Assembly: GCA_028821235.1 (NCBI GenBank)
Contig: JAPPGV010000059.1
Coordinates: 1-52,987 of the forward strand
Source of the DNA: a bacterium
GTDB taxonomy: Bacteria > Actinomycetota > Acidimicrobiia > Spongiisociales > Spongiisociaceae
Reading direction: 5' to 3'
Length of the DNA: 52,987 nucleotides
Below, piece after piece: positions 1-52,987 of this stretch; position 1 is the stretch's first letter, and each line of letters opens with the position of its first letter. Made by a program: the position numbers and the translations under genes. The notes beneath the pieces are model-generated. The model did no database searches. It had not been told where the DNA came from and saw only the letters and a list, made by a program, of their open reading frames with translations.

Positions 1-4197
<4,197 letters not shown>

Positions 4198-4636
4198 CGT
4201 CGGTCGCTCCCTCCGATTCGGCTAGCCGCCCGGCTGCTTGCTCCACGGCTTCGAACACTCTAGGAGGCATATATCTCAGGATCAGACCATATGGACCCAT
4301 CTACAGGAGTTATCCACACCTTTCTAGGGCCGACCCTGAGTAGGTAGGGGAGAACCTCCGACTACTCCAGCAGTCGACGCCACTGGGACAGGGTCCGTAT
4401 ACCAAGAGCGACAGGACGAAACCGAGCAGCAGAAGGCGAAGTTGACACCGAAGCGTTGACCAATCAGCGCCGTCCGAGCCATTGGCGGAGATCACAGAAG
4501 ACGACGTCGGCGTCATCTGCTGGATGGCTGTCCTTCCGGCCGCGACCCAGTAAGGGGGCCACGGGACCTTCTCGCTGTGGTGACCTGCGATAGGAACGTT
4601 GATAATTCGTTGGTGACGATCCTGTAGACACGGAAT
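4198..4636. other. Intergenic region between divergent genes
   Basis: This 439-base stretch separates the divergent ISP enzyme and DUF222/HNH genes. It contains AT-richer patches (around 4268-4320 and 4600-4640) that may hold both promoters. A single TTATCCACA at 4310-4318 matches a DnaA box, and a GTATAC at 4397-4402 lacks an extended palindrome. I see no convincing gene or RNA. Confidence 0.5.
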
Positions 4637-5962
4637 ATGTCACAGGGTCTTGTTACATATATGTGCATGGTTCAAGAACACATGTCCTCCCTGCTCGGAG
4701 ACCGCGACGGACGGCCCGATCTCGGCGATCCCGCGCCGGGGCTCCGAACCTCTGGCGATGCCATTGGGCGGATCGGTGCTGCTGTGGGTGAGTTGCGCCA
4801 GGCTCGTATCGGTCCCATGTCCCGCGACCACGCGACCCGTGCGGCCCAGATGTTGGGTGAGATACGGTCGATGGCCTCTTCGCTTCTGTGTGATGTGGCC
4901 CACCAGATAGAAACCGGTGATGGAGGGTCGGGGGTTGATCCCGGCGAGGTGCTGCGACAAGAGGCCCGGCTGCCGCAGCGAGAGTCGAAGAAGATGGCCA
5001 AAGTAGCGCGACGGCTCCAGAAGATGCCGAACGTCAAGGAACGGTTCGCCGCAGGACAGATCACCGTAGACCACGTCAACGCCCTGGCGAACGCTGCGGA
5101 GAAGGTCGGCACGGAAGCAGTCAACGGGGACGATCGTCTGATCGACGCCGCTGCCCAACTCCTTCCCGACAGCTTCGACCGCCACGCCCGCCGCTGGTCG
5201 AACGAGAAACTGATCGAAAGAGGCGTCGATCCCCTAGAGCGTCAGCGCCGGGCCCGGGAAGCAAAACTGTGGGTGGAGAAAGAAACCGGGCTCGGAGTCC
5301 TGATGGCGAAGGTGCCCCGCCCCCAGTTCGAACACCTCCGCCAAGCCATCGACAACCACTACATGGCTCAGCTACGCCAAGACAGCGCCGCTGGTCAAGA
5401 TCCGGACCTGGTGCGTAGCCCGAAGCAGCGTGTAGCCGATGTGGTGTTCGAGTTGTTGACCAACCGGAACGCGGACACGGGCGAGCCCGTGGCGGGAACC
5501 GTAGGTGTGAGAGCTAAGGCCTCTACCCAGCTCATCCTGTTGGCTCCGCTCGGAGTGGTGGACGGAACCGATCCCGACGGCATCTGCGAGATCATCGGCG
5601 TCGGACCCGTACCCGCAAGTGTCCTCACCACCCTCAGCCCCGACACCGAAGTTGCCGGCATGATCTTCGACCGGGCAGGCCGTCCCCTCTGGCTGGGCCG
5701 CAACCAGCGCCTCGCCAACGCCGCGCAACGGCTAGCGGTAGCCATCCGCGACCGCGGATGCTTTGCCTGCGGCGCTCCCATGCACCGATGCGAACTACAT
5801 CACATCCAAGAATGGCACCGCGACCGCGGCCGAACCGACGTGGACAACCTGGTGGCTGTCTGCCGCCGGCACCACAAGTGGCTCGAAACCAACAACCTCA
5901 GAGTCCAACGAACCGCCAACGGCTACCAAACTCGACCACGCACCGGCCACGACCCTCCTTGA
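4637..5962 (+). CDS. DUF222/HNH endonuclease (13E12-repeat family)
   Basis: The 441-residue product has a helical DUF222-like N-terminal two thirds and a C-terminal HNH nuclease. The HNH part shows CFACGAPMHRC from residue 375, then LHHIQEW, a conserved Asn in DNLVAVC, and CRRHHKW. The two Cys pairs probably bind structural zinc and the His residues the catalytic metal. This family is present in many copies in actinobacterial genomes, often called REP13E12 after the mycobacterial repeats; its physiological role is unsettled, though many copies behave like repetitive or mobile-associated elements. ATG at 4637 was chosen; ATG at 4670 is a possible alternative. No ribosome binding site is obvious. 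Confidence 0.88.
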   Translation: MSQGLVTYMCMVQEHMSSLLGDRDGRPDLGDPAPGLRTSGDAIGRIGAAVGELRQARIGPMSRDHATRAAQMLGEIRSMASSLLCDVAHQIETGDGGSGVDPGEVLRQEARLPQRESKKMAKVARRLQKMPNVKERFAAGQITVDHVNALANAAEKVGTEAVNGDDRLIDAAAQLLPDSFDRHARRWSNEKLIERGVDPLERQRRAREAKLWVEKETGLGVLMAKVPRPQFEHLRQAIDNHYMAQLRQDSAAGQDPDLVRSPKQRVADVVFELLTNRNADTGEPVAGTVGVRAKASTQLILLAPLGVVDGTDPDGICEIIGVGPVPASVLTTLSPDTEVAGMIFDRAGRPLWLGRNQRLANAAQRLAVAIRDRGCFACGAPMHRCELHHIQEWHRDRGRTDVDNLVAVCRRHHKWLETNNLRVQRTANGYQTRPRTGHDPP

Positions 5963-6140
5963 CGACCATCGCCGGGGGGCATCCGAATCTGACACGGCGA
6001 CACCCCGGTGCAGAGGTCGTAGCGACTTGCAGGACCGCCAGGTTCGAGCCGTGCACGGTTCACCGAGCTCAGAGCCAGCATCGGAGAATGGGTAGCACCT
6101 TCGTCCGTTAGGCGCGAGCGAACCATCTGTTGGTCGTTAG

Positions 6141-6164
6141 TCGCATCTCGCGGGCCCGATGCGA
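6141..6164. repeat. Inverted repeat, 7-bp arms
   Basis: TCGCATC at 6141-6147 pairs with GATGCGA at 6158-6164 across a 10-base GC-rich loop. It could form a hairpin in the leader of the 6264 gene. Confidence 0.45.
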
Positions 6165-6198
6165 GCGCGAGTGTCAACGCCGGTTGTCCGACTCGTTA

Positions 6199-6213
6199 CG
6201 GAGTGTCACTCCG
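6199..6213. promoter_or_regulatory. Near-perfect palindrome upstream of small gene
   Basis: CGGAGTG-T-CACTCCG is a 7-bp dyad around one base, 50 bases upstream of the ATG at 6264. Position and symmetry suit an operator; no regulator can be assigned. Confidence 0.35.
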
Positions 6214-6263
6214 GTCCGATAGCGTTGCTAATAGCGAGTCGTCCGCAAGAGAAGGAACCCACC

Positions 6264-6512
6264 ATGGTCTTGGCAGAGCAGGCACCCGGCGTTGAGAGTC
6301 CCAGGGGCATCAGCGCGCATGGTGAGACCAGCGGTGCTGAGGTCTTCGTCCTGAGCCCCGAAGAGCTTGAGGAGAGCATCAGCAGGACCCTCGCCGACGC
6401 GGGATGTTCGCTGGAGCAGTTGCGATCAGAGGCGCGCTCGGGCGAGTTCTCGAGCGAATCCAACTGGCGTCTGTGGTTCTGTATCTCGCCCTTCGTCGAA
6501 ACCGCAACCTGA
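6264..6512 (+). CDS. Small acidic protein of unknown function
   Basis: The 82-residue frame starts at an ATG with a purine-rich AAGAGAAGGA about 8 bases upstream, which is why I prefer it over an in-frame start at 6159. The product is acidic, with a predicted helical middle (SPEELEESISRTLADAG) and a Trp-rich C-terminus (NWRLWFCISPF). I do not recognise the family. It stands alone between two non-coding gaps. The size and helix pattern would allow a small regulator or antitoxin-like protein, but no partner gene is present. Confidence 0.55.
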   Translation: MVLAEQAPGVESPRGISAHGETSGAEVFVLSPEELEESISRTLADAGCSLEQLRSEARSGEFSSESNWRLWFCISPFVETAT

Positions 6513-6826
6513 CCTCAAGAACAGGCCTGAGAGTTCGCTAGCACGGTCGAACCCGCACCTGAACCTCCGAGCGGGACCACGCATTTCGGTGGCGAGGGGC
6601 AACAGGACTAGTTGTTACATCATGTCAAGGCTGCGATAGGACGCGAGACGGCGACCTGCCGAGTGCGACCCCCAGGGATCGGCCAGACTCTCGGCGTGGC
6701 CGCCATTTGCTCACGCTCTAGCTGTTGGAGAGAACCGGCGTTATTTCCAGTTACGGACCACCTCAGGTGTCTGGGTCTGATCACTGGGCGGTCAACCCCA
6801 AGGGGGAATTCGAGCCGGCGGAGTGC
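6513..6826. other. Intergenic region
   Basis: These 314 bases lie between the small gene and the end of the rhodanese gene. I see no gene, tRNA fold or clear terminator in them. Confidence 0.5.
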
Positions 6827-7681
6827 CTAGCGCTCGACCGGGAGGCCCACCGACGAGCCCCACTCGGTCCAGGATCCGTCGTACACCCGTACGTGGTCCC
6901 AGCCGAGTATCCGGGTGGCGGTGAACCAGAGCAACGAGGCGCGGTGGCTGAGGCGGCAGTAGGCGACCACCTCGTCGGCCTGGTCGGGCGCCGCCCCGAC
7001 CGAGCGGAAGACCTCCTCCAACTCCGCCGGCGCGCGGAGGGTGTTGTCTTCGTTGAAGAGACGCCGGAACATCAGGTGCCGGGCGCCCGGGATGCGCCCG
7101 TGGCGCTCGGCCCCGTAGTCGAACCCGGTGCCGGGCTTGACCCGATCACCCACGTACTCGGTTTCGTACCTACCGTCCAGCACTACCAGGCCGGGTTTCC
7201 CGAGGCCCGCCAGCAGCTGCCCGCAGAACACCCGCGTCGAGTCGTCACGCTCGGCCTGCTGCGGCTCGTAGTGCACCGGATCGAACGTCGGCACCTCCAG
7301 GGTCATCGGCCTCCCGTCGAGCTGCCAGCGCTTCTGCGACCCGTCGAGCACGCGGGCATCGGGGTGGCCGTTCATGACCGCGGTCACCCAGTAGGCGAAG
7401 ATGGCGTACTGGTTGCGCCCGCTGTAGAAGACGACAGTCGTATCGGATGAGATCCCCCACTCTCCGAACCGTTCGGCCATCAGCCGGGGGGTGGGGAACT
7501 GGCGCTCGATGGGGTGCCAGAGCACCTCCTTCCAGTACCAGTTGACGGCGCCCGGGATGTGCCCGTCGTGGTACTCGCTGGTGTCGGCCTCGTACTGGAT
7601 CTCGATGACCCGCACCTTCGGGTCGTCGAGGCGTGATTCGAGCCAGTCGCCCGAAACGAGAGGGGTGGTCGGTTCAGCCAT
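6827..7681 (-). CDS. Tandem-rhodanese sulfurtransferase
   Basis: The 284-residue product has two rhodanese domains, the usual architecture of thiosulfate/3-mercaptopyruvate sulfurtransferases. The C-terminal domain carries the active-site loop YCRLSHRAS with C242 as the presumed persulfide-forming residue. The N-terminal domain has FYSGRNQYA at the equivalent place with no Cys, so it is the inactive structural copy. Substrate class (thiosulfate or mercaptopyruvate) cannot be fixed from the loop alone. The ATG at 7681 is preceded by GGAGG at a good distance. It is the last gene of a four-gene minus-strand operon headed by the amidohydrolase at 10466, with a 59-base gap to the gene before it. 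Confidence 0.88.
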   Translation of the reverse strand: MAEPTTPLVSGDWLESRLDDPKVRVIEIQYEADTSEYHDGHIPGAVNWYWKEVLWHPIERQFPTPRLMAERFGEWGISSDTTVVFYSGRNQYAIFAYWVTAVMNGHPDARVLDGSQKRWQLDGRPMTLEVPTFDPVHYEPQQAERDDSTRVFCGQLLAGLGKPGLVVLDGRYETEYVGDRVKPGTGFDYGAERHGRIPGARHLMFRRLFNEDNTLRAPAELEEVFRSVGAAPDQADEVVAYCRLSHRASLLWFTATRILGWDHVRVYDGSWTEWGSSVGLPVER

Positions 7682-7740
7682 CGGGTCGGACCTCCGATCT
7701 AGAGATAATTGACTGGAGACAGATATGCATGCGCCTCTTC

Positions 7741-8205
7741 TCAGAAGGGTTTGAAGATCATCAGAGCCAGGATCACGGTCGCCGTGACGCGCAGGTAGAT
7801 GCCTCCCCTGCGTATCCGCGTGCGGAGACGCCTCACCTCGGCTGCCTTCTCGCCGACGGGCTGCTCTCCGTCCTGCGTGGCTTCGATCGCCCGGGCCAGG
7901 GTGGGGTTCTGGACGGTGATCGAATAAGTGAAGCTACCCGCGAAGAGGATGATCGACACCAGGAGCCACAAGCGGTCGAACAACCCATAGCCCTGCTCCA
8001 CCATGAGCCCGATCCCGGATACCAGCACCAGCGCGGAGAGCGGGATAGCCGTGGTGCCCGTGAGCAGGCGCACCACCCGCGTGGCGAAGAGGGAATGCTC
8101 GGTCCCGGCGCCCTGACGGCTGATCCTCCCGAACACGAAGGTGGGCCCGATCCCGGCCATCGCGCCGAACAGGTGCAGGAAAAGGAGGATGCCGAACAGG
8201 TCCAC
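7741..8205 (-). CDS. DUF2269-like integral membrane protein
   Basis: The 154-residue protein starts at GTG, three bases after the stop of the MBL gene, so the two are probably translationally coupled. It has about four hydrophobic helices: residues 3-24, a segment around 52-68, one around 78-97, and one at the C-terminus (140-152). A basic loop RRLRTRIRRGG precedes the last helix. Size and pattern resemble DUF2269 predicted membrane proteins, whose function is unknown. Its place in an operon of small-molecule hydrolases suggests a membrane accessory role, but nothing in the sequence shows transport or binding. Confidence 0.7.
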   Translation of the reverse strand: MDLFGILLFLHLFGAMAGIGPTFVFGRISRQGAGTEHSLFATRVVRLLTGTTAIPLSALVLVSGIGLMVEQGYGLFDRLWLLVSIILFAGSFTYSITVQNPTLARAIEATQDGEQPVGEKAAEVRRLRTRIRRGGIYLRVTATVILALMIFKPF

Positions 8206-8208
8206 GCC

Positions 8209-9063
8209 TCAGCCTCCGTTCCCTCCGGTTACGCCGGGGCTCCAGATCCGCCGCCCGCCTCGGCGTTCGAACCTGCCGAAGGTGGGATGGTTCAGATGGC
8301 CGGCGGCCACGAGGGTGCGGTCCTCCTCCAGCCGGCGGAGTTGGCGTCGGCGGGTCAGGACCGCCTCCTCGGGATCGGCGTCGAAGCGGTGCACCCAACC
8401 CGTTTCGGTCGCCACCACCGGATGGTGGATGAGGTCACCGAGTATGAACAGCCGCTCGCCGCCGGACTGGACCACGAAGCTGGTGTGGCCGGGGGTGTGT
8501 CCGGGCGTGGCGACCGCCGTGATCGACCTGGTCAGGCTATGGCCGTCGGCGAAGGTGTCGAGCACCCCCGTTCTCTCCAACGGCAGCGCCTGGCGGGCGA
8601 TGTTCGGGTGGTTCTCCTCGCGGGAGCTGAAGAAGGCCCAGTCCCGCTCGGAGACCAGGTAGCGGGCGTTCCCGAAGCGGGGAGAGATCGCCTCGCCGTC
8701 GTACACCAGGTTCCAACCCACATGGTCGGCGTGCAGGTGGGTGAAGGCCACCACGTCGATGTCCTCCGGCTCCAAGCCGATCTCCGAGAGCCGCTCCGGC
8801 AGCGCCCCCCGTGACTTGGGCGCCCCGGGAGGACCGAGCTCGGGTCCCCAACCGGTGTCGATCAGCACCGCCCGGCCGTCTCCGCGAACCACGAAGCAAT
8901 GGAAGTTGACCATCGCGTTGCCCGGCTCGTTCTCGAGGAGGTCGAGGTACGGCGCCCAGGCCTCTTCGGGAACAGCGGGGTAGTGCCAGGCCCGGTCGAA
9001 GGAGTGGGCCTTGTCCCGGATGGCGGTCACCTCGACGTTCCCGACCCTCACAGTCGTCCTCAT
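8209..9063 (-). CDS. Metallo-beta-lactamase-fold hydrolase
   Basis: The 284-residue protein carries the MBL signature HLHADH (H109, H111, D113, H114), followed by GHTPGHTSF, the metal-bridging Asp in ILGDLIHHP, and a late His in AAGHLNHPTFG. These are the ligands of a binuclear metal site. The overall layout is like quorum-lactonase/SoxH-type MBL proteins, which act on lactones, esters or thioesters; the exact substrate is not predictable. There is no signal peptide, so it is cytoplasmic. Its ATG overlaps the stop of the amidohydrolase gene (ATGA at 9060-9063), and the DUF2269 gene follows three bases after its own stop. All three are therefore cotranscribed and probably act on one pathway. 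Confidence 0.9.
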   Translation of the reverse strand: MRTTVRVGNVEVTAIRDKAHSFDRAWHYPAVPEEAWAPYLDLLENEPGNAMVNFHCFVVRGDGRAVLIDTGWGPELGPPGAPKSRGALPERLSEIGLEPEDIDVVAFTHLHADHVGWNLVYDGEAISPRFGNARYLVSERDWAFFSSREENHPNIARQALPLERTGVLDTFADGHSLTRSITAVATPGHTPGHTSFVVQSGGERLFILGDLIHHPVVATETGWVHRFDADPEEAVLTRRRQLRRLEEDRTLVAAGHLNHPTFGRFERRGGRRIWSPGVTGGNGG

Positions 9064-10466
9064 CGCGCTCCTCCTTGCCCGACGCCCGGGGGGTGGTAGC
9101 CGGCCCGCCGGCACAGCTCGCTCAGATGCTCGGCGGCGTTCTCCACCACCGCGGCCGGATCGACCGCGGTCAGGCGTCCGTGGCGCTTCAGGATCCGTCC
9201 GTCGATCATGACCGTGTCGATGTTGGCAGGTTGGGCGGAATGGACGATCGCGACGGCCGGGTCGTGGACGGGCGCCATGTTGAGGGCGTCGGTCCTCACC
9301 ATCAACAGGTCGGCCCGCTTGCCCACCGTTATCGATCCCACCAGGTGGTCCAGGCCCAGGGCACGCGCTCCCTCGATCGTCGCCAACTCCAGGACCCGCC
9401 GGGGGCTCAGCGCTTCGGGGTCCTGGTTGGCGATCGACTCCAGCCCCACCGCCACCCGCATCGCCGCGAAGACGTCGGCACAGGCCGAGATGGCCGTGGT
9501 GTCGAGCGACAGGCTCACCGGGATGCCGGCGGCGAGGTGCCCACCCACGGGCGGGGCGCCCATGCCCAACCTCAACGAGGACATGGGGCTCATGCTCACC
9601 GGGATCCGGTTGGCGGCCAGGTACTCGCGTTCGGTCGGGGAGATGTAGAGGCAGTGGGCCAGGAGCATGCCGGGACCCAGGAGCCCCTCGTCGTGCAGTA
9701 TCCGGACCTGGTGGATGCGCTGCACCTCCGCCCTGGTACCGGCGCAGTGCATGGAGATGGTCAGGCCCTGTTCCCTCGCCAGCGCCCACTCCTTACGGTA
9801 GACCTCGGGAGTCGACCGGGCCGGTCCCCGCACACCCACACCAAGGGTCAGGAGACCATCGGAGTGCGGTACCCACTCCTCGGCGATCCGCCCGATGCTC
9901 CCGAAGTCCATGACCTCGTCAGGCAGGACGCCACCCCTCTCGAGGATGGCTCGCATCTTCTCCATGGGCATCGAGGGATGCGCCGACGGAGCGGAGTAGG
10001 AGAAGTGCACCCTCGTGCCCAGCCGCCGGTGAATGTCGAGGTTGGCCTCCGCGTCGCCGTACCGCATGATGTTGTGCGACCAATCGTGGACCGTGGTCAC
10101 GCCGGCGGCGATACCTTCGGCCATGCCGAGCATCACCCCCGCCGCCACGTCCTCGGACGTGAAGAATCCCCCGAGCCTGCCCTTCGTGGCGAACCAACCA
10201 TGCTTCTTGCCGTCCCCCACCACACCTCTCAGCAGCGTTCCCCACACGTGCCAATGCGAATCGACGAAGCCGGGCATGGTTATGCAGTTGCTTCCGTCGA
10301 TGGACTCGGCGCCGTCGGCGGGCAACCGGGGACCGACGGCAACCAGAGCGCCGTCGGCGACCTCGACGTCCGTTCCCGTGAGTTCTCCCAGGGCTGGATC
10401 CATGGTCAGCGCCGTAGTGTCCCGGATCACGAAATGACCTCTACCGGGCAGGCCTCGGACAACCAT
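9060..10466 (-). CDS. Amidohydrolase of the chlorohydrolase/cytosine deaminase-like (AtzA/TrzN/SSN) group
   Basis: The 468-residue protein has an N-terminal beta-sandwich part, then GFVDSHWHVWG (metal ligands H71 and H73), SMHCAG, LAHCLYIS and a late SLDTTA Asp. These match the mononuclear-metal, deaminase-type amidohydrolases that deaminate or dechlorinate N-heterocycles. The conserved end (GSITVGKRADLLMV) is typical. The ATG at 10466 was chosen; the frame stays open further upstream, but that would cross the gntR promoter and start. It heads the minus-strand operon and diverges from gntR across 94 bases, a layout often seen when the regulator controls its neighbour. The substrate is unknown; guanine-, cytosine- or hydroxy-triazine-like rings are possibilities. 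Confidence 0.85.
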   Translation of the reverse strand: MVVRGLPGRGHFVIRDTTALTMDPALGELTGTDVEVADGALVAVGPRLPADGAESIDGSNCITMPGFVDSHWHVWGTLLRGVVGDGKKHGWFATKGRLGGFFTSEDVAAGVMLGMAEGIAAGVTTVHDWSHNIMRYGDAEANLDIHRRLGTRVHFSYSAPSAHPSMPMEKMRAILERGGVLPDEVMDFGSIGRIAEEWVPHSDGLLTLGVGVRGPARSTPEVYRKEWALAREQGLTISMHCAGTRAEVQRIHQVRILHDEGLLGPGMLLAHCLYISPTEREYLAANRIPVSMSPMSSLRLGMGAPPVGGHLAAGIPVSLSLDTTAISACADVFAAMRVAVGLESIANQDPEALSPRRVLELATIEGARALGLDHLVGSITVGKRADLLMVRTDALNMAPVHDPAVAIVHSAQPANIDTVMIDGRILKRHGRLTAVDPAAVVENAAEHLSELCRRAGYHPPGVGQGGAR

Positions 10467-10542
10467 GTCCGGCACCCTAGTGCTGCGGGCTGCGAGGGTA
10501 CTGCACGGCGGTTCCGGCCGAGTGGCGCCACATGGGAGGGCC

Positions 10543-10554
10543 TGCATACAATAT
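10543..10554. promoter_or_regulatory. Candidate GntR operator / -10 region upstream of gntR
   Basis: TGCATACAATAT lies 7-18 bases before the gntR ATG, in the gap shared with the divergent amidohydrolase. It shares ATACAAT plus a following pyrimidine with the site at 11345 upstream of hyuA. It is an imperfect copy of the GTATAC palindrome found elsewhere here and is a plausible autoregulatory site. Confidence 0.4.
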
Positions 10555-10560
10555 CCAGCG

Positions 10561-11265
10561 ATGAGCACCATCGACTCCCAGACGGCCATCCCGCCGGTCG
10601 GCGTGCCCAGGTCGCAGTTCCTGCCCGCTGTTGAACCGCTCAGCGCCGAGGACGCGGTGACGTCCGCACTGAGGGACGCCATTCTCAGCGGCCAGCTGAT
10701 GCCGGGAGAACGCCTCGCCCAGGCAGAGTTGGCCCGGCAACTGGGCGTGAGCCGTATCCCGTTGCGCGACGCGCTGCGGCGGCTCGGCGAGGAAGCCCTG
10801 GTAAGGATCGACGGGCGGCGCGGGGCCTGGGTGACGGCTCTGTCGAAGCTCGACATCGCGGAGATCTACGAGCTGAGGATCATGCTCGAAGGTCGATGCA
10901 TCCGCTACGCGGTCCAGAACCTGTCCGGCCACCAGGAGCAGGCCGCAGTGCTGGAACTGTCGAAACACATGGACAGCTCGGACCGGGACGACACGGCGGG
11001 TAGGGCAGCCCGACGAAGGTTCTACGACGTGCTCTACTCCCACTCAGGGCGGCCCCGGATGCACCGGCTCATCATGCAGCTCCGGGACAACGTGGGCCGG
11101 TACCACCTGATACAGGACACAGATCTGGCGCACGCCGCCCACTCCCAGGTGCGCCACTGCATCATGCACGGGGACGCCGACGGGGCCGCCCGAGCAGTGA
11201 AGGCCCATCTCGAGGAAGCCCGGGAGGACCTGCTGGCAACCATGTCAGAGGAGACCCTCCAGTAG
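10561..11265 (+). CDS. FadR/FCD-type GntR transcriptional regulator
   Basis: The 234-residue protein has an N-terminal winged helix (residues about 30-95, including the recognition segment ELARQLGVSRIPLRDALRRL). A C-terminal all-helical FCD ligand-binding domain follows, with the IYELRIMLEG helix and His residues in SQVRHCIMHGD that could bind a metal. FCD regulators usually sense small organic acids and repress catabolic operons by binding short palindromes. It diverges from the amidohydrolase operon and precedes the hyuAB operon by 142 bases. Candidate sites lie on both sides (10543 and 11345). ATG at 10561 was taken because the domain begins soon after; the open frame upstream would overlap the neighbouring gene's start. 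Confidence 0.9.
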   Translation: MSTIDSQTAIPPVGVPRSQFLPAVEPLSAEDAVTSALRDAILSGQLMPGERLAQAELARQLGVSRIPLRDALRRLGEEALVRIDGRRGAWVTALSKLDIAEIYELRIMLEGRCIRYAVQNLSGHQEQAAVLELSKHMDSSDRDDTAGRAARRRFYDVLYSHSGRPRMHRLIMQLRDNVGRYHLIQDTDLAHAAHSQVRHCIMHGDADGAARAVKAHLEEAREDLLATMSEETLQ

Positions 11266-11344
11266 TGCCGCACTGCGGGGGCGAGGCCGGCCCTGAAGAC
11301 GCCGGTGGGGTCGGTAACCGGGCGGAAGGCCGTCCTTGGCATAA

Positions 11345-11354
11345 GGTATACAAT
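11345..11354. promoter_or_regulatory. Candidate operator GGTATACAAT upstream of hyuA operon
   Basis: GGTATACAAT lies 54-63 bases before the hyuA ATG. The GTATAC core is shared with sites upstream of four other transcription units in the window. It could serve as a repressor site overlapping a -10 element (TATACAAT resembles TATAAT). Confidence 0.45.
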
Positions 11355-11407
11355 CCGGGTATGGACCAGACCACACCAGTGAAGCCGCGCGTCCGGCGAG
11401 GGACGCC

Positions 11408-13575
11408 ATGTACCGGATAGCAATCGATGTAGGTGGTACGTTCACCGACTGCCTCGTCCTAGACGAACAGACCGGTGACCTGCATCAGTTCAAATCACCC
11501 ACCACCCCGCCCGATCCGTCGATCGGGTGTATTGACGCTCTCGCCAAGGCGGCGACCGCGTACGGGCTGGCGCTCCCGGCCTTTCTGGAGAGGGTGACAC
11601 TCCTGATCCACGGGACGACCCTTGCCACCAACACCCTCATAAACGAGGACGGCGCCAGAACCGGAATGATCACCACCAGGCACTTCCGGGACATGCTGGA
11701 AATACGCCGTGGCTACAAGAACGTGCGGACCTCCATGTACAACGTGTTCGTGCCCCCGTACAAGCCCCTGATACCGCGAAGGCTGCGGCTCGAAGCGGAG
11801 GAACGGGTGCTGTACACGGGGGAGATCCACAAACCGCTCAACGAGGACGAGGTACGGGAAGCGGCCCGCCAGCTCGGCCGCGAGGGCGTCGAGTCGGTCG
11901 CAATCGGCTTCCTCCACGCCTACGCCAACACCGCCCACGAGCGACGGGCCGCAGAGATCGTGGAGGAGGAGTTGGGTGAAGACGTGTACGTGACCACCTC
12001 CTCCCAGATACTGCCCGTGTGGAGGGAGTGGGAGCGGTTCTCCACGATGGCCGTGTCCGCATACACCGGCCCCGCCGTGAAGCGCTACCTGCTGGCTCTC
12101 GAGGACCGGCTCGCCGGGAACGGCTTCGCCGGAAGCCTGATGATGATGCTCTCGGATGGACTCGTAGAGACGGTCGAGAACTGCATCCCCCGCGCTGTCT
12201 ACCTCATCGGATCCGGTCCGGCCGCAGCCCCCGCCGCCGCCGTGCACCTCGGCTCCGAGACCGGCCACAAGAGCCTGCTCAGCTTCGACATGGGGGGAAC
12301 CTCCATCGACATTGGGGTCGTGATGAGGGGCGAGATACCCACCACGACCGAGGGATGGGTACAGGACGAGCGGGTGGCCATCAAGATGGTGGACATCGTC
12401 TCGGCCGGAGCGGGCGGCGGGTCGATTGCCTGGGTCGATTCGCTGGGCCTGCTCAGGGTGGGGCCGAGCTCGGCCGGAGGCGATCCGGGGCCGGCCTGTT
12501 ACGCGAAGGGTGGGACGGCACCGACCGTCACCGACGCCGACCTGGTGCTCGGCTACATCGACCCGGACTTCTTCCTGGGAGGCGAGATCCCGCTCGATCC
12601 GGGACTGGCCGTAGGCGCCATCGTAGACAAGGTGGCCGAGCCTCTGGGTATGACCGTCGAGCAGGCCGCCGAGGCGATCATGACCGCGGTCAGCTCCTTC
12701 ACCGCGGACGAGATCAACGAGATGGCGACCCGGCGAGGGATCGACGTCCGGGACCTGACCCTGGTGGCCGGCGGCGGGGCCGGTCCGGCGCACGCGGCGT
12801 TCATCGCGGACCTACTGGGGCTCCCGCACGTGATCGTGCCGTCGGTGGCATCAACCTATTCGGCGTTCGGGATGTTCGCGATGGACGTGGGCCGTAACTA
12901 CGCCCGCTCCTACATAACCCGATTCGCCGACCTCGACACCGACCGGGTGCAGGCCCTCTACGAGGAGATGGAGCAGGAAGCCATCACCGGCTTCGAGGAG
13001 ATGGGGTACCGGGCCGAGGACGTGAGCTTCGCCCGCACCGCCGATCTCCGCTACATAGGGCAGTTCCACGAGGTGGAGGTGGAGATGCCGATGGATCCCG
13101 GCCAGGACCTCTCCGAGACAGCCGAGAAGACCTTCCGGGCGAGCGTCTTCCGGGACGCAGGCGGGATGCAGATGCTGGACGCGGTCGAGGAGGCCATCGA
13201 CAACTTCCACGCCAAGCACTACGACCTGTACACGTTCAACATGCCCTGGCAGGGGGTCGAGTTACTGACCTTCCGGCTCCGGGCCACCGTGCCGAAGGCG
13301 CCCTTCGAACTCCACCGGATCCCGGAGGGCGGTCCCGATCCGTCGGCCGCGCTCAAGTCGCATCGTGACTGCTGGTTCGGGGGCGAGCGGGTGCCCACCC
13401 CTGTCTTCGACGGCGGCCGGCTGAAGGCCGGCAATCAGGTCGTGGGTCCGGCCATCATCGAGGAGCCGACCACCACGGTGGTGGTGCCCGGATCGTTCAC
13501 GGCCACGGTCGACGCCCAGCGCAGCTACCACCTGAACCGCAACGGAGCGGTCGGAGAACCCTCGGGAGGTACGAC

Positions 13576-13579
<4 letters not shown>
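11408..13579 (+). CDS. hyuA: Hydantoinase/oxoprolinase subunit A (HyuA-like)
   Basis: The 723-residue protein starts MYRIAIDVGGTFTDC, the actin-like ATP-binding phosphate-1 motif of the HyuA/5-oxoprolinase N-terminal domain. Further family motifs include HGTTLATNT near residue 70, DMGGTSIDIG near 300, SAGAGGGS near 335, and GGGAGPAHA near 460. With subunit B it forms an ATP-dependent ring-opening amidase for cyclic amides such as hydantoins or 5-oxoproline, or a related acetone/acetophenone carboxylase-type enzyme; sequence alone does not choose. It is the first gene of a seven-gene operon. Its TGA overlaps the start of subunit B (ATGA, 13576-13579). Confidence 0.93.
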
Positions 13580-15363
<1,784 letters not shown>

Positions 15364-15368
15364 CCGGC

Positions 15369-16328
15369 ATGACCCGAACCCGCCCGTTGACGGATCTGGA
15401 GATCCTGGCACGGATGTGGCTGATCAGGGCGTTCGAGGAGAAGGTGTCGGAACTGTACGCCGCCGGCAAGGTGGCCGGTCTGATCCACCTGGGGATCGGA
15501 CAGGAGGGATCGGCGGTCGGAACCTGCGCCGCCCTCGGCCGGAGCGACTACGCCTTCGGCACCCACCGCTCCCACGCCCACGCCATCGCCAAGGGCGCCG
15601 ACCTACGCCGGTTGATGGCCGAGATCGCCGGACGGTCCACGGGCTACTGCAAGGGGAAGGGCGGATCGATGCACATCTCCGCTCCCGAGGTTGGCTTCGT
15701 GACCGCCACCGGGGTGGTGGCCGGGAACATCCCGCTGGCGCTGGGCGCCGCCCTGACCAGCGTCACGCGCAACGAGGACCGGGTCTCGGTGGCCTTCTTC
15801 GGCGACGGGGCCGGGCAGAGCGGTCCCTTCCACGAGAGCCTCAACATGGCCGCACTGTGGAAGCTGCCGGTGGTACTGGTGTGCGAGAACAACGGGTACG
15901 TCGAGTTCTCTCCCCTGTCCGCCCACACGGTGGTGGAGCGCCTGGCCGATTACGCATCCGTCTACTCGATCCCGGCCGTCACCGTGGACGGTGGTGACGT
16001 CCTGGCGGTCAGGGACGCCGTGACGGAGGCCGTGGACCGCGCCCGGGGAGGGGGCGGACCCTCCTTCGTGGAGGTGCTCACCCACCGCCTCCGGGGTCAT
16101 TACGAGGGAGACCCGGCCCGCTACCGGACGCTGTCCGAACGGGAGGAGTGGAAGCGGAAGGACCCGGTCGCCCGCTTCGCCAGGCATCTGGCCGAGGCGG
16201 GGGTGCCGCCCGAGCGCCTCGATGACGTCGAGGCCGCGGCCCGGACCCAGGTTGCCGTAGCGGCCGAGCAGGCCCTGGCGGATCCCCCCGCCGACCCGGC
16301 GGGCGTGACCGGCGACGTGTACGTGTGA
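15369..16328 (+). CDS. Thiamine-diphosphate dehydrogenase E1 alpha subunit (first copy)
   Basis: The 319-residue protein belongs to the E1 alpha family of pyruvate, acetoin and branched-chain 2-oxoacid dehydrogenases. The ThDP/Mg-binding stretch starts FFGDGAGQSG near residue 140 and ends CENNGY. KGKGGSMH, also characteristic, lies near residue 95. It would form an alpha2-beta2 heterotetramer with the next product and decarboxylate a 2-oxoacid or acetoin. The length suits acetoin-dehydrogenase-type E1 alpha. ATG at 15369 lies 5 bases after the hyuB stop, and the stop overlaps the beta-subunit ATG by one base (TGATG). No E2 or E3 gene is in the operon. Confidence 0.9.
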   Translation: MTRTRPLTDLEILARMWLIRAFEEKVSELYAAGKVAGLIHLGIGQEGSAVGTCAALGRSDYAFGTHRSHAHAIAKGADLRRLMAEIAGRSTGYCKGKGGSMHISAPEVGFVTATGVVAGNIPLALGAALTSVTRNEDRVSVAFFGDGAGQSGPFHESLNMAALWKLPVVLVCENNGYVEFSPLSAHTVVERLADYASVYSIPAVTVDGGDVLAVRDAVTEAVDRARGGGGPSFVEVLTHRLRGHYEGDPARYRTLSEREEWKRKDPVARFARHLAEAGVPPERLDDVEAAARTQVAVAAEQALADPPADPAGVTGDVYV

Positions 16329-17335
16329 TGGCAGCCCGTATCCGGTACATCGAGGCTGTGCGACAGGGGTTGCAGTCATCCATGCGGTCCGACCCCTCGG
16401 TCATCGTGCTGGGCGAGGACGTGGGATACGGCGGTCCCTTCGGAGCGACCAAGGGCTTGGCGGACGAGTTCGGGAAGGACCGCATCCTCGACACCCCGAT
16501 CAGCGAGGCCACCGTGATGGGCATGGCTACCGGGGCGGCGGCAACCGGCCTGCGCCCGGTCATCGAGATCATGTTCGTCGACTTCGCCACCCTGGCGATG
16601 GACCAGTTGGTCAACCACGCCGCCAAGCTGGGCTTCATGACCGGCGGCCTTCTGCGGGTGCCGCTTACGGTACGGGTCCAGGGCGGCGTGAGCGGGCGGT
16701 TCGGCGCCCACCATTCCCAGAGCCTCGAAGCCTGGTTCCTGCACACGCCGGGCCTCAAGGTGGTGGCGCCCGCCTTTCCGGGTGATGCCGCCAGGCTGCT
16801 CGAGGTCGCGATCGCCGACGACAACCCGGTGGTGTACGTGGAGCACCGGGGTCTGTACTGGACGAAGGGCGAGGTCACGGGGAACGAGCCGGCGTCGGGA
16901 TCCGTAGTGCGGCGGCGCGGCGACCACGTGACGATCGTCTCCTACTCGAGGATGGTCCACCACGCGCTGGCCGCGGCGGATACCCTGGCAGCGGACGGCA
17001 TCGAGTGCGAGGTGATCGACCTCCGCTGGCTGGCTCCAATCGATCTGGAACCGGCTGTGGCCTCATTGGGCCGGACGGGTAGGGCGGTGGTAGCTCACGA
17101 GGCCGTCACTACCGGCGGGGTTGGCGCCGAGGTGGTGGCCCGGCTCCAAGCCGCCCCCGGTGTCCGCACCAGGGCTCCGATAGCCCGGGTGGGGGCACCG
17201 TTCGCCCCGGTGGGCGCCGCACCGGAGTTGGAGGACGCGTTCGTTCCCGGTTCCGGAGACATCGTGGGGGCGGTGCGAGGCCTGCTCGGCGAGGTCCCGC
17301 CCCGGACCGATGGACAGAAGGGAGGAAGAACGTGA
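16328..17335 (+). CDS. Thiamine-diphosphate dehydrogenase E1 beta subunit (first copy)
   Basis: The 335-residue protein is a transketolase-like E1 beta subunit. It shows VLGEDVGYGGPFGATKGL near residue 26, the family segment GRFGAHHSQSLEAW near 122, and the C-terminal transketolase domain with VIDLRWLAPIDLE. It pairs with the upstream alpha subunit. ATG at 16328 is used, overlapping the alpha stop; a GTG three bases upstream is possible but unlikely. Its own TGA overlaps the GTG start of the second alpha subunit (GTGA, 17332-17335). Confidence 0.9.
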   Translation: MAARIRYIEAVRQGLQSSMRSDPSVIVLGEDVGYGGPFGATKGLADEFGKDRILDTPISEATVMGMATGAAATGLRPVIEIMFVDFATLAMDQLVNHAAKLGFMTGGLLRVPLTVRVQGGVSGRFGAHHSQSLEAWFLHTPGLKVVAPAFPGDAARLLEVAIADDNPVVYVEHRGLYWTKGEVTGNEPASGSVVRRRGDHVTIVSYSRMVHHALAAADTLAADGIECEVIDLRWLAPIDLEPAVASLGRTGRAVVAHEAVTTGGVGAEVVARLQAAPGVRTRAPIARVGAPFAPVGAAPELEDAFVPGSGDIVGAVRGLLGEVPPRTDGQKGGRT

Positions 17336-18351
17336 TCCCCGACCTACCGGCCGATCGCCTCACCGACTACCTGCGCCGGATGCTGGTCATCCGCCGCTTC
17401 GAGGAGGGGCTGATAGAGCTGGCCGGCGAGTACGCCGTCGGCCACTTCCACGTGTACATCGGCCAGGAGGCCACCGGCGTGCCGGCCCTGGCGCAGCTCG
17501 AGCCGGGAGACGTGGGCTTCACCACCCACCGGAACCACGGTCACCTGCTGGCCAGGGGCACCGACCCGGCCGCGATGTTCGCCGAGATCCTCGGAAAGGA
17601 GACGGGGACCAACCGCGGCAAGGGGGGCACCCTCCACATCGCCTCGGTCGAGAACGGCTTCCCGACCACGTCGGCGGCCACCGGAGGCTGCACACCCCTC
17701 GCGACCGGGGCCGCGTTCGCCTTCTCCCGGCTCGGGAGGGATCGGGTGTCCGTATGCCTGTTCGGTGACGGAGCCCTGGAGGAGGGCACCTTCCACGAGT
17801 CGATCAACATCGCCGCCCTCGAGAGCCTCCCCGTCATCTATCTGTGCGAGAACAACAGCCTGGAGGCGCTCGGTCAGAAGGCCAACGAGTACCCGTCCTC
17901 CACGATGGCGGCGGCGCCGCTCACCGACCTGGCCGCCGCCTTCAAGGTGCCCACGATCACGGTGGACGGCACCGACACCGGAGCGGTCCACGAAGCGATG
18001 GCGACGGCCGTCGGGCGAGCCCGCGGCGGCGGTGGCCCCACCTTCATCGAAGCGCTCACGGTCCGGTGGCCGGGAAGCCGGCCGATCTGGCCACAACTCC
18101 TCACCGGTCCGACCGATCTCTCCTACGCCTGGGACCCTTCGGCGATCCCGGCCGACTACGCGGTCTGGCACGCCGAGCAGGATGGGCTGCTCCGCTACGT
18201 CCGGGAGCTGCTCTCGGCCGGAGTGCTGACCTCCGACGAGGCCTTGGCAATGGACGAGCAGGTCAAGGACCAGATCGAGCGAGGCGTCCGGTTCGCCCTC
18301 GACAGTCCTTACCCTCCCGTGGCCAGCGCCCTCGAGTCCGTCTACGCATAG
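17332..18351 (+). CDS. Thiamine-diphosphate dehydrogenase E1 alpha subunit (second copy)
   Basis: The 339-residue protein is a second, clearly diverged E1 alpha homologue. It has GKGGTLHIAS near residue 97, FGDGALEEGTFHES near 143, and CENN near 170. A C-terminal segment rich in aromatic residues (WPGSRPIWPQ) differs from the first copy, which suggests a different 2-oxoacid substrate. It starts at GTG inside the stop of the preceding beta gene and ends 11 bases before the next beta gene. Paralogous but not near-identical, so it is not a recent tandem duplication. Confidence 0.88.
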   Translation: MIPDLPADRLTDYLRRMLVIRRFEEGLIELAGEYAVGHFHVYIGQEATGVPALAQLEPGDVGFTTHRNHGHLLARGTDPAAMFAEILGKETGTNRGKGGTLHIASVENGFPTTSAATGGCTPLATGAAFAFSRLGRDRVSVCLFGDGALEEGTFHESINIAALESLPVIYLCENNSLEALGQKANEYPSSTMAAAPLTDLAAAFKVPTITVDGTDTGAVHEAMATAVGRARGGGGPTFIEALTVRWPGSRPIWPQLLTGPTDLSYAWDPSAIPADYAVWHAEQDGLLRYVRELLSAGVLTSDEALAMDEQVKDQIERGVRFALDSPYPPVASALESVYA

Positions 18352-18362
18352 GAGTTGTGGAT

Positions 18363-19349
18363 ATGCGCGAGATGCTCTACGCCGAGGCGCTGGTCGAGTC
18401 GCTCCGCCACCAGATGGCGACCGACGAGCGGGTCCATCTCATGGGCCTCTACTTCCTGGGCCTCACCAAGCACCGGGCGATCATGGCCCGCCTGCATGCC
18501 GACTACCCGGGCCGCGTTTACCACCCCCCGATCGCCGAGGTCGGGTACGTGGGCGTGGCCATAGGAGCGGCGCTGGCCGGGCTGAGGCCCATCGTGGACA
18601 TGGCCACCGCCAGCTTCATGTTCCAGGCCTTCCCCCAGATCGTCAACGAGGCGGCCAACATCCACTACATGTCGGGCGGCGCCACCAAGGTGCCGATGGT
18701 CTTCCACTTCAACCATGGCATCCGCGGAGGAGGAGCGGCCCAACACTCGCACAGCCCGCAGGCGATGCTCTGGAACACGCCTGGGCTCGAGATCATGGCG
18801 CCCTCCACGCCACGGGACGTGATGGGGCTGGTCAACACCGCCGCGGCGTCCGACAACCCGACCGCCTGGGTGGATCACGTCCGCCTGTTCGACACCCGAG
18901 GGCCCGCACCTGACGACAAGGACTTCTCCATCCCCTTCGGCGTCGCCGACGTCAAGCGACGCGGCACGGACGTGACCGTGTTCGCCTCCTCCTGGATGGT
19001 CCTCCGCGCGCTGGAGGCGGCGGAGACTCTGAGCGCCGAGGGGATCGACGTAGAGGTGGTCGATCCGCGCACTCTCTCCCCGCTCGACGAGCAGACGATC
19101 CTCGACTCGGTAGCGAAGACCGGACGCCTGGTGGTCGTGGACGAGTGCCATCGCCGGTGCGGCGTGGCCGCCGAGATCATGGCCGTGGTGACGGAGAACT
19201 CGTTCGGAGACCTGGTGGCCGCCCCGGCGCGGGTGACCACCGCGGACGTCCCGATACCGTTCAGCCCGCCGCTGGAGCGGCATGTCGAGCCGACCACCGG
19301 CAAGATCGTCGCGGCCGTCCGGGCGGTAACGGACAGCGCCGCCGGGTAG
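18363..19349 (+). CDS. Thiamine-diphosphate dehydrogenase E1 beta subunit (second copy)
   Basis: The 328-residue product is an E1 beta subunit with IAEVGYVGVAIGAALAG near residue 57, GGGAAQHSHSPQAML near 122, and the C-terminal VVDPRTLSPLDEQT. The ATG at 18363 follows a TAGGAG sequence at suitable spacing; the frame is open further upstream, but only as an alternative frame inside the alpha gene. It pairs with the second alpha subunit. Six bases after the stop the molybdenum hydroxylase gene begins. Confidence 0.88.
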   Translation: MREMLYAEALVESLRHQMATDERVHLMGLYFLGLTKHRAIMARLHADYPGRVYHPPIAEVGYVGVAIGAALAGLRPIVDMATASFMFQAFPQIVNEAANIHYMSGGATKVPMVFHFNHGIRGGGAAQHSHSPQAMLWNTPGLEIMAPSTPRDVMGLVNTAAASDNPTAWVDHVRLFDTRGPAPDDKDFSIPFGVADVKRRGTDVTVFASSWMVLRALEAAETLSAEGIDVEVVDPRTLSPLDEQTILDSVAKTGRLVVVDECHRRCGVAAEIMAVVTENSFGDLVAAPARVTTADVPIPFSPPLERHVEPTTGKIVAAVRAVTDSAAG

Positions 19350-19354
19350 ACAGA

Positions 19355-21607
19355 ATGGACCTGGGCCAGGCGCCGGTTCGGCTGGAGGACCTCCCGCTGA
19401 TCACCGGCTCCGGCCGGTTCGTCGGTGACATGGTGGACGCCGGCACCCTCCACTGTGCTTTCGTGCGCAGCCCGGTCGCCCACGGCAGGCTGTTGCCTCC
19501 GGACCTCGGCGGCGCCCGGGGCCTTCCAGGCGTCGTGGCCGTCTTCGGCGCCGACGGCCTCGGCTTGCCGGACATGCCGTCGTCGCCCCATCCGGGCGCA
19601 CCTGGGCCCGCCGGCATGGGCCAGCCGCCCCTGGCCCGCGACCGGGTGCGGTACGTGGGAGAGCCGGTGGCAGTGGTAGTTGCCGAGTCGGCTGTCCAAG
19701 CGGTGGACGCTGCCGGGTCGGTGTGGATCGAGGCCGAGGAACTCCCCGCCGTGGACACCAACTCTGCGCTGGCGGGCGAGGTGCTGCTGTTCCCGGATAC
19801 AGGCTCGAACATCGCCCACCGCGCCACGATCATGACCGAAGGACCCCGACCCGCCGCCCAGGTCGAAGTCACCGTCGACGTCGATATTCCCAGGGTCTCA
19901 CCGGTCACCATCGAGCCCCTGGCCATACTCGCCCGCCAGGCCGGGTACGGCCTCGAGGTCTGGTGTGGCCATCAGGCGCCTGCAGCGCTGTCGAGACAAC
20001 TCGGAGGGATGCTGGGCATCGACCCGTCCGGCATCAGAACGAGGGTTCCGGATGTGGGCGGGGCCTTCGGGACGAAGGGCCAGTTCTATCCGGAGTATCC
20101 CGTAGTGGCGGCCATAGCCCGGCGTCTGGCTAGGCCGACCGTCTGGCTCCAGAGCCGGACCGAGCAGCTCATGTGCGGTACCCATGGCCGCGCCCAGCAC
20201 ATCACGATGCGGGTCGGCGGTGACCGTGACGGACGGATCCGCTACCTCGCCGCCGAGATAGTGGGCGATTCCGGGGCTTACCCGTGCTCCGGCGCTCGTG
20301 TCCCCTTCTTCACCCTGCCCGTGATCCAAGGCCCTTACGACATCGAGCATCTCGAGGCCACTGCAACCGCGGTCGTCACCAACAGGGCCCCGGTCGGCCC
20401 GTACCGTGGCGCCGGCAGACCCGAGGCGGCCATCGCCATCGAACGGGCGGTGGACGCGTTCGCGCAGGCCGCCGGGTTGCTTCCCGAGGACGTTCGGAGG
20501 CGCAACTTCGTCGGTCCGGCCGACTTCCCCTTCAGGAGCCACACCGGCTTCATCTACGACTCGGGCGACTACGCGGCCGCCCTGGAGCTGGCCATCGACA
20601 CGGCCGACGTGGCTCGGTGGCGGCAACTCCAGGCGGAACGGCGGGCCGGCGGGGGCAATCCCATCGGTATCGGTATCGGCTCGTTCGTCGAGCGCGCCGG
20701 AGGCTCGGCCGGTTCGGGCGAGTACGGCAGGGTCGAGATCAGCCAGGACGGCGGTGTGGTCGTGAGGACCGGATCGACTCCCTCCGGCCAGGGACACCGT
20801 ACGGTCTGGTCCCAGATAGCAGCCGGCGTGTTCTCCGTGCCTACCGAGGAGGTGACGGTCTACGCGGGGGATACGGGCGAGGTGGCAGGCGGTGTCGGAA
20901 GCTTCGCGAGCCGCTCCACCCAGCTCGGCGGCTCGGCGATCCTCCGCACAGCAATAGAGGTTCGCGCCCGCGCTCGGGCGATCGCCGCCGGAATGCTGGA
21001 GGCGTCAGAGGCGGATCTCGTCCTGGTGGACGGGGGCTTCGGCGTCGCCGGCTCGCCGGGCACGACCGTCACGCTCGCCGAGGTTGCCGCCGAGGCGGGA
21101 GCCACCGGCGTCGAACTGGCGGCCGAGGAGATGTACACCGGCGCCACGCTGACCTTCCCCTTCGGAGCCTACGTGGCAGTCGTCGAGGTGGAACGCGAGA
21201 CGGGCGAGGTGGCCCTGCTGTCGCTCGTAGCCGTCGATGACTGCGGCAACGTGCTGAATCCGATGATCGTCGAGGGCCAGGTACACGGCTCGGTCATGCA
21301 AGGCATCGGAGAGGCGCTCCTGGAGGAGGTCGTGTACAACGCCGACGGGCAGCCCATCAACGCCAACCTGGCCGGCTACCTCGTGCCCACGTCCACCCAG
21401 CCCCTCCCTCTGATCGCCCGGCGGACCACCACTCCCGCTCCCGGCAATCCTCTCGGTGTCAAGGGAACCGGCGAGGCCGGTTGCATCGGGGCGCCTCCTG
21501 CGATCCTGAACGCCGTGCACGACGCCCTGCGCGACGACGGGGTGACGTCCTTGGACTTCCCACTCACACCCGCCCGGGTCTGGGAGGCCATCCGCTCGAC
21601 CCGCTAG
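19355..21607 (+). CDS. Xanthine dehydrogenase/aldehyde oxidase family molybdenum subunit without partner subunits
   Basis: The 750-residue protein matches the large, molybdopterin-cytosine-dinucleotide-binding subunit of the family. It has GSGRFVGDM near the start, DVGGAFGTKG near 230, PYRGAGRPEAA near 350, and the region with the catalytic Glu, GVKGTGEAGCIGAPP, near 708. The RGAGR segment differs from the AYRCSFR motif of true form I CO dehydrogenase. Such enzymes hydroxylate N-heterocycles or aldehydes with water as oxygen source. They need a 2Fe-2S subunit and an FAD subunit, neither of which is adjacent; the nearest pair is at 41966-43332. ATG at 19355 was chosen over upstream in-frame codons that lie within the E1 beta gene. 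Confidence 0.88.
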   Translation: MDLGQAPVRLEDLPLITGSGRFVGDMVDAGTLHCAFVRSPVAHGRLLPPDLGGARGLPGVVAVFGADGLGLPDMPSSPHPGAPGPAGMGQPPLARDRVRYVGEPVAVVVAESAVQAVDAAGSVWIEAEELPAVDTNSALAGEVLLFPDTGSNIAHRATIMTEGPRPAAQVEVTVDVDIPRVSPVTIEPLAILARQAGYGLEVWCGHQAPAALSRQLGGMLGIDPSGIRTRVPDVGGAFGTKGQFYPEYPVVAAIARRLARPTVWLQSRTEQLMCGTHGRAQHITMRVGGDRDGRIRYLAAEIVGDSGAYPCSGARVPFFTLPVIQGPYDIEHLEATATAVVTNRAPVGPYRGAGRPEAAIAIERAVDAFAQAAGLLPEDVRRRNFVGPADFPFRSHTGFIYDSGDYAAALELAIDTADVARWRQLQAERRAGGGNPIGIGIGSFVERAGGSAGSGEYGRVEISQDGGVVVRTGSTPSGQGHRTVWSQIAAGVFSVPTEEVTVYAGDTGEVAGGVGSFASRSTQLGGSAILRTAIEVRARARAIAAGMLEASEADLVLVDGGFGVAGSPGTTVTLAEVAAEAGATGVELAAEEMYTGATLTFPFGAYVAVVEVERETGEVALLSLVAVDDCGNVLNPMIVEGQVHGSVMQGIGEALLEEVVYNADGQPINANLAGYLVPTSTQPLPLIARRTTTPAPGNPLGVKGTGEAGCIGAPPAILNAVHDALRDDGVTSLDFPLTPARVWEAIRSTR

Positions 21608-21619
21608 ATCAGCGGCCCT

Positions 21620-22684
21620 CTACCCGTCTCCTTCCGCGACGCGCAGGACGATCTTGCCGACGTTGCGCCTGGAACCCAGGTCGGCGTAGGCCTCGCGAAT
21701 GTCGCTGAGGGGTCGGACCGAGTCGATCGCCGGATCGATGCGGCCTGCTCCGGCCAGGTCGAGGCACCGCCGCATCCCCCGCCGCGTGGATCCCGCGCTT
21801 CCGTATATCGCCACCCGCGACCGGAACAGCCAGTTGTTGTTGAGTTGGACCATCGGGCCGGCGTGCGACCCGCAGACCACCACCCGGGCCCGATTCCGGA
21901 GTGTCTTAAGCACCTCTTTCCACACGTCCGGGTTGCTGGCTGGGTCGAGGAAGAGGGTGACGCCCTCGGGAACGATGCCGCGGATCCGGCCCGCGAAGTC
22001 GGGCTCGGCGGTGTAGTCGACGGTGGCGTCCGCGCCGGCAACGGCCGCCCGCGCCGCCCGATCAGGCGAGCCGGCCGCACCGATGACGAACGCACCGGCC
22101 AGCTTGGCGAGCTGGACCGCGGCGGAACCGATGGCGCCGGATGCGCCCGCCACCATGACCACATCGTCCCCGGTCAGTCCTACCCGGGTGAACATCTGCT
22201 CCGCGACGGGAAACGAGTGGGCCAGTGCTGTGGCCTTGGCGTGGCTCAGGCCGGATGGGACGGGGAACACGCTGCGCTCGGGCACCGTCACGTACTCGGC
22301 GTGTCCACCCCACCGGTGGACGCCCACGTTATGGAGGTAGGGACAGGAGTCGTCCTCGCCTCGAGCGCAGAATTCGCAGGCATCGCAAGCGATCGGAGGT
22401 TTGACGACCACCCGCCGGCCGACCGCTAGGGAAGTGACCCGAGAGCCGTGCCCGGCAACCACTCCCGATGGATCTATCCCCATCACATGTGGGAACGAGA
22501 GGTTCGCCATATGGGCCCTGCCCGACATGGTGAAGAGATCCTGGTGGTTCACGGCCACCGTCCGGACCCGGATCAGCACCTCGTCTTCCGCCGGTTCCGG
22601 TACCGGCAGGTTGGTGTCCATGATGCAGTGGGGACCTCCGAGCTCCACCAGTGCCATGGCTCGCATGGTCTTCGGGAGGGTCAC
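21620..22684 (-). CDS. Medium-chain zinc-type alcohol dehydrogenase/quinone oxidoreductase-like protein
   Basis: The 354-residue protein has the GroES-like N-terminal fold and a Rossmann fold with GASGAIGSAAVQLAKLAG near residue 180. A structural zinc lobe is present (CDACEFCARGEDDSC, about 98-112). The catalytic zinc Cys expected in the family's first loop (VNHCD-like) is Asn-His-Gln-Asp here, so it probably works as a zinc-independent reductase or has a rearranged catalytic site. NAD(P) is the likely cofactor. It converges with the hyuAB operon, with a 12-base gap and no visible terminator. Confidence 0.85.
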   Translation of the reverse strand: MTLPKTMRAMALVELGGPHCIMDTNLPVPEPAEDEVLIRVRTVAVNHQDLFTMSGRAHMANLSFPHVMGIDPSGVVAGHGSRVTSLAVGRRVVVKPPIACDACEFCARGEDDSCPYLHNVGVHRWGGHAEYVTVPERSVFPVPSGLSHAKATALAHSFPVAEQMFTRVGLTGDDVVMVAGASGAIGSAAVQLAKLAGAFVIGAAGSPDRAARAAVAGADATVDYTAEPDFAGRIRGIVPEGVTLFLDPASNPDVWKEVLKTLRNRARVVVCGSHAGPMVQLNNNWLFRSRVAIYGSAGSTRRGMRRCLDLAGAGRIDPAIDSVRPLSDIREAYADLGSRRNVGKIVLRVAEGDG

Positions 22685-22804
22685 GCTATTCCCAGCGAGA
22701 GTCGGGTCATCGGCCTCGAGTCCGGTCGTAGCGGCGGTTCACGATTCTTGACGATACCGTCCGGAGACCTGCCTTCGGAGCCGGCCACTTCCCGGGGCAG
22801 GCGA

Positions 22805-24205
22805 TCATGACCGGTCCCCCTCGGGTCTCATGATGAGAATGCGCGCCGTCATGATGACCCCTACCAGAGCCACGGCAGCCAGCCCGGCTTCGCCCACGGG
22901 GAATCCCGAGCCCAGGATCGGGACGGACAGGTCACGCTGGATGATCCCGGTTGTCACCGCCCCGCCCGATGATCCGCCGAGGAAGAAGCCCAGGTAGAAG
23001 ATCCCGATGGCGATCGACTGGGATGGACCGTCGAAGCGCTTCGTCACCGCATCGACCAGCGGAGGGGTCAACAGTCCGAACCCGATGCCGAGCGGTATCA
23101 CCAGTATCGCCACCAAGCCGGGGCCGCGGTCGACTCCCAGTGCGGCCAGCAGCCCGGTTCCCGCCAGAAGGAACAGCAGCGAGACCAGCGTCGTGCCCAT
23201 GTAGCCCAGCCTCCGTGAGGCAAGCCTGGTAGTCGTGGACGCCAGGGAGATCGACGCCGCGGCGGGGACGATGACCAGGCCGATACCCACCGCATCTATC
23301 TCGTGGGCCCGGGACAGGGCCGATGGCAGGGCGATGATCGTACCGAGATAGGCGGCGCTTCCCACGAAGGCGGCGATCGCCAGAGGGAGGAACTTCCGGT
23401 CAGACAGCACCGACATGGGTATGAACGGAGCCGGATGGCGCTTCGACCTGGAAGCGGTGAGCAAGCCGCCCAGAACGGCGACTATCACGGCGCCCCCGGT
23501 CAGGAGCGTGGCGCCGTCTAACGGGAACCGGTTGACGGCAAAGACCAAACCGCCGATCAGGAGCAGGACCGAGCCCGCACCCGCGTAGTCCAGGCGGTGG
23601 TCGGGGTCACCGCGCTGGGGCAGGTCGTACCAGATGAAGGCCGCGACGGGTGAGGCCAGCATCCCGACCCCCACCGCGGCCCGCCAGCTGATGAGGTCCA
23701 CTAGCAGACCGCCGATCATCGGTCCGAGGGCCTGAGCGACGCCCACCACCGCGGTGATGATCCCGTAGGCGAACTGGCGCCGCTCCGGGGGGTACCTGGT
23801 GGCGAGGATGGCCACCGACAGGGTCGGGATAGCCCCTGAACCCGCCCCCTGGATCACCCGCGCCGCGATCACCACCTGCAGGGTCGGCGCCACGACCGCC
23901 ACCAGAGAGCCGAACGCAAGGAGCAGGATCCCGAACGAGAGGGTTCTTCCCAGCCCGAACCGGGCCGCCAGCCGCCCGTACAGGGCGGTGGCTATGGCGA
24001 ACATCGCCGAGTAACCGAAGACCACCCATCCCACGTCCGCCGGTCCGGCCGCGAACGTCTGGGCGATGGCGGGTTGGGAGACGGCCGAGGCCGTCGTATT
24101 CGCCACGGTGAGGAACACGGCCGCCCCGAGCATGGTCAGGATGGCAGTCGCCGACAGCCGGCCCCTAACGGTATCCACGCTACATGCCCGTTCCGGCCCG
24201 CTCAA
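22805..24205 (-). CDS. MFS transporter, DHA2-like (14-TM drug/metabolite exporter type)
   Basis: The roughly 460-residue protein has about 14 hydrophobic helices. The motif YGRLAARFGLGRTL corresponds to MFS motif A in the first cytoplasmic loop (near 75), and GAGSGAIP, VVGVAQALGPMIGG and similar Gly-rich motifs follow. These fit DHA2 proton-driven exporters. The start is uncertain: TTG at 24205 gives the longest product, and GTG at 24178, after a stretch predicted to lack a helix, is equally possible. It diverges from the ABC ATPase gene across a region holding two strong GTATAC palindromes. It may export pathway intermediates or compounds that enter with the substrate. Confidence 0.88.
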   Translation of the reverse strand: MSGPERACSVDTVRGRLSATAILTMLGAAVFLTVANTTASAVSQPAIAQTFAAGPADVGWVVFGYSAMFAIATALYGRLAARFGLGRTLSFGILLLAFGSLVAVVAPTLQVVIAARVIQGAGSGAIPTLSVAILATRYPPERRQFAYGIITAVVGVAQALGPMIGGLLVDLISWRAAVGVGMLASPVAAFIWYDLPQRGDPDHRLDYAGAGSVLLLIGGLVFAVNRFPLDGATLLTGGAVIVAVLGGLLTASRSKRHPAPFIPMSVLSDRKFLPLAIAAFVGSAAYLGTIIALPSALSRAHEIDAVGIGLVIVPAAASISLASTTTRLASRRLGYMGTTLVSLLFLLAGTGLLAALGVDRGPGLVAILVIPLGIGFGLLTPPLVDAVTKRFDGPSQSIAIGIFYLGFFLGGSSGGAVTTGIIQRDLSVPILGSGFPVGEAGLAAVALVGVIMTARILIMRPEGDRS

Positions 24206-24312
24206 ACAGATCCGACTCGAGCGGACCCGCGTCCGGTCCCGTGCCAGCGACCGAGCGAGAGAGCCGATGGGTATCCGGGCTTCCAGTGACCGCTATCGGT
24301 GCCTCCGCTAGT

Positions 24313-24322
24313 CTGTATACAG
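24313..24322. promoter_or_regulatory. Palindromic operator CTGTATACAG (site 1 of 2)
   Basis: A perfect 10-bp palindrome lies between the divergent MFS and ABC ATPase genes. It is paired with a second palindrome whose centre is 14 bases away. Confidence 0.6.
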
Positions 24323-24325
24323 AGC

Positions 24326-24337
24326 ACTGTATACAGT
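24326..24337. promoter_or_regulatory. Palindromic operator ACTGTATACAGT (site 2 of 2)
   Basis: A perfect 12-bp palindrome about 66 bases before the ABC ATPase start. Together with the copy at 24313 it forms a double site of the kind bound by dimeric GntR-family repressors. Confidence 0.65.
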
Positions 24338-24402
24338 GGCTGTCGGGTGTGTGCTGACCGCACGACCGCCTTCGCTCCATTGGTTCGAGTAGGAGACTGC
24401 CG

Positions 24403-25221
24403 GTGGCGAGACCGAAGATCGAGATAGCACACGTCGACAAGTTCTATCGAAAGACCGGTACGCCTCCGAAGCGCCTCAGCCGGCGGGGACGGACGCACGG
24501 GACGGTTCAGGCCCTGCGCGACGCCAGCCTGACCGTGGCCGAGGGCGAGTTCGTCAGCCTCATCGGTCCGAGCGGATGCGGCAAGACCACCCTGCTAAAG
24601 GTCTTGGACGGCTTGGTCCCTTACGATTCCGGTGAGGTCAGAGTCTCGGGCAAGCCCGTAACCGGGCCCGGCCGGGATCGCGCCTTCGTGTTCCAGCAGT
24701 TCGGGCTCTTTCCGTGGCGAACCGTGACGGGGAACGTGACGCTCCCCTTGGAGGCTGCCGGGAAGTCAAGGGCGGAGCGCGAGGAGATTGCTTGGAAGTA
24801 CATAAGGATGGTGGGACTGGAGGGCTTCGCCAACCACCATCCTCATGAACTGTCCGGCGGTATGCAGCAGCGGGTGGGAATCGCCCGCGCCCTGGCGGTA
24901 GATCCCGAGATACTGCTCATGGACGAGCCGTTCGGCGCTCTCGACGCGCAGACCCGCGAGTTGATGCAGATAGAACTGCTCGGGATCTGGGAGAAGACGC
25001 GCAAGACGGTGGTGTTCGTCACCCATAGCGTGGACGAGGCGATCTTCCTGTCGGGGCGGATAGCTGTCATGTCGGCGCACCCGGGCACGGTGAGCGAGGT
25101 CATCGACGTCCCCTTTCCGTACCCGAGGACCGAGGGGGACCTGAAGCGGGATCCCTTGTTCGCCGACATGCGACACGACATCTGGAACAAGTTACTGCCG
25201 CACAAGACCGCCACCGTTTGA
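24403..25221 (+). CDS. NitT/TauT-family ABC transporter ATP-binding protein
   Basis: The 272-residue ATPase has Walker [10 protein letters not shown] (55-63), Q-loop FQQFGLFPW, signature LSGGMQQR, Walker B ILLMDEP, D-loop and the switch His in VTHSVDEA. It is closest in layout to SsuB/TauB/ThiZ-like ATPases that energise uptake of sulfonates, nitrate, cyanate or pyrimidine-like compounds. A basic insertion (about residues 16-33, many Arg/Lys) precedes the usual first strand and is unusual. GTG at 24403 is preceded by GTAGGAG. The cognate permeases and binding protein are probably the genes at 30362-34562, on the other strand and 5 kb away. Confidence 0.92.
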
Positions 25222-25264
25222 CGGGATCGCTGCGGCGAGCGGATACGGCGGCATCCCCTTCCGG

Positions 25265-25615
25265 CTAGGCCTCTCCCTTTGCGGCTAGCTGTCCCTCCGG
25301 CTGGAGGGGCGGGGCCCACTTCAACACCTTCTCGAGGTTGACCAGATAGTCCGCGAAGGCCCGGCGGCCCGAAGGCGTGGCCTTCACCCATGTGGAGGGC
25401 TTCTCATTCCGGAACTCCTTGGTGATCGCAACGTAACCGGTGTCCCGCAGCTTGCGCAGGTGGATGGTGAGGTTCCCACCGGTGAGATCCAGAGTGCTCT
25501 GGATGAACGTGTAGGCCACCCGACCGTTGCCCGGCTGGGAGACCAGCAGCGTCATTATCCGCAAACGGACGGGTTGATGGATGATCTGGTCGAGGTCGAC
25601 GGGCTCGCTGGTCAC
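25265..25615 (-). CDS. Winged-helix transcriptional regulator (ArsR/MarR-like)
   Basis: The 116-residue protein is a small winged helix: PVRLRIMTLLV (helix 1), FIQSTLDLTGGNLTIHLRKL (turn and recognition helix, about 38-58) and a wing with TKEFRNEKPSTWVKATPSGR. This resembles the PF13601-type winged-helix DNA-binding group. I chose GTG at 25615 because it overlaps the upstream stop as GTGA; a GTG at 25639 is also in frame. It is cotranscribed with the membrane protein upstream, a pairing common in this family, and probably represses its own operon, where a TTTGTA-TACAAA dyad sits (26263-26275). Confidence 0.8.
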   Translation of the reverse strand: MTSEPVDLDQIIHQPVRLRIMTLLVSQPGNGRVAYTFIQSTLDLTGGNLTIHLRKLRDTGYVAITKEFRNEKPSTWVKATPSGRRAFADYLVNLEKVLKWAPPLQPEGQLAAKGEA

Positions 25616-26244
25616 CGGATCCCGATCCTGCGCAACCACGCCGCGCCCCCGCCCACGACCGCCAGGGTCGCCACCGCGGAGACCACCAGTGCGGCGTCAC
25701 CGGCCAGGAAGCTGGGAACGTAGTAGGCGGCGGCTATCCCGGCGCCGACGGCTGCCAGCGCCGGCCGGGTCATCATGCCGTAGAGGATGTACCCCAGGGC
25801 CACTATCCCGATGGCCACGTGGGGGATACGAGGGCCGAGCTCGTCATTCCACATTCCCGCGGCCGCCGGGATGAACCAGGCCGCCACCGCCACCGCCATC
25901 CAGAACCCGAAGACCCTGAGACCGACCGCCCGGCTGGCCTCCCTCGACACGTTCCTGCGCCCCGCCCGGTGCCCGATGACGGCGCTCCCGACTGTCCCGC
26001 CCACGATCAGGACGCCGAATAGGGGCACCACCACCCACGGTCTCTGCGCCACCAGATCGGAGCCCCCGGTCTGGAGCCAGTATGAGAAGAGATACGCCAC
26101 CGCGGTGATACCTCCCCACAGCAGCAGGATCGGTGAGGTTCCGGCGAGGTACATCGAACTCCTCGCCCTGTCCATCGTGGTGTGGATGGATCCCCAACTC
26201 TCTTCAGGGGTGAGGGCGGATCCACCACTTTCTGAGCCTGGCAT
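25612..26244 (-). CDS. Multi-pass membrane protein of unknown function
   Basis: The 210-residue protein has about six hydrophobic helices (roughly 35-55, 65-85, 103-125, 133-150, 155-175, 178-200) and no known catalytic motif. The ATG at 26244 was chosen because GGAAGG lies just upstream; an earlier ATG at 26274 would place the regulatory dyad inside the gene. It is coupled by a GTGA overlap to the winged-helix regulator, an arrangement typical of small two-gene units where the membrane partner is of unknown function. Confidence 0.7.
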   Translation of the reverse strand: MPGSESGGSALTPEESWGSIHTTMDRARSSMYLAGTSPILLLWGGITAVAYLFSYWLQTGGSDLVAQRPWVVVPLFGVLIVGGTVGSAVIGHRAGRRNVSREASRAVGLRVFGFWMAVAVAAWFIPAAAGMWNDELGPRIPHVAIGIVALGYILYGMMTRPALAAVGAGIAAAYYVPSFLAGDAALVVSAVATLAVVGGGAAWLRRIGIR

Positions 26245-26262
26245 CGGGAACCTTCCATATAG

Positions 26263-26275
26263 TTTGTAATACAAA
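26263..26275. promoter_or_regulatory. Palindromic operator TTTGTA-A-TACAAA
   Basis: A 6-bp dyad around one central base lies 19-31 bases upstream of the membrane protein ATG. It sits in an AT-rich stretch that probably contains the promoter. It likely binds the winged-helix regulator encoded by this operon. Its odd-length centre separates it from the GTATAC sites. Confidence 0.5.
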
Positions 26276-26377
26276 GTAGTTTATACAGAAGAGGATTCTG
26301 ATGTCAAGGCCGTTTCCACAAAAGGGAGTGGCGCATCAAGCACGACAGGTCGTTGGATCCGGTTGAGGTGGACGAAC

Positions 26378-27340
26378 CTATTCGGAGGTGTCCCCGGCTC
26401 CGCCCGTGACGTCCGGACGGCGCGGCGGCGTGACGTCGAAGGCGAAGAGGTCGGACCGGCTGTAGTGACCGGCCACATCCAGGTCGAACTTGCCCCTGAT
26501 CGTGTCGGCCAGGTCGATCTCGGCGGTCAGGATCGCCTCGCTCCCATAGTGGGGCCCGGCGAGGACCTCACCGAACGGATCGACGATACAACTCCCACCC
26601 GGGGTGATCACACCGTCGGGCGCGTCGCCGAAAACGGACCGGTAGTCGGCGGGATAGTCCGCACGGGTCGTGTACTGGTTGGCCGAGAGCACGTAGCAGC
26701 GGCCCTCCACCGCCACATGCCGCATGGAGGCGGTCCAGCTGTCCCTGGCGTCGGCAGTCGGGGCACACCACACCTGGATGTTCTGCCGGTAGAGGGAGTA
26801 GCGGAGCAGCGGCATGTAGTTCTCCCAGCAGATGGCGGCGCCCAGGTTGCCGTGCCGGGTCCGGTGAACCTGGAGCGTCGACCCGTCCCCGAACCCCCAG
26901 ATCAGCCGTTCGGAACCGGTCGGCATCACCTTGCGGTGCTTGGCGTACATGCCCTCCTCCGGCGCGAAGAACAGCACCGAGCAGTACAGGGTGCTCCCGC
27001 CGCGCTCGATCACCCCGATCACGATGTCCAGCGCCAGATCGGATGACAGTCCGGCGAGCCGGTGGGTGACGGGACCGGGCACGTCGATCGCCGACTCCCA
27101 GTAGCGGAGGAACATGTCCCGGCCCTCCTCGCTCCGCGACCCGACCACTGCCCCGAAGTCGAGGCCCCGCGGGTAGGCGGAGAAGAAGGCCTCGGGGAAC
27201 ACTGCCAAGTCCACGCCACGCGACCGGGCGCGGGTAGCCAGATCGACTGTCTTCGATAGCGTGGCCTCCGGATCGAATCCGACCGGTGCCGCCTGCACTA
27301 CTCCGGCGACGAACTTGGATCCCGGCGGGCGTTCAGCCAT
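26378..27340 (-). CDS. Nitrilase-family carbon-nitrogen hydrolase
   Basis: The 320-residue protein has the full catalytic set of the family: Glu50 (FPEAFF), Lys137 (KHRKVMPTGSER) and Cys171 (ICWENYMP). Aromatic residues around the Cys (CWEN) and overall length match branch 1 nitrilases, which turn nitriles to acids plus ammonia; cyanide-type or amide substrates remain possible. ATG at 27340 is the first start before the conserved VVQAAPV strand. It diverges from the alpha/beta hydrolase at 27437 across 96 bases. It has no signal peptide and is cytoplasmic. Confidence 0.9.
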   Translation of the reverse strand: MAERPPGSKFVAGVVQAAPVGFDPEATLSKTVDLATRARSRGVDLAVFPEAFFSAYPRGLDFGAVVGSRSEEGRDMFLRYWESAIDVPGPVTHRLAGLSSDLALDIVIGVIERGGSTLYCSVLFFAPEEGMYAKHRKVMPTGSERLIWGFGDGSTLQVHRTRHGNLGAAICWENYMPLLRYSLYRQNIQVWCAPTADARDSWTASMRHVAVEGRCYVLSANQYTTRADYPADYRSVFGDAPDGVITPGGSCIVDPFGEVLAGPHYGSEAILTAEIDLADTIRGKFDLDVAGHYSRSDLFAFDVTPPRRPDVTGGAGDTSE

Positions 27341-27436
27341 GGGAGCAATCGTTAAGATCGGCGACCGACATTTCCGAGAGGCTAATACCCGGCCGGGCGC
27401 CGCAGGCTCGATCGGAGAGAAATACCAGGAGGCTCC

Positions 27437-28444
27437 GTGAGCACCCGAAGCGTCAGCCGGACCAGACCCTTCCGGGACGAGGACCGCTTGGTAGAGGCCG
27501 AAGGCGCCACCCTGGCCGGGACCCTGACCCTGCCCACCGGCGAAGGCCCGTGGCCGGTGACCCTCCTGCTGGGAGGGACGTTCTCGGATCTCAGGGATGC
27601 CGACGTGGATCCGAGGCTTTGGCCCGGCGTCCCCAAGCGCCACATGTACGCCATCCTCGCCCGCGGTCTGGCGGGAGCGGGCATCGCCTCCTTCCGCTTC
27701 GACCGGAGGGGCGCCGGCCAGAGCACGGGCGAGCTGGGAGTCCGGCGCGCCGAGGAGGTCGCCGACGCCGGGGCCGTGTGGCGATGGGTCCGGTCCCTGC
27801 CGGAGTGCAACGGCAGGGCGGCCATGCTGGGCCACAGCGCCGGCGCCTACGTGCTCTGCCGGGTGGCGCTCGAAGTGGGGCAGCCCGACGCGGCGGTGTT
27901 GCAGGGCGCCCTCTACCGGTCGATCGCGGCGTTGCTCGAGTACAACTACCGCCTGATTCGTGATTACATGCGCCTCGGCGAGTCCGAGGTGGCGTGGGTG
28001 AAGGAGCACTCCCCCAAGGCCTACGAGGATGCGATGATGATGCCAGCCATCGTCACCGCGATCGAGAACCGCGAGCCGCTGGCGACGGCGGAGGTCTACG
28101 GTGTGACCAGGACCCGCGACCTGTCGAGCCTGCGGTACGACCTGGACCTCCCTCCCGAGGACCAGTTCCGCCACCTGGCAGCCCCCGCCCTCGTGCTGCA
28201 CGGCGCCGAGGACCTGAACGTACCCACAGAGGACGCCTTCGAGACGGCGCGAGCCCTGTGGGCCGCCGGGAACAGGGATGTCGAACTGAGGGTGATCCCG
28301 GGCGCCAACCACTCCTTCCAGCTGGACGCCGAGGACTACGCCACCCGGGTGCAGGAGAAGATCACCATGAAGAACTTCGGGCGGCCTTTCCACCCGCTCT
28401 ATCCCGGCGTCGTGATCGACTACCTGGCAAGAAGGCTCCGCTGA
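27437..28444 (+). CDS. Alpha/beta hydrolase
   Basis: The 335-residue protein has an oxyanion region LLLGGTF, the nucleophile elbow GHSAGA (Ser near residue 137) and the catalytic His in GANHSFQ near the C-terminus, with an Asp in HGAEDLNVP before it. This is the arrangement of the dienelactone hydrolase/acyl-esterase group. GTG at 27437 has an excellent AGGAGG five bases upstream. The substrate is not predictable. It diverges from the nitrilase gene. Confidence 0.85.
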   Translation: MSTRSVSRTRPFRDEDRLVEAEGATLAGTLTLPTGEGPWPVTLLLGGTFSDLRDADVDPRLWPGVPKRHMYAILARGLAGAGIASFRFDRRGAGQSTGELGVRRAEEVADAGAVWRWVRSLPECNGRAAMLGHSAGAYVLCRVALEVGQPDAAVLQGALYRSIAALLEYNYRLIRDYMRLGESEVAWVKEHSPKAYEDAMMMPAIVTAIENREPLATAEVYGVTRTRDLSSLRYDLDLPPEDQFRHLAAPALVLHGAEDLNVPTEDAFETARALWAAGNRDVELRVIPGANHSFQLDAEDYATRVQEKITMKNFGRPFHPLYPGVVIDYLARRLR

Positions 28445-28504
28445 CCCTCCCGGTTTAGATCATCGACCGGAGCGGGCGTCAACCGTGACGCTCGTGCAAA
28501 GTGG

Positions 28505-28573
28505 GCAGAACCGGCATCAAGGAGTGCGCAGAATCGGTATCCAAACATGCGCAGAAACGGCATCGACACATGC
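28505..28573. repeat. Three imperfect 23-bp tandem repeats
   Basis: Three back-to-back 23-base copies begin at 28505, 28528 and 28551. Each starts GCAGAA(N)CGG and ends (G/A)TGC, with variable middles. They lie between the ends of two convergent genes. They do not encode a visible product. Confidence 0.65.
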
Positions 28574-28630
28574 GCGGGCAGAGTGTCATGTCGGTGGCTT
28601 GGTCCAGGGCCGTCCCGAAGACCCCCGTCT

Positions 28631-29203
28631 TCAGCCGGACTGCTGAACTCCGTGCGGGACGGTGTTGCGGATGACGGTTCCGTTGTGGTTGACCACGGTG
28701 TAGACGGGTACCGCCCGCCGGGAGAAGGCGCCCAGCGGGCAGCGGGCATCGCCCCAGTCGATCATGGCCAGGACGGAGTCGGCCGCCGACGGGCTCTCCA
28801 CGTGTACGTCGAACACCAGCCACTGGATGTGGATGGGCTTGTACTCGAAGCCATGCTCCCCGCGCAGGTCGAGGTGGGTGGTGATGCTCATCCCGAGCCC
28901 TTCGACCTCACACTCCGCGAACGCGGCCCCCTTGGCGTACCAGCCGAGCATGCAGAAGGCGATCCCGCTGAGGAAGTACCTGATGGGGCTCGGGCCTCGT
29001 TCCTGCCCTCCCCGGTCGAAGGCCTCGTCGCCGTAGAAGGTGAACTCCCGGTCGTACTGGATGAACGACGACCGTACGCTCACGTCTTCAATGGTCTCGG
29101 CCGACACGTAGGGATGGACGAGCCCGGCGGCGTGGTTACCGCCCAGCTTCTCGACCACACCCTCGTAGTTGGCCCTCAGCTTCTCGTGGTCGACGATCCC
29201 CAT
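28631..29203 (-). CDS. OsmC-like peroxiredoxin-fold protein
   Basis: The 190-residue protein has the OsmC signature of two separated Cys residues, C84 in IAFCMLGWYA and C155 in DARCPLGA, in a layout like the OsmC/Ohr family. That family reduces organic hydroperoxides, but many OsmC relatives in catabolic clusters have unknown roles. Two ATGs follow each other at the start; I chose the one at 29203, five bases after AGGAGG, over the one at 29206 with only two bases. The upstream LLM stop overlaps it (TGATG), so the pair is coupled. Confidence 0.8.
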   Translation of the reverse strand: MGIVDHEKLRANYEGVVEKLGGNHAAGLVHPYVSAETIEDVSVRSSFIQYDREFTFYGDEAFDRGGQERGPSPIRYFLSGIAFCMLGWYAKGAAFAECEVEGLGMSITTHLDLRGEHGFEYKPIHIQWLVFDVHVESPSAADSVLAMIDWGDARCPLGAFSRRAVPVYTVVNHNGTVIRNTVPHGVQQSG

Positions 29204-30204
29204 CATTTCCTCCTGTCTGCTTGCGGCATACCCGACCGGGCGATCTCCTCCCGCACGATCGGTAGTACGGACCCGCTTATCTCCTCCAGGGTCTCCTCGA
29301 AGCGATCGAACTGGTTGCGCACGTCGAACGTGAAGTGGTCGAACCCCCGCTTGTAGTACTCAAGGACGCCGTCCGCCACGTCGCGGGCGTCGCCCACCAC
29401 CACCACGCCCCGGATGTCCTCGAGCGTCCGGAAGGCGCCCCCCGGCGGGGTCACCCAGTTCCTCTTACCGTCTCTCGACATCCGCTCCACGCTCACCCGG
29501 CTGCGGGCCCGGTCCCGGTCATCGTCGAGAATCGTGCGGGGTGTGGCTGAGAGGAAGAGACGGTCGATGCTACCCAGCAGCTCCCGCATGTAGGAGAGCC
29601 GGGCGTCGACGGTGGTGAGCGGGACGGTTCCGGCGAGCCAACCATCTGCATGGCGGGCGGCTATCCGGGCTGCCCGCCGGGAAGGACCCCCGTAGAGGAT
29701 GGGTAGCGGATGCTCGAGTTTCGGTTCGAGGGAGGCGTGGTGAACCCGGAAGATCTCCCCGTCGAATGTAACGCCGTTGTCGACCCACAGCCGGCGCACG
29801 ATCTCGATCATCTCCAGGACCGCCCGGTGTTTGCGGTCCGGGTCGATCCCGGCCGCCCTCAACTCGCCGCCGTGACCGGCCCCGAAGCCGGCGATGACGC
29901 GCCCGCCGGTGAGGTAGGAGAGGGTGAGGTACTGCTGGGCGACCCTGATCGGATGGCGCACCGGGATCATCACCCCTGTCCCGATGACCAGCCGTTCCAC
30001 CAGGGTTCCCAGCCCGACCAGGGTGGTGAACGGCTCCAGGAAGGTCATGTCGGTGTGTTCCTCGTGGCTGTGCGGATGCCAGAGGAGGTGATCGCGGGCC
30101 CACACCGCGTCGAAGCCCAGGTCCTCTATGAGCTTCATCCCCTCGATCAGGCGGGTCCGCGAGGCGTGGGGACCGAAGTGGGGCAGCAACACCCCGAAGG
30201 TCAT
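29203..30204 (-). CDS. LLM-class flavin-dependent oxidoreductase (F420-type)
   Basis: The 333-residue protein is a luciferase-like (beta/alpha)8 barrel. It starts MTFGVLLPHFGPHA and continues with GFDAVWARDHLLW and GTGVMIPVRHPIR and a typical GRVIAGFGAGHG. This is the F420-dependent branch common in actinomycetes, although FMNH2 use cannot be excluded. ATG at 30204 begins at the first strand; upstream in-frame codons lack family residues. It shares the LLPHFG opening with the proteins at 35757 and 47567 but is distinct from both. It overlaps the OsmC-like gene. Confidence 0.88.
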   Translation of the reverse strand: MTFGVLLPHFGPHASRTRLIEGMKLIEDLGFDAVWARDHLLWHPHSHEEHTDMTFLEPFTTLVGLGTLVERLVIGTGVMIPVRHPIRVAQQYLTLSYLTGGRVIAGFGAGHGGELRAAGIDPDRKHRAVLEMIEIVRRLWVDNGVTFDGEIFRVHHASLEPKLEHPLPILYGGPSRRAARIAARHADGWLAGTVPLTTVDARLSYMRELLGSIDRLFLSATPRTILDDDRDRARSRVSVERMSRDGKRNWVTPPGGAFRTLEDIRGVVVVGDARDVADGVLEYYKRGFDHFTFDVRNQFDRFEETLEEISGSVLPIVREEIARSGMPQADRRK

Positions 30205-30361
30205 CCCCGTCCGGGGCCTCCTAAGGGGATGGCCGGCCAGGTCCCGGCTCACAGAAGCTCCGGCGCCGGCGCGGGGAAGAGCGTCCGGGCGCCGGGCCGC
30301 TCTCGAACGGTCCGGCACCTTCCATATCCGATGGATCGCACCGCGGCTTCCCGGTCCGGTC

Positions 30362-31378
30362 TCAGAACGCCTTGGGTCGCCAGGAGGACAACCGGGACTC
30401 GACCGCCTTGGTGATGGTGATCATGATCCCCCCGATCACCATCAGCAGCAGGGCCATGGCGAACAGCCGGTCGGTGTGGTAGGAGGCCCGGGCATCCCGG
30501 ATCACGAAGCCCAGTCCGGGCACCCCGATCAGGAACTCGGCCACTATCACCGCTATCAGCCCTCGCTGAACGGCTATGCGGAGACCGGTGGCCAGGAACG
30601 GGACGGCGCCGGGTAGGAGTATCTTCAGGAACATGTGCCGGTCGCGTACTACGAGCAGCCCTACCGTCCCGAACAGCAGTACCAGACCCTGGATCAGGCT
30701 CAGCCATCCCGCAGCCGTGCCCAGGAAGGTGACGACGAGGAGGATGGCCCCGACCCATTCCTCGACCACGCCCTTGCCCGACCTCAGGTTGAAGGCATAG
30801 GAGATCTCGTTGTACTCCTTCATCAACTGGTGCACCCCCGCCGCGGTGGAAAAGGCGATCAGAACCGAGCAGGCCACCACCACGCTGGCGATCACGAACC
30901 TGGAGAAGGGAATCTCGACCCCGGCCGCCAGGAAGTGGTCTGCGATGCCGAACCAGATGACCATGATCGGGACGAAGGCCACCCGCGGGACCGAATAGAC
31001 GGCCGCCAGGTAGGGATCGAGCGCCACCCGGAACACCCGGTACCGGCCGATCAGGAAGCCGAGGGTCACCCCCACGATGAACGAGAGCACCATGCCGATC
31101 AGCAGAGCCCCCATGGACTTCATGAGCAGTACCGGGAAGCTCCCCTCGATGTAGGGAAGCACCTGCTCGGCTCCGAGGAGCCTCCACAACTCGGCGAGCG
31201 TCAGGCTCGGCTGCGAGTACCACTCGGGCTTCCGGGCGCCGAACACCTCCCACAGCCCCAGGAAGACCACGATTCCGGTCAGTTGAAGGATCCTCACCCG
31301 GCTGATCCGGAACGGGCTACGGGTCTCCCCGCCAGTCTGGACGGCGCCGTCTCCGCTGTCTGTCGAAGTCTCGGCCAT
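30362..31378 (-). CDS. NitT/TauT ABC transporter permease (second)
   Basis: The 338-residue protein has about seven hydrophobic helices. The cytoplasmic coupling loop near the C-terminus (LPGAVPFLATGLRIAVQRG) corresponds to the EAA motif of BPD permeases. The long N-terminal segment and the extra helices compared with SsuC-like permeases make it larger than typical. ATG at 31378 overlaps the stop of the first permease (TGATG), so they are translated together and probably form a heterodimeric channel for the binding protein encoded upstream. Confidence 0.9.
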   Translation of the reverse strand: MAETSTDSGDGAVQTGGETRSPFRISRVRILQLTGIVVFLGLWEVFGARKPEWYSQPSLTLAELWRLLGAEQVLPYIEGSFPVLLMKSMGALLIGMVLSFIVGVTLGFLIGRYRVFRVALDPYLAAVYSVPRVAFVPIMVIWFGIADHFLAAGVEIPFSRFVIASVVVACSVLIAFSTAAGVHQLMKEYNEISYAFNLRSGKGVVEEWVGAILLVVTFLGTAAGWLSLIQGLVLLFGTVGLLVVRDRHMFLKILLPGAVPFLATGLRIAVQRGLIAVIVAEFLIGVPGLGFVIRDARASYHTDRLFAMALLLMVIGGIMITITKAVESRLSSWRPKAF

Positions 31379-32223
31379 CACGTGGCCTCCATAGTGCTCC
31401 ACGGGGTCACCCACCGCTCGAGTAGCCGCAGGCCGAGGTTGATCGCTACTCCCACCGCCATGACGGTCAGCATGCCGGCGAAGGTCGAGTGCATCCGGTA
31501 CTCGTTGGTCTGGTTGGCTATCAGCCCGCCTATCCCGTTGGCCTCTAGGAAGAAGCCGGCCAGCACCACACCCACCATCCCATGCAGAAGGCCGAGGCGG
31601 AGCCCGGTGATGATGTAGGGCGCGGTGGCCGGCGCGATGATCTTGGTGAGCATCATGCCCTCCGGGATCGAGTATGACCTGGCCACGTCCACGTACTCGG
31701 CGTTCGTCACCTTGATGCCGTCGCGAACGGTGAAGAAGACCTCGAAGAAGCTGAAGAGGATCACTATCAGCACCTTGGCGTTGAACTGGAAGCCCAGCCA
31801 GAGGGCGATGATCGGCAGTAGGGCGATCTTGGGCGTCATGAACACACCCACGAACACCGGCTCGACGGTGTTGTCGATCGAGCGGTACCGTCCCATGACG
31901 AAGCCCAGAATGATTCCGGCCACCGCCGAAATGGCCAGGGCGGTGAACATGATGGCCAGGTCGGACCGCCACGCCTTCCACAGGTCGCCGCTGACGGTCA
32001 TCTCCCATAGCGCATCCCAGGTCCTGGTCACCGAGGCGAAGGTGACGGTGCTGGTGCGCCTGCCGAAGACCTCCCAGCCGGTGAGGATGACGGCGAGGGT
32101 CAGGATCCGGATCACCCAACTCGATTGGAACACCGCCAGGAACCGCAGCAGGGGGCGGCTCCACCCGGCAGCCAGGACCGCGGGACCCCTCTCCCGGTGG
32201 GTCAGCGTGTCGACTGCGGCCAT
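31378..32223 (-). CDS. NitT/TauT ABC transporter permease (first)
   Basis: The 281-residue protein has six predicted helices and the EAA-type loop IIAPATAPYIITGLRLGLLHG. This is the standard size of SsuC/TauC-type permeases. I chose ATG at 32223, with GGGGAG nine bases upstream, over the in-frame TTG at 32229. The next permease overlaps its stop, and a stem-loop separates it from the upstream binding-protein gene. Confidence 0.9.
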   Translation of the reverse strand: MAAVDTLTHRERGPAVLAAGWSRPLLRFLAVFQSSWVIRILTLAVILTGWEVFGRRTSTVTFASVTRTWDALWEMTVSGDLWKAWRSDLAIMFTALAISAVAGIILGFVMGRYRSIDNTVEPVFVGVFMTPKIALLPIIALWLGFQFNAKVLIVILFSFFEVFFTVRDGIKVTNAEYVDVARSYSIPEGMMLTKIIAPATAPYIITGLRLGLLHGMVGVVLAGFFLEANGIGGLIANQTNEYRMHSTFAGMLTVMAVGVAINLGLRLLERWVTPWSTMEAT

Positions 32224-32357
32224 TTCCAATAGCTCCCCATCTCATGACCCGAGAGTGGCACCGGCCATCCCCGGCAAACCGGAACCAGGCTGCCTTCAGG
32301 ACGGCCGGAACTTACGGGAACCTTAGTCCCACGCTCCGCAGCCGTATGGGCACCTAA

Positions 32358-32393
32358 CGGGCCTGCCGTATCCCGGAGGAACCGGCAGGCCCG
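32358..32393 (-). terminator. GC-rich stem-loop between binding protein and permease genes
   Basis: CGGGCCTGCCG (32358-32368) pairs with CGGCAGGCCCG (32383-32393), giving an 11-bp perfect stem and 14-base loop. It is not followed by a T-run in the minus-strand direction. Such intercistronic stems often lower expression of distal permeases relative to the binding protein. Confidence 0.5.
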
Positions 32394-32420
32394 CAGACTC
32401 ATTTCGTCGTGTCGTCGGTT

Positions 32421-33400
32421 CTATCGCCGCCCGAGAATGTCCAGTGCCTGGTCCTGGAACTCGAAGGTGACCAACTCCTCGACCGTGTAGGCCCGGTCGA
32501 CCGCCTCGAACGCGAGAGAGGTGTCCAGCGTGGTCTGCATCAGGTCGTAGTCGAGGGAACCGTTGACCGGCCACATGTCCAGCTCGTGGATGAGCCCGTC
32601 GTAATCGATCGCCGCAGCCTCCGCGGTCAGGCGCTCGTTCACCGACATGGCGTACTCGATCCACTGCTGCTTGTCCTCCTGTGCCCAACGCGCCGACTTC
32701 AACGACGCGATGTTGAACGCCAGCGCCATGTCAGGATTGGCCTCCACCCAGGCCCTCTCGGCATACCACACCGAGGAGATCTGAGGGGCCGCCTCCCAAC
32801 CCGCACAAAGCATGTTGTAGGCGCCCTCGCCCTCATTCAGGGTGAGCTGAGTGAGACGCCAGGTAGCCGAGATACCGCCGACAACCTGACCCGACGTGAT
32901 CGCCTGGGTCGCCTCACCCGTGTGCGCCAGCCGCACCAGCTGCACATCGTCCACGGTCATGCCCACATCCGCCAGACACTTCTGGAGAGTCTGGCCGGTG
33001 ATCTGGTTCAGGCTCTGCGTCGCCGCCACCGGCTGGCCCCGCAACTCCTCCATCGAACTGATCGGCGCCTTCGCCGCGATTATGAACGAGTTCTTCTGGT
33101 CGTCACCGCCGAAGGCGACGAAATCCGATCCCGCCGAGACGGCATTCGCCATACCGGCCAGGGAGAGCTGGCCGACATCAACCTCACCGGCGATAGTCGC
33201 CGCCACCAGCGGATCGGAGTCCAGCAGACGGAACTCCACGTCGAGACCAAAGTCATCCCGCAGGAAGTCCATCGTCCGGAACGCACCCGTCAAGGAAGCG
33301 TTCGGGAAGCCCGAGCTACCCACCACCACCGACTGGCCCTCGATCCGGGACCGGATATCGGCGATCATCGCATCCGCATCCATCATCGCATCGTCTGCCA
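32421..33400. repeat. Lower copy of a 999-base in-frame duplication
   Basis: Each position here corresponds to the position 999 bases higher. The core 32683-33356 is identical to 33682-34355 at every base I compared (674 bases). Differences are confined to the ends (first differences at 32682/33681 and 33357/34356). It encodes the C-terminal binding domain. Confidence 0.85.
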
Positions 33401-34562
33401 TCGAGATATCAGGATTGCGCTCGGCAGTCCCGAGGATCTCGAGTGCCTTGTCCTGGAACTCGAAGGTGACCAGTTCCTCGACCGTGTACTCACGGTCGAC
33501 CGCCTCGAACGCGAAGGACGTTTCCAAGGTGGTCTGCAAGAGGTCGTAGTCGAGGGAACCGTTGACCGGCCACATGTCCAGCTCGCCCAAGAGGCTGTCG
33601 TAGTCGAGCGACGCAGCCTCCGGGGTAAGGCGCTCGTTCACCGACATGGCGTACTCGATCCACTGCTGCTTGTCCTCCTGCGCCCAACGCGCCGACTTCA
33701 ACGACGCGATGTTGAACGCCAGCGCCATGTCAGGATTGGCCTCCACCCAGGCCCTCTCGGCATACCACACCGAGGAGATCTGAGGGGCCGCCTCCCAACC
33801 CGCACAAAGCATGTTGTAGGCGCCCTCGCCCTCATTCAGGGTGAGCTGAGTGAGACGCCAGGTAGCCGAGATACCGCCGACAACCTGACCCGACGTGATC
33901 GCCTGGGTCGCCTCACCCGTGTGCGCCAGCCGCACCAGCTGCACATCGTCCACGGTCATGCCCACATCCGCCAGACACTTCTGGAGAGTCTGGCCGGTGA
34001 TCTGGTTCAGGCTCTGCGTCGCCGCCACCGGCTGGCCCCGCAACTCCTCCATCGAACTGATCGGCGCCTTCGCCGCGATTATGAACGAGTTCTTCTGGTC
34101 GTCACCGCCGAAGGCGACGAAATCCGATCCCGCCGAGACGGCATTCGCCATACCGGCCAGGGAGAGCTGGCCGACATCAACCTCACCGGCGATAGTCGCC
34201 GCCACCAGCGGATCGGAGTCCAGCAGACGGAACTCCACGTCGAGACCAAAGTCATCCCGCAGGAAGTCCATCGTCCGGAACGCACCCGTCAAGGAAGCGT
34301 TCGGGAAGCCCGAGCTACCCACCACCACCGACTGGCCCTCGATCCGGGACCGGATGTCGGCGATCGTCTCGGCCTCATCCATCATCGCATCGTCGGCCGG
34401 AGCCGTCTCGGTGGGCGTGTCGTCGGCCGGGGCCTGGGTGGCCTGGGTGGCCTGCGTTGCGGTCGTAGCCTGGGTGGTAGCAGCGGGCTCCTCATCGGCG
34501 CCGCAGGCGGCGCCAAGCAGGACAAAGCCCAGCACCAGTGCCAAAAGCCTCATGTGTCTCAT
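32421..34562 (-). CDS. ABC transporter substrate-binding lipoprotein with two tandem binding domains
   Basis: The 713-residue protein begins with a lipoprotein signal (LGFVLLGAAC, Cys about residue 20), followed by a Thr/Gln/Ala linker and then two NMT1/SsuA-like domains. Domain 1 spans about residues 70-385 and domain 2 about 400-713. Each carries the same segments (IEGQSVVVGSSGFPNASLTG, VDVGQLSLAGMANA, SLNQITGQTLQK, MLCAGWEAAPQISS). The gene contains a 999-base in-frame duplication. NitT/TauT binding proteins are normally one domain of about 330 residues. The start at 34562 follows GGGAGGAG. The two permease genes lie downstream on the same strand. Confidence 0.9.
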   Translation of the reverse strand: MRHMRLLALVLGFVLLGAACGADEEPAATTQATTATQATQATQAPADDTPTETAPADDAMMDEAETIADIRSRIEGQSVVVGSSGFPNASLTGAFRTMDFLRDDFGLDVEFRLLDSDPLVAATIAGEVDVGQLSLAGMANAVSAGSDFVAFGGDDQKNSFIIAAKAPISSMEELRGQPVAATQSLNQITGQTLQKCLADVGMTVDDVQLVRLAHTGEATQAITSGQVVGGISATWRLTQLTLNEGEGAYNMLCAGWEAAPQISSVWYAERAWVEANPDMALAFNIASLKSARWAQEDKQQWIEYAMSVNERLTPEAASLDYDSLLGELDMWPVNGSLDYDLLQTTLETSFAFEAVDREYTVEELVTFEFQDKALEILGTAERNPDISMADDAMMDADAMIADIRSRIEGQSVVVGSSGFPNASLTGAFRTMDFLRDDFGLDVEFRLLDSDPLVAATIAGEVDVGQLSLAGMANAVSAGSDFVAFGGDDQKNSFIIAAKAPISSMEELRGQPVAATQSLNQITGQTLQKCLADVGMTVDDVQLVRLAHTGEATQAITSGQVVGGISATWRLTQLTLNEGEGAYNMLCAGWEAAPQISSVWYAERAWVEANPDMALAFNIASLKSARWAQEDKQQWIEYAMSVNERLTAEAAAIDYDGLIHELDMWPVNGSLDYDLMQTTLDTSLAFEAVDRAYTVEELVTFEFQDQALDILGRR
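33420..34399. repeat. Upper copy of a 999-base in-frame duplication
   Basis: Partner of the copy at 32421-33400; it encodes the N-terminal binding domain. The identical middle with diverged flanks is the pattern left by recent gene conversion or by a recent duplication followed by selection on the ends. Confidence 0.85.
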
Positions 34563-34667
34563 CCGAACTCCTCCCTAGCCGGGCGGTGTGCGAGCCGCCC
34601 CGCCACCGGTCGTACAGCACCACATGGCCGAATTCCGCCAAGTAGCGCCTCGAACTTCCGCGCATAA

Positions 34668-34675
34668 TGTATACA
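34668..34675. promoter_or_regulatory. Palindromic site TGTATACA upstream of binding-protein gene
   Basis: TGTATACA lies about 106 bases upstream of the lipoprotein start, within the 229-base gap before it. The GTATAC core matches the sites at 11345, 24313, 24326 and 35802. It may be an operator for the transporter operon. Confidence 0.5.
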
Positions 34676-34791
34676 GCGTGGCCTACCCGCGCAACTGATT
34701 GTCGGCACGCGGCGCACCTCTTGCAGGCAGCTCGGAGGGAAACCCGGGATCTTCCCTCGGGCCAGGGTGAGGGTCGGTGGCCGGCTGACCG

Positions 34792-35757
34792 CTAGGTCAC
34801 GAAAGCCGGGAGGACCTCGGCTCCGAGCTGTTCGATGCCTTCCTCGAAGGCGTCCATCCTCTCCCGCAGATCGAGTACCACCTCGTCCACCCCGCGGCCT
34901 TCCAGTTGATGGAGTTCCTCCACCACGTCATCGGGCGTGCCCGCGATGAGCGCGCCGCGCAGGTCCGCCGCCGAGTCGAACGGTCCGTCCGGACGCCAGG
35001 CCGGCTTCCGGCGGGACTCCTCGAGGATTCCCTCAACGTTGACCTTGGCCAATGCGAGCTCCCGGCTCCGGTCGAGGGAGATCAGCGGGACGATGGCGAT
35101 CCGCATCGTCTTGCCGGCCGCGCCGGCCTCCTCCTTGAGCCTTCCCGACAGGCGGTCGAACACCTGTAGCGGGCAGCGGCCGGGGAACCAACCGTCAGTG
35201 AAGCGGACCGCTCGACGGATGGCCGCCAGGCTGGAACCGCAGTAGAGAAGCGTCAGATCCCGGGGCGGGGCCGGATCGAGAGTCAGGCCGTCGAAGCTGA
35301 TCAGGGTGCCACGGTGGGAGGCGCGGGGATGCGACGTGGCACGTAGGACAGTCACCATCTCCTCGAAGAGGGCAATGCGGTCGTCGACCGATAGTCCTGC
35401 CAGGCGGAAGGCGTTCGGCTGGCCCCCCAGACCCACACCGAGCGCTACCCGGCCACGAGCGAGGTGGGCGAGGGATCCCACCAGCTGGGCGAGCACCACG
35501 GGCGGGCGAATCGGGGTCAGGGTCGCCATGCCCACGGTCAGTTCGGTGGTTGCCGCGACGGCGCTCATGGCGATGAAGGGATCCACGAAGTGGTGGCTGG
35601 GGTTCTCGAACGACACGCCACCCGTGAAGCCCAGCTGGTCCCGGAAGTAGACGCTGGAGAACCCGAGTTCCTGGAGGCGCGGCCCGATCGCGAACACCCG
35701 GTCCCAGGTCGAGTGCGGGCCGAAGTGGGGCACGAGGAGGCCGAAGGAGAGGCTCAT
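34792..35757 (-). CDS. LLM-class flavin-dependent oxidoreductase (F420-type)
   Basis: The 321-residue luciferase-like protein starts MSLSFGLLVPHFGPHSTWD and shows GFSSVYFRDQLGF, TPIRPPVVLAQLVG, and GRVALGVGLGG. These are barrel and flavin-pocket features of the family, most likely the F420-dependent branch. It diverges from the nitrilase-like gene, with the ATCGTATACGAT palindrome between them, so the two are probably co-regulated. An oxidative step next to a hydrolase fits degradation of an N-containing ring, but the substrate is unknown. Confidence 0.86.
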   Translation of the reverse strand: MSLSFGLLVPHFGPHSTWDRVFAIGPRLQELGFSSVYFRDQLGFTGGVSFENPSHHFVDPFIAMSAVAATTELTVGMATLTPIRPPVVLAQLVGSLAHLARGRVALGVGLGGQPNAFRLAGLSVDDRIALFEEMVTVLRATSHPRASHRGTLISFDGLTLDPAPPRDLTLLYCGSSLAAIRRAVRFTDGWFPGRCPLQVFDRLSGRLKEEAGAAGKTMRIAIVPLISLDRSRELALAKVNVEGILEESRRKPAWRPDGPFDSAADLRGALIAGTPDDVVEELHQLEGRGVDEVVLDLRERMDAFEEGIEQLGAEVLPAFVT

Positions 35758-35801
35758 CGCTGCCGGGAATTCAACGCTGCCGGGTGTTCATCGGTCCGGT
35801 C

Positions 35802-35813
35802 ATCGTATACGAT
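35802..35813. promoter_or_regulatory. Palindromic operator ATCGTATACGAT
   Basis: A perfect 12-bp palindrome sits in the 62-base gap between the LLM gene start (35757) and the nitrilase-like gene (GTG 35820). Its GTATAC core is shared by the other sites in the window. Its overlap with an alternative upstream start (35784) is one reason to prefer the GTG at 35820. Confidence 0.6.
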
Positions 35814-35819
35814 CAGCCC

Positions 35820-36998
35820 GTGCCTGCCGGTACTGAAGGACCCGTCCGGGTGGCCGTGGTGCAGGCGGCCCCCGTGTTTCTGGATCGGGCCGCGTCCGTG
35901 CGCAAGGCGTGCGGCCTGATCGAGGAGGCCGGAGCCGCCGGTGCTCGCCTGGTCGCATTCGGTGAGAGCTTCCTTCCCGGACACCCGATCTGGTTCCACG
36001 CCCTGCCACCCACCGCCGGCCGTTCGAGGGAACTTGCCACAGCCATGGTGGAGAACGCCCTGACGGTTCCGGGCCCGGAGAGCGATCTGCTGTGCGAGGC
36101 CGCCCGCCGCGCCGGAGCGATGGTCGTGATCGGCCTCGTCGAGCGTCCCGACCCTGGGGTGAGCGTGGTATTCGATAGCCAGATGGTGCTGTCCCCGGAT
36201 GGTGCGATGCTCGGCGTGCGCCGGAAGCTGGTTCCGGCAGTGGGTGAGCGGGTCTTCTTCCACCCGGGCGGTGGGGAGTCGATCCGCGTGTTCGACTCGC
36301 CGTGGGGGCCGGTGAGCGTGCTGGCAGGAGGGGAAAACTCCAACCCATTGCTCACCTACGCAATGCGCGCTCTGAGCGCCCGGATCCACGTGGCTCTCTG
36401 GCCCCCGCATTTCCACGCTCCCGGCGTGATGCAGAATGTGGTGTCGATAACCGGGCGGGCCGTGGCCTACCAGAACACGGCCCACGTACTCTCGGTGGCC
36501 GCCGCTTCGGATGCGGAGGCCGTGGAGCGGGTGGCGCCGGACGCCGCGCATCGGGCCAACCTCATGACGATGACCGAGGAGCCCGGCTCGATGATCTACG
36601 CGCCGGGTGGCAGGATCCTGGCCGGTCCCCAGCAGGGCGAGGGAATCCTCTACGCCGACATCGACCCGGACGCCGGAACCTGGGCGCAGCTGGTCAACCG
36701 CCAGTACGACCGGCCCGACCTCCTGCGCCTTTCCTGGGGTGGGCAGGAAGGCGCCATTCCGGCGGAACCCGGTGATCGCGCCGAAGGGGACCCCGAGCAA
36801 GACTCCCCCACGGATGAAGACCTGGCGGCCCGCGCTCGGCTCCTGATCCGGGAGAGGTTCGGCGACGCGCTCGATCCCGACGACTCCGAGGTGCTGGTTC
36901 CCTACGTGATGCAGATACTGCGCCGGTCCGGAAGGCTGGCCGAGCGCGTCCCGGACTCCACCGATCCGCGGACCGCCCTCTACGCGGGCGAGCGTTGA
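35820..36998 (+). CDS. Nitrilase-superfamily protein with catalytic Cys replaced by Gly
   Basis: The 392-residue product aligns with branch 1 nitrilases. Glu49 (FGESFLPG) and Lys136 (RRKLVPAVGER) are in place. Where nitrilases have LICGENTNP, this protein reads VLAGGENSNP, so the nucleophilic Cys position is Gly170 (codon GGA). Without Cys the normal thioimidate chemistry is impossible, so it is either a pseudoenzyme, an assembly partner, or one with an altered reaction. A C-terminal extension of about 60 acidic residues (EDLAARARLLIRERFG) adds helices. GTG at 35820 is chosen because the upstream in-frame start would include the palindrome. It is coupled to the amidase by a TTGA overlap (36995-36998). 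Confidence 0.85.
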   Translation: MPAGTEGPVRVAVVQAAPVFLDRAASVRKACGLIEEAGAAGARLVAFGESFLPGHPIWFHALPPTAGRSRELATAMVENALTVPGPESDLLCEAARRAGAMVVIGLVERPDPGVSVVFDSQMVLSPDGAMLGVRRKLVPAVGERVFFHPGGGESIRVFDSPWGPVSVLAGGENSNPLLTYAMRALSARIHVALWPPHFHAPGVMQNVVSITGRAVAYQNTAHVLSVAAASDAEAVERVAPDAAHRANLMTMTEEPGSMIYAPGGRILAGPQQGEGILYADIDPDAGTWAQLVNRQYDRPDLLRLSWGGQEGAIPAEPGDRAEGDPEQDSPTDEDLAARARLLIRERFGDALDPDDSEVLVPYVMQILRRSGRLAERVPDSTDPRTALYAGER

Positions 36999-38455
36999 GC
37001 GACAGCATCGCGCTCGCCTCCATCAGCGAGGTCGCAAGTCGCATCTCGGCCGGGGAGGTCTCTCCTGTCGATCTGGTCTCCAGAACGCTCGACCGCATCC
37101 GGACCCTGGACCCCGTCCTGCGGGCCTACGTCACCGTGTTCGAAGAGGAAGCGCTGGCCGGTGCCAGGGTCGCCGCGGACGAGATCGCAAGCGGGAACCA
37201 CCGCGGGCCGCTGCACGGCATCCCGGTGGCGGTGAAGGACAACGTTGCGGTGGCGGGCCACCCCACGACCAACGGATCGGTGCTCTGGGCGGATCACAAG
37301 ACCGACTTCGATGCGGAGGTCGTCACCCGCCTCCGGCGAGCCGGGGCCATCCTCCTCGGGAAGAACAACATGCACGAGTGGGGAATGGGGGGTACCTGCA
37401 AGGACATGCACTTCGGCACGGTACGCAACCCCTGGGACCCGGCCCGCATACCGGGCGGCTCGAGCGGAGGCTCCGCCGCCGCGGTGAGCGCCGGGATGGC
37501 CTGGGCCGCGGTCGGCACCGACGGGTGGGGCTCGATCCGGACGCCGGCATCGTATTGCGGTGTGGTCGGCCTGATGCCCACCCACGGGCTGGCCAGCCGG
37601 TTCGGGGAGTTGCCTCCCACCAGCTCCTGGCACCACACCATCGGCCCGATCACGAGGACGGTCGAGGATGCCGCAACCCTGCTCGACGTCATGGCCGGAC
37701 ACGATCCCAAGGACCCGACGTCCATCCATTCCGGCTTCGAGGGTTCCTACCGCGACGGCTTGGCAAGGGGCACGGGTCGCTTGAGGGTGGGCTTGCCCGG
37801 TTCTTACTTCTTCGACGACGCCCTCGCGGAGGTGGAGGAGACCGTACGTGACGCGGCCCGGGTCCTCGAAGACCTGGGAGCGGAGGTCGAGGAGGTGGAC
37901 CTATCGGCCTTCTACGAGATTCCCCTGGCGCTGGCGGCCGCCCAGCACGAGTCGCAGTCCCTTCTCCTTCCACACGCTCTCGCCCGTCCGGACGGCTTCG
38001 CCACACCCGAGATCCGCTACAGGATCCTGGCCGGGGAGTTCGTCTCCGCCGCCGATCACCGCCGGGGCTTGCAGGTGCGCAACGAGATCCGCGCCGGGGT
38101 TGCCCGAGTATTCGAGGCGGTGGACGTGGTGCTCACTCCGTGCAACTCCACCGTGGCTTTCCCCATCGACGCCCGGCATGTCGGGATCGGTGGGGGAAGG
38201 TGTATCGATCTGGACCAGCCGGGCGCACAGAGCAGGCTCACCACGCGGCTGACCCTTCCCTGGAACATGGCCGGTGTGCCGGCGATCTCCATCCCGTCCG
38301 GCCGCTACGTCGACGGCCTCCCGGTGGGCCTGCAGCTGTCGTCGCGCCGGCTGCACGAGCCCCTGCTGCTCCGTGTCGCGGCAGCCTACGAAGCGGCCGC
38401 CGGGGGTTACCGGCCGCCACCGCTACCTGGAGCCGTTGAGAACCCGGTGCTCTGA
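36995..38455 (+). CDS. Amidase-signature family amidase
   Basis: The 486-residue protein contains the amidase-signature triad: Lys in AVKDN near residue 82, the cis-Ser in GGSSGGSAAAVSAG near 158, and the nucleophilic Ser in GTDGWGSIRTPASYCG near 183. It would convert an amide to acid plus ammonia. The TTG start overlaps the nitrilase-like stop, so the two proteins are made together. That is a logical pair for a nitrile-to-amide-to-acid route, although the partner lacks its Cys. There is no GatB or GatC gene, so it is a stand-alone amidase rather than GatA. Confidence 0.9.
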   Translation: MSDSIALASISEVASRISAGEVSPVDLVSRTLDRIRTLDPVLRAYVTVFEEEALAGARVAADEIASGNHRGPLHGIPVAVKDNVAVAGHPTTNGSVLWADHKTDFDAEVVTRLRRAGAILLGKNNMHEWGMGGTCKDMHFGTVRNPWDPARIPGGSSGGSAAAVSAGMAWAAVGTDGWGSIRTPASYCGVVGLMPTHGLASRFGELPPTSSWHHTIGPITRTVEDAATLLDVMAGHDPKDPTSIHSGFEGSYRDGLARGTGRLRVGLPGSYFFDDALAEVEETVRDAARVLEDLGAEVEEVDLSAFYEIPLALAAAQHESQSLLLPHALARPDGFATPEIRYRILAGEFVSAADHRRGLQVRNEIRAGVARVFEAVDVVLTPCNSTVAFPIDARHVGIGGGRCIDLDQPGAQSRLTTRLTLPWNMAGVPAISIPSGRYVDGLPVGLQLSSRRLHEPLLLRVAAAYEAAAGGYRPPPLPGAVENPVL

Positions 38456-38604
38456 TGGCGTGTCCGGCACACGGAGGCCGTGCATGATGGCCGGGCGAAT
38501 ACCTCTCCGGGTCTGCCTGTTCAGCGGGGCGTCGTCGCTGCCGGTACGCAACGCCGACCACCTGGGCCTGCTCGCGGAAGCCGGGCTGGCGGTTTGAACG
38601 ATCG

Positions 38605-39108
38605 GTGCACGCCGCGGAATTAAAGGCGCATCGCCTGCGCCTGATGGATGACGTCCAGGAGACCGGAACAACGATCATTGTGATGAAGGACCGCCGGCCT
38701 CCTGTCCGGGTCAGTCCGGTCCGCCAGGATGGACCCCCGCTGGTCGGATCATGTGTGGGGCAACTGAGGATCATCGCCGACATCGATGTCGACCCGGCGA
38801 CTCCGCCGGAACATCGGGACATGATCGCTGAACCGAGCCAAGCCGGCGACCCGCCTGCTAAGCCGTCCGCGGCTCCTTCAAGCAAGAGGCAGACCCGGCG
38901 ATTCTGCCACCGACCTCCGGGCCAACCCGGGGGTATCTCAACGCTCGGTGGACAGGTCCAGAATCAGCGCCATGCCGTCATCGACCATCCGCATGGTCGC
39001 GGCATCGACTCTTCCGATCGCATCAGACAGGTCTGCCTTGTCCACCGTAGCGAACTGCGAGACGTTGACCACGGAATCCCGATCAAGGCCGCTCACCCTT
39101 CCAGGTAG
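38605..39108 (+). pseudogene. Phd/YefM-type antitoxin remnant (uncertain)
   Basis: From GTG 38605 the frame reads a Phd-like beginning, HAAELKAHRLRLMDDVQETG, then IIVMKDRRPPVRVSPV, the usual strand after the N-terminal helix. An N-terminal few residues seem missing compared with full Phd proteins (usually about 80 residues). After about residue 80 the frame runs on into sequence with no family similarity and crosses the toxin remnant on the other strand, so the genuine stop appears to be lost. No partner PIN or Doc toxin follows. It is probably decayed, but an orphan antitoxin is possible. Confidence 0.5.
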
Positions 39109-39290
39109 GTCAACATTGCCCGGCGCGGCAGCCAGACGTAGGTTCGAGGTGATGGCGATGGCGAGCACTGTGTTGATGGTGCTCCGGTTGAAGCGATCGC
39201 TGGCGACAACCAGCACCGGCCGCCGGTGGCCCGGCTCGGAACCTACGGAGGAAGAGGGTCGACCCGGCGGATGTCACCGCGGCGGATCAC
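38938..39290 (-). pseudogene. MazF/PemK-type toxin gene, frameshifted
   Basis: Reading on the minus strand, GTG at 39290 starts VIRRGDIRRVDP, the usual MazF opening. The frame then hits TAG at 39245-39243. In another frame the remainder follows: SVGSEPGHRRPVLVVASDRF, then SVVNVSQFATVDKADLSDAI. The two pieces are therefore joined by an indel between about 39261 and 39245. MazF toxins are about 110 residues, as here if joined. The GTG at 39216 that opens the longer frame would lack the N-terminal strand, so the gene looks broken. It lies 10 bases after the antitoxin-like gene stop. Confidence 0.7.
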
Positions 39291-39300
39291 CAGGACTCGT

Positions 39301-39519
39301 TCAGTGCCCGATGCTGTGCAGCCCGCAATGCTGGGGAAAGTTCCGATGGCTCCCGGCGTACACGGTATCCAGCCGAGTTGTGACCTCATCGGCATCAGCA
39401 GCGACGAGCAACAGCTCCAGGGCTTGGGTGTACAGGCGTGATCGGGAGCACCGGCGACGTTCCGCCAACCGCTCGGCTGCCTGGAAGACCGTGTCAGGGA
39501 TGGAGACGGCTTTTTTGAT
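39301..39519 (-). pseudogene. MazE-like antitoxin gene without a normal start codon
   Basis: The 72-residue frame reads IKKAVSIPDTVFQAAERLAE and continues CSRSRLYTQALELLLV, the ribbon-helix-helix pattern of MazE-type antitoxins. The expected ATG is ATC (39517-39519), and no ATG, GTG or TTG occurs in frame back to a stop upstream. One A lost from the A6 run at 39511-39516 would bring a TTG into frame, so a recent indel or point mutation is likely. It precedes the frameshifted MazF-like gene, which argues that the whole module is decaying. Confidence 0.6.
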
Positions 39520-39540
39520 ACCCGGAGTACAACCGGGTAT
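39518..39540. promoter_or_regulatory. Inverted repeat ATACCCGG-N7-CCGGGTAT
   Basis: Perfect 8-bp arms around 7 bases overlap the start region of the antitoxin-like gene. TA operons are usually autoregulated by RHH antitoxins at such palindromes, so this is the likely former operator. Confidence 0.6.
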
Positions 39541-39620
39541 GACTTGAGGGTAAGCCCCTCTGCCGGTACGACCGCCCCCGGATCACACCTGCCCTAGCCG
39601 GGCCCGGCGGGTCTTGGCAG

Positions 39621-41969
39621 TCACGCCTCCTGGCCTTTCCGGGCTAATGCTTCGGCCGTGAGGATGTATCTCAGTAGCTTCTCCGGTTGCAGGGGCATCT
39701 CGGTTATGCGCAGGTCGAGGGGGTGGAGGGCGTCCTCGACCGCGTTGGCGATGGCCGCGGGTGCACCCACCGTTCCTCCCTCGCCGCATCCCTTGATCCC
39801 CAGGTCGTTCAGCCCGGAGGGGAACTCCTGGTGGTGAACCTCGATGGGCGGAACGTCGATGGCCCGCGGGAGCCGGTAGTCGACGAAGCTGCCGCTAAGA
39901 AGGTTGCCGGCTTCGTCGTAGACCGCCTCCTCCGACAGCGCGTTGCCGATCCCGTGTACCACGCCTCCCACGATCTGACCCTCCACCACCGCCGGGTTTA
40001 TGATGTTTCCCGCATCGTGAGCTATCACGTAGCGTTCCAACTCGACCTGGCCGGTGTCACGATCCACCTCGAGGGTGACGACGTGGGTTCCGGAGGCCCA
40101 CGTCACGGTCGGCGACGCGAAGGAGTCCATCGCCTCCAAGCACGCTCTCCCACCGGTGCGCTCCCCGTCGCCGGTCGTCTGGGCCAACTCTGCGAGGGTC
40201 GTGATCCGGGCGCCGGCGCCGTCCCGGATGACCCCGCCGATCACGGTCAGTCCGTCCACTTCCACACCGTGGAGGCGGGCGGCCATCTCGATGGCCTTCT
40301 TTCGGAGCTTCCGGGCCGCACCCGCCACCGCCATGCTGCCGGTGACCGCGGTGCGGCTGGCGAACGTGCCTCCTCCCTGCCGGATCAGGGCGGTGTCGCC
40401 GTCCCGTAGGGAGATCGTCTCGATGGCGACGCCTAACGCATCGGCGCACACCTGGGCGAGGGTGGTCTCGTGGCTCTGGCCGTGGTTGTTGGACCCGCTC
40501 AGGATCGTCACCGCCCCTGACCCGTCGACCCTCACGATGGCGCTCTCGGGAGGGCCGAAGCCGGTCCCCTCCATGTGGGCGGATATACCTATCCCGACGT
40601 GGCGGCCCTCGGCCCGCAGGCGGGCCTGGCGGGCGCGGAACTCCTGGTAGCCGATCGCCTCCAGCGCCATCTCGAGCTGGGCGGGAAAGTCGCCGCTGTC
40701 GTACACGGACGGCTTGCCGTCACGGTAGGGCACCCCGGTGTCGAACGGCATGGCATCAGCGGGAATGAGGTTGATCCTCCTCACGTCCGCCGGATCCAGG
40801 TCGAGCCGGCGGGCGACCCTCTCCAGAACCCTCTCGATCACGAAGGCGGCCGTGACCCGCCCCGCTCCCCTGGCCGGGGCGTTGGGAGTCTTGTTGGTGA
40901 TCACGCAGGTCGCCGCGGCCTCGTAGTTGTCGATCCGGTACTGGCTCTTCAGATGGGAGATCGTGTTGTACGGCACCACCAGGCCGTAGAAGTTGGCGAT
41001 GCCCATGTCTACGAGGATCCGGTCGCGGAGGGCGAGGAGGCGGCCCCGGCTGTCGAACCCCACCTCGACATCATGGACCTGGTCTCGGGCGTGGCGGGCG
41101 TTGACCAGGTTCTCCGTCCGGTCTTCGACCCAACGCACCGGGCGGCCTACCCGCCGGGCGAGATACGGGATCAGGATGTCCTCGTAGTAGACGCCCCCGC
41201 CGAAGCTGCCGCCCATGTCCGGGCAGATGACCCGGATGCGGTCCTCGGCCACTCCGAGAATCCCCCCGATCACCTTGCGGGCGAGGTGCTGCATCTGGGT
41301 GGCAGACCAGACGGTCAGGCCCTCCACCGGGTCGAATCGGGCCAGCACCGCCCTGGGTCCCAGGGGGCTCCCGATCTGCCGCCGGATCGTGAACCGGAAC
41401 CCGGCGGTGTGATCGGCGGCTGCCATCGCCCCGTCCGGATCCCCGACCACCACCCCGACCCGGCTCTGCACGTTGTCTCCCAGCTCGTCGTGGATGACCG
41501 GCGCCTCCGGCCGCAAGCCGGCTTCGGAGTCGAGCACCGGTTCCAGCGGTTCGTAGTCGACCCGGATGAGCCGGGCGGCATCCTCGGCCAGGTAGCGGTC
41601 TTCCGCCACAACCAGCGCGACCGGCTCACCGACCCTCCTCACCCGTCCGGCGGCCAGGAGCGGCACGTCGTGGCCTTTCTCGAGCGGCCGGAGCAGGTTG
41701 GCGAATGCGGGCGGTGACTTGTGGTACGGGCGGTAGACGCCGGTATCGGTCAGGTCGTCGGCGGTGATCACCGCGACCACGCCGGGCGCTGCGGCTGCCT
41801 CCGAGATATCGATGTGTTCGATCAGGGCATGGGCGTGGGGGCTGCGCTTGACGACCGCTTCCGCGGCATCGGGGAGCCGGACATCGGGTACGTAGACCCC
41901 CTCGCCTTTGAGGAACCGGCTGTCCTCCCTGCGGAGGACCGGCCTGCCGAAGACGGCGCCGGTCCTCAT
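39621..41969 (-). CDS. Xanthine dehydrogenase/aldehyde oxidase family molybdenum subunit (CoxL-like)
   Basis: The 782-residue protein is a complete large subunit with MRTGAVFGRPVLRREDSRFL, then DMGGSFGGGVYYE near 250, ARGAGRVTAAFV near 370, and a C-terminal GIKGCGEGGTVGAPAA. This is close to the family motifs for the molybdopterin-cytosine-dinucleotide and catalytic Glu. The segment at the active site reads NAPARGAGR, so it is not a form I CO dehydrogenase. It follows its 2Fe-2S and FAD subunits in an overlapping MSL operon (ATGA, 41966-41969). It probably hydroxylates an N-heterocycle or aldehyde. Confidence 0.92.
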   Translation of the reverse strand: MRTGAVFGRPVLRREDSRFLKGEGVYVPDVRLPDAAEAVVKRSPHAHALIEHIDISEAAAAPGVVAVITADDLTDTGVYRPYHKSPPAFANLLRPLEKGHDVPLLAAGRVRRVGEPVALVVAEDRYLAEDAARLIRVDYEPLEPVLDSEAGLRPEAPVIHDELGDNVQSRVGVVVGDPDGAMAAADHTAGFRFTIRRQIGSPLGPRAVLARFDPVEGLTVWSATQMQHLARKVIGGILGVAEDRIRVICPDMGGSFGGGVYYEDILIPYLARRVGRPVRWVEDRTENLVNARHARDQVHDVEVGFDSRGRLLALRDRILVDMGIANFYGLVVPYNTISHLKSQYRIDNYEAAATCVITNKTPNAPARGAGRVTAAFVIERVLERVARRLDLDPADVRRINLIPADAMPFDTGVPYRDGKPSVYDSGDFPAQLEMALEAIGYQEFRARQARLRAEGRHVGIGISAHMEGTGFGPPESAIVRVDGSGAVTILSGSNNHGQSHETTLAQVCADALGVAIETISLRDGDTALIRQGGGTFASRTAVTGSMAVAGAARKLRKKAIEMAARLHGVEVDGLTVIGGVIRDGAGARITTLAELAQTTGDGERTGGRACLEAMDSFASPTVTWASGTHVVTLEVDRDTGQVELERYVIAHDAGNIINPAVVEGQIVGGVVHGIGNALSEEAVYDEAGNLLSGSFVDYRLPRAIDVPPIEVHHQEFPSGLNDLGIKGCGEGGTVGAPAAIANAVEDALHPLDLRITEMPLQPEKLLRYILTAEALARKGQEA

Positions 41970-42463
41970 GGGTCCTCGTGTCCCGAGCCGGAGCGGGCTG
42001 CCTGCATGGCCGCCGCCACCATGCTCTGATACCCGGTACACCGGCACAGGTTGCCGTTGAGGCGGGTCCGGACCTCAACCTCGGATGGTGGAGCGGACGG
42101 GTCCCGGTCCTCCAGCAGCGAGAACAGGTTCACCAGGACACCGGGGGTGCAGAAGCCGCACTGGAGCGCGAAGTTCTCGTGGAAGGCGGCCTGGAGGCCG
42201 GTCATGGTCGGATCGCCGTCCAGCCCTTCCAGCGTGGTGATGGATCGACCCACTGCCTGCACCGCGAGGATCAGGCACGACGTGGACGGCTCCCCGTCCA
42301 GGAGCACGGTGCAGGCACCGCAGATTCCCTCCTCGCACCCGAGGTGGATGCTATGCAGTTCGAGGCGCTCCCTCAACACATCGGCGAGGATCAGGCGGGG
42401 TTCGACCGCCAAGGCGTGCTCGACACCGTTGACGAGCAGCGTCACCTGGACGGTCTCGGTCAC
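41966..42463 (-). CDS. 2Fe-2S subunit of molybdenum hydroxylase (CoxS-like)
   Basis: The 165-residue protein has a plant-type ferredoxin motif (CEEGICGACTV, then C about 20 residues later) and a C-terminal second cluster motif (CGFCTPG and CRCTGY). Together they bind two 2Fe-2S centres that pass electrons from the molybdenum site to FAD. GTG at 42463 overlaps the FAD subunit stop (GTGA), and its stop overlaps the large subunit ATG. It could also serve the orphan large subunit at 19355. Confidence 0.95.
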   Translation of the reverse strand: MTETVQVTLLVNGVEHALAVEPRLILADVLRERLELHSIHLGCEEGICGACTVLLDGEPSTSCLILAVQAVGRSITTLEGLDGDPTMTGLQAAFHENFALQCGFCTPGVLVNLFSLLEDRDPSAPPSEVEVRTRLNGNLCRCTGYQSMVAAAMQAARSGSGHEDP

Positions 42464-43332
42464 GGCCGGCCGCCCTCCGCCCTCGCCAGCGCCGATCGCA
42501 GGGCGCGGGCTACCACCACCGGCGCCACCCGCCGCCGGTACTCCTCGGAACCGTGGATGTCCCCGATCGGAGCGATGTCGTCCTCCACGGCTTGCGCGGC
42601 CGCTTCGATACCGACCGAGGCCTCACTGCCGCTCAGAGCGGCCTCGACCGACGGAGCACGGCACGGCGTGGGGGCGAGTCCGATCAGAGCCACCCGGGCG
42701 CTCTCCACGCGGGGGCCGTCGAGACTGACGGCCGCGGCCGCTCCGGCCATTGCCGGGTCACCGGGGCGAGGCGCCACCTCGGAAAAGGCAGCACCGGTAC
42801 AGGACGGGGGCAGCGAGAGGGTCAACGAAGTGATGATCTCCGAGCCGGCCAGGCTGGTCGAGTAAGGGCCGGTGAACAACCCTTCGACCCCCACCTCCCG
42901 CTCTCCGTCAGGTCCGGCCACCTGGCAGACTCCGTCCAGGACGAGGGCGACCGCGCCCCACTCGGCGGCGGGATCAGCGTGGGCCAGGCTTCCGATCACG
43001 GTGCCGATCGTCCTGACCGAATGGTGGCCGATGTGCGCGGCGGCATCGACGAGGAGATCCTGCCCGTGGTCGGAGGCCCAACGCTCGAGGGCATGGTGCG
43101 TCACCATCGCTCCCAGCCTGAGCCTACGGGCGTCGTCGAGGCAGATGTCGCGCAACCCGTCGATCCGGCGGAGATCTATCAGGGCCTCCGGTTCGAGCAG
43201 GCGGTGGCGGAGCATCGGAATGAGGCTCTGCCCCCCGGCCAGCACGCGGGCCCGGCCCCCGGCGCTATCCAACAGGTCGGTCGCCTCACGGACGGTGGCC
43301 GGCGCGGCGTAGCTGAACCGTGGGGGCTTCAC
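42460..43332 (-). CDS. FAD-binding subunit of molybdenum hydroxylase (CoxM-like)
   Basis: The 290-residue protein has the family FAD-binding motifs AGGQSLIPML near residue 30 and TIGTVIGSLAHADPAAEW near 107 (compare T-I-G-G-N in close relatives), and the C-terminal CO dehydrogenase flavoprotein domain. GTG at 43332 is used because the conserved PPRFSYAAP strand begins immediately after; the frame is open further upstream without similarity. It is the first gene of the operon and diverges from the DoxX-like gene. Confidence 0.88.
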   Translation of the reverse strand: MKPPRFSYAAPATVREATDLLDSAGGRARVLAGGQSLIPMLRHRLLEPEALIDLRRIDGLRDICLDDARRLRLGAMVTHHALERWASDHGQDLLVDAAAHIGHHSVRTIGTVIGSLAHADPAAEWGAVALVLDGVCQVAGPDGEREVGVEGLFTGPYSTSLAGSEIITSLTLSLPPSCTGAAFSEVAPRPGDPAMAGAAAAVSLDGPRVESARVALIGLAPTPCRAPSVEAALSGSEASVGIEAAAQAVEDDIAPIGDIHGSEEYRRRVAPVVVARALRSALARAEGGRP

Positions 43333-43429
43333 GTGTTTAGAGTATCCGATCCGGAGCGCGGCCCGGCCGCCGGGATGGCAAGCAGGACTTCGGTGCGCTC
43401 CGGGCGCCGGGAGAGCGGGAGGAGCAGCG

Positions 43430-43831
43430 GTGGAAGACCTTGCGATGGGGTTGCTGCGAGCCACGATGGGCGCCGTCTTCATGGCCCACGGCTGGCCCAA
43501 GATCTTCAGGAGCGCCGATACGGGGCACGGCCCGCGCCGGACCGAGAACCTCCTGCGGAGCAAGGGCGTTCCCTATCCGGCCGCGGTGGCGCTGCTGGCC
43601 GGATACGTCGAGACGTTGTGCGGGCTCCTGCTGGTCGTCGGTCTGCTGACCCGCGTGGCGGTCATCCCGCTCATCGTGATCCTCATCCTGGCCATACCGA
43701 TGGTCAAGTGGAAGCAGGGCTTCGTGGACGGCTGGGACTGGCCCTTCACGCTCATCATCGTGGGCATGGTCCTGCTCATCCAGGGCCCGGGTGGGATAAG
43801 CATCGACGCTCTGGTCGGCTGGGCCGGCTGA
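43430..43831 (+). CDS. DoxX-family membrane protein
   Basis: The 133-residue protein has four predicted helices and the DoxX family features RATMGAVFMAHGWPKI, then GYVETLCGLLLVVGLLTRVAVI, typical of the family. The function of DoxX proteins is not well settled; some act with thiosulfate oxidation or oxidative stress proteins. GTG at 43430 has GGGAGGAG upstream. It is 66 bases before the M20-like gene and probably cotranscribed with it. Confidence 0.85.
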   Translation: MEDLAMGLLRATMGAVFMAHGWPKIFRSADTGHGPRRTENLLRSKGVPYPAAVALLAGYVETLCGLLLVVGLLTRVAVIPLIVILILAIPMVKWKQGFVDGWDWPFTLIIVGMVLLIQGPGGISIDALVGWAG

Positions 43832-43897
43832 AGACCTGTGCCACCGGACAGAACCCATCACAACCCGAGCATTCCGAGGTAGAAGGAGAACCCGATC

Positions 43898-45166
43898 ATG
43901 AACGAACTGCTCGCCACGCTCCTTCCCTCCTTCACGCCCGAACTCCGGGACGAGATGGTCGGCATGACCTGCGACCTCGTGGACATCCCCAGCCCCACCG
44001 GGGAGGAAGGCCCGATCGCCGACTACGTGGCCCACCGGTTCCGGGAGATCGACGGGATGGACATCGAGCTCCAAGAGGTGGAGCCCGACCGCTACAACGT
44101 GATCGGCCGCCTGAGAGGAAGCGGCCGGGGCCGCAGCCTCCTGCTTGGGGCGCACTTCGACACGGGCATGACCGGGAAGGATCCGGGAATGCCGTTCGGG
44201 CTGCTTCCCAAGGCGACGGTCGAGGAAAGCGGCTGGATCTACGGCCTCGGGGTCTCCAACATGAAGTCGGCCTTCGCGGCCTACTACGGGGCCATCCGGG
44301 CCGTCCAGGAGGCGGACATCGAACTACGGGGCGACATCATCCTGGCCGGTGTGATCGGAGAGACCGAGAAGTCCCCCACCGACGAGTTCGCCGGACCGGC
44401 CTACCGGGCCGGAGGCTGGGGCACCCTGTACGCCGCCCAACACGGCGTGGTGGCGGACGCCGCCATTCTCGGCGAACCCACCGGGCTGAGGGTCCAGACC
44501 GGCAACTCGAGCTACATCTTCGCCAAGGTCACCACCAGGGGCATCTCCCGCCACACCTGGTCCAAGGAGCACGGTGACGACGCCATCGAGAAGGGGGTCC
44601 GGGTGCTGGACGCCCTCCGCGCCTGGGAACCGGAGTTCGCCGCTTCCCACGCTCACCCCACCATGGGAACGAGGATCGGATTCGGGGCGATCCGCGGCGG
44701 GAACCCCTTCCAACCGGCCGTCAACCCGGCCCGCAGTTGCACCCTGTACCTCGACTTCCGCTTCCCCCCTACCGCGACCATCATGGAGATCCACCGACAG
44801 GTGCGGGGTTTCCTGGATGACCTGGCCGAGAAGGATCCCGCCCTGGCCACCGAACTCTCCTTCTTCCTGTGCCGCAACGGGTACGAGATCGGCGATGACG
44901 AGCCCCTGGTGCAGACGGTGGAGCGGGCCCATCGCGCCGTGTTCGGCACCCCCTCCCACAAGGTGGAGCCGTACCGCTACGACGTGTCAGCCGACACTTC
45001 GATCCTCCACGAGTACGGCGTGCCCGCCCTCACCTACGGTCCCGGCGGAATCCGCAAGGACGGCGTCTACGACGTCTACGACCAGTACGGGGAGATCGTC
45101 TCGATAGAGAACCTGGTCGATTGCACCAAGGTCTACGCCCAGTGCATCGCCGAAATCTGCGGCTAG
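43898..45166 (+). CDS. M20 peptidase-like protein with altered metal site
   Basis: The 422-residue protein has M20 architecture: HFDTG (H86, D88), an acidic pair region GVIGETEKS (E155, E157), ILGEPTG (E193) and the dimerisation domain. Two expected features differ. The bridging Asp normally in the ADMKG motif is Asn121 (GLGVSNMKS), and the late metal His expected after GPGG is not evident (GIRKDGVYDVYDQYGE). These may be family-specific variations, or the active site may be altered. The family includes carbamoylases, deacetylases and dipeptidases. A carbamoylase role would fit the hydantoinase-like gene downstream. ATG at 43898 has AGAAGGAG upstream. Confidence 0.8.
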   Translation: MNELLATLLPSFTPELRDEMVGMTCDLVDIPSPTGEEGPIADYVAHRFREIDGMDIELQEVEPDRYNVIGRLRGSGRGRSLLLGAHFDTGMTGKDPGMPFGLLPKATVEESGWIYGLGVSNMKSAFAAYYGAIRAVQEADIELRGDIILAGVIGETEKSPTDEFAGPAYRAGGWGTLYAAQHGVVADAAILGEPTGLRVQTGNSSYIFAKVTTRGISRHTWSKEHGDDAIEKGVRVLDALRAWEPEFAASHAHPTMGTRIGFGAIRGGNPFQPAVNPARSCTLYLDFRFPPTATIMEIHRQVRGFLDDLAEKDPALATELSFFLCRNGYEIGDDEPLVQTVERAHRAVFGTPSHKVEPYRYDVSADTSILHEYGVPALTYGPGGIRKDGVYDVYDQYGEIVSIENLVDCTKVYAQCIAEICG

Positions 45167-45184
45167 CCGGGATGCGCTGACGGC

Positions 45185-45198
45185 TGTATACCGTATAT
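45185..45198. promoter_or_regulatory. Imperfect GTATAC palindrome upstream of alpha/beta hydrolase
   Basis: TGTATACCGTATAT lies about 60 bases before the GTG of the alpha/beta hydrolase. One GTATAC core and a partial second half make it a weaker member of the set. Confidence 0.35.
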
Positions 45199-45256
45199 CC
45201 GATCCCTATACTCGCTCCGTGAGCACCGCGTCGAAGAGGTTCCTTGGAGGTCGGTC

Positions 45257-46183
45257 GTGAGGGTCGAGGAGGTCTCGTTCTACTCGGAGGGTGATCGCGT
45301 TTCGGCGATCCTCCGGCTTCCCGACCGGAGTGCGGACGCTCCTTACCCGGCTGTAGTCCAAGGGCCCGGCTGGCTGGGTCTCAAGGACGCCCAGCTCTAC
45401 CTCCCCTACCACGAAGCCCTCACCGCCGCCGGGATCGCGGTCTTAATCCTCGACTTCCGCGGCTTCGGTTCCTCCGAGGGGGCGAGTGACCTCTTGTTGC
45501 CCTCGCGCCAGCTGGAGGACCTGATCAACGCGGTGACCTACGTCGCGTCGCGATCGGACATCGACGAGGACAGCATCGGCACTTTCGGCAGCGGAGGGAC
45601 CGGCGGGGGCAACGCGATCATGCTGGCTGCGGCGGACTCGCGCATCCGCTGCGCGGTCTCACAGGTGCCGGTGGCTGACGGAGAGGACTGGCTGCGCCGG
45701 ATGCGCCGGGAGTACGAATGGTACGAACTGCTGGAGTCCCTCCGCGCCGACCGGGCCGAGCGGGTCCTGACGGGCAAGAGCCGGCTCGTCCATCCCCGCG
45801 AGGACATCATGCTCCAGACACCGGAGCGGAGGACCACGAAGGTGAAGAAGGACGTGGACTCCCGCGTCCCCACCCTGGTGCAGTTACGGAGCGTGGATGG
45901 GATACTCGCCTACAAGCCGATCGAGGTGGTCGGCAGTATCGAAGACGCTCCGCTCCTGATCGTCGGGGTGGAGAACGACCCGGTGACGCCCACCGACCAC
46001 GCGGTGGCCCTCTACGAGCGCGCCCACCCTCCCAAGAAGCTGCTCATGCAGCGCCACACCACCCATTACGGCGCCTATGCGCAGTACGCGGACACGGTGG
46101 TTCCCCAGATCACCGACTGGTTCGGCACGTACCTGCGCAGGGAACCCGTGACGATGGACCACGACCCGGGAGCGACGACATGA
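45257..46183 (+). CDS. Alpha/beta hydrolase with atypical nucleophile elbow
   Basis: The 308-residue protein has a hydrolase fold, with GPGWLGLKD, LDFRGFGSSEG and the DxxG region, and late DPVTPTDHA and HTTHYG (catalytic His candidates). The elbow reads IGTFGSGGTGGGNA, whereas the usual pattern is GxSxGG; a Ser sits at FGSGG but lacks a Gly two positions before it. Activity is therefore uncertain. GTG at 45257 is preceded by GGAGG. The stop overlaps the next ATG (ATGA, 46180-46183), so it is coupled to the dihydropyrimidinase-like gene. Confidence 0.8.
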   Translation: MRVEEVSFYSEGDRVSAILRLPDRSADAPYPAVVQGPGWLGLKDAQLYLPYHEALTAAGIAVLILDFRGFGSSEGASDLLLPSRQLEDLINAVTYVASRSDIDEDSIGTFGSGGTGGGNAIMLAAADSRIRCAVSQVPVADGEDWLRRMRREYEWYELLESLRADRAERVLTGKSRLVHPREDIMLQTPERRTTKVKKDVDSRVPTLVQLRSVDGILAYKPIEVVGSIEDAPLLIVGVENDPVTPTDHAVALYERAHPPKKLLMQRHTTHYGAYAQYADTVVPQITDWFGTYLRREPVTMDHDPGATT

Positions 46184-47553
46184 CATACGATCTGGCGGTG
46201 GTCGGAGGAACCCTCGTATCCGGCTCGGGCCGGCAGCGGGCGGACATCGGGGTCTCCGGCGGGCGGATCGTCGAGGTAACCACCGGTAACGGAGCCGGCT
46301 TGGAGGCGAAGCAGGTGGTGGACGCCACCGGCAAGCTGGTGCTGCCCGGCATGGTGGACGTCCACGTCCACACCCGCGAGCCCGGCTACACCCACAAGGA
46401 AGACCTGATCACCTGCACCGAGGCCGCTGCCGCCGGCGGGGTGACGACCATCTTCGGGATGCCCAACCTGGATCCCCCCACCGTGACCAGGACCTATCTC
46501 GAGGAGGTCCTCGACCTCTACCGGGCCAGGAGCATCGTGGATTACAACCACAACCCGGTGCCCGCCCACGGCGAGACCGAGGCCATGGCCGCGGCCGGGG
46601 TGGCGGCCTTCAAGGTGTACATGGTGGTGGACACCGGCCGCACCTATCCCCACCCGGCCGGCACGGGGATCCACGACCACGGCCACCTGCTGCAGATGTT
46701 CGAGGACGTGGAGGAGACAGGGCGCGTCTTCATGGTCCATCCGCACGACCAGGCCCTGATGGATCACGTCGAGCAGGGATACTGGAAGAGAGGGGATCGC
46801 AGCCCGGAGGCATACGCCAAGACCCTGGCCGCGTACGACGGCATCATCTGGGACACCGCCACCGCCACCCTGCTGCGGATGGCCAAGGCTACCGGCTGCC
46901 GCCTCCACATCGTCCACGTCCAGACCATCGAGGGGATCGAGATGATCCGCCGGGCCAAGGACGAGGGCGTCCGGGTCACGGGCGAGGTGAACCACTGGGC
47001 ACTGTTCCTCAGCACTTGGGAAGACGTGCTCGAGCTAGGGCCCTACTGCCTGTCCTACTGGGTGCCCGACCACCACCGGGCCGCCATCTGGGACGCGCTG
47101 GATGACGGCACGATCGACATCGTCTCCTCGGATCACGCTCCCCATACCCGGGCGGAGAAGGACGTGGGCTGGGAGGACATGTGGGCCGCCCACACCGGCA
47201 CTCCGGGAATCCAGCACCAGGTGCCCCTGCTGCTCGACGCCGCACACGGGGGAAAGCTCACGCTGGAGCGAGTGGTCGAGCTGACGGCCGAGGCGCCCGC
47301 CCGGTGCTTCGACATCGGTTCAAAGGGGTACCTCCGGCCGGGCTTCGACGCCGACCTGCTGATCGTCGACCCCACCAAGAAGTGGACGATCCGCAACGAG
47401 GACGTGCTGTCCAAGATCGGATGGACCCCCTACGACGGCCGGCAGGTGGTCGGGGCGGTGGAACGCACGTTCCTGAGGGGTGTCGAGATCTACGGTGGCG
47501 GGACGGTCAAGGGGAGGCCAGGGTTCGGGCGCCACGTGAAACCCAGCGATTAG
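46180..47553 (+). CDS. Dihydropyrimidinase/allantoinase/dihydroorotase-like cyclic amidohydrolase
   Basis: The 457-residue protein has all ligands of a binuclear metal site: DVHVHTREPGYTHKE (H62, H64), the carboxylated Lys145 in AAFKVYM, MVHPHD, IVHVQT, and SSDHAPH. This is the ureide/hydantoin ring-opening group (D-hydantoinase, dihydropyrimidinase, allantoinase, dihydroorotase). HxHxREPG slightly favours allantoinase or dihydroorotase. ATG at 46180 overlaps the stop of the upstream hydrolase. With the M20-like protein it could form a ring-opening then carbamoyl-removal pair. Confidence 0.9.
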   Translation: MTYDLAVVGGTLVSGSGRQRADIGVSGGRIVEVTTGNGAGLEAKQVVDATGKLVLPGMVDVHVHTREPGYTHKEDLITCTEAAAAGGVTTIFGMPNLDPPTVTRTYLEEVLDLYRARSIVDYNHNPVPAHGETEAMAAAGVAAFKVYMVVDTGRTYPHPAGTGIHDHGHLLQMFEDVEETGRVFMVHPHDQALMDHVEQGYWKRGDRSPEAYAKTLAAYDGIIWDTATATLLRMAKATGCRLHIVHVQTIEGIEMIRRAKDEGVRVTGEVNHWALFLSTWEDVLELGPYCLSYWVPDHHRAAIWDALDDGTIDIVSSDHAPHTRAEKDVGWEDMWAAHTGTPGIQHQVPLLLDAAHGGKLTLERVVELTAEAPARCFDIGSKGYLRPGFDADLLIVDPTKKWTIRNEDVLSKIGWTPYDGRQVVGAVERTFLRGVEIYGGGTVKGRPGFGRHVKPSD

Positions 47554-47566
47554 AAGAGGAACCGTC

Positions 47567-48559
47567 ATGAAATTCGGCCTGCTCCTGCCTCACTTCGGCA
47601 TGTACGCCAACCGCGAGCGCATCCTGACCGGTTCCCGGCTCGCCGAAGAGTTGGGATTCGACTCCCTCTGGGTCCGGGACCATCTGGTGTTCGAACCACA
47701 CGCAGAACTCGAGAACCCCAACATCGTCTTCTACGAAGCCCTCGTCACCCTCACCGCGGTCGGCGCCGTCACCGACCGCATCACCTTGGGAACCGGATCC
47801 CTCATCCCCTTCCGCCATCCGATCCACACCGCGCTGTCGGTCGGGTCGCTCGCCCAGCTGGTCGGCGATCGGATCATCCTCGGCTACGGAGCCGGCACCT
47901 TCGACCACGAGTTCGAGGCCATCGGGATGCCGGGCATATTCCGTCCCGAACTGGTCGAGTCCAACGCCAACATCCTCAAGCGCCTGTTCGGCGAGGGACG
48001 GGTCGACTACCAGGATGCCCATTACAAGCTGGACGCGATCTCGATCGAGCCGAAACCCCCCGCTCCTATTCCCTTCTGGTATTGCGGATCGACCCCGGCC
48101 TCGGCCCGCAGGGCGGTCCGCTACTGCGACGGCTGGATGCCGGGAAGGACCACCCTGCCCACCATCGCCAAGCGGGTGGAGGCGATGGACAAGATGGCGG
48201 CCGAGGCAGGCCGCTCCCGGCCTACGGTCGCCGTGATCCCCCCGACCTCGATCGCCAAGACCCGCGAGGAGGCGTTCGATGGCCTCAACATCGACGGGCT
48301 TCTACGCTGGGCGAACGAACGCGGCAAGTGGTGGGTGAAGCCTCCCTCGGGTGTCTTCGAGACGGCCAAGGACATCGAAGGCTCCTTGATAGCGGGGTCA
48401 CCCGATGACGTGGTGGAGGAGGTCGTCAAGTTCGCCGCCGTCGAGGTGGAACACCTCGTATTCGACCTCCGGCTCAGGTTCGACCGCTGGTTCGAATCGA
48501 TAGAGCTGCTCGGCTACCGGGTACTCCCGCAGTTGAGGAAGCTGGGCCTGGCGGAGTAA
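47567..48559 (+). CDS. LLM-class flavin-dependent oxidoreductase (F420-type)
   Basis: The 330-residue protein starts MKFGLLLPHFGMYANRE and has GFDSLWVRDHLVF, GTGSLIPFRHPIH, and GDRIILGYGAGTFD, all LLM features. It is closer in its opening to the protein at 30204 than to that at 35757. ATG at 47567 lies 13 bases after the cyclic amidohydrolase stop, with GAAGAGGA upstream, so it is the likely third gene of that coupled unit. An F420 or FMNH2-dependent oxidation next to a ring-opening hydrolase is typical of heterocycle degradation operons. Confidence 0.88.
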   Translation: MKFGLLLPHFGMYANRERILTGSRLAEELGFDSLWVRDHLVFEPHAELENPNIVFYEALVTLTAVGAVTDRITLGTGSLIPFRHPIHTALSVGSLAQLVGDRIILGYGAGTFDHEFEAIGMPGIFRPELVESNANILKRLFGEGRVDYQDAHYKLDAISIEPKPPAPIPFWYCGSTPASARRAVRYCDGWMPGRTTLPTIAKRVEAMDKMAAEAGRSRPTVAVIPPTSIAKTREEAFDGLNIDGLLRWANERGKWWVKPPSGVFETAKDIEGSLIAGSPDDVVEEVVKFAAVEVEHLVFDLRLRFDRWFESIELLGYRVLPQLRKLGLAE

Positions 48560-48635
48560 CCCGAGGCCGATCCGGGTGCTCGTGCGTTGACGGCGCGGCG
48601 TCGTCAGCATTGGAATCAACCGTCTGGACCGGGTC

Positions 48636-49868
48636 ATGGACTCAGATCTGAACATCGCCGAGCCGGACCTTCCTCCGAGCAAGCCGCTAAGCCTGCTCCT
48701 CGGGAGGAACTTCGGTCCCTATTTCCTCGGCAACCTCATGTCGAACATGGGCACCTGGATCCAGAACATCGCCCTCGCGCTCCTGATCTTCCGGCTCACG
48801 GGATCCACCTTCCTGGTCGCGATGACGACCTTCTCCCAGTTCCTGGGCATCATCGTCCTCGCCCCTTGGACCGGGTCGGTCGCCGACCGGTTCGACCGGC
48901 GCGGCCTGATCGTCCTGACGCAGGTACTGGCCACGGCGGCCGGAGGGATGCTGGCGCTGGTCACCTATCTGGACCTGGTGACCCCCGCGTGGCTGCTGGG
49001 TACGGCTCTCGCGTTCAGCATCACCAAGGCCTTCGTGCTCCCGGCACAGCAGGCGCTGGTGCCGCAGTTGGTCGAGCGGAAGGACCTGCAGGCTGCGGTG
49101 GCCCTGAACGCGATCACCTTCAACCTGGCACGAGCCATCGGACCGGTGATAGGCGCGGGGGTCATCCTGACCCTCGGCTTCACCTGGGCGTTCTCGATCA
49201 ACGCCCTCTCCTACCTGTCCCTGGCGGCGGCGGTGATGATCGTCAAGGTCGACCCGCGCAGGCGCCACAGGCCCACGGAGCGCACCACCCTCAGGGAGAC
49301 GATCCGCCTGGTCAGAAAGGACCCCATCATCGGTCCGCTGCTCATCTCCATCGCCGCCGTCTCGGTAGCGGTCGATCCGGTGAGCAACCTGACCCCGGCG
49401 TTCACCGTAGAGATCTACGGGAGGCCCGACACGTTCACCGGCGTGCTCATCGGGGTGTTCGGTCTGGGCGCAGCGCTCACCGCCGCCCTGGTGATCACCC
49501 GGATACGGGCTTCGTTCCGGAGCATCGCGCTGGGGATGACCGGGCTGGGCCTGTCGATCGCAGCATTCGGGATGTCCTCCCACCCGAACATGGGTATCGC
49601 CGCGCTGTTCGCCGGAGGGATCATGTACATCGTCTCGGTCAGCCTGTCGACAACCCTGGTGCAGATCAACACGGCGGAAGGCCACCGAGGCCGGGTCATG
49701 GCCTTGTGGGGCGTGGCCTTCCTGGGACTCCGGCCCGTGGCAAGCCTCATCGACGGTTCCGTGGCCACCCTCGTCAACGTCAGGGTGGCGGCGCTCGTCA
49801 TGGCTGTGCCCGTCCTGATCGGGGCAGCCTCTCTGGCCAGGCGCAACAGGCGCTCGGGACAGCCGTAA
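48636..49868 (+). CDS. MFS transporter (DHA3/EntS-like)
   Basis: The 410-residue protein has about 12 hydrophobic helices. MFS motif A is recognisable as GSVADRFDRRGLI near residue 80, and the family-specific NLMSNMGTWIQNIALALL helix near 33 is typical of the EntS-like DHA3 group of exporters. It may export a product or toxic intermediate of the pathway. It follows the LLM gene with a 76-base gap. ATG at 48636 was chosen; no strong ribosome binding site is seen. Confidence 0.87.
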   Translation: MDSDLNIAEPDLPPSKPLSLLLGRNFGPYFLGNLMSNMGTWIQNIALALLIFRLTGSTFLVAMTTFSQFLGIIVLAPWTGSVADRFDRRGLIVLTQVLATAAGGMLALVTYLDLVTPAWLLGTALAFSITKAFVLPAQQALVPQLVERKDLQAAVALNAITFNLARAIGPVIGAGVILTLGFTWAFSINALSYLSLAAAVMIVKVDPRRRHRPTERTTLRETIRLVRKDPIIGPLLISIAAVSVAVDPVSNLTPAFTVEIYGRPDTFTGVLIGVFGLGAALTAALVITRIRASFRSIALGMTGLGLSIAAFGMSSHPNMGIAALFAGGIMYIVSVSLSTTLVQINTAEGHRGRVMALWGVAFLGLRPVASLIDGSVATLVNVRVAALVMAVPVLIGAASLARRNRRSGQP

Positions 49869-50026
49869 CCGAGGGCTCGGCGCGAGGTTGATGTTTGAGA
49901 AGCCCAGCGCCCGCCGCCTCGGTGTTGACGACGATCCCTGCGTTCCGGGCCGTTTCGAGTAACTTACCTGGGCGGTGAGACAGGTCGTGGTCGCAGTCGC
50001 CAGTAGCCCATTCATGCTGGATTGTC

Positions 50027-50038
50027 GCCGGTACCGGC
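50027..50038. promoter_or_regulatory. Perfect 12-bp palindrome GCCGGTACCGGC before fusion gene
   Basis: The palindrome ends 7 bases before the ATG at 50046. It could be an operator or a small hairpin that affects translation. It does not resemble the GTATAC sites. Confidence 0.35.
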
Positions 50039-50045
50039 TTGGCCG

Positions 50046-51377
50046 ATGATCTGTAGTTTCTGCGGAACCCGGGCGGAAGACGCCGGAAACCTGGTCATGG
50101 GCGAGGCCGGCGCCGCCATCTGTGATGCCTGCGTGGACCTCGCGGTGGACCTCGTGCGGGAGCAGGCCACGCCGATCGGCAACATGGTGCTGGACAACAT
50201 CGGCACGCTGGCTACCAACGATCGGCGTTTCCCCGGCTTGCTGGGTCTCGTAACGGATGCGGCCGTGGCGATCCGCAACGGCCTGGTGGTCTGGGCCGGG
50301 CCCTCGGAACGAACACCCCAGGGACTCCGGTCTCTTCCCAGCCTGGACTGCGGGGGTCGGGCGGTGCTTCCGGGACTGGTGGACGCCCACACCCATCTGG
50401 CATTCGCGGGCGACCGGAGCGAGGAGTTCGTGCTCAGAAGCACCGGCGCGCCTGATGCCCGCTCGGTTGCCCGCTCCGGCAGCGCCACGACAGCCCGCCT
50501 CAACCACCTAGCGGATGCTTCCCGGATCGCCGACGTGATCGGCCGGCGTCTGAACCGCATGCTCGACTTCGGCGTCACCACGGTCGAAGCGTCCGCCGGG
50601 TATTCGAACGACTACGAGCGGGAGCTGGCTCTCATCGACACGGTGGTCGAAACGGGCGGGCGTTATATGGTTGATCTGGTGCCCACGTTCGACGTATCGG
50701 GTTTGCCGGTCACCGCATCCGACCGTTCGAGGACTCTGGATGAGGTGGCCGAGCTACACCTTCCCGTGGCGGCCAGGCTGGGAGCCGCGGTGCGGTTGTC
50801 ACTCGGAAGCGACGCTCTGACGACCGGGGAAGCACGCCGACTCATCGGGGTTGCCACAAGCCTCGGGGCGCGGACGCGGATACACCATCGCGGCCGGGCC
50901 CCGGACGTCTACAGGCTGGCGCTGGAAGCCTCGGTCCCGGTGGTAGACCACGCCGGGTATCCCGACCGGGACCAGGCCGAACAGATGGCCGAAAGGGGCG
51001 TCAGCGTGGTGATCACCCCCACCGCGATGCTTGGGACCCGCCGCTCCCCCACCTCGCTTCGCAAGCTGATGGAGAAAGGCGTCCCGTTGGGACTGGGAAC
51101 CGACTGCAGCCCGGCGCCGGTCATGGTGGAGTCGCTACCCCTCGCCATCACCCTGGCCGTGACCGAGATGGGGCTGACCTCCGACCAGGCCATCTGGGCA
51201 GCGACACTGGGCAGCGCTCGGGCGCTGGGCCTGGGCGACCGGGGCTGGCTGGGCCACGGCGCGGTGGCCGATCTCGTCGTTCTCGACGCTCCCAGCCCCA
51301 CCCACCTTCCCTACCGACCGGGCACCAACCTGGTCTGGAAGGTACTCAAGGCAGGCGAGGTGGTGGTCAGCAGGTAA
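50046..51377 (+). CDS. ClpX-type C4 zinc finger fused to imidazolonepropionase-like amidohydrolase
   Basis: The 443-residue product opens with a C4 zinc finger (C3, C6, C26, C29: CSFCG, then ICDACVDLAVDLV) of the type found at the N-terminus of ClpX, followed directly by an HutI-like amidohydrolase. The latter has NMVLDNIGTLATND, GRAVLPGLVDAHTHLAFAGD (H115, H117), RIHHRG (a metal His) and GLGTDCSP (the late Asp). It departs from true HutI at VEAKSGYG (here VEASAGYS) and the IHADQ region, so the substrate is probably not imidazolonepropionate. No other hut gene is nearby. ATG at 50046 starts just before the first Cys; the frame is open from 50022 without stops through the junction, so the fusion is real in the sequence. 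Confidence 0.87.
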   Translation: MICSFCGTRAEDAGNLVMGEAGAAICDACVDLAVDLVREQATPIGNMVLDNIGTLATNDRRFPGLLGLVTDAAVAIRNGLVVWAGPSERTPQGLRSLPSLDCGGRAVLPGLVDAHTHLAFAGDRSEEFVLRSTGAPDARSVARSGSATTARLNHLADASRIADVIGRRLNRMLDFGVTTVEASAGYSNDYERELALIDTVVETGGRYMVDLVPTFDVSGLPVTASDRSRTLDEVAELHLPVAARLGAAVRLSLGSDALTTGEARRLIGVATSLGARTRIHHRGRAPDVYRLALEASVPVVDHAGYPDRDQAEQMAERGVSVVITPTAMLGTRRSPTSLRKLMEKGVPLGLGTDCSPAPVMVESLPLAITLAVTEMGLTSDQAIWAATLGSARALGLGDRGWLGHGAVADLVVLDAPSPTHLPYRPGTNLVWKVLKAGEVVVSR

Positions 51378-51419
51378 CCGGAGGGCCTGTGCGAGGAATC
51401 AGGGGTAACCTCCCGGTCG

Positions 51420-52238
51420 ATGTCCCTTCCCTTCGCGCTCGGGCATGAGCACCCTATCGCCATGGCGCACCGCGGATCCGGGTTGCTGTGGCCCGAGAAC
51501 ACGATGGTCGCCTTCCAGGGCGCGGTGGATCTCGGCTACAGATACCTGGAGACCGACCTCCAGATCACCAGGGACGGCATGCTGGTCACCATCCACGACA
51601 ACACGGTCGACCGCACCACCGACGGCACGGGCCTCGTGTCCGACCACTCCCTGGAGGAGCTCCGGACCCTCGACGCGGGCTATCGATTCGAGCGCGACGG
51701 CGACCACCCCCATCGAGGACAGGGAGTCCAGGTGCCGACGCTCGAAGAGCTGGCCATCACCTATCCGGACGGCGTATTCACCCTCGACCTGAAGAGCGAC
51801 GGCATGGAGGCGGCCCTGGTGGAACTCATCCGCCGTCTCGACCTGTGGGATCGGGTGATCGTCGGCTCGTTCAGCGGGTCCCGCCTACGCCGCTTCCGGT
51901 CGCTCGTCGACCGCCCGGTGGCAACCTCGGCCGGCCCCGCCGAGATTGTCCGGTTCGTGACCGCGGCGAGGACCCACCTACCGTACCGGCCCCGGGCCGA
52001 CTCCTTCCAGGTGCCCGTCAAGGATCGTGGGATCACCATCGTCACCCCCAGGACGGTCCGAGCCGCGAGGAGGCTGGGGGTTCCGTTAATAGTATGGACC
52101 ATCAACCGTCGGGCCGAGATGGAGGAACTGCTGGACCTGGGAGTCGACGGTCTCATCACCGACCGTCCGGACTTGCTACGGACCCTCCTGGCCGAGCGGC
52201 CCGGCAACAGGAATCGGAAGGAACCACGTGATGGGTGA
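51420..52238 (+). CDS. Glycerophosphodiester phosphodiesterase (GDPD-like)
   Basis: The 272-residue protein has the GDPD signature AHRGSGLLWPENT, then LETDLQITRDG, IHDNTVDRTT and late VWTINR, forming a TIM barrel with a metal-bound His-Glu-Asp site. It hydrolyses deacylated phospholipids to glycerol-3-phosphate and an alcohol. No signal peptide is seen, so it is likely cytoplasmic. The next gene starts inside its last codons (8-base overlap). Confidence 0.9.
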   Translation: MSLPFALGHEHPIAMAHRGSGLLWPENTMVAFQGAVDLGYRYLETDLQITRDGMLVTIHDNTVDRTTDGTGLVSDHSLEELRTLDAGYRFERDGDHPHRGQGVQVPTLEELAITYPDGVFTLDLKSDGMEAALVELIRRLDLWDRVIVGSFSGSRLRRFRSLVDRPVATSAGPAEIVRFVTAARTHLPYRPRADSFQVPVKDRGITIVTPRTVRAARRLGVPLIVWTINRRAEMEELLDLGVDGLITDRPDLLRTLLAERPGNRNRKEPRDG

Positions 52239-52809
52239 ATGGGTAGAGGTCGGGCAGGTCGTCAAGCTCCAGATCCACCGTCGACCCCTGCGCGACGGTG
52301 AGGATTACCGGCTCGGTCCGCTCGCCGAGGTGTCGACCCTGCGGCTCACCCCGGACGGGCCGATCGGCTTCGACGGCGTCTCGTGGATCGTGGACTGCCA
52401 CCACCGCTATCACCCGCAGGCCACTAACTACCGGCCGGGCCGGGCCCTGTCGATCGGGTTCACCTCTCACTACGAGAACATCTGGAAGCAGTTCACCCCG
52501 ATCCCGCTCGGTGCGGGCGGCGAGAACCTGATCGTCTCCAGTAACGAGGTCATCTCCGAGGCCGAGTTGGATGGCGGTATCCGCATCGGAACCTCCCAGG
52601 CTTCGATCCTCCTATCGGACGCCAAGGCGGCCGAGCCGTGCGTCGCGTTCACGCGTCTTGTGACCGGTCAACCCGAGGCCTCGGCCCGGGAACTGGCCGA
52701 GGATCGGGAGCGGCTCCGGCATGGAATCAGGGGCTTCGTCATGCCCGTCAATGGAATCGACCTCGTTGACGTGACACCCGGCACGCCGGTTGCGATCCGC
52801 GCCGCCTGA
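52231..52809 (+). CDS. MOSC-like domain protein
   Basis: The 192-residue protein has beta-rich features of MOSC domains: VGQVVKLQIHRRPLRDGEDY, NYRPGRALSIGF, GGENLIVSS (compare GENL in MOSC), and a Cys in AAEPCVAFTRLVTG. That Cys corresponds to the conserved MOSC Cys that may carry sulfur. MOSC proteins are linked to molybdenum-cofactor sulfur handling, which is tempting given the two molybdenum hydroxylases here, but the distance is large. ATG at 52231 is used over GTG 52228; GGAAGGAA lies upstream. It overlaps the GDPD gene by 8 bases. Confidence 0.65.
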   Translation: MGEWVEVGQVVKLQIHRRPLRDGEDYRLGPLAEVSTLRLTPDGPIGFDGVSWIVDCHHRYHPQATNYRPGRALSIGFTSHYENIWKQFTPIPLGAGGENLIVSSNEVISEAELDGGIRIGTSQASILLSDAKAAEPCVAFTRLVTGQPEASARELAEDRERLRHGIRGFVMPVNGIDLVDVTPGTPVAIRAA

Positions 52810-52987
52810 GCCGGTACGTGTATCGGGCGGTGAGGAGGGTACGCAAACATGTCCGGTTGGCCATCGGGCCGACAACGGAACTCCGGATGGAGAGGTCAAG
52901 TAGGGGCCAACCCATCCCGCCCGTTTCAGCACCCTCTTAGCCTGAATCCACCGGTAGGGTCTGGTGGGTTGGTGGGTGGATAGACGT
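52810..52987. other. Downstream intergenic sequence to window end
   Basis: The last 178 bases show no gene or clear terminator. A GGTGGG-rich patch (52960-52980) may be part of a downstream leader. Confidence 0.4.

Follow-up and report, generated by a model that had tools for sequence, protein, structure and literature searches.

A ClpX-type zinc finger on imidazolonepropionase-like proteins of one order of Acidimicrobiia, and its possible role apart from histidine catabolism

A zinc finger of the ClpX type in front of an amidohydrolase raises the question of whether the two belong to one genuine protein and, if they do, what keeps them together. The question arose from a contig of an Acidimicrobiia genome (JAPPGV010000059.1, assembly GCA_028821235.1), whose whole stretch of 52,987 nucleotides is here called the window. 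Proteins of this arrangement are referred to below as ZF-HutI, after the imidazolonepropionase HutI that their larger part resembles.

The fused protein and its distribution

An earlier note on this DNA had read Cys 3, 6, 26 and 29 as a ClpX-like C4 finger and had placed it in one open frame with a HutI-like barrel, and both readings were borne out. In a Pfam search, zf-C4_ClpX (PF06689) matched residues 3-39 with 42.9 bits (E 4.6e-11), the gathering score of this family being 27 bits, and the frame of 443 amino acids carries the HutI fold (2bb0). The remainder of the protein was assigned to Amidohydro_1/_3, with only amidohydrolase matches and no AAA+ domain after residue 44. The nearest named family was NCBIfam hutI (TIGR01224) at 210 bits, which is below the equivalog cut-off of 298.15 bits, and the best solved relatives by sequence were HutI of B. 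subtilis and Agrobacterium. An AlphaFold2 model reached a mean pLDDT of 87.8 and a pTM of 0.85, and its closest solved fold was HutI 2bb0 (TM 0.81/0.87); the finger was modelled at moderate confidence (pLDDT 74-81 for residues 1-30) in what is a monomer model without metal. The features are collected in Table 1.

Table 1. Features of the ZF-HutI locus, in positions of the window.
Feature	Position	Strand	Remarks
ZF-HutI-like protein, 443 aa	50046..51377	+	ATG at 50046, stop 51375-51377; conserved across genus and family
ClpX-type C4 zinc finger, residues 3-39	50052..50162	+	PF06689 match; Cys invariant in 38 sequences
Finger Cys codons C3, C6, C26, C29	50052-50054, 50061-50063, 50121-50123, 50130-50132	+	spacing C-x2-C-x19-C-x2-C
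Linker, probably flexible, residues 36-43	50151..50174	+	AlphaFold2 pLDDT <50
Urease-like beta-sandwich (composite) domain, N-terminal half, residues 44-112	50175..50381	+	
HutI TIM barrel, residues 113-385	50382..51200	+	
Kept metal/catalytic residues H115, H117	50388-50390, 50394-50396	+	
Kept metal/catalytic residues H280, H302, D353	50883-50885, 50949-50951, 51102-51104	+	
C-terminal segment completing the beta-sandwich, residues 386-443	51201..51374	+	metal-less relatives keep the segment too
GDPD gene (glycerophosphodiester phosphodiesterase), neighbour	51420..52238	+	Pfam; synteny with hut locus of sister families

The earlier note had asked for the junction to be checked for a frameshift or stop. 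By comparison of genomes the junction was found intact, since the whole fused protein was present in eight other genomes of the genus at 86-93% identity and in three genomes of the family at 55% identity. An artefact at the junction is thereby excluded, and as 40 genomes from four families carry the fusion unbroken, both a sequencing frameshift and an assembly join are ruled out. The joined arrangement was sought with a profile of the finger and the first sandwich half. Of the 395 genomes sampled from the class, 40 contain it, and every one belongs to a single order of Acidimicrobiia, where they are spread over the families f1 (that of the window), f3, f4 and f6. The same profile found no fusion outside the order in a phylum sample of 396 genomes, and no match in three genomes of the window's own family (G009, G012 and G014). 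The sampled genomes are mostly metagenome assemblies, so gene absences can be gaps. No report of ZF-HutI, or of another fusion of zf-C4_ClpX to a metabolic enzyme, was found in open-access papers. The earlier note knew of no standard protein with this pair, but the pair characterises a family found across the order, canonical HutI enzymes among its members, and the notion of a fusion confined to the window's genome is rejected.

The four cysteines of the finger, F5 and G19 are invariant in all 38 ZF-HutI sequences, in which the spacing is always C-x2-C-x19-C-x2-C and position 36 is Leu, Val or Ile in most. This conservation of the cysteines (38/38) and the Pfam score rule out a HutI of the ordinary kind with a chance CxxC. 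The ClpX-type finger of the window genome itself, found in a 423-aa frame on contig C14, has an x18 spacer and a Tyr ahead of the second Cys pair, a position taken by Ala, Gly or Ser in ZF-HutI. As judged from sequence, the ZF-HutI finger is a subtype distinct from that of ClpX. The ClpX finger dimerises and offers a docking site for adaptors (PMC7804408, PMC9035409), with SspB, RssB and trigger factor docking via a hydrophobic patch that includes F16 and I46 (PMC7804408). The equivalent of F16 (F5) is kept in ZF-HutI, and the remaining positions of the patch are kept only in kind. Elsewhere in the order, two ClpX-type C4 fingers lie close together on the minus strand of L125 (G243:C174, about 4458-4626 of the reverse complement), one of them preceding a segment that by eye resembles a Clp N-domain; this is a further non-ClpX use of the finger in the order.

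Graded loss of the active site and the hut locus

Residues are numbered after B. subtilis HutI, from an alignment with the solved relatives. We take H80, H82, H249, H272 and D324 to be the metal/catalytic residues of HutI, and Y102, K149, H185, E/Q252 and the NPG motif to be its substrate residues. In the canonical finger-bearing HutI of f4 and of three f3 genomes, R89, Y102, KSGYG, H185, HAxQ, H272, D324 and NPG were all present, and these f3/f4 forms scored 408-427 bits to TIGR01224, above the cut-off. All members from f1 and from genus g9 of f6 have kept the five metal/catalytic residues, while Y102, H185, E/Q252 and NPG are changed in both and K149 is changed also in f1. In the window's genus Y102 has become Asp, Glu or Gly, K149 Ser, H185 a residue other than His, E/Q252 Gly and NPG SPA, and the equivalents of N326 and G328 are changed in the window protein. 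The changes in HutI signatures reported in the earlier note could thus be confirmed (KSGYG to SAGYS and HAD(E/Q) to HHRG), and the changed substrate site that it proposed is supported by the altered substrate-residue positions. Family f1 also has conserved replacements of its own, e.g. AGY and TDCxPxPV. The window protein is therefore unlikely to act on imidazolonepropionate, but its metal site is intact and might yet support hydrolysis of some small amide.

The loss goes further in ten f3 and f6 proteins (L115-L121, L123, L124 and L126), in which the barrel is shortened and the metal residues are lost partly or wholly. In these metal-less proteins H-x-H is replaced by A-H, S-R, G-E, T-R, Y-Q, F-Q or H-T; L117 has retained H-x-H and lost H272 and D324. 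Five of the ten were run against Pfam, which recognised the finger in every one; the amidohydrolase segment at the C-terminus was recognised in most.

The gene neighbourhood of the f1, f3 and f4 forms points to an old hut locus. The canonical f3/f4 ZF-HutI gene follows hutU directly or after one opposite-strand gene and has GDPD downstream, with hutH nearby in several genomes, and the finger-less HutI of f5 and f8 stands in the same gene order. (Neighbours outside the window were named from their translations, except hutU, for which TIGR01228 was used.) In the window's family hutU is missing from the ZF-HutI locus, and the window gene has neither hutU nor hutH nearby, yet GDPD is still adjacent in most members. 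The metal-less f3 forms likewise retain GDPD, often with an HU gene in between, which makes this neighbour common to f1, f3 and f4; the f6 genes adjoin rpoC instead. The retention of GDPD, in f1 without hutU and also in the metal-less f3 forms, suggests that the altered ZF-HutI of these families descended in place where the hut genes once stood. Upstream of the gene the neighbourhood varies: catabolic genes lie at 39621-49868 of the window (molybdopterin and 2Fe-2S subunits of the xanthine-dehydrogenase type, an M20 peptidase, another amidohydrolase, a luciferase-like oxidoreductase and an MFS transporter), and the relatives L106 and L107 of the same genus carry aminotransferase-like, alanine-dehydrogenase-like and FAD oxidoreductase-like genes in this place.

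When hutU and hutI were searched in 46 genomes, canonical ZF-HutI was the sole HutI, with hutU adjacent, in 7 of 7 genomes. Among the 31 genomes with an altered or dead ZF-HutI, a separate HutI scoring above the cut-off was present in 22. A further two (G032 and G130) had hutU with a second HutI that was partial or missing; in G130 a contig end is reached 246 bases from hutU and may have cut off the second HutI gene. The other seven (G010, G011, G023, G158, G190, G268 and G282) had neither hutU nor another HutI and had kept ZF-HutI. The window genome has two hut clusters elsewhere, each with its own HutI, and wherever the window's family has a hut cluster it is served by a finger-less HutI. 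In a quick tree the second HutI copies of f1 and most of f3 fell in a clade on the Aquiluna side, those of f6 in one on the Agrobacterium side, and those of G043 and G243 on an order-like branch. The copies thus derive from at least two different HutI branches, probably three, so the displacement occurred more than once.

The finger-less HutI of f1 and most of f3 (L002, L003 and L173-L184) has Asn in place of the catalytic metal-binding Asp in 14 of 14 sequences, reading SNCNPG or TNCNPG as opposed to TDxNPG; nearly all 14 otherwise retain the signature motifs. Genes of this clade mostly adjoin hutU. L002 and L003 lie on contigs C81 and C128 of G000 (L111 and L112), which hold two near-parallel hut clusters of hutU, a HutF-like gene and hutI, with hutH beside the C128 cluster. 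These twin clusters represent either a duplication or a mixture of strains (5% estimated contamination); other genomes of the window's genus have one hutU each.

In a tree of the barrel only, the finger-bearing rows required two changes, and their joining in a single clade was not rejected (AU p 0.318). One fusion event is favoured on sequence grounds, since the 19-residue spacer is common to all ZF-HutI. Barrel trees placed f1, f6 and f3/f4 unstably and with long branches, which leaves the order of the losses unsure; the metal-less forms are in none of the trees. One ZF-HutI gene (L018:1480-1520, the same record as L045) begins with a tandem duplication of 17 bases, as a result of which its ATG and the finger are in different frames; upstream of the finger only CTG codons are found in the finger's frame, and the duplication is either a real change or an assembly error.

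Selection and competing explanations

By our own Nei-Gojobori counts, which rest on short segments and on pairs made non-independent by shared ancestry, dN/dS was 0.14 in the window's genus, 0.11 in f6 and 0.067 in canonical f4. Two metal-less groups gave 0.085 and 0.12, the latter from one pair only, in which dS is saturated. The finger was the lowest or near-lowest segment in every group, at 0.090 in the window's genus, 0.058 in f6, 0.050 in canonical f4 and 0.019 and 0.075 in the metal-less groups. The barrel stood at 0.17 in the window's genus versus 0.06 in f4, and at 0.11 in f6; that of the window's genus is relaxed yet constrained. In the metal-less groups the finger and both beta-sandwich segments are under strong purifying selection.

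The explanation we regard as probable is that ZF-HutI was repeatedly freed from histidine catabolism and retained for a finger-linked, non-catalytic role, with the window protein as an intermediate. ZF-HutI has a full canonical active site and stands beside hutU in those genomes in which it is the sole HutI. In genomes with another HutI or with no hut pathway, the substrate residues are lost, as in the window protein, and some other genera have lost the metal residues too. A finger on a short flexible linker could have provided a second role, either in dimerisation, as in ClpX, or in the binding of a partner, and this role would be the reason why ZF-HutI survives after the Hut job moved elsewhere. 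The window protein, with its metal site intact and its substrate site gone, would stand in between.

For the window protein itself, the observed constraint could stem from a new hydrolase activity and not from the finger, because all five metal/catalytic residues remain. The f1 metal site would then act on a new cyclic amide or a similar compound, the finger only holding a dimer or stabilising the protein. The presence of these residues in all f1 and f6 g9 members, a barrel that is still under purifying selection at 0.17 and 0.11, and the conserved replacements peculiar to f1 agree with such neofunctionalisation. A purely catalytic account does not cover the metal-less relatives, whose finger and sandwich are equally or more constrained, and we consider it unlikely, though to be taken seriously. 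A link to ClpXP, in which the finger pairs with or mimics the zinc domain of ClpX so that ZF-HutI brings cargo, competes for adaptors or is itself routed, appears more doubtful still. The docking of SspB, RssB and trigger factor around F16 and I46 of ClpX (PMC7804408) and the invariance of the F16 equivalent in ZF-HutI speak for it, but the ZF-HutI finger is one residue longer, lacks both the Tyr of ClpX and the Cys of the ClpX finger helix and has lost some hydrophobic positions in metal-less members such as L123, and no clp gene was recognised near ZF-HutI at the loci examined. The least probable alternative, and one that we disfavour, is a decaying relic on its way out after replacement of the hut pathway, its loss pending. 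The shortened barrel and lost metal residues in several genera and the three genomes of the window's family without a match would be expected of such a gene, but in the genera examined frames are intact and dN/dS is 0.085-0.14, and the four cysteines are unchanged in all sequences.

Retention of ZF-HutI for a finger-linked role after its release from histidine catabolism may be extended to a wider proposal, which we offer tentatively and hold to be rather less probable. A metabolic enzyme equipped with a ClpX-type docking finger would have turned into a non-catalytic regulatory pseudoenzyme more than once in this order, the Hut job passing to an incoming HutI while the scaffold took on a part in protein quality control or with some other partner; the window protein would be part-way along. 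The living proteins form a graded series, from the full enzyme with a finger, through the finger and metal site without the substrate site, to the finger without the metal site, and this series makes the transition from enzyme to pseudoenzyme directly testable. The ClpX zinc finger is, moreover, a movable module outside ClpX, whose function is open to study in the absence of the motor. Names transferred by similarity, such as 'imidazolonepropionase' or 'amidohydrolase', would be given to many ZF-HutI and are probably incorrect in most cases.

Relation to known systems

With HutI (TIGR01224; B. subtilis 2bb0/2g3f, A. tumefaciens 2puz/2gok) the window protein shares the fold after residue 44 and the metal/catalytic residues, and the f3/f4 ZF forms share all signatures and the hut operon context as well. 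The window protein differs from HutI in its extra N-terminal finger, the absence of the substrate-binding residues, a score below the cut-off and a place outside the hut operon. With the ClpX zinc-binding domain (PF06689; 1ovx, 2ds5) the finger has in common the CSFC start, the Gly before the second pair, ICDxC and a hydrophobic helix, but it lacks the AAA+ motor, its spacer is 19 and not 18 residues, and the Tyr before ICDEC is replaced by Ala, Gly or Ser. A further parallel is the pseudo-dihydroorotase of Pseudomonas ATCase, an inactive dihydroorotase homologue of the amidohydrolase superfamily that is needed as a structural partner (PMC7053772). In both cases a chain of this superfamily would be kept without catalysis; ZF-HutI differs in belonging to another subfamily and in carrying a finger, whereas for the pseudo-dihydroorotase the partner enzyme is known.
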